From assembly GCF_010015445.1 (NCBI RefSeq), contig NC_053127.1, positions 6,574,004 through 6,638,003 on the forward strand: a DNA stretch of 64,000 nucleotides, written 5' to 3'. The number at the start of each line of letters is the position of its first letter. Positions within the stretch are counted from its first letter, which is position 1. The position numbers and the translations under genes are program-made. The notes beneath the pieces were generated by a model. It was given only the letters and a program-made list of their open reading frames with translations, was not told the origin of the DNA and did no database searches. This document shows positions 1 to 64,000 of the stretch, piece after piece. This DNA is from Perca fluviatilis (Eukaryota; Chordata; Actinopteri; Perciformes; Percidae).

Positions 1-99
1 CCTCGTCCTGGCACACACCTATTTTTCATACACACAGACACCTTGCACATGTGCACGTTCATGGAAAAAGACACACGGGCAACCAAATACCATGACCAT

Positions 100-665
100 G
101 GTCGTAACACTAATATTCCACTATTATTACGAATATGACTATATTTCAAATTCAGATCATGTAAACAGCATATTCCAATGAAGCATTTTCCGATTAAGAG
201 GTGGGATATGCCGGTATTATTCGGGTGTAACATGCATTCTTTGGACATGTGTAGCCTACAGCGCATCCGTGTGTTTCTATGGTTTTTGTACACAAACCAA
301 CCAGCCAACTGTTCAAGTGAGTCCGGCTACGATAGAGATGCATGCTCCAAAGAAAAGAAGCACACAGCTCCTTTTTAAACATTATGAAAGACTTGCATAT
401 CAACAGGTTTTTGGATATTAATAAAAACATTGCAATGCCGACCTTTTCATGAAGCCGGTTGAAGGAATGAAAGAGGGACGCTGTGTTCGCACGGTCCAAC
501 AAGTCCTCCATCGCTGGAAAACTGAAAAAGCACGGCTGCATGTAAACAGGAATATTAGTGGAATAGTCACTTCATTAGCCATGTAAACAGCTTAGTCGGA
601 ACACTGTCTTTTTCGGAATAAGGACAAAAACCAGAATATTGTGTGCATGTAAACCTAGTCATTGT
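100..665. repeat. Decayed MITE-like repeat with CATGTAAAC motifs
   Basis: The motif CATGTAAAC recurs at about 160, 540, 580 and 640, and AATATTCC-type words occur near both ends, which suggests degenerate terminal and subterminal inverted repeats. The two open frames here (178-378 plus, 194-541 minus) overlap each other and show no recognisable domain. The boundaries are approximate and I could not define a target-site duplication. The superfamily is unassigned. Confidence 0.4.
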
Positions 666-1733
666 GTATATATCAAATCAGAATCTAGGTTCATATGTTT
701 GCCCTGTGACAGACCCTTTCTCTGCCTTTTGCCCAGCGGATGCTGGGATATGCTCCAGCACCCTGAGCAGCAATATGCGCACTGAGAAAGTAGCAGATGC
801 ATGGATGTGAATGTTAATACTGCAGTTTTTTTCCCCCTTCAACCAGCTTAGAGGTGATTGACAGCAGCAATCACACTTACACAGCCTAAATGCTGTTTGC
901 TGAAATTAAACCGAGATGGTGTATAATACTGCATGTCCCGTTTGGGTGCCAGTGCCTCTGGGGAAAGAAAAAAAAAGAAAGATTTCTTACTGGTGCTACT
1001 TAGATGATAAAGCGTGCAATCTAGGCAGGAAGTACTGATGTTCTCACCTCACATTAGATTAAATTGTCCATCTAATTGGGGCAACATGGCTCCTCTTTAG
1101 AGGAAGATGAATCAGCACTGCAGGATACAAGCATATGTGATGACAGTCTGAGGGAGGCAGACCAGGAAAGAGACGAGAACGCATCGAGGGAAAAGGAAAG
1201 ATGGATATGTAAAGACGCAGGAGGAAGAGGGAGAGAGCTGAGCGTGCTGCTGGAAAAAAAATTGGAACGCATGCTGACCGTAAAATCACTTTCTTCTTGG
1301 GGGATAATCAACTGCTACACCGCTACACAGTCAGCCTTTCCTGCATCATTACATATTGGCAGTCATAATATTCATTAGCCTCTTTAATTCAGCTCCAGTT
1401 GTTACTGTAAGCCTGTCAATGCAGCTAATCAATGCACGCATAATTACATCAACATAGATACTAGCACTGAAACCCGGAGAGTAAACGCTGCCTCCAGCTG
1501 ATGGCGGATCACAGCTCTACTCATGCTCGGGATTTATATTCAGTCGCAGCATTTTTACCCAAAGCATTGTGTTTTGTTAGAGGGTCGATATACGCATTGA
1601 ACGAGAGGTGATGGGGTTAATTGCTCAAAGAGAAGGCCAAACCAATTATTGAACAACACAGTCTGTGGAAAGGGGGGGGGGGGATGGCAGAGGTCATGAT
1701 GCTGAAGTGGAAGATTTGTGAGCCAGTGGATCA
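666..1733. other. No gene recognised
   Basis: This is mostly unique-looking sequence. Overlapping short frames at 1059-1378 on both strands share a purine-rich stretch and have no recognisable motif. A run of twelve G lies at 1672-1683, next to the following MITE. Confidence 0.5.
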
Positions 1734-2279
1734 CAGTCTTGTATAAAGTACTTGAAAGCAATACTTGAGTAAAAGTACAAGTATGTTAACAGAAAATGAC
1801 TTTGGTAGAAGTTAAAGTCACCTTTCAGAGCATTACTTCAGTAAAAGTCTTAAAGTATCTATGTACTGTACTAAATTACAATTAATATCATACAATTACT
1901 TTTGATACTTAACTATTAGAAGTAAAAGTGTAAAAAAAAAAAAATTGTGGCTTCCTTATAGTTAAGCATAATATTCAGGGTTTCCACAACCTCTTGAACA
2001 TCAAATTCAAAGTCTGACATCAACATCATCAACAAAGTATACAAAGAGAAAATCAAACTTTTGTACAATTTTTTTGTAAGAATCTTTCATTCCAATGTAC
2101 GGAAACATTTCTCGCAAGTAACGAGTAACGAAGATGCTTAGGGAAAATGTATCGGAGTAAAAGTATACATTTTATTTAGGATATGTAGTGGAGTAAAAGT
2201 AAAAGTTTCCAGAAATATAAATAAGAAAGTCAAAATACAGTACATGAGTACTTAAGTACTTTGTTACATTACAACACTA
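1734..2279. mobile_element. Non-autonomous hAT-like MITE
   Basis: The left end reads CAGTCTTGTATAAAGTACTT. The right end, reverse-complemented, reads TAGTGTTGTAATG followed by AAAGTACTTAAGTACT. The interior is dominated by AGTAAAAGTA and AAGTACTT words. The CAGTGTTGTA-type terminus is typical of hAT MITEs in fish. An 8-bp duplication is not evident, so the insertion is old or the ends are eroded. A fragment of what looks like the same family lies at 63566-63700. There is no coding capacity. Confidence 0.6.
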
Positions 2280-2454
2280 GACGTCAGCAAGGTCCACTCA
2301 TCCTGGACAAATGTTTAATGAGTGCTAATTGGTTATTTTTAGCCTTTTTTAGAAGAGAATACCATTTGCAGTCCAAACATTTTGTACTTTACCAGAGTTT
2401 CTACTCCTTTTTCCACATGTGTAGAAATTATAGTTTTTCTATAATTGATATTTG

Positions 2455-2615
2455 TGTAACTTTGGTGGCCACGGTTGTGACTGGGAGTGACACTGCTACG
2501 CCGATGACAGTTAAGTTTAGGCACCAAAACGACTAGTTCAGTTTACGAAAAAGATCGTGATTTGGTTTAAAACACTCCCGAGGAACGAACACCCGTTTCC
2601 CAGGTGAAAGTATTA
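2455..2615 (-). repeat. Dispersed repeat R3, minus-strand copy
   Basis: The reverse complement matches 60505-60680, sharing ACTAGTCGTTTTGGTGCCTA, CACGATCTTTTTC and the ACTTTCACC end. Related but more diverged copies are at 29975-30260, 17575-17715, 20345-20425 and 49740-49880. Several contain runs resembling CCTAACCCTAA. The element class is unknown. Confidence 0.5.
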
Positions 2616-3675
2616 GAATTATGTTATTACATTAGATTGGATTTTGCAAGATTTTGCGTAACTTCCGGCCGTAGCTGTAACCTTCCTTGCCACAACCGTT
2701 GGCCACAGGACGCCATGTTTTATACATATGGCAGCTGGAATGTGTTGGAAGTTTAATGAATGAACCTGAATCATCTTCTCCAAAAACTTAAAGCTAAGGT
2801 GCGTAGTGTCTGTCGTCCCCATGATGAATTTTAAGTGATGACAACAAAACTGTTGGTGTGTCCACATGATACAAGCCTTCCGTGATCACGCACATCTGAG
2901 TGATTCTGGGTCATCTGCAGCACCAAAAGCTGCTCTTTAAGGTTTTCCTCAGATATTTTATTCATCATTTTGAAGTGCCCTATTTGGTTCAAATATAAGA
3001 CAACCCTGACTATATAACACCGCCAACTGTTTCTGAAAAAATTAATTGAAGACATAAACCCCTTGTCCCGTTGGTCAAGAATCCCAGAGTTGAGTCCCAG
3101 GAGGAAATCATCCTCAGCCTTAGTCTTTTTCTCTCATATACTGTAAATGAAATTCAAGCATAAATGGCACCGTTCTTCTTTTAAAAACTGAAAACAAGGA
3201 GCAATAGGTATTCATATACAATTTAAATACCAAATAATAATTTTAAGCTTCCAATTTAAGGGATTTATTTTCAGGAAAAGAGGTGAATAACCACCCCCCT
3301 CCCCCCACACACTTCAGATATGTTCTCAAACGGCAGTTGTGCATGTGTACCTGCATGATTGTTACTGATTGTGCCATTTGTCTGCGATTCACCATCGAGA
3401 CGTGCTGCTTTGAAAAATGACTTAAAAAAATGAGTCAACTTACTGTACAATGGGACTGATCGTTGCGTTGAGTCTGAGCCTGATGCGTTTAATCTCATGT
3501 TCCCTTCTGGTTGCTAGATGATAATATGCCAATTGCTGTGTGTTAGGATAATTATTTATCAAAGAATGGACAAAATCACTGGGGTTCTCTAAAAGTTCGT
3601 TTTTTACTTGCAAGTAGAGTCAGTTTTACAGCACTTCAGCGCAAGTACAGAAAAATTGTTCACAACAGTGTTTTT
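2616..3675. other. No gene recognised
   Basis: The sequence is AT-rich. Short frames at 2619-3055 and 3271-3498 on the minus strand have no recognisable motif. Small homopolymer runs (C-rich at 3294-3306) are present. No terminal repeats were found. Confidence 0.5.
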
Positions 3676-3679
3676 TTAA

Positions 3680-4130
3680 AGGTCCCTTGGCATGAAAATG
3701 TGACTTTATGAGGTTTTTTAACATTAATATGCGTTCCCCCAGCCTGTTGTGGTCCCCCAGTGGCTAGAAATGGTGATAGGTGTAAACCGAGCCCTGGGTA
3801 TCCTGCTCTGTCTTTGAGAAAATGAAAGCTCAGATGGGCCGATCTGGAATCTGCTCCTTATGAGGTCATAAGGAGCAAGGTTACCTCCCCTTTCTCTGCT
3901 TTGCCCGCCCAGAGAATTTAGCCCACCCATGAGAGAGACATCATGGCTTTCAAACAAGCAAAGTGGCAGTTGGTCAAGGCCACACCCCCACCCTCCACCT
4001 TGCCCCCCCCCCTCTCTCCTCCTCAATAGCTACAGATACAGAAATGGCACATCCTAAGGAAAGCTCATTGTGGGACTGGCTCTAGTGGCTGTAATTCTGC
4101 ACCAAGGCTTAATTTTGGGAAAGAGACTTC
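3680..4130 (-). mobile_element. MITE-1 copy 1, truncated, TTAA-target family
   Basis: The element begins right after TTAA (3676-3679) with AGGTCCCTTGGCATGAAAAT, the inverted form of the right end of the copies at 18680, 42789 and 48549. The body matches those copies in reverse orientation, including the near-palindrome CCTTATGAGGTCATAAGG. Similarity stops at about 4130, where the 46-bp tandem array begins in the other copies, so the array and opposite terminus are missing. The 100-codon frame at 3724-4026 is a by-product of the repeat. Confidence 0.7.
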
Positions 4131-4904
4131 ACTGATGTACGAGAGATATTTGGTACTTACAAAGATAATTACTGTGTTTGTATTTTTGTGTTCTTTGCAG
4201 TTTTACAAAAAGTGATATATTTTCCTTCATTAAACCCTGCCAAACACAATAACCTGCCTGTTCCTTGGAGAATGTAATGCTGGAGAATATAATGTTAAGC
4301 TAGCTGTATAGCTGAAGACTACTTTGCCTGCAACAACTTTAAGTTAGGACAGCATATCCGCTGTAAAACTTTGTGGGAATCCTTGGGAATACTTTTTCTT
4401 GATCAAATCTGAAGTAAATGTATCAGTCGCAACACATAACTCAAGCACAGCTGAATGTGCACATTAGGATAGTCCTTGATATTCTGTAGATGCTTTTTGG
4501 AAGCAAATATCCAAACCTTCCACTCTACACTGATTTGATTCAGAAGTACTTTATGAGGACATGATGGTGGTATACATTCCTTGGTGAAAGGAAGCCTTTG
4601 ATGTGCCTCAACTGAAGCAGTGAAGAACAGGTGTCCTGGTTACCCCCTGCTGGAAAATGAAAACTAATACAGGTACTTAGGAAGCTACATCAAAGAAAAG
4701 TTCAGCACTTAAAATGCTAAAGGTGTGTGGAGTGAGTCCTCACTTCATTTTCACATTACATTTCATCTGACATTTACATCTAGTGTAGTCTGGCTTACGG
4801 GATGTAAGTGCGGGTATAAAGCCTGACATCTGTGAGCGTGAGAAACGTGCCAGATGTCAGACATTCTTCTTCCCTTCCGCTATCTATTTTGCAAGGCAAC
4901 GCAA
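4131..4904. other. No gene recognised
   Basis: AT-rich single-copy-looking sequence. A short stretch near 4815-4865 (TAAAGCCTGACATCTG) reappears inverted at about 41160-41195 and is probably a fragment of a dispersed repeat. Confidence 0.45.
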
Positions 4905-5098
4905 CTGCATCTGGGGCTTAGCGCCGCCCAGGAAGATTGTGATTGGTTTAAAGAAATATAAACAATGCAGAGCATTTTTTCACCAATTGACCAATCCCGG
5001 AAGTGGAACGTCTTGAATATAGACCACTGGGCAGCCAGACCATACTCCAGCACTGACGCAGTGCTGGGAAGATAGGTCTGGTAATTTGAGACTACATC
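4905..5098 (+). mobile_element. MITE-3 (hAT-type) fragment
   Basis: The fragment matches the right half of the better copy at 6040-6462: CGCCGCCC, GATTGTGATTGGTTTAAAG, ATCCCGGAA, and the terminal TCTGG...GAGACTA. The middle part (CCAGCACTGACGCAGTGCTGG) is a local palindrome at the position where other copies have the CAGCGC palindrome. The left half is absent. Confidence 0.6.
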
Positions 5099-6031
5099 CA
5101 GGGCAACTTGTAATGACTGCCCACAGCAAACAGATGTACAGTTTTAGTTTTATTTTATAAACCATTTCATAACAAACATTTGGCCCATCCCATATGGGAT
5201 TACAAGACATCACTATTTAACAGACATCTTCTGGTCTCGCATATACAAATCATGTGGAGAAACACATGAATAACAGAAAAAACAAGAATCATATTGAAGG
5301 ACAAAGGTCAGAGCCTTGACAATATTTCTTTTCAGTTTTTTTTTCTGAAGAAAGTAGCCAGAGCTACTGGAAAAGTTGCTGAATGTTTGCAGATGACACC
5401 ATACGCTATTTTACAAATTGAGTTTTTTTTTCTGCATTTCCCAAGTCTACACTTTGTCTGTTGCAGAGAGGTATACTGTACTCACCACACTACCCATATA
5501 CAAGGGATTAGTGCATGTGCAATTTAATTTCTAACATCGGTCGTCACTGTCTGGAACTTAAATCGATTCATCACCACATGTGATTGAGATGCAAGTTACA
5601 TTTGGACCGAAAAGTTATTAAACAGAAATAATAAGGGCCTGATGTTGTAACACGCAGTCTGGCTGTTGAAATTTAATGGTCAAAGGTGCACAATGCACAT
5701 GTGATGGAGAAGCAAGGTGGAACTGAAGGTGTACATCATCAGTGGATGTGTCAATCAAATGAAGCCCACTGTGCACACCAGCTGTTACTTGGAGCACACT
5801 GAAGTCAGCTTCAGCTATGTGTGCAATAAAGGAACTGCCGCTCAAAATTGTAAGTAAAGCAACAGTCTGTTTACTCTTTGTCTTACGATATTAAGTGTTG
5901 CTTTCAAGAATGTGGTGTGGATGTTTGAGAATTTAGACAAATTGACATATTGGCAGAAGATAGTATTTCAATCAAGAGAGACATAATTTAAGAGTGAAAT
6001 AAGTTTAATGAACAAGATGCATAAAAGTCTT
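5099..6031. other. No gene recognised
   Basis: Short frames at 5294-5527 (plus) and 5618-5845 (minus) show no recognisable domain. T-runs at 5336-5345 and 5425-5433. No inverted termini seen. Confidence 0.45.
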
Positions 6032-6039
6032 TGGCGATT

Positions 6040-6462
6040 TAGTTTATATGGAGGACATTTCATTTCCAGGATTGTTCAGCTGCCACCGAAAATTCAGCCG
6101 GATGTCCCTCATTTTCCTCATGTCCGTCACCTTCTCTTTCTTTGTGTTGTAATTCTAAACTCCGGTGGACTGCTCCTCAGATCTCTGCAGGGGAAATCCA
6201 GACAGCTAGCTAGACTATCTGTCTGAGTTTTCTGTTGCATGACTAAAACAACTTTTGAACGTACACGTTCTACCAAAACATGTTCCTTCCCGAGGCTATT
6301 TTGCAGTAGCACCGTTGCTCCATTCAGCATTTAGCACCGCCCAAGACGATTGTGATTGGTGTAAAGAAATGACAATAAACCAAAGCACGTTTTTCTCCCA
6401 TCCCGGAATGCCGTGTGGACTAGCCAGACCCTCCTGGAGGAAGGTCTGGCAATGAGAGACTA
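6040..6462 (+). mobile_element. MITE-3 copy, hAT-type, near full length
   Basis: It begins TAGTTTATATGG and ends GAGAGACTA. It is flanked by TGGCGATT (6032-6039) and TGGCCATT (6464-6471), an 8-bp duplication with one mismatch, as expected for hAT. The body is shared with copies at 22168-22462 and 28080-28511 (opposite orientation) and the fragment at 4905-5098. It contains CTAGCTAGACTATCTGTC and CAAGACGATTGTGATTGG. It has no transposase and depends on an autonomous element in trans. Confidence 0.75.
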
Positions 6463-6544
6463 ATGGCCATTAGATTGCATCGCAATGATAAATTATAAGG
6501 GTTATAGAGGCCATGGATATAGAGGAATATCCCCCCAATGAAGC

Positions 6545-7010
6545 CTAGACAATGGTGGTTGTGATGAAGGGATAAAGGAAGTCTGAAGATCTGGATGGAT
6601 ATTATCTTCTGCCCACTTCGCTTTGCATCAGCCAAACTGCTTGCTGTCCCCTCACAGCGAGGGAGAACTAATCACTCAATGAAATCCAGACTGTTCACTG
6701 TCCTGGCTCCCAAATGGTGGAACGAGCTCTCCATCGACATCAGGATGGCTGAAAGCCTACACATCTTCCGCCGAAGGCTAAAAACACATCTCTTCCGACT
6801 ACACCTCAGATAAAAAAAAAGAAAAAATAATAATTCTTGAACCTGCACTTTCATATGTCTCTTTGTAGCTTTGCTTATTTAAAGCTAATGTACTTGCACT
6901 TACTACTTGTTGTCTGGAGTTTGAACCTTCACAGTTGAAAGCACTTAATTGTAAGTCGCTTTGGATAAAAGCGTCAGATAAATGACATGTAATGTAATGT
7001 AATGTGGCTT
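6545..7010 (+). mobile_element. L2-type LINE 3' end with ORF2 C-terminal remnant
   Basis: The frame at 6595-6813 ends in FRRRLKTHLFRLHLR and a stop, and includes WWNELSIDIR. Such words are typical of the extreme C-terminus of L2/CR1-group ORF2 proteins of fish. It is followed by an A-rich spacer, then GTAAGTCGCTTTGGATAAAA, the 3' tail word shared by teleost L2 elements and the SINEs that use them, and a short (ATGTA)n tail at 6990-7004. This is a 5'-truncated retrotransposition product with no enzymatic domain left. A second, more degraded relative is at 45060-45440. Confidence 0.8.
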
Positions 7011-7014
7011 CTGA

Positions 7015-7825
7015 TGATGGAGGAACCCTGGTTCCTGGGAATGATGGGAACTGGAGGTGAACGGGGTAGAGGAGGGTCGCATCGATTTTGCCTGAAATGA
7101 CAGCTGACAGCAGCACAGAGGGGAACAGATTTAAAGTTTGATTGCAACAAGTGAGATTGTGGAAAACTCTGGTTGGTTTAACTGAAAGAGTGAACGGCCA
7201 CATCCAACTGATGAAAACGCATTTAAGTGCAATGCATGCAATTAGGTTGGGGGAGTGGGAGAGAAATTAAGTCTTCCTGAATTAACTTTTGCTGAGCTTC
7301 ATTTGAATGAAGATGGATTTTATATTTCAAAAATGTAGTTTTAAAACGTGTCTTAGACTTGTATGTCCATGCTGAGGTCACTAATGGGTTTAGGTTCATG
7401 GCTTTCTTTATCTATCATGAGCAAAGCTGCATTCTCAGTTTAATTTTTAATAACAATCCAACAGGTCCTCTACGGGTTACGATAATGGGCTCTGATTTAC
7501 AACAAGCTGCCACTGTATAATATTTCTGTATTATGGGAGTAATGTCTTAATTATTTACACCCACACAAATCCCAGAGATAAAACGCCAGAGAAGGAGGCA
7601 ATGTGAAATATAAAGACGGAGTGAGAAGAAAGAAGAAAGAAAAAGGAAGGGAGAGGTCATCAGAAGGCTACGTGGCTGCAGAGGCATAATTCAAAATGTT
7701 CCACCATTCAATCACAAAGGCAGCGCTGTTTAATCTGTCTGACGTGCTGGCCATATTCTGCATATAGTGGAAGCATTAACATGAAATGGTTTATGTTAAT
7801 TGAAAGTTCAAGAAGATGATTGCAG
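7015..7825. other. No gene recognised
   Basis: The minus-strand frame at 6799-7203 runs across the L2 tail boundary and is not a gene. A purine-rich stretch lies at 7618-7660. No repeat termini could be defined. Confidence 0.45.
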
Positions 7826-8020
7826 TGGCGTATCCAGGACATTTTTACTGGGGTGGCCAAGATGGGACACAAAGCTAGTGTGAGGTGGCCAAGGCATAGC
7901 GAAGTTTAATGCGTATACGTACACAGCCGACAGCGGTTTGAATCCTGGTCCTGCTGCATGTCAAATCCTCTCTCTCTCCCATGATTTCCTGTCTCATAAC
8001 TGTCAAATAAAAAGGTGTCT
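7826..8020 (+). mobile_element. tRNA-SINE tail fragment next to hAT-like debris
   Basis: GGTTTGAATCC at 7935-7945 resembles a pol III B box (GGTTCRANNCC). It is followed by CTGCTGCATGTCA, a CTCTCTCTCCC run and GTCAAATAAAAAGG, the same order as in the SINE copies at 17375-17553 and 42167-42333. The A-box half is missing. The upstream CAGTGGCGTATCCAG at 7824-7838 resembles the end of a hAT element, and 7847-7900 carries GGGGTGGCCA words that recur near 11822-11870. Confidence 0.5.
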
Positions 8021-8298
8021 ATGCTGTTAAAAGTCATTTTTTTATTCCATTTCCACCTATCACAGTCCTCAAGTATCTCTGGTTATTTTAACATGTCTAT
8101 ATTGAATCAGTAATTATGTTCAGGATAGGGTACAAATTTTCTAAGAGCTATTTCCTTGTAGTGGATTAAAGTCCTCGTCTCTTCACAAGTTAGATTAGAG
8201 TAGCAAAATCCAACTGCTCTTAACTCATCCTATAGAATAACATTTATCAGTCATCAGCTCATCATCTGTGTCACCTGTATACAAACCAAAATGCTTAA

Positions 8299-9798
8299 AC
8301 GTACAATATGTAACTTTCTGCCACTAGGGGTCTCTCAACCAAAACAATGGACGGTAAAACTGGACTTTTGATGACGTTGGGAAGTTGCGTGGAATTATGG
8401 GAGTTTTAAGTGTTAAACACCTTCGCTGCCAGTTAGAATGCATCAGTTCACGGACGAGTTTACCCGTTCAAGTTTATTCACGTTACGTTTATTCATTCTA
8501 ATAAAATAGCTGCAGTTTCCCCAACATAATTACGCCAGCAAGCTAACAGTAGCCAGCAGTTAAAACACAAAATATTTCACATATCAGTGTCACCTTTTGG
8601 ATCGTTTCAACACCGGGGCGGACGGGGTTTGTTGTAACGCTAGCTAGCTAGCTACTAAACGAGGCTGAGAGACGGGTGTGGGTGGGGATTGTCGGGGGAA
8701 TCTCCGCGACCGCGAGCCAGGACGTTCGATGCCGGTTGTGCAGCAGCAGAACATCTCCCAGCTGCCCGGAATTATCTCCCCTTCACTTTTCAGTAATCTT
8801 AACTTTTCGTTTTGGTGCTTAACTCACCTTTTGTCAGGTTAATTTAGCTAACCGTAAAGACAGCTTAACGCGAAGAGGGGAGAAATTCGGCAGGGAGGAG
8901 ATTTTCAGCACATACACCGGTAGCGCTCGGGAGATGTAGCTAACTCTATGGATGGCCGCTGTTGTGACTCGGTGCCTGGTCTGATATGGTCCGTTCCGAC
9001 GTTTAATTAAACTACCGTTAGCCGTAAGTGCACCAGGCACTGGAGATAAGTTCTGGCCGGGGGTTGCTGTAATAAAAGTAGCTGGCTGATAGCTGACTGG
9101 GGGGCTAACGATAGCTAGCTAGCTATATGTCCCGGGCTGTTGTCAGCGGTCATCCCGACTGAGTCTCTCGCGCCGGGGAGTGGGCAGACAGACCGAGGTG
9201 TTCTAGCTGGCTAAATTAGCATTAGATTAATCGTCTATCTATACAGTTAACGTTGCTAGTGAAGTTATTCGTGGGTTAGCCCAGTCCTGTTAACTGTGGT
9301 CGAAAACAGTCATACTAAAGCGTGTTGAATTATGTTGTAACCTCATAATGTTACCCACAAAGCATTAGCATCAATGTTAGCTACTTGTCGATATTGAACT
9401 TTCAAAATAAATAAGGTATCTGTTGTATTACTGTGATAAAAAGTGGGATGTAATTAATCACAAAATGATGCTTTATGGCCAAAAAAAAAAGCAGTATTAC
9501 GGTTACAAGTATTTTTTTTCTGTGACATTGCATGATTTACAATTACTCCTGAACGTATCATCTTGGTGCCAGTGTTCTGACGGAAGTTAGAGTAACTGGA
9601 GGGTGAAATGTTATATGACGCCACTGACGGGCGACTAAAGGAAACGTGCCGTGTCTGAAAATAAAATAACAGATTTCTCTGGGTTTGACATTTGGTGGAA
9701 ACATTTGGGATAGTGTAAGAACACAACTCATAAAAATATATAACATAGGTATGGTCATTTTTAGACATTTTAAAGCAGAAATGTTACATATTGTACCT
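8299..9798. mobile_element. 1.5-kb TTAA-target transposon, non-autonomous
   Basis: It is flanked on both sides by TTAA (8295-8298 and 9799-9802). The left terminus ACGTACAATATGTAACTTTC matches the reverse complement of the right terminus, AGGTACAATATGTAACATTT. TTAA targets are characteristic of the piggyBac and Kolobok superfamilies; the AGG start fits Kolobok better, but this is inference. The 8600-9200 core is unusually rich in CpG and in GCTAGCTA words. Open frames at 8834-9040, 9454-9768 and 9558-9758 show no DDE transposase motif that I can see. Confidence 0.65.
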
Positions 9799-9802
9799 TT
9801 AA

Positions 9803-10830
9803 AGAAAGGACCTTATTAAAAAATGTATCTGTAAGCAAAAGATAAACTAAGCTTGTAAGGAATAAAACTGAATTATTTGTTGTTCTTTACATGCTTAGTT
9901 TATGTTATTATTTTTAGCTTAATTATAATTTGTTGGATATACTGGAATTTTAATTTTTTGGTTTGTTCTTTGCCAGGTGTGTTTTTATTTAACCACAAGA
10001 TGGCACTTAAATTAGTAAAGCAAACATAGGTAACAATACAGGTAACACAGATGATGGCCTGATGACTGAATAATGTCATTCTATAGGATGCATTGTGATG
10101 TATGAAATTGTGCAAAAAGTGGTTTTCAAACCAGACAGTATTCATGTCCAAGGCCCTGATAAAGGTATAAATTGAAACGTTGGCTTTGATTCAGCATACA
10201 TTAGGAAGTTTATTTAAATCAAACAGTTAAGACTTAGAATCATAAATGGTTAACATGCTGGGGTGTTTGACAAAGAGAAGTGTCGACATGCAAAACAGTA
10301 GGCAGAGTTTTGGCTTTGGGAGTACTCAAGCCATGGGTGTTGTTTATACCACTCGCTGTTGAAGGACCTCTTCCTGTTGCCTTGCATGGTTCACAGAAAT
10401 ACTTTAAGTTGAGGCTGTGTAGGACCTGCTGCTCTGGACTGTGAAACGTCTGTAAATCATAAATAATCATGATCAGTCTTTATTTCAGTTTTTATGAAGT
10501 TTCATTCAAAATGATTAGTTACAAAGTGAATTTGTAGTCAGCATAACAACTTCCATGTTATTTAAATGGAAGGCACTCATAATGTCATGTAAACTGAAAG
10601 ATAAAATGTCACAACATACCGTGAGGTCCAGGTGGGGCAGCATGTACTTTGTGCAACATGAGGAGCCTTTTGAAGACAAAGCTCTGAATATCTCTGCTTT
10701 TCTTCATAACTATTCTCTTAACCCTAACCCTGGGAGAAATGTAATTCAATCACACACTTAATCAGTTAATTCACTTTGAAGTAATAGCTATAACTACAAA
10801 CATCAAGCAGGATCATTATCAAATTGGGTT
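9803..10830. other. No gene recognised
   Basis: AT-rich, unique-looking sequence with only short frames (9900-10151, 10240-10470, 10555-10761). A short telomere-like TAACCCTAACCC lies at 10719-10730. Confidence 0.45.
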
Positions 10831-12720
10831 AGAATCAGTGTGCAAAATAGAGGTGTTCGTGGGGCTCTGGAACCCCTTAAATAACAGCTTTGACTCCATT
10901 AAAAATGTCAAAAACAAAGGAGGATCTACAAAAGGTTTATTTTTACATAACTACCACTCTTAACACTCACTCTTAATAACACAATTAACACATATTGCAT
11001 CTGAAGCATTTGTTGCATTTGAATGCAATTTGCTCTGCCTCTGCCTATTTAAATGTCTAAAAATATGTGAACTGTGAAGATGAGCTAATTGATACAAACA
11101 AAAAGTCCTTCATCTCCAAGAGAAAAAAGTCTTTAAACAGCCCTTAAATCACAGAGCAAATAAATAAGTCACAGCTTGTTCTTGTGTTACCTACTTAAAT
11201 CTAGACACACTATATTTCACACACTGTTTGACCAAAAATATAACATTAGCTCTATTGAACACACACATCTGCAAACAAACACCCTCAGTCTTCAGTCCAG
11301 AAAACAGCGTTTCATATTTCATGGCGGTATAACAATTAAAAAAAACAAAATGCTAACGTTCAATGCTTAGCTAACTTGGTTTGCAGGCTGCTAAGCTAGC
11401 TAGTGCAGTGTAGTTCGACTTTTAGCTGCTACTTAGTGCTAGATAAAGTTTTCCTACACATTCAGAGGGAACTACGATATAACTAAACATTAAATTACCA
11501 TACCTCTCAATCGACAGATTCCAGCATTTTTATCGTTGTTGTATTGTTGCTGTTGTAACTGGGACCATCCTCCTGTTTCACGGACCAGCAGCAGCAGCAG
11601 GTGCAGCGTGCTCATCTCATGGGTCACCTGACCTGCATGGCCAAACGTCCACTGAACAGAAATCAGCTCTCACAGCCTCAGTACGACCATTACTGTGTTA
11701 GTTAAAAATGTAAAACTGGCCCTAAATCAGTTGATCAGCTGTCATCATTGATGACAGCATTTCTCTTATTTCTTGTGTTGACGAACTTGACCAACTACCT
11801 GTCAGATCTGGGGTGGGCACAGGGGTGGCCAATGAGCTTTCAGGGATGGCCCCGGCCACCCCAGGCCACCCCCCAGAATCTCCATTGGATGGCTGTCAAG
11901 CTACATGTCAGAGGTGAAGACACAGAACGGCAACAGAAGACCATGAACTTTCAGCAGAGAATATCTTCTTCTGGCATCTAATTGAAATGACACCGACATA
12001 AGCATTGAAGGAAAGACTTGCTATACTGGATACCAGAGTGATAGAGAAAGACAGAGTGGCGACACTCCCATTGGACATCGTTGTATGCTTTTTGCCGCCT
12101 ACTTCCGGGGTATGCAGCCTTGCATAGTTCCAAACAATCCATTCTACGGCGTTGGACATCATTCATTTCCATTGCTGGCCATTGAGTAACTTCTGAGGTA
12201 AGTTCATTAAATAGCTACCTATTTTGAATTGTCAACTGTCTATATTTTATCAGAGGCCCTTCATGATGCATCTACTGATCTTTATTTGTATGTGCACAGT
12301 GTAATTATATATAGTTTTAACATGGTAGACAACCGATTGCCTGCTAGTTCATTAGTTGTGAAAGCCGGGTGAAATTTTCGGAGGAATCTTGGTTCAGACT
12401 CTACCACACGGAGCTCTGAAGCAGACCTGTGTGTCGCTTAGTGTCCACTCTCCCTGTAAAATGCAGGGCAGCTTCAGGTTTATTCAGCTGTGGACATGCT
12501 GCAGCAGATGTGTCCCGTTTGTGCTTTGTGTATTTCTGCAGTTTTTTCAGGTTTCCACCTCCGATGTAGAGCAGCGTTCAGCCACTTCTCTAGCTAAACT
12601 ATTTGTCTCATTCAGAGACCAGAGACCCAAACGGGGCTCTGTGTCTGTCAGAAGGTCTGAGATCTACCGTATCAGCAGAGCAATCACATAATGCACAGCA
12701 GACTATGGTGCAGGTAGCCT
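10831..12720. other. Decayed repeat debris, no gene recognised
   Basis: An AGGTGTTCGTGGGGCTCTGG word at 10850 and GGGGTGGCCAATGAG at 11822 resemble ends of decayed DNA transposons. (CAG)n occurs at 11587-11601, and AGCTAGCTA at 11395-11402. Frames at 11748-11981, 11908-12172 and 12389-12691 overlap on opposite strands and carry no motif I recognise. I cannot define individual element borders. Confidence 0.4.
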
Positions 12721-14110
12721 AGAGATTATTTTCTGAAATATTGTGACTTTATTCTTGTAATAGCCTATTATAACTTTATTTTTCTCAAAATATCACGACT
12801 CCTCCAAATCACTGTATTTTTAATGTGCACAACATTTTGGACATTGCCCAAACACATCTGAAATATTACAGTCCAGGGGTTTATTAATACATTAACAACA
12901 AAAGACGCAAAACAGTAGGGAGGAGTAAATTATGCTAGGCTACATGTGTGCTGACTCAGATATAATTAGAAAAGTCGATCCAAAGGAGAATAAATAGTTG
13001 AAAGCAATACAGAATGCCTGAGAGCCTTACTTCAATATATTCCATTATGTTTTTAGGTTTGGATTGTTATCTATGTTTCTCTTTACATAAAAATATTTGC
13101 AGCATACATAGATTCAGAAAAAGGTAGAAATAGGTGCATAAAAATTCACCAGAATGCAGGAAATGAAGTGTTTAATGCTCAAAATTTTCAATAAATCATT
13201 TTAGTTCTTTTGGTGTTATTGGGATAAATAACACTTGAAAGAATCTTTTTTAGAAAAAATCTCAACATAAATCTCACACTAAACTGAAAAAGGCTGTTGC
13301 TGCAATTTTGTTAATTTTACAGGAAAAAACACTTATTATTAGATGAGGAGCCTACGATCAAAATAATGAAGTTACTGTCTGTGTATATGTCTGACCTGGG
13401 CTGGCACACGTTCACGTTAAAAAGCGTGTGCGTGCACAAGCACTACGGTCACGCGCAAAGTTTCCCGGTTTTAGCTCCGGGAAATATCGTCACCCTACGC
13501 TACACCAATAATTATGAAATTCAGTAGTGAATCTCTGACAACTTTTATTTAGTTAGTTATTGATGTTGGATTACTAGGATCATTAAGGTTGATTAAGGAG
13601 GGTTTTATTTAGGTTTATTTAGGTTTTATCTGCTGAACCTGACAGTGTTAGCTACTCAGCTGAGTACTGTGTGTATGATGCTAGTAGGGTTAGCTAGGAG
13701 AAATAAGGTTGCGTTTGTTTAATTATACCCTGACAGGAAAATATCTCGGGCTGCGGAAAGACTCAGACTGATGATCAATCACCTTGATCGATCATCTGTT
13801 CTTCTTGTTTATGTTGGATCATCGGGGGATTTGTGGCGGCACAGAGCGGAACAGGCTAAGACGTTATCCGACTGCTGCGCACCTAACGGCGCACATCTCT
13901 GGTGGGATAGACCGGGGTCCTGCGGTGTACTGCAGGCCTCCGGGAAAATGAGGCGCCATACAGGAGTCATTTAATGCTAACTATTATGGTTTAGTTCAAG
14001 GTCATCTTAAAAAAGGGCCGCTGGATTACATGTATGAAAACCAAATGATTCCACGCAAAAACATATCATGAGCCATGATGAGCTTTAAAACGTTCATTAC
14101 ACAGACAGTA
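12721..14110. other. No gene recognised
   Basis: AT-rich to about 13380, then a more CpG-rich patch at 13395-13500 (ACGTTCACG, GTGCGTGCAC). The frame at 13771-13974 has no recognisable domain. Confidence 0.4.
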
Positions 14111-15654
14111 GTGTGATTAATGTCTTCCCCAATTTAATTTGGTCTCTGTTAAACATTTGTGTGAACTTCTGGTTAACTAAATTGTTCCTCTTTCTTAGTG
14201 CCAAATTAATTATTTTTTGTCTCTTTTCCCCACCGTATTCCTCTCTTCTTAACACTTATATTTACACAATATTCATCCCTGTTCCTTTACTTTGTTCTTT
14301 TTTTTCCAGTTTGACACACACACACACACACACATGTTCTTGTTGCCTCACTCATTGTTTAATAAAAAAATACTATTTCATTCATTCATCCAAGCGTAAT
14401 GAGTTGTTATTCTTTAATATATCTGATACCTTGTGTATAGCTTAGTCTTAAAATTATCATGGTTGTGTGGTCAACTCATGCCTCATCAGAAGAAGTGGGC
14501 TGGACACTAAATGCTGAATGGACTGTTGCTACTCTGCTACTCTGCTTTCTCGATCGCTCTCTGACCACGGGTAAGTGAATCGGAATTACAAGCAAAATCA
14601 AGGAAATCCAATAGTCCAGTTGGGCAAAAAAGAACATCTTGAGTCGTCTTTGATTTCCAAACAGAGATATAGTAAGGTAAAAGTTAAGGTTAAGCCACTA
14701 AAGCCAGTAGCCTAGTGCTTCCCATGCTAACACGAACGTGAAGCTTTCCCTCAAACTTTCTACATAGCTTTCAGTTGTCACCCTACCACTCCAAATGTAA
14801 AACTGACATTTGCAAATATGCAATAATGCAATAACAGTCAAACAAGTACTTGGGTATGTCATCATACATTATATTTACCATTAAATATCGCAATCGCTGC
14901 TGTCAGATCAAAAGAGTTTCTCAACTCTTCTCTCTCTATGGCTCTGCTGGACACTAAAGATATTATTTTAAAGCAACAATAAAAAAAATCGTTAAAAAAC
15001 AGATTCAAAACAAAAGTTCAAATGAAACTTTATCTTTTCCTTTCAAACATCCACTCTGGATTTCTTTACAAAAAGGAGATAAGCAGGGGACAGAAATCAT
15101 CGGAAATGTGATTATTTTATCTACAGATACTTGAGAAAGAAGTGAATTAATAAGGTTTTGCTAACGATTTGCTGTCATGTTAGCCGATTGCACATTTTAC
15201 ATGCATAATTAGCTGCATGTGCAGCATCTGGTTCATCAGCACAAATGTAATCACTGTGCTCAGGGGACAGTGAAAGTCTTCACTTCTTCTACATGAATCA
15301 TTAATTGCACTAATGACACAGATGCACACAAACATTTAATAAACATACACAGATAACATACTAACTCTCCCAGACGCACACACTACATCCCTACATATGA
15401 TGGCTCATGTATGTAGCTATCCATCTGTGAGCAATCCAACTGAGACTCTGAGCAGCTGGTGGTGATGATGACGTTTGCTTGAAGACTTCCCTAACTGGAT
15501 TCTCTAAATGGCTATTCCATAAAGGACTGTGAAGGTAATAACCAACACTGTGGTTGCGTCCAAAATCGCATTCTATGCAGTACATAGACAATATGTATAC
15601 TATCGGTCAACATACTTTTGTGTAAATAAACAGTAGTGTGTATCTTTTCGGATG
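14111..15654. other. No gene recognised; short (CA)n
   Basis: A pyrimidine-rich stretch at 14160-14310 leads into a (CA)n run at about 14314-14333. The 110-residue frame at 14113-14445 is hydrophobic because of T-rich composition and reads through the microsatellite, so I do not regard it as coding. The remainder has no features I can support. Confidence 0.45.
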
Positions 15655-15660
15655 CACTAA

Positions 15661-16380
15661 TGCCGACCTTACACCAAACGAATTTTCAAGCGATTCCACT
15701 GGCGCAGACTAATTTCCAATATCGGAATAAAATCATGAGTTTTGCAACAGTTGGGGCGCTCCCGGCCGTCATCTCAATCGTTTGGTGTAAGGTGTTCATA
15801 AAACTCAGTCTGAGTCAGTCTTTTTCCCGCCTTGACGTTCCGACAAAATCAAACGTGTTTGATATTATCGTAAGTTTTAAGTCTTGGATTGTTGTTCAAT
15901 ATGTAGCTAGGTGCTATGTGTATGTTTGTCATATATGTTGTCTACTAACAAAAATTAAAATAAAGTCATATCAAAAACTAAATAAGAAAAGTTTTAAGTC
16001 TTGGTAGAGAAGTTAAATCATGTGAACAAATTGTCAACAACCAATGGGTGCTCTCCCTCCAGCACCAAACAGGAAGCAGCAAACCGCTAGAGCCGGTGTT
16101 TATGATTATGATGGCGCCACGCTCAGTTAAACGCTAAAGAGGCGAAGTAGCAGATTTTCAATCTTTCTAAAGCTTCAAACTTCCCCTTAAGTTACCAGCT
16201 AACGCTAGCGGCGGCCAGCTAGCTTGGTTACATTTTTCAAAACAAATCTAGTTGTAGTCGTGCAATGTGTGACCCTGCCAGATCTTTAACATTAGATGTG
16301 AGATGATTGTCTTTAGATGTGAGATGGTGTCGGACTGTTAGTCTTTTCAAAGACTGTTTAAAGTCTTCTAGTGTCTGCCA
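15661..16380 (+). mobile_element. MITE-2 copy A, PIF-Harbinger-like, right end eroded
   Basis: It starts TGCCGACCTTACACCAAACG right after TAA (15658-15660). This copy shares its whole body with 19559-20226 and 59451-60063, where TAA follows the right terminus. A 3-bp TWA duplication and about 27-bp inverted termini point to PIF-Harbinger. Here the right terminus has drifted (CTAGTGTCTGCCAGTGC). The 123-residue frame at 15636-16007 overlaps the left end and has no homologue I recognise. Copy A continues into sequence also found after copy B (see findings). Confidence 0.7.
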
Positions 16381-16412
16381 GTGCTTCACACGTCAACACA
16401 CTGGGTAGCTCT

Positions 16413-17362
16413 TAGAGCTTTGTTCGGGCCCAAAAAATCAAGCCCGACCCAGCCCGAGCCCGTGCACGTTGTGTCCGAGCCCGGCCCGGCCCGACACATT
16501 AACTGGAATTATGAGCCCGAGCCCGATTTCAACCCGACACTTTTTTAATCCGTGGGCCGTCATAACTTACGTTTCAACTACAAGTTGTTTGAACTGCAAA
16601 AATCTGTTTTAAATTATCTTAATGAATAATGCAACAAGAGTGAAGCATGTAAACTGCGCTGTTTGTTTATTCAGAATGGAACGGATCGCAAATGGATCTG
16701 AATGAAGAAACGTAAAAAAACTCAACGTATTTCTCTGGGAGGGCTTGCCTCGCCCTCAGGGGTAGCCTATGCTTGGAGAACTAACAAAAGAGGAGGTTGA
16801 AGGCTGACTATCATCTTTTCTGCCATGGCGAGCCTGCTTCATGTGTCTGGTCATCATCCAAGTCCCCTTTTTATCAGCTGTCATAGGCGAACAGCGGCCG
16901 CACTTAATGCACTCAACAAAGCCGACACATATGTTGTCACTTCCCACGACTTGTTTAAAATGGCTCCATACCTCCGATTTCCTCCAAACTTGCTCAAAGG
17001 TAATTCTCCCGTTTTTCTTTTTTTCTTTACATCCTCAAGCTCCATGTTGCACTTAAGCTCCACAATACAGCCCGCAGTCCCGGGGTGATGCGTGCGAGAG
17101 GAGGAGACTCCGCGCATGACACATGTTGCATTTTGTAACTATAGTCCAACTTGTGTAACTTTCTGGACACATTTGTTACTTTGGCCTAAATAGATAATAG
17201 TTCTGATTATGGCATAGCTTTCTCCCCACCCAATTAGGCTAAAGTAATGATTAAAAAAAACACAAATGCTTGATCAAGGGTCCGGCCCGGCCCGAGGATA
17301 GTGGTGGAAAATAACGGCCCGGCCTAGCCCGAAGTCGGGCCGGGCAGAGAATCTAAACTCTA
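16413..17362 (-). mobile_element. 950-bp hAT transposon with fossil BED zinc finger
   Basis: Perfect 8-bp duplications GTAGCTCT lie at 16405-16412 and 17363-17370. The termini TAGAGCTTTGTTC and (reverse-complemented) TAGAGTTTAGATTC match imperfectly. The subterminal regions are full of GCCCGACC/GGCCCGG words on both sides. The paralogous block at 20259-20266 has a single GTAGCTCT, the empty site, which independently proves the borders. The interior carries a BED-finger-coding remnant on the minus strand. No catalytic hAT domain remains. Confidence 0.85.
16756..17010 (-). pseudogene. BED-type zinc finger remnant of a hAT transposase
   Basis: Read on the minus strand, the frame contains KSEVWSHF, then VECIKCG, then KGTWMMTRHMKQARH. 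This is the order of a BED zinc finger: an aromatic-rich start, a Cys-x2-Cys pair, and a closing His cluster after a variable loop. BED fingers sit at the N-terminus of hAT transposases and bind the transposon ends. The frame opens upstream of the GTG at 16947 and ends at the stop near 16756, just after a Ser/Thr-rich linker. The long catalytic domain that should follow is missing, so this is a deletion derivative. An overlapping minus frame (16881-17117) covers the same bases out of phase and is a shadow. The domain call is from motifs only. Confidence 0.6.
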
Positions 17363-17374
17363 GTAGCTCTGCAT

Positions 17375-17553
17375 GATTATTTTTTGGGGCTTTCCCCTTT
17401 ATTAGTAGTAGAGACAGTGGATAGACATGAAAGGGGGAGAGAGATGGGGGATGACACGCAGCAAAGGGCAGCAGGTCGGATTCGAACCCACGCCGCTGCA
17501 GGACTCAGCCAACATGGGGTGAACACTCTTACTGGGTGAGCTAGAGGTTGCTT
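17375..17553 (-). mobile_element. tRNA-derived SINE, minus strand
   Basis: On the minus strand, TAGCTCACCCAGTAAGAG (17526-17543) fits a pol III A box. GGTTCGAATCC (17478-17488) is an exact B box at plausible spacing. Downstream come CTGCTGCCCTTTGCTGC, a CTCTCTCCCCC run and AATAAAGGGGAAAGCCCC, ending in AAAAAATAA. The same order recurs at 42167-42333 on the plus strand. It is absent from the paralogous block at 20267, so it inserted after that duplication or was replaced there. Confidence 0.75.
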
Positions 17554-17574
17554 GTAAATTTCAACAAAACTACT

Positions 17575-17928
17575 AAGTTAGGTTAAGGCGACAAAACAAC
17601 TTAGTTAGGGTTAGGAAAACGCTTGTGGGTGGGGATGTTTGCAACATAACTAAAGTGACGCACGGGACATAAAGCGCAGTATCCTGGGTGAAAGTCCTGT
17701 GTTTTCTGCCCCCCCCCCCACCACCTCAACCTTTCTCCCTGACTTACCAGAATAACCTCAACCCCTAGAGACCATTATACACACTTACATCTTACCTGCA
17801 CAAACAACTGAATCACCTCGACCTCTGGAGCAGATGTCATCTGCACACACACACACACACACAGAAACATCCATTTATCCCAGGTCAGCAGTGGGTGAAG
17901 GTGACAGGACAGCATGTATGAGGAATGG

Positions 17929-17930
<2 letters not shown>
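17575..17930. repeat. R3 fragment plus block shared with 20345-20640
   Basis: From about 17640 (GTGACGCACGGGACATAAA) the sequence is nearly the same as 20355-20640, through the (CA)n and the word TATGAGGAATGGCTAGGTGTG. The first part (17575-17715) resembles dispersed repeat R3 in reverse orientation. It lies within the MITE-2 duplicated block. Confidence 0.6.
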
Positions 17931-18005
<75 letters not shown>

Positions 18006-18021
18006 GCGTGTGTGTGTGTGT
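17841..18021. repeat. (CA)n and long (GT)n microsatellites
   Basis: A short (CA)n at 17842-17862 is followed by (GT)n from about 17933 to 18021 with a single TTGC interruption. Open frames across it are artefacts. The same pair of microsatellites occurs at 20545-20582 and 20649-20710 in the paralogous block. Confidence 0.9.
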
Positions 18022-18059
18022 GGACAGATAAACGGACAGTAGGTGTTCAGATGGATAAA

Positions 18060-18675
18060 GGGACAGACTGATCCTTTCCCTGCGTGGCTGCCAGGTGTCA
18101 TTGATCAGCCTGCTCTTCCACGCTGCATTTTTAATTACTCGGTGAGAAAACAAATTAGACGAGGCCGCAGGGCGCTGCGAGCACAGAGACAGAGGTGAAG
18201 CCAGGCTGCGATCACTCAGGATTCCTCATCAAAGACCATCAATAGCAGCCGAGGACACTGGGATCAGGATTTATTTTTTTTTTCTTTTTAAAGCTGTCCT
18301 GTGATGATGTATCTAAAGTGATTTACATTTGATTCACGAGACAGACAGAGGCAGCTGAGGTCCTTTTAACAGAGACCCGCAACAACCTGACAGTATAAAA
18401 CAAATCAACAATTAATCTTGTAAGTAATGGCTATTTGGGTTTAATGCAGTTGTCGTTGTTTGGAGGAGACAGACATTTCTATGTTTAAAATGTTGGCTTA
18501 AAGCTTAACAACATGGTAGTTGTATTTTCTAAAACAATAATACAGTTTTGTCAAAAATAAGGTTGTAATAATCCTTTTTGTAATTACCAAAGGTGATCAT
18601 TTTTCACCTTTGCCTCGTCAAAGTAAATTTGGCTAACCTATACCTGCCAAAACTCCCGATTTAGTCTAACTACTT
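18060..18675. other. No gene recognised
   Basis: This stretch separates the two MITE-2 blocks. GC-moderate to 18250, then AT-rich with a T9 run near 18271. No open frame of interest. Confidence 0.45.
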
Positions 18676-18679
18676 TTAA

Positions 18680-19393
18680 AGGTCCTATGATACGCTGCTT
18701 TTTTATGCTTTTATATAGACCTTAGTGGTCCCCTAATACTGTATCTGAAGTCTCTTTTATATAGGCCTTAGTGGTCCCCTAACACTGTATCTGAAGTCTC
18801 TTTTATATAGACCTTAGTGGTCCCCTAATTCTGTATCTGAAGTCTCTTTTATATAGACCTTAGTGGTCCCCTAATACTGTATCTGAAGTCTCTTTTATAT
18901 AGACCTTAGTGGTCCCCTAACACTGTATCTGAAGTCTCTTTCCTGAAATTCAGGTTTGGTGCAGAATTACAGCCACTAGAGCCAGTCCCATAATGAGCTT
19001 TCCTTAGGATGTGCCATTTCTGTGTCTGTAGCTTTAAATGCTATTGAGGAGGAGAGAGGGGGGGCAAGGTGGAGGGTGGGGGTGTGGCCTTGACCAACTG
19101 CCATGCGTCGCTTGTTTGAAAGCCATGATGTCTCTCTCTCATGGGCGGGCCAAATTCTCTGGGTGGGGAAAAGCAGAGAAAGGGGAGGTAACCTTGCTCC
19201 TTATGACCTCATAAGGAGAAGATTCCAGATCGGCCCATCTGAGCTTTCATTTTCTCAAAGGCAGAGCAGGATACCCAGGGCTCGGTTTACACCTATCACC
19301 ATTTCTAGCCACTGGGGGACCATAGGCAGGCTGGGGGAACTCATATTAATGTTAAAAAAACTCATAAAGTGAAATGTTCATGCCATGGGACCT
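18680..19393 (+). mobile_element. MITE-1 copy 2, TTAA target, 5-unit array
   Basis: It is flanked by TTAA (18676-18679 and 19394-19397). The left terminus AGGTCCTATGATACGCTG and the right terminus CATGCCATGGGACCT form inverted repeats. Following the left end is a 46-bp tandem array (18706-18942), then the conserved body with CTCATAAGGAGAAG. The 89-codon frame at 19103-19372 is found in every copy because the DNA is conserved. I see no reason to call it a gene. Confidence 0.8.
18706..18942 (+). repeat. 46-bp tandem repeat, about 5 units
   Basis: The unit contains CTTAGTGGTCCCCTAATACT and GTATCTGAAGTCTC and repeats at 46-bp spacing (18721, 18767, 18813, 18859, 18905). It is internal to MITE-1. 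Copies 3 and 4 have about nine units each. Confidence 0.9.
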
Positions 19394-20040
19394 TTAACCC
19401 TTTCTCCTGCCCTGCATTGGTAATTGGTAATTTGTCCCGTTAATCTCTCATTTTCATAGGGATATGACTCAAATGAGTGTTTCTGTGATGTGTCCAGACT
19501 GTAGGATATATCTGGCAACCCGACCCAAATGACCCCGCCTGACGTGCCATGGATTTAATGCTGACCTCACACCAAAAGACTTTTCAAGTGATTCCACTGT
19601 CGCAGACTAATTTTAAATATCTGAATAAAATCATGAGTCTTGCTAGAGTTGGGGCACTCCCATCATCTCAATCGTTTGGTGTAAGGTGGTCATAAAACTT
19701 ACTCCAAGTCAGTCTTTTTCCCGTCTTGACGTTGCGACAAAATCGAACATGTTTGATGTTATTGTAAGTCTTGATAGTGAAGTTAAAACGTGAACATTGT
19801 CAACAACCGATGGGTGCGCTCCCTCCAGCACCAAACAGGAAGCAGCAAACCACTAGAGCAAGTGGTGTTTATTGTTGCTATGGCACCGTGCTAAGCTAAA
19901 CGCTAAAGAGGGAAAGTTGAAACAGGAGTTTTACTGGCGGATAAACGCAGACCTCCGGATACTGCCGCCATTCATCTGCATGTACGGCGGAACAGAAAAT
20001 GGGCAAACTTTCTCTTAAATTACCAGCTAACGCTAGCGTT

Positions 20041-20543
20041 AGCTAGCTAGCGTGGTTACATTTTTCAAAAAGAATCTAGTTTTGCAATTTGTGACCCTGC
20101 AAGATCCCCAATCTTTGCTATGACAGTCTTTAACGTTAGATGTGAGATGATTGTCTTTAGATGTGAGATGGTGTCGACGTTAGTCTTTTCAAAGACTGTT
20201 GAAAGTCTTCTAGTATCTGCTAGGCATTAGTCACTGGCGTCACTCGTCAACACCCTGGGTAGCTCTGCACCTCAAACTGTGACGCTCTACTATGGTGACT
20301 GTTTTTATTTAAACACGGGGAACACGTGTTGAACTTGTGAATTATATACAGTATACATAACTCAAGTGACGCACAGGACATAAACCGCAGTCTCCTGGGT
20401 GAAAGTCCTGTGTTGTCTGACCCCCCACCACCTCAACCTTTCTCCCTGACTTACCAGAATAACCTCAACCCCTAGAGACCATTATACACACTTACCTGCA
20501 CAAACAGCTGAATCACCTCGACCTCTGGAGCAGATGTCACCTG

Positions 20544-20584
<41 letters not shown>

Positions 20585-20646
20585 TCATTTATCCCAGTTC
20601 AGCAGTAGGTGAAGGTGATGGGACAGAATGTATGAGGAATGGCTAG

Positions 20647-20713
<67 letters not shown>

Positions 20714-20920
20714 TTTTGTGGATGGACAGATAAATGGACAGTAGGTGTTCAGATGGATAAAGCTAGCTAGCGTGGTTACATTTTTCAAAAAGAATCTAGT
20801 TTTGCAGTTTGTGACCCCGCAAGATCCCCCAGCCTTTATATATTATGACAGTCTTTAACGTTAGATGTGAGATGGTGTCAGACTTTAGTCTTTTCAAAGT
20901 CTTCTAGTGTATGGTAGGCA
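20041..20920 (+). repeat. 720-bp tandem duplication (second unit partial)
   Basis: AGCTAGCTAGCGTGGTTACA begins at 20041 and again at 20761, exactly 720 bp apart. About 160 bp downstream of each start are alike, including ATCTAGTTTTGCA and GTCTTTAACGTTAGATGTGAG. The junction lies in GATGGATAAAG followed by CTAGCTAGCG, so a microhomology- or slippage-type duplication at the AGCTAGCTAG motif is plausible. Confidence 0.75.
20545..20710. repeat. (CA)n and (GT)n microsatellites
   Basis: (CA)n at 20545-20582 and (GT)n at 20649-20710, paralogous to those at 17842-18021. The pair could form a long imperfect hairpin. Confidence 0.9.
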
Positions 20921-20957
20921 TAAGCTCCCGTTCCAGTCAGAGTCAACTTAATTGAAA

Positions 20958-21108
20958 ATGGATGAAACGGCTCCTAAAAAGAAGAAGCGTGCGTCCAAAT
21001 GTCTGTCCTCCTGGTGCGAGACCTTCCCCTTTCTAGCCACTAACCATGTCCGCAAACGCCAACTTGTAATAAAATCGGAATTGTTCTTTAAAGAAGTAAG
21101 ATACCATT
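20958..21108 (+). CDS. Hypothetical exon-like frame, unrecognised
   Basis: An ATG at 20958 opens a Lys-rich frame (MDETAPKKKKRASKCLSSW) of about 50 codons, 35 bp after the MITE-2 terminus. It runs to GAAGTAAGA, a good splice-donor match, then stays open to 21155. A matching acceptor-like tract (T9-GTTACAG) lies at 21461-21478. I recognise no domain. It may be the first coding exon of another transposon or chance. No companion exon was found. Confidence 0.2.
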
Positions 21109-21155
21109 TCATGTTGATGTATAACAATGATACTTCCCCTTCACATGGCACATAG

Positions 21156-22165
21156 ACATCAAAAACTACCCAGAAACAAACTTTTCTTCGTGTCTTGACT
21201 TCCTCAAGAAATAAAAAGAAAATTTCCTTTGAGTGCAGTTTCTGTTATAACGAAGCTGCCGCGTGTATGTTGACTGATGGGTAATGTTAAAACAGCGCTG
21301 TGTGAGCCAGTGAGCAATAAAGGCTGTGTCACTCTGTATTTTCATATTAATTCGTTGGCTGGATGCACCCGTGACAAATTTCCTCAGGGAGCGTCAAATC
21401 TATCTAATCTGACATCTTAACTTACCTAGTTATTGAAAATGAGAATGACACACTCTAAGTGTTTTTTTTTGTTACAGGTGACATAGTATAGAATTAATGT
21501 GTAATGCATTCAACTATTTTTTTGGAATTTTTTTTTGGTTTTGCTTTTATTTATTCCTGCCTCACGCCTCCTGCCTGCCTGCCTTATGTTTTCTCTTATG
21601 TTTGTGGCTCTAGCGTTGCATTTGATAGGGTTCACTGCAGAAAGCAGCCGTGATCTGTTGGGAAATCTGAGGTGTTTTATTGGGATGCAGCAATGACTCA
21701 AATCTCCAATCTTCAAACTCCAATCCGTGTTCTCCCAAGAGGGCGCTGCTCTAAAACCCACTGTGCAGGTAACACCAACTAAAGGCGGATCACAGAGGAG
21801 ACTCTGTGTTCAACACAGCGTTATCTCCGAGTGTCTGATCTGTAGGCACTGTACACGTCGGGTGGATATTAGCAAGTCACTGCTACGCTTAAACTCCGAC
21901 CCCAGGCTGTGACTGCACACGGGTGCCGTGTCTGGGTGTTTAAACCTGCAATAAGGCATGGCCATGTGGTGAATGTAAGTATTCACTCTATTGTAGCTCT
22001 GTTTTTTGGTACCTATCAACACCTGAAGAGACATATCTGGCTCTTTAGGCTGCTAAATGCTCCACTTTGGTCACCAGCTCTAGTCGCTAACTGTGAGGTG
22101 GGAGAGATGGTTTTTAGTTTGTGCATTATGTTAACTGTTCTGTTTGATTAATCCGTTTGGTCTTG
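21156..22165. other. No gene recognised
   Basis: T-rich patches at 21459-21476 and 21516-21545. Short frames (21510-21761, 21727-21912, 21810-22034, 21909-22151) overlap on both strands without recognisable motifs. Confidence 0.45.
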
Positions 22166-22167
22166 GC

Positions 22168-22462
22168 CTAGTCTCACATTGCCAGACCTTCCTCCACAGC
22201 GCCGCAGAGGAGTGTCTGGCTAGTCCACACAGCATTCCGGGATGGGAGAAAAACGTGCTCTGGTTTATTGGTATTTCTTTACACCAATCACAATAGTCTT
22301 GGGCGGCACCGGACGGAGCAATGTTGCATCTGCAAAATAGCCTCGGGAAGGAACTTGTTTTGGTGGAACATGTGTACAACAGAAAACTCAGATTGGACAG
22401 TCTAGCTAGCTGTCTGGATTTACCCTGCAGAGATCTGAGGAGCAGTTAACCATAGTCCTCGT
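22168..22462 (-). mobile_element. MITE-3 copy, 5'-truncated
   Basis: It starts TAGTCTCACATTGCCAGACC, the inverted right end of the 6040-6462 copy, and continues through AGCATTCCGGGATGGGAG and GTCTAGCTAGCTGTCTGG. It stops at GTCCTCGTAA, where the intact copy at 28080-28511 continues into GAAATCCACCGGAG. Neither end has a clear duplication. Confidence 0.7.
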
Positions 22463-22735
22463 AATGGACAGGATGTAAACTTGTTTTTTATTCTGTAAAG
22501 TTGTGCATTTTACCATGGGGGTCTATGGGGATGACTCTCTTTTTGGAGCCAGCCTCAAGTGGTCACTCGAGGAACTGCAGTTTTTGGGACTTCCGTGTTG
22601 GCTTCATTTTTCAGCAGGAGGCTGCCGCTTGGTTCATGTCTTGAGTTAGAGTTCATTGAATTCATGCTCACAGTTAAACAACTGAATAAAAAACAGAATT
22701 TACATCAGTTTAGAAAAATAGAAAGTCTAGCCCTA

Positions 22736-24058
22736 AGCCCTATTCACACGGGATAAGTATTATCTAGGGACCTCGTGTGAATTATAAATTACCCACCCAC
22801 GTCTGATTTTCATCGGGCGCATTCGAACGGGATAAGCGAAGCCTGTGATTTTACTCGAATTTACTGACATTAAGCAACAGTAGAAACATGGGTGTGGGTA
22901 GCTCTGCTACTTGTGTTTGTGTATGGTCAGATCTCGACGACACACACAATCTCAACCGGGTAGTCAGTCATCGTCCGAACTGCGACCTCTCCTTTTTCTT
23001 TCTCTCACTTTTTTCTCCGGGTGGTGTCAAGCAGGGTCCGGTTAGATGGATAAAACTAAACATTTCACCAGGTTAAAATCTATTAGCTCAAGCTTTACGC
23101 TTGATTTATTTGTAACATTAACCTCTAATTATGAAGTGAGCCCCCTCGCTTGATTGTGCATTATTTTTGATAAGCTATTGCTTGGAGCATACAATCCGAA
23201 GGGGGAAAAAAGTCGAGCACCCACGGAAAATACTGAGCACCCACGTGTGCCAGGCTACATTCATTTAAAATTAAACATTGGAGTTGGTGCTAAGTGGAGC
23301 GGTGGCATTGATTCTTAATTTCCCACGAAGCTGATCGCGGTTACGTGTCAGTTACATTTTCATCTCCAATCCTATCTGCATTTGTGAGAAGTGGCGGTGT
23401 CCTTTATTATCGAGTTAATAGGCGTGTGTGTCTGTGTCGGCCGCTGTCCATTTCCTAAGGTTCTGAAATGCACATTTTTTTTGACTACTTCCTTTTTTTA
23501 AAGGGCGTGCGCCCATGAGCACCCACGGAGGAAAACATAAATCGGCGCCTATGGCTTGGAAATGTCTTGTCGTTATCTCTAGATGTATGACACAAACATA
23601 AAAAATATACTTACCGCATGCTGCTATACATGTCATCCATCGCCATCTAATCATTCTTTTTGTCTTCGCACTTGTGGTGGTTTTCATCTTTCTCTTTCTG
23701 CAAATTGTATATGATGTATAGCGACATGACCCAGCACCCAAAACACTGTCAAAACGCACCCTCCATTCTTCGCGAAAGATGGATAAAAAGGCGCAAAAGA
23801 AGGAAATAGGTACCTTGAAAAAACAAAAAAGCCACGCCAAATCCTGGACAAAATCAGAGATGCCGATTCGCACGGGACTAATATTATCACAGGACCTCCG
23901 TTTTTGGCTAAATATGGTAGGTCATTTGCGGGGGAATTATTACTTTACAAATTACAGACATGACCGATTCGCACGGGATTAAGATCACAGACAACCTCCG
24001 CAATTATTACAAATGACTGGAGGTCACCAGGTAATACTTATCCCGTGCGAATAGGGCT
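22736..24058. mobile_element. 1.3-kb Harbinger-like element, TSD CTA
   Basis: The left terminus AGCCCTATTCACACGGGATA and the reverse complement of the right terminus, AGCCCTATTCGCACGGGATA, match at 19 of 20 positions, and similarity continues for about 20 bp. The element is flanked by CTA at 22733-22735 and 24059-24061. The terminal word GATTCGCACGGGA recurs internally at about 23864 and 23968. The minus frame at 23415-23873 ends at a donor-like GGTAAGT near 23605, and the plus frame at 23779-23982 overlaps it. I see no transposase or MYB motif in either. Confidence 0.65.
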
Positions 24059-24091
24059 CTAGAAATCAATTACACATATTCTAGGTTAAGA

Positions 24092-24709
24092 GTCTGGGTG
24101 TCATCCTTGACAGCACACTATCCTTTAAAGCCCACATCAATAACATTATCCGGTCTGCCTACTTCCACCTACAAAATATCAATCGCCTCTGCCCCTCCCT
24201 TACCCCCCCACACTGCCACCATCCTTGTCCACAGTCTCGTCACTTCCCGTCTGGATTACTGCAACTCTCTCCTCTTCGGCCTCCCTCACAAATCCCTCCA
24301 TAAACTTCAACTGGTCCAGAATTCAGCTGCCCGCATCGTAACCCAAACCCTCTCCATCCACCACATCACTCCTGTCCTCCCAACAGCTCCGCTGGCTCTC
24401 GGTCAAGTTCCGTATCCAATTCAAAGTCCTCCCTGTTTACATTCAAGGCCATCCACAACCTTGCCCCCCCCTCCATATTTGTCTGATCTCCTCCAGGTTC
24501 CCACTCCATCCTGCTCCCTCGGATCCTCTTCCTCCATACACCTGTCTGTCCCCTCCGCCCGTCTCACCACCACGGGGAGCAGAGCATTCAGCCGCTCTGC
24601 TCCCCGTCTCTGGAACTCATTACCACCCCAACTCAGAAACATCGATTCATTCCCCTATTTCAAATTGCAACTCAAAAAACATCTTTTTAAAACTGCCTAT
24701 TCCACTTGA
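24092..24709 (+). pseudogene. LINE ORF2 C-terminal remnant, L2-like
   Basis: Conceptual translation in pieces shows [15 protein letters not shown], then [19 protein letters not shown], then [10 protein letters not shown], then APRLWNSLP and LKKHLFKTA. These words occur in this order in the region after the catalytic palm of L2/CR1/Jockey-group reverse transcriptases. At least two frameshifts separate them: one in the C-run near 24205, and a pair near 24385-24470. It is a dead 5'-truncated copy. AT-rich sequence with an A-rich run follows at 24893. The clade assignment is from memory of motif style and could be neighbouring. Confidence 0.7.
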
Positions 24710-25361
24710 TGTCAATTGCTCTGCCTCTTTCAGTTGTTTCTATTGTTGTTTTATTTTTCATTTTTCATTTTTATTTATATTTATATTTTTTTGCTGCTTT
24801 TAAATGTTATGTATCCCTGTACAGTGTCCTTATTCCTTATATTGTCCATTATTATTATATGCACCTATACATTTATACTCACATACTCATTTAAAAAAAT
24901 AACAGCCATCCACTTAAACCATTGTTCATGGTCTACGTAAGTGCCTTAAATACAGTAAATGTATGTGTATGTACAACTGTTGCCATGTTGAATGTTGTTG
25001 TAAATATAAAATATCAATATGACAATCACTGTGTGGTAATTGCAAGGAGGGGGATTAGGAATTGTGTTTTGAATATCTTCAAACTAGTAGGGGAGATTTT
25101 GTTCCCAAACAGGAAAGCAAGTTCTTAAAGTTTCACGGCTAACTATTTGGTGAGTTTATAATGGTTGCGTCACAAGTATTGACCAACAAACTAGCTGACC
25201 TCCTGCACATAAGCATGCTGTTTGTAAAACTGTTGTTGTTAAAGGATTTGGGGTGTTACTGCTTCCAGTCTGAATCTTAATTATTCACCTGTGAGCTATA
25301 GAAGCACTAATTGGGTCTCTGATAGTCTCTCACATGCATGCAATCAGTCACACCTGAATTC
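24710..25361. other. AT-rich, no gene recognised
   Basis: This probably includes the 3' untranslated tail of the LINE fragment up to about 24900. The hydrophobic frames at 24706-24940 come from T-rich composition. Confidence 0.45.
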
Positions 25362-25363
25362 TA

Positions 25364-25833
25364 TGGACCTTTTTCACAGCAGACATTTTGACTTGTCATA
25401 GTAGGAGAAGCACAGCTGAAATTGATAACCTTAACGATGGCTCAATTCTATCAAGCGTACCAGTAAGCTATTTCAGTGAGTCAACATGCACAATACCAGG
25501 ACCTCTCCTAAGACCCTGTTTACATGTACGTGGTTATTTTTATAAACGGAGACATTTCCCTTCGTTTGTACCGTTCGTTTACACGCAAACGGAGAATTCT
25601 CTTTTGACTGCATTGACGGCATATATACACGGGTACGTGTAAACGAACACTTCTCTGAAAACAGCTGTGCACAATGTTATTTTTGAAAACGGAGAGGTTG
25701 AAATGTCCGTTTATGAAAATATCCAGCCACGTGTAAACGTAGCATAAATGGAATGCAGCCATCATTAATGCTTTTGAATACACCTGTGCTTTTCCTACTA
25801 TGACATGTCAACATGTCTGCCGTGAAAAAGGTC
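25364..25833. mobile_element. TA-target MITE interrupted by a second MITE
   Basis: The left arm begins TGGACCTTTTTCACAGCAGA. The inverted right arm begins GACCTTTTTCACGGCAGA. Similarity continues for about 50 bp, including TTGTCATAGTAGGAGAAGCA. TA dinucleotides flank it at 25362-25363 and 25834-25835, suggesting a Tc1/mariner-group target. The interior is broken by the 25512-25744 insertion. Confidence 0.7.
25512..25744. mobile_element. 233-bp Harbinger-like MITE, nested
   Basis: TAA at 25509-25511 and 25745-25747. The termini GACCCTGTTTACATG and (inverted) TGCTACGTTTACACG lead into matching ATAAACGGA...ACATTTC on both sides. The related copy at 57953-58345 is inserted in an LTR. Confidence 0.75.
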
Positions 25834-25835
25834 TA

Positions 25836-26554
25836 TTCAGTCATCAGGAAGTCCCATGCTAAAAGTGCTGCAGCTCATTCATGCCACACTAGTTTTCATT
25901 GTTAGTGGTGGAGTCCAATCTTTTCACCGAATTTAGTAGGGCTGGGTATCATCACTGATTTCCAGATTTGATGTCGATTGGGATATATCAGCTGCTATAC
26001 TATTTTTGCTTGGACAATTGTACAAGGTTCCCTCTAACCTGGTGCATTGTTAAAAGTATCGCGTTCTTGTTCAATTGTATTCACGAAAGTTAAAAGATAA
26101 GTACAATCATAAGACATAATGCAGATATGTGAAATGGAACACCCTGGTAAGCAATTTGAAGCTTGTCTATAGGGGCACAGACACTAGCAAATAATACACA
26201 TTATAAATACTATCATTCTGTTTGGATAAAAAAGGAAACACGTATTATACAATATCACTTATAAGCTACAAAAAGAATAAACCCTGACTACCCTAACCCT
26301 ACCTAAATGGTCCCAAGACATTTAGTCCATCAGTCTAAGCATTGGTTAAATATATAGAATGCAATACACCTATATGAACCTATAACAAGTGATAATAACA
26401 GTAGAAATAAAATCAAAGGATTTCAGCGTCCCTAAAAATCAATGTATGTTTACATTTAGAATTTACCCTAAATCAGTTACATTAATTTCCTTTTTATTTA
26501 TCAGGAATGCTCTACATTAACACATTAAACACATTAAAGCTTAACTCTACAGAC
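25836..26554. other. AT-rich, no gene recognised
   Basis: No open frame or repeat border is apparent. Confidence 0.45.
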
Positions 26555-26760
26555 TCTATAGTCAGTTTAGTTTATTATAAGGATCCCCATTAGCTGACGC
26601 CTAGACGACTAGCTCGTCTTCCTGGGGTCCAAAACAACATTAAATCCGACAATATTAAAACATTTCATGACACATACGGAAAATAAAATAAAACATAACA
26701 ATATCTATGTATAAAACAAAATAACAAGGAAAAAAATACATCTTGAAACCAAAGTTATAT
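26555..26760 (-). mobile_element. LINE 3' end, minus strand
   Basis: On the minus strand the sequence reads ...TTTTGGACCCCAGGAAGACG, then CTAATGGGGATCCTTATAAT and AAACTAAACTGA. This is a very common teleost non-LTR retrotransposon 3' end in which GGACCCCAGGAAGA precedes a TAATGGGGATCC tail. I am not sure which clade it represents. The A-rich sequence to about 26760 on the plus strand corresponds to untranslated sequence, and there is no coding part. Confidence 0.5.
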
Positions 26761-28070
26761 TACAGTACATTACATAGCTAAGATCAATGTAAGAAGGAAA
26801 TCAAATATTTTCACAATAAAATAAAATATAAACCTCAAGATAAAAAATTTAAGTGAAGGTAAGATTTGACTTTCTTTTAAAAACGTGCCTTTTCTGTGAT
26901 AAAACGTATGCTACTTGGGAGATTATTAGTATTATTGGGTGTCAGTGAGTATCGAGTGACATTTTATACAGATATGTTGAGGTGAGAGTCCAAAGGACTC
27001 TCTTAAAATGGCAACGCCAGTTTTTACCTCACCAAAATGTTGCCTATCTTTGGAGCCTTTTTGAACCTCCTTCCCGACAAGCTAGCATGACAAAGGATTC
27101 CTTAGCTCTTCTAGTTTTAATATGAGAGTTAGGAGTTAGGGTTAGGGTTACGGTTAGATAGATGCCTACATGTATTTTGACCCACAAGTTGTGGTTATTC
27201 CAATCAATGCTGACTGGGCCATTGCATAGGCAATGCAACATCACTACTTCCTTGAAGCTCCCTCTGTAGGCCCTTGTGGTGCTGGCTGGGCCCAAAACTG
27301 AAGCATCTGCCTCATACATAACCTGTTATCTGGCGGAGCGAAGGCACGCGCCATCGCTCCTAAACCACTGAATATTTATTTAGGAATGCAGGTTTGCTAT
27401 CAAGGTCAAACAGCCTCAACTCTAGCTTCACAGCAGAGTCATTTACCTCCCCGAGGTGGTGTTGGAGGAGTGATAGCGAGGAGAAAGAGACAGGAAGAGA
27501 AAGAGAGAAGGGGATGCAAAGACACTGCAACTTTTTTGTGCTTATTTTTTTTTTCATCCGCTTGCATTATTCCTCACATTTGCCCAGGGCAGAGACATCC
27601 AGCACAGACGGAGGAGACAGTCGGTCACAGCAGAACTTTTTTTCTCTCTCTCTGCTTCAAGCGTCAGTGCTAAAAGAAAACGCTTGTCTTTGCTTAAAAT
27701 TCACCTTAAGTTCGGCTTTTTTTTTAATTCCAATCGTCTCACTCTCTCCATAACTCCATAACGACTACATGCAGATAGCACCGATTCTAAATGACTGCGG
27801 CGTCTTGCTCAGAAGTGAAGTGACGCCAGCGACATAGAGTGGAAATCTGTTTGCAGATTTATCTCGACACCTGTGTAATGACTCGCTGTATTGTTTATCT
27901 GCAAAAGAACACGGAGGGTAATGATGAATGCTCGTGATACGTGTCGACACCTCTCAGACTGTGATTAAGAAGCTTTCTAAATGCGGTTGCAGGGGATTTA
28001 GCTCATCTTCCTCACCTTCGTGGGTCCTTGTCTTCTCCGTGTAATGGGAGAACTTGTCACAGGTGGAAAA
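26761..28070. other. No gene recognised; telomere-like run
   Basis: GTTAGGGTTAGGGTTACGGTTA at about 27134-27155 is a short imperfect telomere-like run. The frames at 27360-27753 on both strands overlap a purine-rich patch (27475-27515) and have no recognisable domain. Sequence from 27360 to 27950 looks unique and could belong to a host gene's non-coding part. Confidence 0.4.
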
Positions 28071-28079
28071 GGAACGAGT

Positions 28080-28511
28080 TAGTCTCGCTTGCCAGACTTT
28101 CGTCCACAGCGCTGCGAAGGAAAGTCTGCCTAGTCCACACAGCATTCTGGGATGGGAGTACAACATGCTCTGGTTTATTGGCATTTCTTCAATCGTCGTA
28201 GGCGGTGCTGAGCGCCAGACTCAGTGACGGTGCCTCTGCAAAATAGCCTCGGGAAGGAACTTATTTTGATAGAACGTGTACGTTCAAAGGTTGTTTTAGT
28301 CGTGCGAGAGAAAACTCAGATTGGACAGATAGTCTAGCTAGCTGTCTGGATTTACCCTGCAGAGATCTGAGGAGCAGTTAACCATAGTCCTCAGAAATCC
28401 ACCGGAGTTTAGAACGCCAACACAAAGAAAGAGGAAGGTGACGGGACATCCGGCCAAAAATGAAGGACATCCGGCGAACAATCCCGTATGAAATGTAGTC
28501 GATATAGACTA
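28080..28511 (-). mobile_element. MITE-3 copy, hAT-type, full length
   Basis: It begins TAGTCTCGCTTGCCAGAC and ends CGATATAGACTA. It is flanked by GGAACGAGT (28071-28079) and GGAATGAGT (28512-28520), one mismatch. The full body is present in inverse orientation to 6040-6462, so it serves as the best reference copy in the window. It has no coding capacity. Confidence 0.75.
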
Positions 28512-28520
28512 GGAATGAGT

Positions 28521-28847
28521 CAAACGTCTCTTCTTTCTTTTTTTGTTGTTGCTTGTTGCCTCGTCTCCTTGTCTTCCTCCTCTCATTTTGACTGGGGTTC
28601 CTCTTCTTCTTCGACTGTCTGGTACTATTAACTCTTGCCCTCCATAACTACTCTTCCACATCTTGCTCTTCCCCAATTGCAATTAATTTATTCTCTGTAT
28701 GGAGAACTTTGTTGTCCCCTCTTCAATTGACTGATTGATTGATTTAGCCTTCTCTTTGCTTTTTTTCCCCCTTGTGTTTAGTGTCTAGAATGAATCAAGA
28801 GAAAAGATCTAGAGTGATGAGAGTGAGCTATGGGCTGAATCTCCATT
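28521..28847. other. No gene recognised
   Basis: Pyrimidine-rich to 28620, otherwise featureless. Confidence 0.45.
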
Positions 28848-28855
28848 CTCTTATT

Positions 28856-29012
28856 TAGAGATGTTACGATACAAATTTTTCCTTCCAAATTCCGATATCT
28901 GAACTTCCGTATTGGCAGATACCGAGTATCGATCCGATGCCAGTGTGTTTAAAAAATACATATATTTTATTATGTTTTAATAGCTGTATACTACTATCCC
29001 AACACATCTCTA
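28856..29012. mobile_element. 157-bp hAT MITE with perfect TSD
   Basis: CTCTTATT lies at 28848-28855 and 29013-29020. The termini TAGAGATGT are exact inverted repeats. The interior carries GGCAGATACCGAGTATCGAT, a word common in this fish MITE family. Confidence 0.85.
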
Positions 29013-29024
29013 CTCTTATTTGAT

Positions 29025-29290
29025 ATCTCCTAGCTCCTTGTTTGGACCGGAAGTCGTTCTGGCCCTCCTTCGTGGAGGCCGTCTCAAAGCTCTTATTCCT
29101 GCCCCAAGGAGCGAGGATCGAGGATGGATCTCTGAGGAGCTACGAGAGAGGATACACGAGAGCAGCTGTCCCGGAAGCCGTGCAGCTGAAAGCCGTTGCT
29201 ACCTCCGCCCAAACAGCTGACGATTTCACGTGACGCTTCCAAGGAAAGGACGTCTCATTCCTCTAAGCCGATAGGAATAAAGAATAACTT
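29025..29290 (+). repeat. MITE fragment with GGAGCGAGGA words
   Basis: It contains CCAAGGAGCGAGGATCGAGG, CAGCTGACGATTTCACGTGA and GGAAAGGACGTCTCATTCC. To my recollection this is a widespread teleost repeat. The two plus-strand frames at 29020-29233 come from it. The borders are approximate. Confidence 0.4.
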
Positions 29291-30930
29291 TCAGACAGAG
29301 TGTAGAGAAGCACCACAGCACCTGCAAAAATAGCGTATATCCAGTGTGAATGGAGATAAATGGACACAGCAATAAAATTTATATTTTAATTGACTGAAGT
29401 TGATTCATGGGAGTTTTCAGTAGGCTCCTGAAGTTAACTTTTATCAAGACAAATGGTTCTCGAGTTGGCTGCTCAAGCACTTTTAAACAGATGACTCTCC
29501 CGGAGCTCAGAATGCGTTCTAAAAAACTATTTTTTAAACTTATTTCTTTGTACAGTACTGACCTTTTGTCATGTTTTGACCTCACTTTTATGACTTGGTT
29601 TCTATATTCTCCACCTATTTGTCCTACTTCTGTTGTAGACTGTATTTTTAAGAAAAACAAGAATGTCCTCCCCCAAAAAACAGCCACAGAAGTTGTTTCT
29701 CTCAGGCAGCAATTACACCACTTCTTTAAAGTTTATAGTGGCGGCGCCCTCTGGTGGGCGTAGTATGTATGACTGGAGCAAAGTATAACACCGCCAAATT
29801 CCTCCTAAAGCGAATTTTATACTTTTGCGTAAAATCTACGCTGTGGCTACGTACGTTTGTACGTGGAGAACAAGTACAAAACTTCAGGCCACTTATGTAG
29901 GCTATGGCGAAATCTCTGCGTGGAGCCTCCGCAGGACCATAAATCAACCTCTAGGTGGTAGGGGTCAAACAAACCCAGGACTTTCACCCTGGAGACCCCG
30001 GTTCATGTCCTGTTTGGAAGAAATAAAATTAAACGGACAGTTTTTTAAAAACTCTACGGAACAGAGTTACGTCACTTTCTGCGTCACGTGAATAACCGGA
30101 AGCGAAGTATCGTGCGATTTTTAACCCAATTCTCAATCTTTTTCTAAATTTAACTAAGTCTTTTTTTGTGCCTAAACATAACCAAACTGCGATTGTTTCA
30201 CAGCGTTAATGATGTGTATAAAAACGTGACCGTGACCTTCTCTGGTTTAGATCTGAGGACGGAAAACTCACCTGTGGGTCGTATTAGAGGGCAGGAATAA
30301 ACAACCTACTGTACTGTATATCGTCCTATGGTTTGAAAGACTTGAGGAAAAACTGTGTGAAAATGGAAATGTTATGCTATAAACTGTCCTCCCTCGAGTT
30401 AAAAATTTAACACAAAGTCATATGTCTCTCTACGTTTAATCCCTGCACACACTTTCTTTTCTCTGCGATAGTTCAAAGCCAACATCAGTGATGTCTCCAT
30501 GTAATCCGCTCCCGGTGGGAAATGAATTCCCCTCATTTTTTGTGCACAGGGCACGTTACATTATGACATTGTGCTTGTTTCATGAAATGTCAGGAGACGT
30601 TTGTGAGCTGCTGTGAAACTGAGCGTTGTCACAATGTCAGCACCAGTGTCACCACAGCTAATCCCGTACATTTCTTGTACATGCTACTTGTCTTTGCCTT
30701 GGAAAAGGGCTCTGACTGAAAGCTTGCTAAATTAAATTGATTTTTTTGCACAGCCTTTAGTGTGCTCCTGCCTCTTTTCCATTGATTTTGTAGTCTGTAG
30801 CCTGATACTGGGTGACTAGCAATTTTCTTTCCTCAATTTTGTACATGCTAATTAAAAGAAAAAACATTTCATGCACAAGTCTGCAAACACACAGACGTGC
30901 CTGCACCCAGTTCATGAATGTATGCATGTA
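29291..30930. other. Repeat debris, no gene recognised
   Basis: The 118- and 102-residue frames at 29379-29763 lie on opposite strands and lack domains. GGCGCCCTCTGGTGGGCGTA at 29743-29762 is a known type of short repeat word in fish. A diverged R3 copy spans 29975-30260 (ACTTTCACCCTGGAGAC...CCTAAACATAACC). The rest, to 30930, is unremarkable. Confidence 0.4.
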
Positions 30931-30940
30931 GTATGTACAC

Positions 30941-30946
30941 ACACAC

Positions 30947-31037
<91 letters not shown>
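30941..31037. repeat. (CA)n microsatellite
   Basis: About 97 bp, interrupted by AT steps near 30950-30960. Confidence 0.95.
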
Positions 31038-31040
<3 letters not shown>

Positions 31041-31119
31041 CAATCACACAGTCCTGAGCATAAAGTTGATTTATGAACTAACAAACTCTCCCTCTCCTGC
31101 TTTCTTTCCTCTCCTCCTA

Positions 31120-31120
<1 letters not shown>

Positions 31121-31177
<57 letters not shown>
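31121..31177. repeat. (TC)n microsatellite
   Basis: About 57 bp of uninterrupted TC, 84 bp from the (CA)n run. Frames through both are artefacts. Confidence 0.95.
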
Positions 31178-31182
<5 letters not shown>

Positions 31183-31538
31183 CACACATTCCTGCGTTTC
31201 ATTATTCTTCCCTGCACATCATGCCTGCGTTGAGTCCAGCTAACGGTCACATGGCTAACAGACAGCACGGTTGCATGCTGATGTCAAAACTGATGATCAA
31301 GAAGGAATAAAAGAATCGCAGAGGTGGAGGAAACGTAGGAAGCAGAGGAAGAGTAGAAAGAGAAAGCAAAAGGAAGATTACATCAGCAACTCCATTAATC
31401 ACCATTTGCATCTTAGTTGTGTAAGGAAAAAGGTCATTTAACAATAATGAAGTTTCAAAATACACATATTTGATAGAGCATCATCGCCACTATCAGGCAT
31501 TAGTTGTTGGATGAGACCGGACCAATGCAGGGGCGTAG

Positions 31539-32755
31539 GCAGTAATGGGCCAGGGCGGCACTGGCCCGCCCACTTTACTCACTGGCCCGTCCAGCCAAGT
31601 TTGATCAAAAAACGTTTTGTTATTAAAAATATTCAAATGTATGCAAAAAAGAAATAACAGGACAAGCTAGTTGTGTGTGTTTGTCGGAACGTAGTTGGTT
31701 GCTATGGTAACAACAGGCAGACTCTCCGGGCTGCCTTCAGCAGCTAACTTTAGCTAGCTGGCTGTTTAGACAACGTAGCTAGCTACCGCGGATGTGTTAA
31801 GCAATGCACTGTTAAAAGTTACCGCGACAGCAATGGCTTCTCTTTAAAGTGGTATGGACAGTTTTCTTGGATGGAGTCCAGTGTAAATAAGGACGAGCTT
31901 TTCTGCAGTATGTGCAGACATTTCCCCAGCGGAGCTGACGGCCCATCAGCCAGAGAGGAGGCCCTCACACAGGTAACATTAAGTCAAACGTCTTTCATGC
32001 TTCTTGTGTTATTAATTAAATAACCTAGCTAACCTAGTAACCTTCCTATTTTAGTAAGAAATGGTGAATACTGATGATGGCTTCTAGCTGAAACGCGTTT
32101 GTGTTTTGCCCACATTAAATAAGAAGATAACTTCTCTGTGAGTGACCTAGTTTTGAGTTTTCTTTGATCCTGTCACTGCCGTGGACTTAATACACTGTCT
32201 AAGATTTGGCACCTGGCTGGCCACTTTTCATTATATCTTTCATAATTTAGCTAAACAATGCTTGGCTGGAAGTTTTCATTCTTTGATTTTCTTTTACTGC
32301 TGGTAGCCATTTGCTGCTCATGATCTGACCGTAGTCCTGAAGCAACAATGCTGTTGCATTGTTACATGTGTGATTTCTGTCTGATGTAGGCTATTCTATG
32401 TCCTGCAGTATGTAAATGCCTTCTCTGCTGTGTGGGTTCATGTTTAGTTGTCACTTTGTGCAATAAAAGGGTTAATTATATAACAGTGCTGTGCAGAGCC
32501 AATGCTGCTGTTTCTGCCGGTGCAAATATATTTTAGCCTGAATATGTTACAATCTACAGGTTTTTGTCTATATTGTTGTGTACAAACTTTTTAGACGGAG
32601 CTTTGTTGGTTGAGCTTGTTGGAGACAGTACTGTTATTGCCGTTGTAATGCAGTATGTTGGAAGGTAAAATCGTTGCTGTTTTTTCAGTTAGTCCTTTTA
32701 GCTACTTCAACTTTTAGAAAATGGCCCACCCACTTTTGTACTGGCCCACCCAAAA
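31539..32755 (+). mobile_element. hAT-like element with zinc-finger exon
   Basis: The left part CAGGGGCGTAGGCAGTAATG is a hAT-style start. Both ends carry GGCCCACCC/ACTGGCCCGCCC words (31555-31600 and 32721-32750). The interior includes a TTF-type finger exon (31766-31972) and, near 32080-32150, another repeat word (GGCTTCTAGCTGAAACGCGT). No 8-bp duplication could be fixed at the right end. Confidence 0.45.
31766..31972 (+). pseudogene. zf-TTF-like exon of a hAT/ZMYM-type transposase
   Basis: An uninterrupted frame of about 69 codons follows a TAG. It includes SLKWYGQFSWMESSV, then ELFCSMCRHFP, then EEALTQ. It ends at CACACAG followed by GTAACATT, a plausible splice donor. The arrangement W-[YF]-x(4)-W, then acidic residues and F-C-x2-C-x-x-[FH], is the pattern of TTF-type zinc fingers that precede the catalytic domain in one hAT transposase group and in ZMYM1-like host proteins. 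No following exon with the RNase-H-like core was found in the window. The frame is too short, and lacks an early ATG, to be listed as a gene. The assignment is from motifs only. Confidence 0.45.
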
Positions 32756-32851
32756 TACTATTTTTTTTTTTAAATGGCCACTGGGAGGCTGAAATATCAC
32801 CAATCACATACAGTATTAGCACCTTTGAAGTTGAAATGGCAAACTGTTTGC

Positions 32852-34118
32852 TGTCATGGTTTTTCCTGTTTTATTTTGTTAAATGATTCCCCGTTTCCTT
32901 GTTTACTGTCTCTTGTGTTCTGTTGCGTTTTACCCTGTTTTCATCCTTGTTTTATGTTTCAGTTTCCTTTTTCCTGTTTTATTTTGTAGTCTGTTTTCTC
33001 CCATGTCATGTATTGTTTGACTTCCTGCCTTGTGTGTTTTCCCGCCTTTGTGATTGTCTGCCCCACCCTGATGTGTTTCACCTGCCCCTCGTTTCACCCT
33101 TGTTAACTTGGGTATTTAGTCTCTGTGTTGTCTTTGTCTGTTGTCAGATCATTAGGCTCGTTCAAGATGAACTGCGCCTCGCCTGTAAAGTAGACGAGAG
33201 CAGGCGGCAGCAGCAGGGGGCGGTGACAAAAGTCCGCTCTCAAGTCGGACAGTTTTCCAGCTGACTCCAGCAGCCTTCAGGCTGAACAGGAAGTGACAGA
33301 AACACGGTGGTCCGATTCCGATTTAATAAAATGTTATCAGACCCCTATATCAGCTCCTACACAGTCTCCAGTTGTTTTTATTATGACAAAGTAGCTGTCA
33401 AAATTCTCTACATGCGATCTGTTGCTGATTTTAATAAACAACAGACTGTAGGTGATCTGTGTAATCTGAACAGATTTAGTCTCTCTGACTTTTAAACACA
33501 ACTATCAGCCACACAACATGTGTTCTGTACAGAATAAGCTTTTAAATCAGACAAATCACAGTTAAAATCCCTCCGATTGAAAATCAATAAAAAGTTTATA
33601 TAAAACGTCATCATGTTGAGTCGATTCTGAACCAATCAGCTGTTTGATCAGCTGAGAGGCCGGCGTTTCCCAGCATGCCCTGGGTCCACCTGCGTCCGCC
33701 CTGGCTCTTGCAGTTGGTGAAAAGCCTGCGTACCTGCGCTCTCAGAACTGCGCGCCCCTCTGGTCTCGGCGATTATCGTTGCCCACGTGTGCATGACGTC
33801 AGAGCAAGTCGGGATCAAGTCGGACACAAATCTAACCGGCATGCATTGGGCGCCGATCGCCGGTGATCGATTCTGCGCAGATCTGGCTCATCTCGAACGA
33901 GCCTATTGTGTGTGTAAGCCTACCCCCTTTGTCTCGGTGTGCCAGTTTATTTTTGAATGCCTGGTCTTTTGGTTCCTCAACGATTTTTGGTACCTTTTTT
34001 GCCTACTTTCTTCAGGACTCCTTTTGTTGTATCGCTTCTTTATTTTATTAAATCCTCAATCTCACCACTGCCATGTTGTCTTTGCATTTTTGGGTCTGCC
34101 ATTTCCCTAATCGTAACA
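32852..34118 (+). mobile_element. Solo LTR of a Tf1/sushi-type element, split by insertion
   Basis: It begins TGTCATGGTTTTTCC and ends AATCGTAACA, with TTTGC (32847-32851) and TTTAC (34119-34123) as a 5-bp duplication with one mismatch. It contains TATTTAG at 33114-33120 and TTGTCAGATCATT at 33141-33153, the same promoter and primer-site arrangement as in the 54393-57308 LTRs. The 751-bp transposon at 33154-33904 interrupts it. Without the insertion the LTR is about 513 bp. No internal region follows, so it is a recombination product. A poly-A-type TTATTAAA occurs at 34044-34051. Confidence 0.7.
33154..33904. mobile_element. 751-bp DNA transposon nested in the LTR
   Basis: The termini AGGCTCGTTCAAGATGA and (inverted) AGGCTCGTTCGAGATGA differ at one base. 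ATT is duplicated (33151-33153, 33905-33907). Removing the element and one ATT restores the continuous word GATCATTGTGTGTG, typical of this LTR. A 3-bp duplication suggests PIF-Harbinger or CMC-type transposition, but ATT is not the usual TWA. Frames at 33648-33866 have no recognisable motif. Confidence 0.75.
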
Positions 34119-34123
34119 TTTAC

Positions 34124-34412
34124 AAACAGTTACCTATTTACACATCCAGCCGACACAAAGCAACATGATCATAAGTTTGAAATGCTTCTCCCGTGTCCAC
34201 CAGTTAAATGTAAGTCCAATATTAGTGTCCTTTGCCCTTTTACACCTACTTCGTTTGGTCCAAACCTTTGGACTTTTCAGTTTGTATCCGAACCAAAATT
34301 ACAGGTGTGAAAGCAGAACATACCCCAGTTCAGACAGCCGAACCTTCGTCTAACGAAAAGAGGTGATGTCGGTCAGGATCAAATTGAACCATGGTTTGGT
34401 TTGTTTTCTTGT
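34124..34412. other. Unassigned, possible MITE flank
   Basis: CCGAACCAAAATTACAGG at 34287 and TTCGGACCAATTACAGGAAG at 36864 lie on the two sides of the 2.4-kb hAT. They may be parts of one earlier element that the hAT split. Confidence 0.35.
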
Positions 34413-34909
34413 GTGAAAACCAGGGCTGTAGTCAAGTCCATCTTTGTCCAGTCCAAGACCAGGACTAGTCGAGACCAAGTCCAAAGAGGTTCGAGTCCAA
34501 GTCAAGGCTGAGTCTAAAGCCCAGTTTAGACCAAAAATTCGCGACAAGAGGAGTTGAAACTTGCAACGTGTTGAAACTTGCGACGTCTTGCAACGGGTCG
34601 GTCTGCAGCGTTCTGAAACCTGCCAGTTCACACCAATGAGATGAGACGAGCCGGTGTATCATGTCCATAGCAACCGCTCTATGTACTTCCGTCCTAACTT
34701 CCGGCTTTTAGGCTTTTTTGTAACTAAATATATCATTTGTTTCATCTAAATATGAATGTGGATAACGTTAGTGAGACGCTTGCTACAGTTACATTTCTAG
34801 TGATGAATCGGCAAAAACACGTTTTATTTCTCTGATTCACGGGGCGTTCCCTCTCTTCAGTAACTCTCTAGCTCGCTTAAAGAGTAACTACCATTATTTT
34901 CAATCTGGG

Positions 34910-35760
34910 CCCCATTTCCCCATGCATTTTTGTTCACACCGCAAGTCTTAATGCTTAATTTGGATTTATTGCTCAGATCCGATTTTTTTGTTTGGCTGTT
35001 CACATTACCTTTTAAAAATGTGACTTACGTATATCAGATTCCAGTGTGAACTATTTGCTGTTTCGAACTGACCCGCATGCGCAAAAGAACAATAACAATG
35101 ACATCAGATGCAGCACGCTGTTGCATTAAAGTTAAGGATGTTACGGAGGAAGTAAGCATTTTCGCTTTTATTTCAAAATGTTTGTGTAATGGCAGCCGTA
35201 ACATTAATGAACAGGTGCTGAGGAGAAGAAGAATGAAGAGAAAGCGAGCCAAATTGGCTATTTTGGCCTAACCCTAACCCGTTTGCTTTTTTTTTTTTAA
35301 ACTGAGCGGTCACGGTATGATCCTTCTAGTTTTGATTGAAGTATCTCCCCATACACTAATTATGTCTAACAACTCACTCTCCATCCATTTACTGGCTCCA
35401 TGACTGTTCCCCATTGTTAAGGCCTAGTCAAGTTTTTAATTGTACTGTCTGTGTCTAGGGCTAACTCCCACCGGTGCATAATTGGGACAAATGTCGATGT
35501 AGATTGACATAAAAGTCACCTAAAATTTGCCTTATTTGTTCACACTGCGGCCGCATTGAAAAAAAATCAGACTTAGGTCTGATTTAGGACCACATATGGA
35601 AGTGGTCTAAATCTGATTTAAAAAACTCAGATCTGGGCAAGATTTGAGTGTTCACACTACTTCTGAAGAAGTCTGACCTGGTCACTTCACCCCAAAAAAA
35701 TCTGATTTGATCCACTTTTGCCTGCAGTATGATCGTAGCCTAATTGACTGATGTGACCAA
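34910..35760 (+). repeat. Repeat with TTCACAC words inside the hAT nest
   Basis: Repeated TGTTCACAC/GTGTTCACAC and CAGATCCGATTT / CAGATCTGGGC words occur near both sides. The frame at 35077-35271 ends in a basic RRRRMKRKRAK tail and has no identified domain. The element's termini are not resolved; the ACTGCAGGCAAAAGTGGATC sequence (minus strand, about 35710-35730) may be one of them. Confidence 0.35.
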
Positions 35761-36100
35761 ATCTCTTTAAATTCGGTCCAGTATTGAGCGAGAACGCAAT
35801 AACGGGCTGGCGAGGACCGAGCTTCAATGTAACCTAATGGAGCCATTGTGGACCTTGCTTTTTGTCCAATAAAAGTGATTTTATTTTATTTTTTCTGACA
35901 GGCTCAGATTGTTACTAAAAGTGTTTGACAACATTATCGATCTCAGGACGGGACTTTTTGTCTGAAGACAGCGGTGTGGAGAGTGAAACTCGAGACGAGA
36001 AAAAATGCAACCAGTGTACCACCTTTTCCCTGCATTGACAACAATAAAACCTTGGAACGGCACTGGATCCTGTGTTTAAATGTGCACACCACATCAGATG

Positions 36101-36398
36101 TTCAGTGACAACAGATTCTCACACCAAACTCGTAAAATAAGGACGTTTGGTCAGGAGACTTTCTCGTTCTTATTGACGCTAAAAGTCTCCTTTAGCGTTT
36201 CAAGTAAAAGCGCTTGGTCGGCACTATTGCCATCCCTTTTGACGCGCTTGGTCGGGACTATTAAAAGGTTGTACGGTTCCGGGACTCTCCCCGGTGCGTT
36301 ACACAAACACGCTGAAGGGCGCCTTTTTTCGTCGCTGACAGCCACTGTCCAAACGTACTTATTTTACGAGTTCGGAATGAGAACGGGCTGTCAGTGAA
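36101..36398. mobile_element. 298-bp MITE with about 50-bp inverted termini
   Basis: The left terminus TTCAGTGACAACAGATTCTC and the inverted right terminus TTCACTGACAGCCCGTTCTC are followed on both sides by CGAACTCGTAAAATAAG-like sequence and ACGTTTGG. It is inserted in the 34421-36838 hAT. Words such as TTGACGCT, CTCCTTTAGCG and GTCGCTGACA recur at 50470-50520 and 53385-53470, so those may be relatives. The target duplication is unresolved. Confidence 0.6.
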
Positions 36399-36846
36399 CC
36401 AACACCATCAGCACTTAAGAGTTTTTTCAATGATCATTTTGGTTTATTATTTGTAATGATAAAAAAGGAAGTACATAGTACAACACTATAGGATCAAATT
36501 AAGTCTAATTATTTACTTTAAGTATAACAATTTCACTTAAGTCATGATTGAGGTATATGCCAGGCATAAACCAGGCGACCAATGCTAGTGCTTGTTCTAG
36601 ATGGATTTTGAATTAAACCAATACCTGTTTTCTGAACAAGCGCGCCTCATTAATGGTTTTGTTTTGAAGAAGGAAGTTATTTTCGAAAAAAAAAAGCATA
36701 TATTGCTGGACTAGAATATTTGGCGAGTCCAATGGCCGAGGCTGAGAGAAAAGTCTGAGTCCAAATACCAACGAGTCCAAGACGAGTCAGACACAATAGA
36801 AAAACGTTTCGAGTCCGGACTCGAGTACTACAGCCCTGGTGGAAAC

Positions 36847-37378
36847 ATTTTGTGAATGGTTCGGATTTTCGGACCAATTACAGGAAGGTTCTGTTAGGCT
36901 ATGGTCAAAAAAAGAAAAAACAATGCAACAAAACAAAATGAGCCACTGTAGCAACATGAGGAGAGGAGGATTTATAAAGAGTCAGCAGAAAAACTCACAA
37001 AAATTCAGACACTCACACATTCAATTATTTCCCAAGAGGATGAGAGAGCCTCTACAAACCAATCAATGTCAAGTATAGGGAGACCCAGCTCACGTAGGTG
37101 AGTATGTCATGGACTGTAGCGTGCTTGCATAATTGCAATGTGAAACCAAAACCAAAGATCCTCTATACTAAAAATGGTACCATACCAATGGCATGAAACG
37201 GTACACCCTTCCTGTCTCCTAATGGGCGTGGCCTCATTTGAAAGTGTGGTGAACGCCATGTGGATGGATGAAAAGTGATTTGTATAATATATTAATATTT
37301 TCTTTTAGCTTATCTGTGTTGCCAGATCTGGCGAGAGTTTGTTCCTGTGACAGAAACAGGTCTCAAATTTTTTTTCCG
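36847..37378. other. No gene recognised
   Basis: A-rich around 36905-36945. The frame at 36839-37078 is low-complexity. Confidence 0.45.
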
Positions 37379-37893
37379 GTAATACTTTACTTGAAGGTGT
37401 CTACAAAAGAGTGACATGACACTGTCATGAAACATGAACCCTAACCCTAAGTTGTCATGACAAAAACCGAATGACACTTAATGACAGAAGCGTTATGTCA
37501 TAAACATTTATGACTTGTTTATAATGTTTATGACACGTTCATGACAGTGTCATGTCACAATTATGTACACTACCGGTCAAAAGTTTGGGGTCACTTAGAA
37601 ATTTCCATTCCACTCTATTACAGACAGAATACCAGCTGAGAGCAACAATGTTCCAAAGGCAAATTCTGTTTACTAATCTGATATCATTTTAAAAAACTAA
37701 CTGAGAAAACATTGGAGAACCCTTTTGCAATTATGTAAGCACATAATGCAATCTGCAAACTGCTGCCCTGATTTAAAAAAACAGTGCAACTGATCTCAGC
37801 TGGTATTCTGTCTATAATGGAGTGGAATGGAAATTTCTAAGTGACCTTAAACTTTTGACCGGTAATGCAGATGCCTTGAAGTAAAGTGTAACC
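37379..37893. mobile_element. MITE with GTCATGACA words, host of a Tc1 MITE
   Basis: The left end GGTAATACTTTACTTGAAGG and the inverted right end GGTTACACTTTACTTCAAGG match at 16 of 20 positions. The interior is rich in ATGACA/TGTCAT and contains CCCTAACCCTAA at 37439-37450. It is interrupted at 37567-37867. Confidence 0.65.
37567..37867. mobile_element. 301-bp Tc1-like MITE
   Basis: The termini CACTACCGGTCAAAAGTTT and (inverted) CATTACCGGTCAAAAGTTT continue as GGTCACTTAGAAATTTCC and TAGACAGAATACCAGCTGAG, giving inverted repeats of about 75 bp. The left flank is TA (37565-37566) and the right is CA (37868-37869), a mutated TA. The CCGGTCAAAAGTTT terminus is characteristic of Tc1-group elements in fish. 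No transposase is present. Confidence 0.85.
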
Positions 37894-38514
37894 AAATTTT
37901 CTCCTGATGTGTCCGTCTGAAAAATGCTATTTTAGAGTCAGAACTTTCTGGAGATATGTGGCTTGTGAAAAATGGCTCAAATATTTGCTTGACTATGGGG
38001 CGAAAGAATCACTCATAATCCGTGTTCATGTTCACTTCTCCGATTGGAATCAACCCACTCAGGACCTGCTGCTAGTCTCCTAAAGAGGCGTGGCAGTTTT
38101 AGAGTCCACGTGACACAGATACAGGAAACTACTCTGAGTTGGGGCGCCAAAACTAAGCGGATCAAATGTTACAATATAACAAAAACGTGAACGATGGTTG
38201 AGATCATCAGGTGTGAAAGGGACCCCAGTTTTCTTTTTTGTTTCCACCAAATCCTGAGAGCAAATATTTTGTTTATAAGCTCCTCCACTACATTCACCAG
38301 CTAGCAACCTTATTTATCAGTCTGGGCAGAGCTTTTTTTCTTGCTAGCAGCTGCCTGCTACAACTGAAAATGACGTTTAAACTATCAAGTTCTAGCATAT
38401 AAAGCTGATTTTCAATTCATTTTCAATTATCAATCCATCCATCTATCGCCATACGCTTATCCTGGGTCGGCTACAATAAACTGGGATAGTACGAAGCCAT
38501 GCATTGCCCTTCAC
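37894..38514. other. No gene recognised
   Basis: Mostly unique. ATCCATCCATCTATCGCCATA at about 38432-38452 followed by CGCTTATCCTGGGTCGG resembles a common teleost repeat word, but no element borders are visible. Confidence 0.4.
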
Positions 38515-38518
38515 CTAA

Positions 38519-39003
38519 ATGTGCTCATATTATGCTTTTTTGCTTTTCCCCTTTCCATTATAGTGTTATATATATATTTTTGTGCATGTTATAGGTTTAC
38601 AAAGTGAAAAAGCCCAAAGTCCCCCCCAAAGGGACTTACCATCTCCAACAGAAAACACTGTTCACAAACTTTACTTCAGAGACGAATGTGGGTCACTTTG
38701 TAACACACGTTATAATGCTCGCCTAGCTGCTAGCGTGGCACGCCCATACTCTGCTTCTGACTGGCTAGTAGTCCTTACCTAGGTACTGCTCATGTGCAAC
38801 TCCCAACAAAGATGGAACAGAAGTGAGATGTCTCACTCTGTAGCTAAAACAGAGAGATCAACACACAGGGTGAAAAGAGGAGCTGCAGCAATGTGCAGCA
38901 CAACAAATCAATGGTGTTTTCTGAAAATTAAACCACATGAACATAATCTGGTACAACCTCTAAATACAATTACGAACCTGAAAATGAGCGTAATATGAGC
39001 ACT
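38519..39003. mobile_element. 485-bp TTAA-target MITE
   Basis: The termini are ATGTGCTCATATTATGCT and (inverted) AGTGCTCATATTACGCTC. The right flank is TTAA (39004-39007) and the left is CTAA (38515-38518), one mutation away. The two frames inside (38582-38782, 38792-38998) are repeat-borne. It belongs with the other TTAA-target elements in this window. Confidence 0.75.
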
Positions 39004-39007
39004 TTAA

Positions 39008-40135
39008 CATACCGAGGGATGAGAGGTAAGGAAAGAAGAGGATGTTTGGTCAGGTGAGAGATAATGGAGGGAGTGAAGGCAGAGGAGAGGCGGACAGACA
39101 GACCCAAGAGATGAGTGGATAGGAGGAAGAAGGAATGAAGGAAGTAAGAAAAATCTTCTGAGGAGCAAAGTTTGCTGCAATCCTGCTGCAATACTTCCTC
39201 ATCCCTTTGTTGTTGATGTGTTTCGGTATGAATTTTTCAGACGAGCAGGGGAGCAGCTCTGATACGAGGGTTACGGCTGACAAGATGACAATTTTTTGAT
39301 TGACTGCTGATCAAAGAAGGTTTAACGTTGCAGCCAATCATATATTGAGGGCGACAAGATGGATGGAAGCGCAGACCTTATTACAAATGCTTGGCTTGTT
39401 TCTGAAGAGTTTGGGTGTACAGTGGAGTGCGTGTACTTAAAATCAAAACATCAAATGTTTCAATTTTTTACCAGGATACATTTTTTTTTAAACCGACATT
39501 CACAGGCAGGTTCTGTAGATACCCAGATAGCCTTGAAACAGCCGACCAGCTTCAGTCGAGCAGCCGGCTCGGATCGATGCCAGCTCTCAAACAGCAGTCG
39601 GCCTGTCAGACCTCTTTCCAGTCGGTGGACTTTTGCTAACCTCCACCTTGAAATAGCCCGCTGCCATCATGCCCCTGTGTAGCAGAGCAGATGAAGTCCC
39701 AGTCGGCCAGTCTGTCTGCACACTCGAGCATGGTGATAACTCCAGACAGCTGGCTGCCTTTGCTTCCTGCTCACGCCGCACTGCCTCTTGCCCTCGCCAT
39801 CCCCACTGCTGCTGCTGTAATGACGGCAGACCTTAAAACCTCATGATGAGGGAGGCCTCCAAACTCAGTGGAAAAAGAGGTACGGCTAAAGATAGAATGC
39901 TGGGATTGGAAACAGCAACGTTTAGAGCCGGCTGGCGCTATACGCCTACTACACAAGTTACGTACAGTACGGCCCTACCTTCCCCTTCATGTCAAAGCAG
40001 GTGTCACTGCTTACAACTTCAGCGAGAGAATGAAGCGAAACTACTTTGGTCACGAAAAGACAAGAAATGAAATTAGCATTAGAGTGAATTGCAAGGGAAC
40101 AACAATCAGATAAACTTGTGTTCTCTCCCCTCGTA
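39008..40135. other. No gene recognised
   Basis: Several frames of 61-107 codons (39359-39682, 39415-39639, 39843-40113) overlap each other on both strands. None shows a domain I can name. Purine-rich at 39010-39150. Confidence 0.4.
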
Positions 40136-40785
40136 GTCTCGCATTGCCAGACCCGTCTCCACAGCGCGGACGGGCCGGCTACATCGCACGCGTAATGTAT
40201 GCACACCGCACTACACTTCCAATATAATCAATGAAACTGGCTGCACCGGGCATGAGAGCAGCACGTAAGTGGTGCGTATGCACTGCGGAGATCGGCTCTA
40301 CAAACTTAAAAATAGGACAGTTTTCTATTTATATTTTTTACACGAGGTGTGTGTGGCCCTTTTACGCAGAAATGGATGGAATGGATGGTCTATATTTCTT
40401 TTAAATTAAACTACCGGTATACAGGAAACGATTTAATGACAAAGTCAATGAGAGTATTGGGCGTTTGCGTTTTGAGAGTTTCTGTTTTTGGTTCTTGTTT
40501 CCCTCACCTGCGTCATTTCTTAACAGCTGTCAGTAGATTGCCGCTTCACGGTGCTGTGCCGGCACCAAAAAAACTGAAGAAACAACAATACCAAAGCAGA
40601 AGCTCAATGTTTCGCCTCGGACTCGTGCAATCCTACGCCGTGTGTGCGCTGCATGTGGAACCAGTTACAAAGTTATATTCCGCGGCACATCCTCTCTGCC
40701 TACGGTCCGCATACATGACGCGTTCAATGTAGCCAAGACGTGAGACTGGTCTGGCTACATCCCCTAAGTATTCTGGGGGAGCATG

Positions 40786-41027
40786 CCTATGTTCCCACAT
40801 TTCTAAGATTTTTGTTTTTCCACTATGTTTCCACATTTCCTTTTTCATAAATTTGTATCAGATTTAATCCCCCTTTCTCCCAATTCGGTAGTCAATTACA
40901 GCCAACCTATTATCCAGTAGCAATGGACTACAGATGGAATGTAACCCTAACCCTAACCCTAACCCTAACACAGGGCCTAATTTTCAGTAAAAAAAAAAAC
41001 AAATCTTAGAAATGTGGGAACATAGGG
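40786..41027. repeat. Hairpin-ended MITE carrying telomere-like DNA
   Basis: The left arm CCTATGTTCCCACATTTCTA (from 40786) and the inverted right arm CCTATGTTCCCACATTTCTA (ending 41027) are identical over 20 bp and continue into AGATTTxTxTTTTT. The space between is about 170 bp and includes (TAACCC)4. Confidence 0.75.
40942..40969 (+). repeat. Interstitial telomere-like (TAACCC)4
   Basis: Four perfect TAACCC units plus TAAC, lying inside the hairpin-ended element. Vertebrate telomeres consist of this hexamer. Confidence 0.95.
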
Positions 41028-41190
41028 TTCTGGGACCATTGGGCTGTGGGCCCATTGGGCTGACCCCTAACGCTCTGGCTTGTTTATATTTCTTTAAACC
41101 AATCACAACCATGCTGGCTGGTGCTAAGACCCGATAGCGAGAGGGTGGGGACATCAGGCGTGTGGGCGACGCGCCTGATGTCAGGCTTTA

Positions 41191-41860
41191 TCCCAGTAAT
41201 GTACTAGCCTCGTGAGAGCGTCCTGATCTCGCGAGCTCCAGTTTTCCACTCGCAGATCAGTCTGGCATCTTGAGATAGAGAAAAGTTTGAGCCGTTAGCC
41301 AAACGACCGGGCCAATCAGCGTTGGTTTTGAGGTGGGTTAGGTGGTGATAGACAGATGGTTTATCCAATCAGCTAACCAGTATTTTCAGACAGCGGTCCG
41401 GGAACCTGAAATGGTGTATTTTATTCCTAAATTCTTGTTACACAAACGGCAAATATCCTTTACCGACATGTTGCTTGCTTGCTGAGCTAACAAGCTATGC
41501 TTTGCCTGCAGCAGCAGGGTCGGCGGGTTGGTGTTATTTTTCATACGCTTCGTGGATCTGATTGGTTGATTTGGCCCGTCTATCACCAACATAGGTGATA
41601 GACAGATGGTTCATCCAATCAGCTAACCAGTATTTTCGCCCCTTCCCAAAAGTTCTCCAACGGAAAGTTCCCAGATGGATATGCCGAGCAAATGCGAAGC
41701 AATCCATCTGGCGGAGTCAGGTTATTAATGTACTTCCGTTGAGCCAGAATTCTCCACTTCAAGATGTGCTAGCTTGCAGTGCATCTCTTGGTCTGTCTGT
41801 GTCTTGCTTACAGCGACTTCCAGGGCTTACGTTCTTGACATAAGTGAGAGTGAAATACTT
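41191..41860. repeat. Repeat region with 43-bp direct repeats
   Basis: GTGATAGACAGATGGTTTAT at 41346 and GTGATAGACAGATGGTTCAT at 41596 begin two 43-bp direct repeats that differ at one position and lie about 250 bp apart. TAGCCTCGTGAGAGCGTCC at 41206 looks like a MITE terminus of a further family. The frames at 41386-41592 and 41595-41843 are not recognised. Confidence 0.5.
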
Positions 41861-42166
41861 ATTTATTTAGTTCGATAAACGCCAGCAGGCAACGGTGTTG
41901 AAAAAACTGCAGCTCGGAAAAGATAACCACGTCGCCTGTGAACATGCATTCTGTAGCTGTGTAGGTTTTATTTGACTAATTTGAGACATGAAGCTGCAGC
42001 CTAGCCTATAGGCTTATGTTTACATTGTATAGCCAAAGCTAATTGTATAATATTGTGACGACCGGACTTATTACAAGGCTGCACAGCCAAGACTCTGTGT
42101 CATATTTTATTTTCTACAATTTCTCATTTATTTATTAAATATTGTATTTAATAAATATTGTTTGTT
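41861..42166. other. No gene recognised
   Basis: AT-rich; imperfect palindrome TTTATTAAATATTGTATTTAATAAA at 42129-42153. Confidence 0.45.
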
Positions 42167-42333
42167 GGGGTGACCTCTAGCTCACCGAGTAGAGTGTGCG
42201 CCCCATGTGGGCTGAGTCCTTGGCAGCGGCCGAGGTTTGGAGTCCGACCCACGGCCCTTTGCTGCTTGTCGTTCTCTTTCCTGTTTTCAAGCTGTCCTGT
42301 CAATTGAATGCCATAAAAGCCCCACCCAAAAAT
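42167..42333 (+). mobile_element. tRNA-derived SINE, plus strand
   Basis: CTAGCTCACCGAGTAGAGTG (42178-42197) fits an A box and GGTTTGGAGTCC (42234-42245) a degenerate B box. CGGCCCTTTGCTGC follows, then a CT-rich part and a CATAAAAGCCCCACCCAAAA tail. It is the same family as 17375-17553 but more diverged. Confidence 0.7.
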
Positions 42334-42458
42334 GGTTTGTTCCATACTCATACTCACTGTACAGGTCTACTTAGTCTTAGACCATTAGATGAACTAAACT
42401 ATTTTAAAGGAGGGAGGATTGTAGTGGCTCATGGCTCACTGGTTAGGTAGGAAGCAAA

Positions 42459-42500
<42 letters not shown>

Positions 42501-42784
42501 TTACTGGGAGGGAAGGGAGATAGAAATCACACAAAACAACAAAAATAGGTACTGACTGTAGGAACCTGCCATTTTCACTGTGTCCTTGGGGTTACTGATA
42601 GAGCTCTGTTGCTGTGTCGGCAGAGTCTGAAGGTGAGTGGTGTCAAGGAAAAAACAAGAACACATAGAAGACAAAGAACATCCAACAAACAAACAAAAAG
42701 CTAAACTGACAAGATCACATTACTGTCACCCTAAAGACTAACGCAAATTAAGTTAGTAACTCAAGGAGGCTAACCTAGCTTACC
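42334..42784. other. No gene recognised; (GT)n at 42461-42499
   Basis: A (GT)n run of about 39 bp. Otherwise unique-looking sequence. Confidence 0.6.
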
Positions 42785-42788
42785 TTAA

Positions 42789-43567
42789 AGGTCCCATGAC
42801 ATAGTGCTCTTTGGATGCTTTTATATAGGCCTTAGTGGTCCCCTAATACTGTATCTGAAGTCTCTTTTATATAGACCTTGGTGGTCCCCTAATACTGTAT
42901 CTGAAGTCTCTTTTATAAAGACCTTAGTGGTCCCCTAATACTGTATCTGAAGTCTCTTTTATATAGGCCTTAGTGGTCCCCTAATACTGTATCTGAAGTC
43001 TCTTTTATATAGACCTTAGTGGTCCCCTAATACTGTATCTGAAGTCTCTTTTATATAGACCTTAGTGGTCCCCTAATACTGTATCTGAAGTCTCTTTTAT
43101 ATAGACCTTAGTGGTCCCCTAATACTGTATCTGAAGTCTCTTTTATATAGACCTTAGTGGTCCCCTAATACTGTATCTGAAGTCTCTTTTATATAGACCT
43201 TAGTGGTCCCCTAATACTGTATCTGAAGTCTCTTTCCCAAAATTCAGCCTTGGTGCAGAATTACAGCCACTACGAGCCAGTCCCACAATGAGCTTTCCTT
43301 AGACATGATGTCTCTCTCTCTCTCTCATGGGTTGGCCAAATTCTCTGGGCCAGCAAAGCAGAGAAAGGGGAGGTAACCTTGCTCCTTATGACCTCATAAG
43401 GAGAAGATTCCAGATCGGTCCATCTGAGCTTTCATTTTCTCAAAGACAGAGCAGGATACCCAGGGCTCGGTTTACACCTATCAGCATTTCTAGCCACTGG
43501 GGGACCATAGGCAGGCTGGGGGAACTCATATTAATATACCCTCAAAAGTGAAATTTTCATGCCACCT
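42789..43567 (+). mobile_element. MITE-1 copy 3, TTAA target, 9-unit array
   Basis: TTAA at 42785-42788 and 43568-43571. The left terminus is AGGTCCCATGACATAG, and the right end TTTTCATGCCACCT has lost GGGA. The 46-bp array fills about 42821-43236 with nine units. The body lacks part of the segment present in copy 2 (between CTTAG and ACATGATGTC, near 43300). The 74-codon frame (43327-43551) corresponds to that in the other copies. Confidence 0.85.
42821..43236 (+). repeat. 46-bp tandem repeat, 9 units
   Basis: CTTAGTGGTC or its CTTGG variant recurs at 42830 plus multiples of 46 up to 43198. The units are almost identical, which suggests recent homogenisation. Confidence 0.9.
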
Positions 43568-43571
43568 TTAA

Positions 43572-45059
43572 CAAGGTAAAGGAGAACTCAAAGACCCCTT
43601 CCCCCAAAACAGAAGCTAACCCCAGTACAAGGCATGGATGTATGGGGCCAGGCCAGGCAGCATGACGGAGACCACCATAGGACGGAGAACACTACAGGCG
43701 GTCTTTCACTGGCGACCCGATAGCCGCTGGTTAGTCAATACGCAGGAACACCAAAAGCTGGAGGAAGCGTGGGTCAATACGTGTGCTGATACTGGGATGT
43801 CTACACAACTGTGAGTCGACTGACTTCAAAAAGTTCGCCACTTTATTCGAACCAAATTTCAAAACACATGTTGATGTATTGTCTTCTTTAATCCGTTGGC
43901 TATTTAGTTTTTGTCCTGGCACAGTTACTAACCCATTTTGCACTTACTGCGGCATCTCGTGTAGACTGTTTACAGATTTGTTCTCATCATCATATGTACA
44001 TTTTATGTACTGGTGTTATTGTTGAATACATTGTGAATACATCTTTCTAAAATTGTAGGATGTTTTTGTTGAGTTATTATTACACAATACTTTTTCTGAC
44101 CTTTTTGAATCTTGCCCCCGACAAATAACCCATATTACAAAAAAAGATAAAAACTAAGCATTTTCAAAATGTAAAATCTAAACTAGCAAACCCGCTTTAA
44201 AAACTAATTAAAACAAAACTGAATTTGAAAACAAAGACAAAACGAAATAAATATAAAAACTAATGAAAAATGCAAAACTGTAATAACCTTGATATGTACA
44301 GTATATGTGTATATGTATATATTGTATATGTACAATTTTAAAATGGTTGAGTCAAAGACCAAAGAGATCATATACAAAGAGTTAATTCATTAACAGGCAA
44401 AATTCATAAAGGTGTAAAAAGATCTGTTAAAAAACGTGGGAAATGTTAAAAATGTTTGTCCTTTAAAAGAGGTTTAAAAACGTTTGTGAAAATATTTAAC
44501 ATGGTTGATATTGGTTAGTTACACAGGCGGTAATGGTCAAAAAACGGCCCCGCAGGGCTCTACTATGTCGTAATCACAATTATTAAATTTTTGTGTGGGC
44601 ATGTCTTTTGAAAAGCAGCATGTGTCTGCCTGTCAGAGTCTGTCAGTGCAGTGGGCGGGTTCCCGTTGCTTCTTCGTCTTTATTAATGTTGTGCTTCTTA
44701 TCGCTGTAAAGCTGCTCGCTGTTACCTGCTGTCATTTGTTCCTTCGCTGGCAGAGTCTGCACTCATTTGTCTGCTTCATACAGTAGATATCTGCATTCTG
44801 ACAGCCAAACTGGTGACCTGTCAAATCTGAGTGATGTTCTATGATCGCGGGAGCCGGGGACGCTAGCAGTGGAAAATCTTTGTTGCTTTTTAATAACGTG
44901 AGGTTGCTGAAACGGTTTGGGGGCAAGATTTTTAAAGGTCCGGTGTGTAACGCTTTTAGTTGTTCATTATCAAAATCTGATTAGGAGATTAGTTATTCTA
45001 CTGGAGCTAAAATCACTTGCCTCGATTATTCCTGAAGCTTTAAAAAAAGTTTGAAAACC
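43572..45059. other. AT-rich, no gene recognised
   Basis: TTAAAGGTCCGGTGTGTAACGC at about 44932-44953 resembles a left terminus of a TTAA-target MITE without its partner. Frames at 43731-44025 and 44595-44926 overlap on opposite strands and show no domains. Confidence 0.4.
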
Positions 45060-45440
45060 TTCACCGCCTGGTCTTCAACCTACCCAAGTTCTCCAATACT
45101 GCCCCAGCTCCTCCGCACCCTTCATTGGCTCCCGGTGGCTGTTTGAATCCGATTCATGATTGGTACTTTCCTGCCGAGCTGTGAATGGCTCAGGCCCATC
45201 CTACATCCACGGCATGGTCAAACTATACACCCCAGCCCATCCAATAGTCTCTGCTACTGTCAGTTGGCTTGCTACTCCCTCCCTACGAAAGAGGCCCGGG
45301 CTACCGCTCTACAAAGTCTTGACGGTTTGCTCCACAATGGTGGAACGTATTCCACATTGGCATCAGGACAGCAGAAACACATCTTCTTTTGCCCACTGAA
45401 AACTCATGTGTTCAGGCTGCACCTTGGCCCGTAAAATTAA
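45060..45440 (+). pseudogene. L2-type LINE ORF2 C-terminal remnant
   Basis: The pieces are YRAVNGSGPSYI-like at about 45175-45205, ARPLR-like words, WWNVF near 45340, and LKTHVFRLHLGP with a stop at 45434. They run in the same order as in the 6545-7010 fragment and are separated by frameshifts and small indels. AAATTAAATTAAATGAAA follows. It is a dead 5'-truncated copy. Confidence 0.6.
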
Positions 45441-46290
45441 ATTAAATGAAATTGCACTTTTTGGGGTTATACCCACATGTTTGAATGCACAAAGACAAAA
45501 TAGTAGTAACTAAAAAGCTAAATAGCATTTTACTTAAAAAGCGTCGTAAAGTAATTATATAGTCAGTACAAGTGCAAGGCTGGATTGCCCACCTCGCAAA
45601 GTAGGGCTGCGTTCGCCATAAGGGGATCAGGCGATTTTCTGCAGGAGAGTCACTTAAATGGCTCATTTGTGTGACGTCCTGTTGTGTTATTCAACCCCCC
45701 AATGTAGCACAAGTAGACTTTATATTTCACAGTTCCTGTTTTCCGTCAGATCGTTTAAAGATCTCGATGTTTCTGACCGCACTTGAATGCAGCTTCATTT
45801 CACGGAGAAAGAAGAAGAGAAGACGCGACTGTGCTTTGATGTTTGGCAAACAGTTAGCGGTTCCACAAACTCCTGGGCAGTTCAGTGCTTGTGTTTGGTG
45901 TTTTAAAACTTTCTTGTGGCAGTGATAGAGGCAGTGATGTTTCCTGTTTCCTGTATGGGACTTTCACAGCGCCTCAAAACACACTCACAAGTCTGATTGC
46001 CGGTTACATGATTGGCCACCGCAGCATGACGCCATAATGCATTTTTTTTAAAGTTCATTTGGTCTCTACTTTTCGCCACTTTCCGGCTCCCCCCTGCGGC
46101 CCACACCACTGCAATGAATGAAATGGAAAGACCTGCGTTTTCGCCGCACCGTCTGACGGCCGACGCCGGCAATGTACCATAGGCCCTGGTCCTGTGGCAG
46201 AAATCTTCAGGTTCCCTGTCCATCAACTGGTCTGTAGAAAGTACATTTGCTTTGTTTGCTGTACTTGTGTGTGCTGTACATGGCATAGTT
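45441..46290. other. No gene recognised
   Basis: The minus-strand frame of 164 codons (45903-46397) extends into the following element and lacks any recognised domain. The plus frame 45671-45925 is similar. Confidence 0.4.
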
Positions 46291-46490
46291 GTACCCTGGA
46301 AATCCAGAGTTCTCGCCAGAGCACTATTTGAATTTGCTGAGGTGTAGACCAGGCGGTCAAGCTCATTAACTATGCCCTTGTAGCCGCGCTGCACCAATCA
46401 CATGGGTGTATCTGATATAGGCGGGCCAGAGGTGAGCTAAACAGATGATGACAGCGCTGCGACGTCGAAGTCAATAGTAAACTTTGCAAG

Positions 46491-46964
46491 ATGGCTACGG
46501 ATGAACACTGGTTGTTGGAAACGGCGTTGGCCGCTACAATGAACAAGTTAGACTTGGCTTTTTATCTAAAAGAGGCACAGAAAACACCGCTCAAATCATT
46601 CCTTTGCAAGAAGGACGTTTTTGCTGTTTTGCTGACTGGATACGGCAAGAGTTTAATCTACCAGTTAGCTGTGCTGGTAGATAAGAGTTTAATCTACCAG
46701 TTAGCTCCGCTGGTAGCTAAGAGTTTAATCTACCATTTAGCTGTGCTGGTAGCTAAGAGTTTAATCTACCATTTAGCTGCGCTGGTAGCTAAGAGTTTAA
46801 TCTACCATTTAGCTGTGCTGGTAGCTAAGAGTTTAATCTACCAGTTAGCTCCGCTGGTAGCTAAGAGTTTAATCTACCATTTAGCTGTGCTGGTAGCTAA
46901 GAGTTTAATCTACCATTTAGCTGCGCTGGTAGCTAAGCATATGGGGTTTAGTGATTGGCCGTAG
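46491..46964 (+). pseudogene. RecQ-like helicase N-terminus with amplified Walker A segment
   Basis: The 157-codon frame starts MATDEHWLLETALAATMNK, continues through KSFLCKKDVFAVLLTGYGKS (a Q-motif-side strand plus Walker A, normally TGxGKS) and IYQLAPLVAK. In RecQ-family helicases the stretch after Walker A forms a helix leading to motif Ia. Here the 12-residue stretch beginning KSLIYQLA is repeated eight times in frame, then HMGFSDWP and a stop. Motifs Ia to VI are absent, so it cannot be an active helicase. It is an ATG-to-Walker-A fragment retained inside a small transposon. That the frame survived eight duplications without a stop may reflect selection, recency, or simply the 36-bp unit length. 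Confidence 0.6.
46647..46934 (+). repeat. 36-bp coding minisatellite, 8 units
   Basis: Units begin at 46647, 46683, 46719, 46755, 46791, 46827, 46863 and 46899 (AAGAGTTTAATCTACCA...). Variants CAGTTAGCTCCG, CATTTAGCTGTG and CATTTAGCTGCG alternate, which suggests duplication of multi-unit blocks. Confidence 0.95.
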
Positions 46965-47088
46965 TGTTTTCCAATTGCGTGCAGTGAGATTTTCAAATGC
47001 ATGCTTGGTGCCGCCCCTCGAGTTGGGCCATTTTCATTACTCATTGCCAGACCCTTAATCTTTCGGATTTTGGTCTGGATTTCCAGGT

Positions 47089-48544
47089 TAGCAGAGTGGG
47101 GCGGACAATGGTCAATTAAGCCCCCGTGGCTCAATGTACCGGGCCACCCGGTGGGTTAATCCAGCCATGCTGAAACAACCTGCAATCCTGTTTGTGGCCG
47201 CTGCTGGGAGTTCTGAGGATTTACAAGTTTGTAAGTGACTTTTGAAAGCCAGAAATCTCTGGCTGCATCAGGGAAAGTAATATCTGAGCTACTGCATTCA
47301 ATCTCATGTATCAACCCCTCCTACAGACATCGTCGTTTTTGTTCTGCGGGGTTGTGAAAATCTTAACTTTGTTCCTTTACTTTATGAAAGCCAACATTTT
47401 TGACATGTTGAACTACAAACACCGTGAACAACAAAACAATCTCACTTCATCCTTCTCTTTTTCAGTTTTTTTTTTCTTCACTATCCTTCCTCCCATTCTC
47501 ATTTTCATTCCTTTCTCCTTTTGGTTAATCTGCTCACATTTGTCTCCACTCCCCCCTCTTCTCTCCCCTTTTGTTGCTCGCTGCCTCCCTCTTTCTTTCT
47601 CTATCTTTCTACCACTATCACTATCATTTGTCTTCCTTGACTTGTCATTCCTCTCTGTTTTCAAAGTGTGATGATTTCAGTGTCTAACATTAGTTTTGTT
47701 CTGTTTTATCTGGCAAAGTGGAGCTGAAATGATCCTCTCTCTCCTGCTAGACCGGCCTTTGCATCATCAGGGGGAGGATTTGGGGGAAACAAAGAAGCCC
47801 TCCTGAGAGATACACAGTCTAGTGACATGTGCAATGGTGTATAAAAGCATGTTATAATAAGGAAAAATAATAACGATAGGTTTGACAATCCCTAAAGCGG
47901 TGTAACATATTTGGAACTCAGTTCTTCTCAGCTCTGACAATGCAAAATGCCATGCATTTCACATCACTCCTATAACAATCAATTCATTAAATTGACCATT
48001 ACAGCCCTCTGACCTGTTTCTTACCCCAAATTGTCCTGACATTCATTTTGAACATTGTGTTAAGATGTCAATATGCTTCATACAATGTGCTTGTCGGATC
48101 TTTTAAGAGTGCCTGAAACTCCATTCACTCACAGCTTACAGACGTCGTAATTTGGGGTCTCGGTATGGCAATTTTGTAACTGACAATCATGCCCACTTTA
48201 CGCAGGAATTGGCCAGATGTGCAGAGGTGACAAAGTAGAAAGATTTGAACCTCTCTTTTAAGCTTTCTTTTGTCATTCTTCACTCAACTGCTGTCAATGT
48301 TCAAGCCTGTCCATAAGTGTGTGCCACATTTTTATTTCCATTTCCAGGATCCATTGCGTCTCGCTTCTCTCTGTGACAGCAGGTTTTTAACTCCGTCATC
48401 TGGAACAGCTATTAACCCTTTCGCCTTTATACACATAGTCAGACAACACTCTGTACAATCTATTTTGTTTCAAGCATCATCCTGTCTTAACCCTCTGGGA
48501 TGCCTATGGTTGGGCGTTCTTTCATTTTGCATGCGACATGTGAC
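47089..48544. other. No gene recognised; polypyrimidine tract
   Basis: The plus strand is strongly pyrimidine-biased from about 47450 to 47640 (TTCTTT, CTCCCC and similar). Frames on both strands there (47306-47671, 47413-47664) reflect this bias. A frame at 48270-48641 runs into MITE-1 copy 4. Otherwise unremarkable. Confidence 0.45.
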
Positions 48545-48548
48545 TTAT

Positions 48549-49266
48549 AGGTCTCATGACATGGTGCTCTTTGGATGCTTTGATATAGACCTTAGTGGTC
48601 CCCTAATACTGTATCTGAAGTCTCTTTTATATAGACCTTAGTGGTCCCCTAATACTCTATCTGAAGTCTCTTTTATATAGACCTTAGTGGTCCCCTAATA
48701 CTGTATCTGAAGTCTCTTTTATATAGGCCTTAGTGGTCCCCTAATACTGTATCTGAAGTCTCTTTGATATAGACCTTAGTGGTCCCCTAATACTGTATCT
48801 GAAGTCTCTTTTATATAGGCCTTAGTGGTCCCCTAATACTGTATCTGAAGTCTCTTTTATATAGACCTTAGTGGTCCCCTAATACTGTATCTGAAGTCTC
48901 TTTTATATAGACCTTGGTGGTCCCCTAATACTGTATCTGAAGTCTCTTTTATATAGACCTTAGTGGTCCCCTAATACTGTATCTGAAGTCTCTTTCACGA
49001 AATTCAGCCTTGGTGCAGAATTACAGCCACTAGAGCCAGTCCCACAATGAGCTTTCCTTAGGATGTGCCATTTCTGTGTTTGTAGGAGGAGAAGATTCCA
49101 GATTGGCCCATCTGAGCTTTCATTTTCTCAAAGGCAGAGCAGGATACCCAGGACTCGGTTTACACCTATCACCATTTCTAGCCACTGGGGGACCATAGGC
49201 AGGGTGGGGGAACGCATATTAATGTTAAAAAACCTCATAAAGTGAAATTTTCATGCCATGGGACCT
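48549..49266 (+). mobile_element. MITE-1 copy 4, internal deletion
   Basis: The left terminus AGGTCTCATGACATGGTGC follows TTAT, and the right terminus CATGCCATGGGACCT precedes TTTA; both are one step from TTAA. The 46-bp array spans about 48579-48996 with nine units. The body jumps from TGTGTTTGTAGGAGG to AGAAGATTCC (near 49090), lacking about 140 bp present in copy 2. Confidence 0.85.
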
Positions 49267-51062
49267 TTTACCAGTATATGCGTTTAAGCACATCTCTGAA
49301 CACCATCTGATGATGGATTGTCTAAAATTCAGAATGCGTTCAGTGCATTTGTACATTTTGACTATTATGGGTTTTAAAGTGGTGATAAAAAAATCAGGAC
49401 ATGATGGTATGATGTCCATTACAGAAAAACGGTAAGTAAATCACAAACAGCATAGACATCTTTAAGACAGAAAGATGTACGTGTCTACCACATGCTGAGC
49501 ATACAGGCTGACAGTGCATAGTGCTGTCGGATTGAGGAAGGCGCGCTGCCATTGAAATCCATTGTGAGTACAGGGCAGGCACAGTTGGGAGCGACAGACT
49601 TTTGCTGCAGGCATGGTTTGAGACGTTTTTATGGAACAATACCAACACATTCTCACTCCCAGCGTGTCAAAAAGGGACGCCCTTGGTGCGGATTCTTGGC
49701 GTCACTTTTTGATGCTATGGGTTGGGACCGATTTGGCGTCATTTTTCAATGTGAAGGGTAAAACCACTAAGTTAGGGTTAGGGAAAATGTGGGTATGGGG
49801 TTATAAAATTTACATTTCAGTGACACACGGGACAAGAACAGGACATGAACCCCTGTTGTTTGCCCCATCGACCACCCCAACATGCCTTCTTATGCAGATT
49901 TTCAGTCTTTAAAAGGGCGCTATGCAGTTTTGGCCATTCGCTTTTTGCTCGCAGGTTTCTCTACAGAGCTCCCCCTACAGCTTCAGAATAGATATTTGGC
50001 AGCTCCTATGTTTACTCCTGTCTGACTCCTCTCTTGGTCAGTCTGCAGTTTCCTCTTTCTCTGTTCCTCCGACAATGCTTTCCTAGCTTTCTGCTTCTTT
50101 TATGCCGGCTCAGCCATGACGATAGTGTGAAAAACTCCATCGCTGCCTCGTTAGCCAATTCCTGAATGGGCGTGTATGTGTGCAGTGCCGTGAAGCAATT
50201 CGTTACATCGCGAGACCTGATCTCGCGCAATACTTCCTTCCTTCGCTGGCCGAAAGTTGCAAGGGTGGTTTTTCCGCTCACAGGCGCTAGAGGGGAAGCG
50301 AGACAACCACCATTCAACTCAAAAAAATGTATATAACCATTCCAATGACTCTGAAGCTGTTCAGTTAAGGTAAAGTAATACTACTCGCTAGCGTTGTCGC
50401 TATTCATACTACATCTAACAGCGCCACGGTCAAGCTGCTGCTCTGTCCGGTGCGTCCCATAAAGATGCTAAAGGGTGATTTTTGCGTCGCTATCTGACGC
50501 TGGGAGCCACTGACCAAGCTTCCAGTATTTGCAACACAGTCTCTTTGGACCAAAACACTGCTCTTAGACTTGAGAGCTGAAGTGCTATACACGACATGTG
50601 GGTTTGTAATAATGGAGGCTTACGCTCAAAGGAGACAAAAGGGTCGTTTTGATATCTTTCTGGAGTAGATATGAGCACAGGTCACTCAGTGGAGAGCAAA
50701 CATGTCATTTCTGTTTCAGGAGCAGCTGAAGAGGAGGAAAAAGTGGCTGGGATGGAGGATAGAAGTCCATGCTGCGGTAGTCAGAAGAGAACGAAGGAAA
50801 AGAAAAACAGGAAATTCTTATTGATACAGATTTAACAGATATTGAACAGAAACGGGTTAAAAGAGAGCATTGCTTTCGTAAAGGCATCTTCAAAGTCAAC
50901 GCAAGAAAAGGGTAAAATTATAGTCGAGCTCTGCCAGATCAAATCTTCCAGTATGTGATTGTGATGCAAAATATGATATATGAGAAGTAGAGTGGAATTT
51001 GGAGAATGGAGACTTTATAAAAACTGGCTTTAGTGCTGAGGGATGCTGTAAGCCGCAATGCT
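49267..51062. other. Repeat fragments, no gene recognised
   Basis: CCAACACATTCTCACTCCCA at 49642 recurs inverted at 53451-53478. An R3-like piece is at 49740-49880. GGGCGCTATGCAGTTTTGGC at 49914-49933 is a common fish MITE end without an identifiable partner. The minus frame at 50012-50317 (101 codons) starts near a CAGGCGCTAGAGGGGAAG word and is unrecognised. GATTTTTGCGTCGC at 50475 is shared with 53390-53400. Confidence 0.4.
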
Positions 51063-51097
51063 CTTCTTCTTCTTCTTCTTCTTCTTCTTCTTCTTCT
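51063..51097. repeat. (CTT)n microsatellite
   Basis: About twelve CTT units, with A-rich sequence downstream. Confidence 0.95.
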
Positions 51098-51289
51098 TTT
51101 CTATCTGATACTTTAAAAACACTTCACCCTATACTTTAACGAGAAAAAAACTAAAAAGTCAAGGGTGAATACAAGGCGCAAGAATGAGTTTTTCAACCTT
51201 TCCTAATTGACCCGTTTTCAATTTTTGTTTTAGATCAGAAAATATGGGACGTAGAAATAAGCGCTGAAAATGTGTAGAAGAAATATTTT

Positions 51290-51750
51290 ACAATTTAAAA
51301 CGTTGGAAAAAGCAAAAACAAACTGTGAAAAAAAGGCGTCAAAAACGTCGAAAAAAAATTGTTTTTTTCAAGGATGACGGGAAGACAACACAGGGGTTAA
51401 ACTTTAGAGTTGATATGTCCTACCCATAGGCTTAATTTATCGGGGGATGGCAAAACCAGGCTTCTTCCAAAGTTTTTGTTCCTTTTTAAAGGTTTTCATT
51501 GCTTTTTCCGACATATTTTTGGGGCAATTTTTTCAGATTTTTGGCGCCTTTTAAGGTTTTTATTGGACAATTTTTTTTAACGTTTTTGTCGCCTTTTTCA
51601 AGTTTTTTTGGACAGTCAAAGTTTTTGTGTTTGTTTGTTTTCAGAAGTTGTTTTTTTTCTTTTTCCGACAGTTGTCGCTTTTTACGTTTTTTGTCTCTTT
51701 TTTCGAGTTTATTTTAGATAATTTTTGATGTTTTTGCGCTTTATTCAATA
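51290..51750. repeat. A-rich and T-rich arms with GACGTTTTT words
   Basis: 51310-51365 carries GGCGTCAAAAACGTCGAAAAA. 51480-51730 carries many units such as GTTTTTGTCGCCTTTTTCAA, which are its approximate complement. The arrangement is a degenerate minisatellite in inverted orientation. The frame 51499-51717 is a Phe-rich artefact. Confidence 0.55.
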
Positions 51751-51764
51751 CATGCATACATGTC

Positions 51765-51860
51765 CCGGGAACTCACTAGATAGATTGAGCTCTCTACTTT
51801 GAGCCTCTGTATATGGGCGCGCGCTCTACCAGGGGAGCTACCCAAGCACCCTTTTTAACA
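51765..51860 (-). mobile_element. SINE head fragment, minus strand
   Basis: On the minus strand, GGTAGCTCCCCTGGTAGAGC resembles a tRNA-type A box with its downstream stem. The expected B box is missing or degenerate. It is followed by GTAGAGAGCTCAATC. Confidence 0.4.
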
Positions 51861-52402
51861 CTCTTTCAAGATATTTAAGATGCATCGTCTAAAACAATCC
51901 CTGTATCTCACTAAGATATGTGTTATTAGATATTTTGACTAGAAATTAGATGAATATACTTGGTAAGATTTAGCTTTTTTTGCAGTGCTGAACACGATTT
52001 TATCTGAGTTTTTGTTCGCTATCTGTCTAGCCTCGGACACGCAATCACGAGGATAGAATAGACAGCATGAAGACAGGCAGTTGTATATGTAGTTGCAGTG
52101 CAGGAAAGTAAAAGAAGTCACCTGTCCTTCTCCTCCAGTCGCTCTGCACAGTCCTTCTCTCTCCTGACACCGCAATGTTGGTGGAATAATCCTATTTCCT
52201 CAGTCGGAATCTCATTTTCCAATGCACGCTGAAACTCATCATCTCCACCTCCACCTCGCCCCGTGCTCTGACTCAACCTTCAACACCTTCACGCCAGGGT
52301 TTGTCTTCTGCATCCCCCCCCCACCCCCCCCCACCCCCCCTCCACCCGACAGACATACATTACAGTGGCATTAAATGATGCTATGTTTGCATTTGTGGTT
52401 AC
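51861..52402. other. No gene recognised; C-rich run
   Basis: A C-rich tract with A interruptions lies at 52312-52346. The minus frame 51939-52175 has no recognised domain. Confidence 0.45.
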
Positions 52403-52410
52403 TTACTCTG

Positions 52411-53138
52411 CAGTGTTGGGAGTTACAGTAATGTATTCCTTTTTGCTGTAACGCTGTAATATAATCTTTTCTTTTCATTTGCGAGATGGACATACAGTAC
52501 ATAGGCCTAGATGGAGTTATTACGCTAGCGTTGAAGCAAGGTGCTGTTCTGTCACTTTTCCCTGGTCAGAGCCAGAACCAGAGACAGTATGGACAACATC
52601 TGTGTCCCAACAGGCAACGGTACGGACAACATCTGTGTCCCAACAGGCAACGGTACGGACAACATCTGTGTCCCAACAGGCAACGGTACGGACAACATCT
52701 GTGTCCCAACAGGCAACGGTACGGACAACATCTGTGTCCCAACAGGCAACGGTACGGACAACATCTGTGTCCTAACAGGCAACGGTACGGACAACATCTG
52801 TGTCCTAACAGGCAACGGTACGGACAACATCTGTGTCTCAACAGGCAACGGTACGGACAACATCTGTGTCTCAACAGGTAATGATACCGACAACATCTGT
52901 GTCCCAACAGGCAACGGTACGGACAACATCTGTGTCCCAAGGTACATTAGCGTGGACAGCTGTATGTCCGAGCAACTGACAGATATAGACATAACTCAAA
53001 CGTAACTCAAGAGTAATGCAAACGTGTAAAGCATTACAATTCAGAGGCAGTAATATTGTACTATAACTAATTACTCTCAAATGACAGTAACTAGTAATCT
53101 ATAACTATTACATTTTGGAAGTAACTTGCCCAACACTG
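52411..53138. mobile_element. 728-bp hAT MITE with perfect 8-bp TSD and minisatellite
   Basis: TTACTCTG lies at 52403-52410 and 53139-53146. The termini CAGTGTTGGG...CCCAACACTG are perfect over 10 bp, and subterminal AGTTAC/GTAACT words follow on both sides. This terminus is one of the commonest hAT-type MITE ends in fish. The interior between about 52585 and 52945 is replaced by a 33-bp tandem array. Frames of up to 154 codons (52479-53005 plus, 52552-52992 minus) arise because 33 is divisible by three. Confidence 0.9.
52591..52940 (+). repeat. 33-bp minisatellite, 10.6 units
   Basis: Units start at 52591 plus multiples of 33 (GGACAACATCTGTGTC...). All but one are near-identical; the unit around 52870-52890 reads GGTAATGATACC. 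C/T variants at TGTCCCAA, TGTCCTAA and TGTCTCAA are grouped in adjacent units. Confidence 0.95.
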
Positions 53139-53146
53139 TTACTCTG

Positions 53147-54387
53147 TTGGTTGCAGATCCAGCTTGGGCTCTGGGGTCTCTGTTTTTATTTTTTATTTTG
53201 TCCTACAGTGTTCCAGGTCAGATCTAGTTGAAATAACTGAAAGTGAAAGCTCTGTATAAAAATTTGATGATAGGAACCAAGAAAGAGTTTGATAGTATAA
53301 TGCTACAATAAAAGTGTTTGGCAACTACAGCACGGATGAGGTGGGGTTAAATTGGTAGACAGTTAGGACAGCTTTTGCAAAAACGCTAAAGGAGACTTTT
53401 TGCGTCAGTAACAAAAGCTAAAAGACACCTGACCAAGCTTCGCTTTTTGACGCACTGGGAGTGAGAATGTGTTGGTTATACACAGTAGATAACTATCTTG
53501 CGTTGTACCTCTACATCTATATAAAAATATGCATTTCTTCCTTTTCTGGTGCGTAATTATGCTGTCTTTATCCTTTTCCTTCTCTGGGAGCAGCAGTAGA
53601 ACTATCGCGCAGAAAAACCTCAAAACTGTAGTGGTGAGTGTATCTGCACCAAGTATCTCTGTATTGCTGATGCTATTTTTAACTCGCTCCACTGCCATTC
53701 TCTCTTTCTCAGTGTCTTCCCTGTTCCAGCGAGGCCTCTGTGAGTCTGTGTGTCGACGGTGCCGGAGGTTAGAGACCATGCTGCTGATGCCAGCATGTAA
53801 CACTTCTCTGCTCTCAATCCTCAGCTGGTTAGGTTGTTAGAAATGCCCGCCAGCTGATCCCAGAGGGGTGGAGCAAAGTGTCGGTTCCCACAGACACTAG
53901 TGAGAGGAGAAGAGATTGGGCAAGAGAGTGTGGGGGGATTTGGATCTATTTTTTTTTCTCTCTCGTGTTCTGATCTTTCAGTCGCTCACTCTTTCCAAAT
54001 TTCCCATTGTTTCCGTATCCCTCTCACTCTTGTTCTCCTGTGTATGACATCAGGTGCAGGATAGATTTTGGATAAACGTGATTTGTCATTTACATCTCTG
54101 CACAGTGCGCACACAAATGCACACTGACACTTGGGGTCAGGGGGAAGGAGTTGACAACTGGCAAACGTCTCTCTCTCTTATTCTCATACACACACGGGCA
54201 CGCACACACAGGAAATATACATGACCCCTATTTCAGATCCCGTTGTCGACACACTCCCACCTATCTATCCGCTGTTGTTGTCAGTTATAACTGACTGCAA
54301 ACGTCCCCAATTAATTTCTGCCCGGGGACCTTTGTTGCATCTCATTCTCCATTTCTCCATCCCCTCATTTTCTGTCATGTCTGAACT
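53147..54387. other. No gene recognised
   Basis: 53385-53478 contains words of a dispersed repeat also at 49640 and 50470. The minus frame 53405-53803 (132 codons) and the plus frame 53529-53840 overlap and are unrecognised. CTCTCTCTCTT near 54171 and a short CACACA run at 54189 precede the LTR element. Confidence 0.4.
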
Positions 54388-54392
54388 GTCAA

Positions 54393-54803
54393 TGTCAGGT
54401 GTAGCAGGGAGGAGTAGGGAATAGTGGACCCAAAATGCAGAGGCAGGCAGGCAGGAGAATGTAGAGGTGGAGGGTTTAATAGTCCATAAAAAACAAGAGC
54501 AAAAAACCGGACACCGGGAGACGCGACAGGAACACACAAACACAAACAATGATCTGACCCTGGACAAGGGGAACACCAAGACTAAATACACAGACTAAAG
54601 AGATAACACAAGACAGGTGACACAAGGGCTGGGAAACAGGTGAAACACATTAGGCAGGGCAGAGCAATCAACAAAAGGAGGGAAACACAAGACAGGAAGT
54701 AAAGTGGACAAGACAAGACAGAAAACCAGAGACTTCAAAATAAAACAGGAAACAGAGCACAAAACAGACCACCAAAATAAGACAAGACACCAAAACCATA
54801 ACA
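54393..54803 (-). repeat. 3' LTR (sense minus)
   Basis: In sense orientation it begins TGTTATGGTTTTGGTGTC and ends CTGCTACACCTGACA. It holds the same promoter, primer and poly-A words as the other LTR. The 5'-side flank in sense is the polypurine-like CTTGGGGGTAC (54804-54814). Confidence 0.9.
54475..54480 (-). terminator. Poly-A signal ATTAAA in the 3' LTR
   Basis: The sense strand reads GGACTATTAAACCCTCC. ATTAAA is the commonest variant of the polyadenylation hexamer. It lies about 75 bp downstream of the inferred RNA start word, so it would define the R/U5 boundary region. Confidence 0.5.
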
Positions 54804-54911
54804 GTACCCCCAAGGGACAGATCCCAGATGTCCAAAAAAACAAGAAAGGAGCAAAAGACAAACCAGGGAGGGAGGAGGGGGCCCGGAGGAGGGACGACCC
54901 AAAAAGTCAAA

Positions 54912-55440
54912 CTAAATCAACCCCGGAGGGGCGAGGAAGGCACCGGAGACACTCGGGGAAAGGGAAACAGAGAGAGGCCAGAGGGAAAAGAGAGTCCTGG
55001 GGCACGGGGAACAGGGAGTCCAGGAGCACAGGGAACAGAGAGTCCCGGGGGCACGGGGAAACACAGAGCACTGGGGGCACAGGGGGCCACAGAGAAGGCA
55101 GAATCCCACAGGCGACCGGCGACGAAGGCAGGATGCTTCAGGCGGCCGGCGACGAAGGCAGAACCCCTCAGACGGCCGAACAGAACGGTGAGGGTTCGTA
55201 GGAGGCCGTCTGCAACGGCGAATCCCCTCAGGAGGACGAACAGGACGGGGAAGTCTCTCAGGCGGCCGGCGTCGAATGCTATACCCCTCTGGCGGCCGGC
55301 GGCGAAGGCGATATCCCTCTGGAGGCCGGTGGCGAAGGAGAGTCCCCTCTGGAGGCCGTCGGCGAAGGCGATACCCCTCAGGAGGCCGGCGGCGAAGGCG
55401 ATACCCCTCAGGAGGCCGGCGGCGAAGGCGATACCCCTCA
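54912..55440 (-). pseudogene. Out-of-frame continuation of the repetitive ORF
   Basis: Directly downstream, in the sense direction, of the stop that ends the 479-residue frame, the same strand stays open to a stop at 54912. Its codon register carries on the PEG-x-RLRRRP decapeptide repeats of 55496-55585. The two frames are separated by an irregular 55-bp unit (55441-55495) that is 5 bp short of two 30-bp units. The C-terminal part (54912-55109) is Cys/Pro-rich. It is either a single-copy frameshift or a recoding site. Confidence 0.45.
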
Positions 55441-55585
55441 GGAGGCCGGCGGCGAAGCGCGGCGCCTCAGGCCGGGCGCGAGGCGATACCCCTCAGGCGG
55501 CCGGCGGCGAAGGCGATACCCCTCAGGCGGCCGGCGGCGAAGGCCGAACCCCTCTGGCGGCCGGCGGCGAAGGCCGAACCCCTCA
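55111..55585 (-). repeat. 30-bp coding minisatellite
   Basis: Eleven regular units run from 55111 to 55440, then the irregular 55-bp segment, then three units at 55496-55585. The plus-strand consensus is GGAGGCCGGCGGCGAAGGCG followed by ATACCCCTCA. On the sense strand each unit codes for a basic decapeptide of the type PEGYRLRRRP. Confidence 0.95.
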
Positions 55586-56877
55586 GGAGACTTGGCAGGC
55601 CAATGAAGGCTAAAACCCTCCGAGGGCCGGGCAAGCAACGGGTCAGCTGAGCTGGAGCCAGGCGAAGAGTCAGCGGGGCTGGAGCCAGGCGAAGAGTCAG
55701 CGGAGCTGGAGCCAGGCGAAGAGTCAGCGGGGCTGGAGCCAGGCGAAGAGTCAGCGGGGCTGGAGCCAGGCGAAGAGTCAGCGGGGCTGGAGCCAGGCGA
55801 AGAGTCAGCGGGGCTGGAGCCAGAGGGACCGCCAGCTAGTGGGAAATCAGGGGGGTTGCTAGCTAGCCTGGACGCTGGGGAGTTGCTAGCTGGCCTGGAC
55901 TCTGGGGAGATGCTAGCTGGCCTGGACTCTGGGGAGATGCTAGCTGGCCTGGACTCTGGGGAGATGCTAGCTGGCCTGGACTCTGGGGAGATGCTAGCTG
56001 GCCTGGACTCTGGGGAGATGCTAGCTGGCCTGGACTCAGGGGAGATGCTAGCTGGCCTGGACTCCGGGGAGATGCTAGCTGGCCTGGACTCCGGGGAGAT
56101 GCTAGCTGGCCTGGACTCCGGGGAGATGCTAGCTGGCCTGGACTCCGGGGAGATGCTAGCTGGCCTGGACTCCGGGGAGATGCTAGCTGGCCTGGACTCA
56201 GGGGAGATGCTAGCTGGCCTGGACTCAGGGGAGCTGCTAGCTAGCCTAGACTCAGGGGAGCTGCTAGCTAGCCTAGACTCAGGGGAGCTGCTAGCTAGCC
56301 TAGACTCAGGGGAGCTGCTAGCTAGCCTGGATTCAGGGGAGCTGCTAGCTAGCCTAGACTCAGGGGAGCTGCAACACGGCCCAGGGTCAGGAGAGCAGCA
56401 CGTCAACCCCGGGCCAGCAGAACTGCACGTCAGCTCGGGAACAGAAGGGCCGCACGTCAGCTCGGGAACAGAAGGGTTGCACGTCAGCTCGGGAACAGAA
56501 GGGTTGCACGTCAGCTCGGGAACAGAGGTCAACAGGGGTGCCGACAAGGCACAAGGGGCAGGAGCAGGCCCGACCACAGACAGGACACGGGGACCAGGAG
56601 TCGGCTCGTGGCCACTGGTAGGCCTGGGAACACCAGACAGCACTGGGAAAGTCACAGAGCGAGGTTCAGGCTCACCGTTAGGAGACTCCAGGAAGTCTTG
56701 AATCCAGTCTGGGAGGGAGCTCCGGAGCCAGGGATGAGCGGAGGCGTCTCGGCGAGCAGCCTGGAGAACTGCCTCCTTGGCCTTCCGACCTCTGGTGAAC
56801 CTCCACTCCCCAACAGCACAAATAAGCCTGCAGGTGAGGTCACTGAGGTCGTATTCCATTGTCTCTGCTGGGTCCAA
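55438..56877 (-). CDS. 479-residue repetitive protein of the LTR element
   Basis: The frame opens at a TTG (56877) in the context TTGGACCCAGCAGAG. An in-frame ATG follows at residue 7. Related elements in memory have ATG at the first position, so the TTG may be a lost start. Residues 1-65 are non-repetitive and probably helical (CRLICAVGEWRFTRGRKAKE). Residues 65-115 are Pro-rich. Then come arrays of nonapeptides: about five SVPELTCNP-type units, nineteen SPESRxASx units, six GSSPADSSP units, and decapeptides of the PEGYRLRRRP type. The chain changes from Ser/Pro/Glu-rich to Arg-rich. There is no CCHC knuckle, aspartic protease or polymerase motif. By position it replaces gag. A role as a structural or nucleic-acid-binding Gag-like protein is inference. 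The frame ends at a stop after a 5-bp shift in the 30-bp array. Confidence 0.65.
   Translation of the reverse strand: MDPAETMEYDLSDLTCRLICAVGEWRFTRGRKAKEAVLQAARRDASAHPWLRSSLPDWIQDFLESPNGEPEPRSVTFPVLSGVPRPTSGHEPTPGPRVLSVVGPAPAPCALSAPLLTSVPELTCNPSVPELTCNPSVPELTCGPSVPELTCSSAGPGLTCCSPDPGPCCSSPESRLASSSPESRLASSSPESRLASSSPESRLASSSPESRLASSSPESRPASISPESRPASISPESRPASISPESRPASISPESRPASISPESRPASISPESRPASISPESRPASISPESRPASISPESRPASISPESRPASISPESRPASISPESRPASNSPASRLASNPPDFPLAGGPSGSSPADSSPGSSPADSSPGSSPADSSPGSSPADSSPGSSSADSSPGSSPADSSPGSSSADPLLARPSEGFSLHWPAKSPEGFGLRRRPPEGFGLRRRPPEGYRLRRRPPEGYRLAPGLRRRASPPAS
55651..55827 (-). repeat. 27-bp coding minisatellite a, 6.5 units
   Basis: Unit starts at 55651 plus multiples of 27 to 55813 (plus strand GCTGGAGCCAGGCGAAGAG...). 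It encodes GSSPADSSP nonapeptides on the minus strand. Confidence 0.95.
55858..56370 (-). repeat. 27-bp coding minisatellite b, 19 units
   Basis: Unit starts at 55858 plus multiples of 27 to 56344 (plus strand GCTAGCTGGCCTGGACTC...). Sense nonapeptides are SPESRPASI (12 copies), SPESRLASS (5) and two variants. Identical variants are clustered, consistent with recent block expansion. Confidence 0.95.
56399..56533 (-). repeat. 27-bp coding minisatellite c, 5 units
   Basis: CACGTCA recurs at 56399, 56426, 56453, 56480 and 56507. Sense units are SVPELTCNP-like. The shared 27-bp period with arrays a and b suggests common descent or a common 9-residue structural constraint. Confidence 0.9.
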
Positions 56878-56880
56878 GGT

Positions 56881-56892
56881 GGTCAGATCATT
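56881..56892 (-). promoter_or_regulatory. Self-priming primer-binding site
   Basis: The sense strand AATGATCTGACC begins one base after the upstream LTR. It is the exact reverse complement of GGTCAGATCATT inside each LTR (sense 57064-57053 and 54559-54548). No TGG-starting tRNA-complementary site is present here. In Tf1 of fission yeast the RNA's own 5' end folds onto such a site to prime minus-strand synthesis, and sushi-group elements have been proposed to do the same. Confidence 0.75.
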
Positions 56893-56893
56893 A

Positions 56894-57308
56894 TGTCAGG
56901 TGTAGCAGGGAGGAGTAGGGAATAGTGGACCCAAAATGCAGAGGCAGGCAGGCAGGCAGGAGAATGTAGAGGTGGAGGGTTTAATAGTCCATAAAAAACA
57001 AGAGCAAAAAACCGGACACCGGGAGACGCGACAGGAACACACAAACACAAACAATGATCTGACCCTGGACAAGGGGAACACCAAGACTAAATACACAGAC
57101 TAAAGAGATAACACAAGACAGGTGACACAAGGGCTGGGAAACAGGTGAAACACATTAGGCAGAGCAGAGCAATCAACAAAAGGAGGGAAACACAAGACAG
57201 GAAGTAAAGTGGACAAGACAAGACAGAAAACCAGAGACTTCAAAATAAAACAGGAAACAGAGCACAAAACAGACCACCAAAATAAGACAAGACACCAAAA
57301 CCATAACA
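56894..57308 (-). repeat. 5' LTR (sense minus), promoter-bearing
   Basis: TATTTAG (sense 57093-57087) lies 29 bp before the first G of GGTCAGATCATT (57064), fitting a TATA-box-to-start distance. One additional GGCA unit distinguishes it from the 3' LTR. Confidence 0.9.
57053..57064 (-). promoter_or_regulatory. Inferred RNA 5' end / self-primer word
   Basis: The sense strand GGTCAGATCATT is complementary over 12 nt to the primer-binding site 160 bp downstream in the transcript. The word GTCAGATCATT is also kept in the LTR at 33143-33153, and as GTCCGATCATT at about 57889-57899, although the surrounding LTR sequence has diverged. Confidence 0.65.
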
Positions 57309-57585
57309 GTCAAAGATAGGCCTAAACAATGACAATTATAAAAGAGGCATACACACTGACTGTTGTTAAGAAGGCACATTGATTATTGAACACAGTGGAA
57401 GCTGTTTTCATACCACAAGCCTTTATTAACTGTGATGTACTTTTTTTAAATGGTTCACCTATTTAATGTGGGTGATAACCAATAATCTTACCCAGTCCCA
57501 TATATGCAAAAGAACAGTAACAAAAAAACACTGGGATGCTCACACAATATTTGTAGAACAGTAACCTGTCAGAGTTGTGGTTTTC

Positions 57586-58520
57586 AGTTGTGGTTTTTCC
57601 TCTTATTCATTCCCTGTTGTGCTTGTTTCCCTGCCATTTGCTCACCGTTTCCTGTTTTGCAGTATTGTTCTCTGTTTAGATTTTCCCAGTGCCATTCTTG
57701 TGTAGGTTTTCATGTTTCAGTTTCCTGTTTTATTTTGTAGCCTCCGTTTCTCCTGTGTCAGGTCTTGTTTGACTTCCTGACTTGTGTGTTTTCCCGCATT
57801 TGTGATTGTCCGCCCCCGCCATGATGTGTTCCACCTGTTCATCAGCCCTCTTGTCACCTGTCCCTCGTTACCTTGTATTTTGTCTGTTGTCCGATCATTG
57901 TCATTATGTGTGTTCTTTCCTGCGTCTATCCCTTGGTCTTACTCTAGCCCCGTTTACACAAAGGGAAGACGCAGACGGTTTGGCCTCTCATTTACACGAA
58001 AACCCCGTTTTTATCACAGAAAACGATTATTTCTAAACACTCCGGCCAAAGTGGAGATTTTGGAAAACCTTGTTTGCACGTTTGCATGTAAACTGAGACA
58101 AACGGAGGTTTAGGCAGCCGAGAGAGAGAAAGAGGAAGTGATTGGTTGCTGTTGTTGCTATTGTCGGGATTCTGATTGGCTAACGTGGGCTTGAGCTTCT
58201 CGTTACACCGCCACCTACAGGTCTGGCATGCTCTTGACGGCATTGACGGCATATATACACAGGTACATATAAACGAACACTTTTCTGAAAACTGAGAGGT
58301 TGAAATGTCCGTTTATGAAAATAGCCGGCCACGTGTAAACGTAGCATCTATGTAATTTTATTCCTACTACCAGATTTTGACCTGCTTGCTGCAGGACACC
58401 TTTAGATTGTAAGTTGTTTTATTTTATTTTTAATAAACCTTCTAAACTGTCCGATTGCCTTCTCGTCTCTAGGGCTGTCCGGGGCTCAGCCTACCCTCTT
58501 CTATGTCATCAGGGGACACT
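57586..58520 (+). mobile_element. Old sushi-type LTR remnant, interrupted
   Basis: TGTGGTTTTTCC, CATGTTTCAGTTTCC, TGTTTTATTTTGTAG, TTTGACTTCCTG, TGTGTGTTTTCCCGC and TTGTCCGATCATTGTC follow the same order as the solo LTR at 32852-34118. After the MITE at 57953-58345 an AT-rich TTAATAAACCTTCTAAACTG resumes. The ends are uncertain and no duplication was found. It lies only 280 bp from the intact element but in opposite orientation. Confidence 0.55.
57953..58345. mobile_element. Harbinger-like MITE nested in the LTR remnant
   Basis: The left side AGCCCCGTTTACACAAAGG and the inverted right side GATGCTACGTTTACACGTGG match the 25512-25744 family, including the internal GACGGCATATATACACxGGTAC. CTA words flank both ends. 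The target duplication is not cleanly defined. Confidence 0.6.
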
Positions 58521-59447
58521 TAACTTCAACAATGGACATATTTTTACACTTTTCTCTGTCTTAATAATTCAAACAATCATACTATAAAAACTATATAGCT
58601 GAAGAGAACAGTCCTAAAATTAGATATGTAAACATCAGAATTTTCACAGGGTTTCCTTTTTTTCTGTCAATGGGTTTCCTTAAAAAGCTAACGAGCTGAT
58701 TAGCGACTTCAGTCGAGGTGGGGGTAATGCACCTTAACGCTGGTTGCCACCCACCATAAAATGGGGAAAAAACAACACGAAACGACACCATTCCTATTTT
58801 TAATACAGACACACAGGAGAGTGCACAGGAAGATTGTATTGCCATCAGCTGTAGTTTGGTGCACCGCCAACAGTATCTAGAAGGACTTTAAAAAAAAAGT
58901 GTTCTGGTGTTCAGAGCAAAGGGGTTGTCTCACCTTGTTATATTTTATTTACACTTTGTCAAGTTCTATCAATACGATTGTCTGCCAATGCCCAACCCTA
59001 AAACCACAGAGTCCTCCCCCACTCCACAATACACACACACAACGAATCCCAATTTAATCTCTGGAGGCCACACTGACTAAAGTCATCATGTATGATGTCA
59101 TCACACATCTCCAGGGGAACATAGCTGCTTTAGACCATTCCTAAAAGCTGTCCAGTGCCCCCCCCCCCCTCACTCTGCACAGATAGTGTACCAACTAGAG
59201 CAGAAATAACATTACAAAACAAAATTGGAACTGCTGTCATTTGACTACAGTTGTACAACACAAGAGGAGGCCTTAGAGAAAAGCTCTGGTGGCTCTGCTC
59301 ACTCAGCCCAACCCAGGTGATGGAGCATGACATAGCCATGTTGTGTGTGTCATTTTTATGTCCTTGGGGTGAACCACAAACACAAAGTGACTTCACAGTG
59401 CTTATATCAGGGCTTTCCGTACCACTATAAGGCTTAGGCGCAGCACC
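58521..59447. other. No gene recognised
   Basis: Frames on the minus strand at 58591-58845 and 59130-59489 are unrecognised; the latter runs into MITE-2. A C12 run occurs at 59158-59169. Confidence 0.45.
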
Positions 59448-59450
59448 TAA

Positions 59451-60063
59451 TGCCAACCTTACACCAAACGACTTTTCAAGCGATTCCACTATTGCAGACT
59501 AATTTCCAATATCGGAATGAAATTATGAATCTTGCTAGAGTTGGGGCGCTCCCTTCGTCTTAATTGTTTGGTGTAAGGTGTTCATAAAACTCAGTCTCAG
59601 TCAGTCCTTTTCCCGTCTTGACGTTCCGACAAAATCAAAAGTGTTTGATATTATCGAGAGTTTTAAGTCTTTGTAGTGAAGTTAAAACATATGAACCAAT
59701 GGGTGCGCTACCTCCAGCACCAAACAGGAAGCAGAAACGGCTAGAGCCAGTGTTGTTCATGGTTGCTTTGGCTTAAAAACTCAAGAGGTAAAGTTGCTGA
59801 TTTTCAACACTTCTGAATCGAGTCATCCAACGGGAGTTTTACCCGCGGATAAACGCAGACCTCCGGGTACTTGAGACATTCATCTGCATGTACGGCAAAC
59901 AGAAAATCTGCAAACTTTCCCAAAACTAATCTAGTTGTAGTCGTGCAATGTGTGACTTTGTGTCTTTACATATTATGACATTATGTCTTGAACGTTAGAC
60001 GTGAGATGATTGTCTTTAGATGTGAGATGGTCTCACGAGAAGTCTTCTAGTGTATGGTAGGCA
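59451..60063 (+). mobile_element. MITE-2 copy D, 613 bp, TSD TAA
   Basis: TAA at 59448-59450 and 60064-60066. The left terminus TGCCAACCTTACACCAAACG and the inverted right terminus TGCCTACCATACACTAGAAG are followed by ACTT on both sides. This copy lacks the extra block found after copies A and B, and so defines the basic unit. Confidence 0.85.
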
Positions 60064-60066
60064 TAA

Positions 60067-61149
60067 CCCGAATGAACTTAGCCCTTAACCCTTATGATGA
60101 CTGCCGGTCCCCAGTGGACTTTTTTTAGCACGTTTTGTCTTTAAGCTTTTAAATGTTAATTATTTATTATCTGCTCTAGCTTTTCCAGCGTTTTAGATTC
60201 ATATATGTTATTAATAATGGTCCAAAATGATGTAAAATTGCATTTTCTATATAAAAAAACCCTAGTATTGTCTTGAGGGAGGACCCCTAAACCCCCTGCT
60301 AAATACGTGCACACAAACCTAGGGAAAACCAGGTTCTCATGAAGCATTTGTGCCTATTACAACGAAAAGTAAAGCACTGTACATCGTAAGCAATCCACAT
60401 ATTTTTTTTGCTTTTGTCAGCACCATATTGACCGCTGCTGTTTAAGCTATAACATATAGAACACACAGGGAGGGGGTAGGGGTGGATGATAAAACACAGG
60501 GCTTTCAAGCAGAGGAGCGGAGTCCGTTTCCCAGGGAAAACAAAATACTTTCACCCACTAGCGTGTTTGTTCCTCGGAAATGTTTTAATCCAAACCACGA
60601 TCTTTTTCCTCAACCTAACTAGTCGTTTTGGTGCCTAAACCTAACGGTGCGAATCTGAACGACTGAAGCGGGGTGTCGTGATCAATCGTTGATGCTCCAC
60701 GCCCTTGACCGGCAGCTGATTGGACGAACGCGTCACGTGGGTCTGGCTACTCCCGAATTTCAAAACAACAGAAATGGCGGCTCGGTCGGAATACGATCTC
60801 GAATTTTATGAAAATAGTTCACCAAAACGTGTTTCTGAAAACATTTTAAGCAAGAAATAGGCCATGCAGTTGCTGAATCTGTCTTTATTTCACATCGACA
60901 AAGGTCAGTTTGAAAGATTTTCGTCTACTGCTACTGGATAGTCGCATCGCAAGCGCGTTAACTTCGCTTGACATCACCCATAGGAATAAGTTGGAGCGAC
61001 GGCCATGTGGATCTGCACGGTAACTGTTGTCGCTGCATGACGCTCACTTTTTCTCAGCTAAACTCAACTGCCATGGCCCCTGAAAGGACCGTCATTTGGC
61101 GATGCTCTGTACCCGGCTCACAGTCACCTATTGCCGACTAAACACATCT
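60067..61149. other. R3 copy and MITE fragment, no gene
   Basis: R3 in plus orientation spans about 60505-60680 (CACGATCTTTTTCCTCAACC). A further fragment at 60690-61000 contains CAGCTGATTGGACGAACGCG and TACGATCTCGAATTTTATG, which I believe to be a common teleost MITE. The rest has no features. Confidence 0.45.
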
Positions 61150-61157
61150 ACCAACTG

Positions 61158-61546
61158 GAGGTGTGAATCTTCACTGATCTCCTGATGCGTTTTGATTACG
61201 ATTATCGTGTAAGCGATTCAATTCAATTTGATATCTCGATGCATCACGATACGTCAAATACATTTTTCTATTAAAGCCATATAGGATATTTAATTCACAG
61301 CTTTTCAAGCTTCAAAAACAAAACATTCTGCAGTGCTCTAATGCTAAATAAATTGGATACATAAAACTACAGCACTGAGCACATGGCACTTCCTGAATGT
61401 GCAAAACAGAATATTTAAACAGAAATGTTGTTAGGCCTACATTAAATTGTAAACAGAAATAATCGATTATGGCCCGACCAGTTATCGATGCAGCATCGTC
61501 CATGATTCGATGCATCGATTATTTGATTAATTTCAACACCTCTACT
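61158..61546. mobile_element. 389-bp hAT MITE, perfect TSD
   Basis: ACCAACTG at 61150-61157 and 61547-61554. The left end GAGGTGTGAATCTTCACTG and the inverted right end AGTAGAGGTGTTGAAATT share AGAGGTGT-type termini. The interior is full of ATCGATGCATCGAT-like palindromic words. The frame 61312-61515 is an artefact. Confidence 0.8.
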
Positions 61547-61599
61547 ACCAACTGCCGCTGATGTCACGGAGCTCTGTAGCCGGCGTCATGTGACCAGCC

Positions 61600-61975
61600 A
61601 GCGGTCGCCTAGCTTGGTACGATACTTTCTAAGGCAACTGAGACTTTACGGAGTGAGCAGCCAGATCATGCTTATGTTCTACCGGGCGATCCTGGAGAGC
61701 ATCATAGGATAAAGAAGGCAACTTAACAGTGCAGCTGAAATGCAGGCTGGTTAGCACACACACAATTAGGATAATAGGGAGGAAAGAGTACAAGCCCATA
61801 CACAGCCTGTACGAGCAAGCTGTCAGAAAACAAGCTCTATATGAACTCCTGCCATCAGGTAGAAGATTCCTACATGTTTTTTTCTTTTTGTGTTGTGAAG
61901 CTGCAGATTGTAGCACTATGCCCAAGACAAATTTCCCCTCGGGGACAAAAAAGTGTATTCTATGATATTCTATTC
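61600..61975 (+). pseudogene. Non-LTR retrotransposon 3' end remnant
   Basis: The pieces are RQLRLYGVSSQIMLMFYRAI (61630-61690), then IIGRKEYKPIHSLYEQAVRK and ELLPSGRRF (61756-61868), with small deletions. They are followed by TTTCCCCTCGGGGACAAAAA and (ATTCT)n-like sequence at 61956-61976. The order matches the post-catalytic C-terminal part and 3' tail of a fish LINE; the clade is unassigned. It is 5'-truncated and dead. Confidence 0.55.
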
Positions 61976-62353
61976 TAGTCTATATCGTACGAATTGGTGT
62001 GCATTCATTTTCGTAGTATATCGTACGAACCCGTTCACGAGAATGTGTTGGGAAAACAATGGATGTCACATCCTAAACAGACAATTAAACCCACCTACAA
62101 CGACGAAACAATATGCAAACTATTATTATTATTATGCAATGTATGCCAGACAGTATACGATAGAAATCAATATGATCTCTTCACAGTTGCTGTTTCCCAG
62201 GAGCTCAGGACCTCGAATATGGCTGCCGGACGCTGTGTTATTCCCTGAAAGCCCTCTGCTTACAGGCCAAGGTGGTTGGAGTGTTCCGGTGCTGCTTTGA
62301 TAGTAGTAAGGTGGGATGTAGTGCACAGCTGTAGTTCGAGGAGATGTGTATAT

Positions 62354-62356
<3 letters not shown>
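61976..62356. other. Short repeat words, no gene
   Basis: ATATCGTACGAATTGGTGTG at 61983 and ATATCGTACGAACCCGTTCA at 62018 form a direct pair. (TTA)n-like at 62121-62136. Confidence 0.45.
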
Positions 62357-62429
<73 letters not shown>

Positions 62430-62614
62430 TCCCTGAGCCTGGCATTCTCGGGCTGGAGGCTTGAGTTGGACAGACAGACAGACGGGAAGGGGGTTGTTTT
62501 TGTTGTTGTCGAAGTAGATCCCTGAGGTTGGAAAAGCCGGTTGCATCTGACCTCTGACCTCCCACCCCCACCTCTGGCTGTGACCCACACAAACACACAC
62601 GGGCATGCATAAAA

Positions 62615-62648
<34 letters not shown>
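62357..62648. repeat. (GT)n and (CA)n microsatellites
   Basis: (GT)n at 62359-62427 with one GGTG break, and (AC)n at about 62617-62648. The frames of up to 191 codons across them on the minus strand are artefacts of the dinucleotide runs. Confidence 0.9.
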
Positions 62649-62650
<2 letters not shown>

Positions 62651-62759
62651 CCAGAGGTATGCAATGGAACACACAACACAACTGAAGTACTGTGCCCACG
62701 CCTGCATGGGCAGACATCACAAATGCACATATAAAACAGGACACACACATACACATGAG

Positions 62760-63488
62760 TAATTCACGCCCCAGCTTGCAGGCCATAGAGACAGAGAAAG
62801 AAAATTCCACTTTGAATTTCCATTGAATTCATTCCGTTTTCATGTGGTTTGTGTGTTTGATGTGAAAATGAAAGGCATTGCAGTACGGTTGTGTTGTTGG
62901 TGTGTTGTTCTTCTTCCTCTCTGTCTCACTTTTTCAGCCTCATTAAAAATGATCCTAATAGCATGGATGTTGAAAAGCAGTTAGTCTTTATTTAGCTGGC
63001 AGGTTGTTTTTTTTTTAGAAAGAAGAAAAAGAAAATATATAGACCATAAATACACAAAGTTATACATCACTGAGACACAAAACAAACCATAAAACCATAA
63101 AACTCAATCGCTGCTAAATGTTTTTGGAAGCCAATAAAATAGAAATCGAGGGGGATATGATAACAGGAGGTAAACATATATATTTGCAGCCATGGCAGAG
63201 AAAATTAGTTCCGCTCCAAAAATACAAAAATTCTGCAGATTTCAGATGCTGCCGATGGAGTCGCTCCCCTTTTTTTTGTCCGCGCCAACACTTAGTCTGT
63301 CCAGTCAGTCAGCCGGTCAACTACTGGGTGCCACTTACCAAGTTAGTAACCAGCCTGACAGTCAGTAGGTCAACCAGATATAAAAGACAGCAAGAGAGAG
63401 CCAGAGATAGGCCGACTTGGTTTAAATGTTTCTGCATCATGGAGAGAGACTGGCCCTGTTTTCCAATGTGCATACTAACTATTTAGCA
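62760..63488. other. No gene recognised
   Basis: The frame at 63118-63486 (122 codons) has no recognisable domain. GTCAGTCAGCCGGTCAAC at 63303 and CAGTCAGTAGGTCAACC at 63360 are small local repeats. Confidence 0.4.
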
Positions 63489-63489
63489 G

Positions 63490-63496
63490 TTTTTTG

Positions 63497-63530
<34 letters not shown>

Positions 63531-63562
63531 TTTGATTTTTTTTTTGGTTTTTTTTTTTTTTA
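63490..63562. repeat. Poly-T tract
   Basis: Almost pure T with a few A and G. It is likely a retroposon tail on the minus strand or an expanded homopolymer. Confidence 0.9.
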
Positions 63563-63565
63563 TTT

Positions 63566-64000
63566 GTTTTTTTCTTTCACCACACACTTTCTACTTCTAC
63601 TCCGGTACATTTCAGAGAGAAATATTGGACTTTTTACTCCACTACATTCATCTGTTACAGCTTTAGTTAATAGAGACTTCATAAATTACACACTACACAA
63701 ACACATGTAGTTTATAAAATACAATGTTTTATTATAAATGAACTAGCCAACAATATAACGGCCATCAAAATGTTGCTGAAATATTTTGTTCCGATGCTTT
63801 CATGGACTCTCTATGGGCTTCTCCCTTCACTGTATGCCTCCACGTAGCTTCCCAGCCCCCCCGGCAAGTTTGAAGAAGGAAACATGGAGGACCACACATA
63901 TTCAAAATCCAAATTTCAGAAAGAGGAGTCTTCTTCTTCGCACAGGAAAAGAAAAATAATATTGAAAAGAGCAAGAGACCGGCTTTTTGAAGCGTGAAGG
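63566..64000. other. MITE fragment then unassigned end
   Basis: 63590-63690 contains CTACTTCTACTCCGGTACAT and ACTTTTTACTCCACTACATT, words of the family at 1734-2279. From 63700 to 64000 there is nothing I can support; the minus frame 63765-63974 is unrecognised. Confidence 0.45.

Follow-up and report, generated by a model that had tools for sequence, protein, structure and literature searches.

A complete LTR retrotransposon of 2,916 bp lies on the minus strand at positions 54393-57308 of the 64-kb window (the whole stretch of DNA that was analysed). It has paired LTRs of 411 and 415 bp with TG...CA ends, flanked on both sides by a target-site duplication, GTCAA, as is characteristic of LTR retrotransposons. 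These features place the limits of the element exactly where the first-pass annotation had drawn them. The internal region of approximately 2.1 kb consists mostly of tandem arrays, several of which lie within an open reading frame of 473 codons; neither this ORF nor the minus-strand orientation is mentioned in the first-pass annotation. The features that define the element are as follows.

54388..54392, no strand: target-site duplication GTCAA, left copy
54393..54803, minus strand: 3' LTR, 411 bp
54804..54818, minus strand: presumed plus-strand primer region GTCCCTTGGGGGTAC, with a short G tract, adjoining the 3' LTR
54983..55068, minus strand: 24-bp tandem array, irregular, beyond the ORF, with an overlapping row of period 26
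55094..55587, minus strand: 30-bp tandem array with one spacing of 55 bp
55438..56859, minus strand: ORF of 473 codons, ATG context ACAATGG; a low-confidence model has three helices at residues 7-58, the rest being mostly repeats
55642..55823, minus strand: 27-bp tandem array, GSSPADSSP units
55847..56372, minus strand: 27-bp tandem array, ISPESRPAS units
56424..56526, minus strand: 27-bp tandem array, SVPELTCNP units
56894..57308, minus strand: 5' LTR, 415 bp
56980..56985, minus strand: possible polyadenylation signal ATTAAA, LTR position 324
57309..57313, no strand: target-site duplication GTCAA, right copy

Judged from the LTRs, which are identical except for one substitution and one 4-bp gap, and from the intact duplication, the insertion is young. 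If a few times 1e-9 substitutions per site and year is taken as the neutral rate, its age would be, as a rough figure, some hundred thousand years.

Tandem repeats are found in other parts of the window as well. A 46-bp unit forms three separate arrays, at 18708-18941, 42818-43235, and 48578-48995, with 5.1, 9.1, and 9.1 copies and 96-98% matches. At 52587-52940, a 33-bp array of 10.7 copies lies within long open frames of both strands. On the plus strand, the open frame at 46452-46961, which shows a weak match to DEAD-box helicases (E 0.00042, 20.5 bits, cut-off 26), enters a 36-bp tandem array located at 46647-46937.

No polymerase was found in the element with Pfam, in agreement with the initial reading. 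Eight minus-strand stretches of the element (seven distinct) were scanned without a match above the cut-off, and the sole sub-threshold match, to PF14928 (E 0.34-0.36), falls in the repeats. The scan of the remaining window covered nine ORFs. From a young insertion that lacks pol and carries a target duplication, we infer, as the natural explanation, that the element was mobilized in trans. A different origin for such a structure would be a single defective copy, that is, an autonomous sushi-type element that has lost gag-pol and does not belong to a family moving in this form. The window contains one full copy, in which the primer-binding site (PBS) and leader are kept and the frame of the ORF is broken, as would be expected of such a remnant. 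Nevertheless, we consider this origin improbable: LTRs one substitution apart and an intact duplication mark a young insertion, tandem arrays make up most of the internal sequence, and the scanned stretches hold no remnant of pol.

We next consider whether selection maintains the ORF as the gene of an accessory or Gag-like protein, which would make the element semi-autonomous rather than a pure RNA parasite. The 473 open codons, the start context, and main array units of 27, 27, 27, 30, and 24 bp are compatible with this idea. Furthermore, a model of the product contains a block at residues 11-60, mostly helices, with pLDDT values of 71-80. Several observations point the other way. The predicted leader contains two short upstream ATG frames ahead of the ORF, frames on the plus strand are open too, the longest running 364 codons between stops, and one overlapping array row has a period of 26. 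A coding test on the repeat units, tried as support for the ORF, was set aside for this purpose because in none of the six sets did the ORF frame alone have the highest proportion of synonymous changes. For the 27-bp array with 19 units, an antisense frame scores equally (4/8 each), and the remaining sets have another frame ahead of the ORF frame. This result speaks weakly against selection on the ORF.

Homology searches gave no further hold on the product. A protein search with residues 1-130 returned 738 candidates, none at E 0.001, from collections that may omit the host group, and no match to the first 120 residues was found among PDB sequences. Fold searches yielded 29 matches to E 10 in the PDB and 90 in BFVD, again none at E 0.001. 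The absence of a fold match means little, since the model was built without an alignment and has a mean pLDDT of 57. Overall, the evidence that the ORF is a functional gene is weak, and a selected accessory or Gag-like protein seems rather unlikely. The spacing of 55 bp in the 30-bp array is not a multiple of 3, and the reading frame therefore changes there; if translated, the product would be a repeat-rich protein whose frame is lost in this copy at one array.

The element also carries a putative priming signal of its own. The features concerned are the following.

54548..54559, minus strand: self-primer word GGTCAGATCATT, 3' LTR copy
56869..56876, minus strand: TGGACCCA, lying 3' of the PBS and able to pair with the U5 word TGGGTCCA (within chance)
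56881..56892, minus strand: primer-binding site AATGATCTGACC, starting one base (T) past the 5' LTR end CCTGACA
56926..56933, minus strand: U5 word TGGGTCCA
57053..57064, minus strand: self-primer word GGTCAGATCATT, where the RNA is predicted to begin, LTR position 245
57087..57093, minus strand: TATA-like box TATTTAG, LTR position 216

The PBS beside the 5' LTR and the word within the LTR are perfectly complementary, over exactly 12 nt, and the start-to-start distance from TATTTAG to the word is 29 bp; both statements of the first-pass annotation are borne out. To estimate how readily such a match arises by chance, two controls are available. When the LTR was shuffled 20,000 times with its dinucleotides kept, the longest complement was 11 nt, obtained once. 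In the second and stricter control, on real sequence, every window position outside the element was taken on both strands, with the 415 nt upstream treated as the 'LTR'. Here, a complement of 12 nt or longer occurs at 560 of 121,218 overlapping positions (0.46%), and 784 matches of 11 or more were found, with a GT microsatellite among the matches listed. A 12-nt complement is thus not very rare in real sequence, which counts against the self-priming reading. On the sequence evidence, a coincidence of word and PBS still appears unlikely, because the PBS sits at the end of the LTR and the word lies at a plausible distance from a TATA-like box.

If the LTR match were a coincidence, a tRNA or tRNA fragment would be the expected primer. 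The frequency of local complements of 12 or more in the window (see above) leaves room for this explanation, as does the scope of the tRNA search, which was limited to the window and run with ARAGORN in its bacterial setting. That search found no tRNA genes. By eye, TGG first starts at nt 18 past the LTR, with none in the 17 nt before, and the 3' end of the tRNA that this site would require has a G at the place where C61 is expected. In addition, the match lies at a plausible distance from the start site, and both word and distance are kept in a diverged LTR. We therefore regard tRNA priming as very unlikely. The earlier statement that no tRNA-type site is present holds for these 17 nt and, with regard to tRNA genes, for the window.

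The diverged LTR is one of two relatives that were identified in the window by BLAST with the LTR.

32852..34118, plus strand: related, apparently solo LTR, TGTCATGG...CGTAACA, with an insert from about 33154
about 57567..58515, plus strand: older fragment of a related LTR, split by an insert, with the word TGTCCGATCATTG at 57888 (limits by eye)

The solo LTR is located 20 kb from the element, and its flanks, TTTGC and TTTAC, are alike at four of five bases. BLAST aligns it to the element LTR with 69% identity over 244 columns, and a local alignment of the first part gives 153 identical bases in 182 ungapped columns. In the solo LTR, the distance from the first base of TATTTAG to GTCAGATCATT is exactly 30 bp, the same as in the element. 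Site, word, TATA distance, and the recurrence of word and distance in this diverged copy together support the self-priming anatomy that had been proposed. The conservation of the word fits a function and would not be special by itself, because the two LTRs have five identical runs of at least 8 bases in common, the word among them, and two of these runs exceed it in length. The first primer base is G in the element and T in both relatives, and the element PBS has the matching C; as a sign of pairing under constraint, this correspondence is only suggestive.

In neither relative was an internal region with a PBS found, and no second full copy or partner element was seen within the window. Both LTRs are interrupted by other sequences. 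The insert in the solo LTR, at 33154-33903 (right end approximate), follows directly after the primer word, has inverted ends AGGCTCGTTC, and looks like a DNA transposon. The insert in the older fragment spans approximately 57952-58340, and its ends contain GTTTACAC in inverted orientation. Outside the window, a search with the PBS pattern gave at least 238 loci (239 sites), comprising 119 stretches in viral contigs and at least 119 in prokaryote genomes. In the 238 loci, GTCAGATCAT is absent from the upstream sequence (up to 700 nt), and BLAST with the LTR finds no match; they were therefore rejected as related elements and, as chance matches, used as a control. The combined pattern of TATA-like box and word was not found in viral contigs.

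The predicted leader RNA was folded with different lengths of internal sequence. With 13, 25, or 40 nt, 11 of the 12 primer:PBS pairs have probabilities of 0.8-1.0 and the twelfth has 0.49, whereas with 60 nt the probability of this pairing is at most 0.31 and a competing structure without it becomes the best fold. The primer:PBS helix of the self-priming RNA architecture claimed earlier dominates in the three shorter leaders. According to PMC10085805, the Tf1 leader adopts a 'pretzel' with two further helices besides primer:PBS. Candidate equivalents in the element are TGGGTCCA:TGGACCCA and a second helix, formed at the end of the LTR; neither beats shuffled sequences. One side helix was matched in 632 of 5000 shuffles of the LTR and in 513 of 5000 shuffles of the downstream sequence, the other in 174 of 500. 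Of the three duplexes of a pretzel, the central one is possible, weakened at 60 nt of internal sequence, and the side duplexes were dropped as evidence, being within the range of the shuffles. Rfam gave no matches at gathering score.

Among the closest parallels to this arrangement are Tf1 and Tf2 of Schizosaccharomyces pombe, where a PBS beside the 5' LTR is complementary to the RNA 5' end. In Tf1, as described in PMC7175516, pairing with the PBS involves the first 11 bases of the RNA, and the RNase H cut falls between bases 11 and 12. Tf1 is a complete element of the Ty3/gypsy type in which priming was shown experimentally, while in the present element no pol was found and the start site is predicted. 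The match comprises 11 bases in Tf1 and 12 nt here, where the side helices stay within chance. PMC6317226, PMC10085805, and PMC7175516 ascribe self-priming to the Tf1/sushi group, and the first two refer to Butler et al. 2001 for Sushi-ichi and other vertebrate members. These vertebrate elements share with ours the Sushi-clade LTR end motifs and, by prediction, the mode of priming, and differ from it in being chromoviruses with gag-pol, in contrast to an element with no detected pol. Judging from the character of the sequence, the host of the present element is probably a fish. In Table 3 of PMC3601003, the Sushi motifs are TGTYANR and CNTNACA. The element LTR ends, TGTTATG and CCTGACA, fit these motifs, which are short, and its 5' end also fits the rGmr1 motif of the same source.

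The proposed link to sushi elements draws on the LTR ends and the predicted priming mode; no pol sequence was found from which a place in a tree could be derived. A Gag-Pol with chromodomain, which characterizes the Tf1/sushi group, was not recovered from the eight minus-strand stretches, which are without a Pfam match above the cut-off. Since the group is defined by pol and none was found, we do not assign the element to it. It would work like Tf1/sushi elements without being a proven member, and probably depends on one of them.

Two other kinds of element help to delimit the comparison. Self-priming is not seen in all relatives: in PMC2864245, no site for a tRNA or for self-priming could be identified in SM-Tcn1, which belongs to the Tcn1 clade and comes from a non-seed plant. 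TRIM elements, such as biv-TRIM of bivalves, resemble the present element in being non-autonomous LTR elements that are thought to depend on a partner. In PMC6934838, TRIMs are smaller than 1 kb with terminal repeats of 100-250 bp, and no clear priming mechanism is proposed for biv-TRIM. The element described here, at 2.9 kb and with LTRs of 411-415 bp, lies outside these sizes, and it has in addition a self-primer match and an ORF.

Taken together, the observations make it likely that this is a non-autonomous, Tf1/sushi-like LTR element that uses the 5' end of its own RNA as primer and is copied in trans. Transcription would start at GGTCAGATCATT, about 30 bp past TATTTAG, and the first 12 nt of the RNA would pair with the site just beyond the 5' LTR. 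A reverse transcriptase acting in trans may then cut past the paired stretch with its RNase H, and the released 12-mer would prime minus-strand DNA. The copy of the word in the 3' LTR could restore the sequence during strand transfer, and the integrase of the donor would produce the 5-bp duplication. The helper is presumably an autonomous sushi-type element sharing the LTR.

We suggest more tentatively the existence of a pol-less, self-primed LTR family, probably in fish, whose members encode a repeat-rich protein of their own and prey on sushi elements. The surprise is moderate, because self-priming is established in the Tf1/sushi group; the novelty lies in finding it together with the absence of a detected pol. 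Among the titles and abstract openings listed in a search of mainly open-access literature, none describes a self-primed non-autonomous LTR element from fish. If such a family exists, its RNA would prime itself in cis and obtain all enzymes in trans, and the helper reverse transcriptase and RNase H would have to accept a fold-back leader on a foreign RNA. A compact element with the RNA signals and without the enzyme would be a natural minimal substrate, showing which parts of the RNA a helper needs. With such an element, self-priming outside fission yeast would become directly testable in a helper-plus-reporter system.
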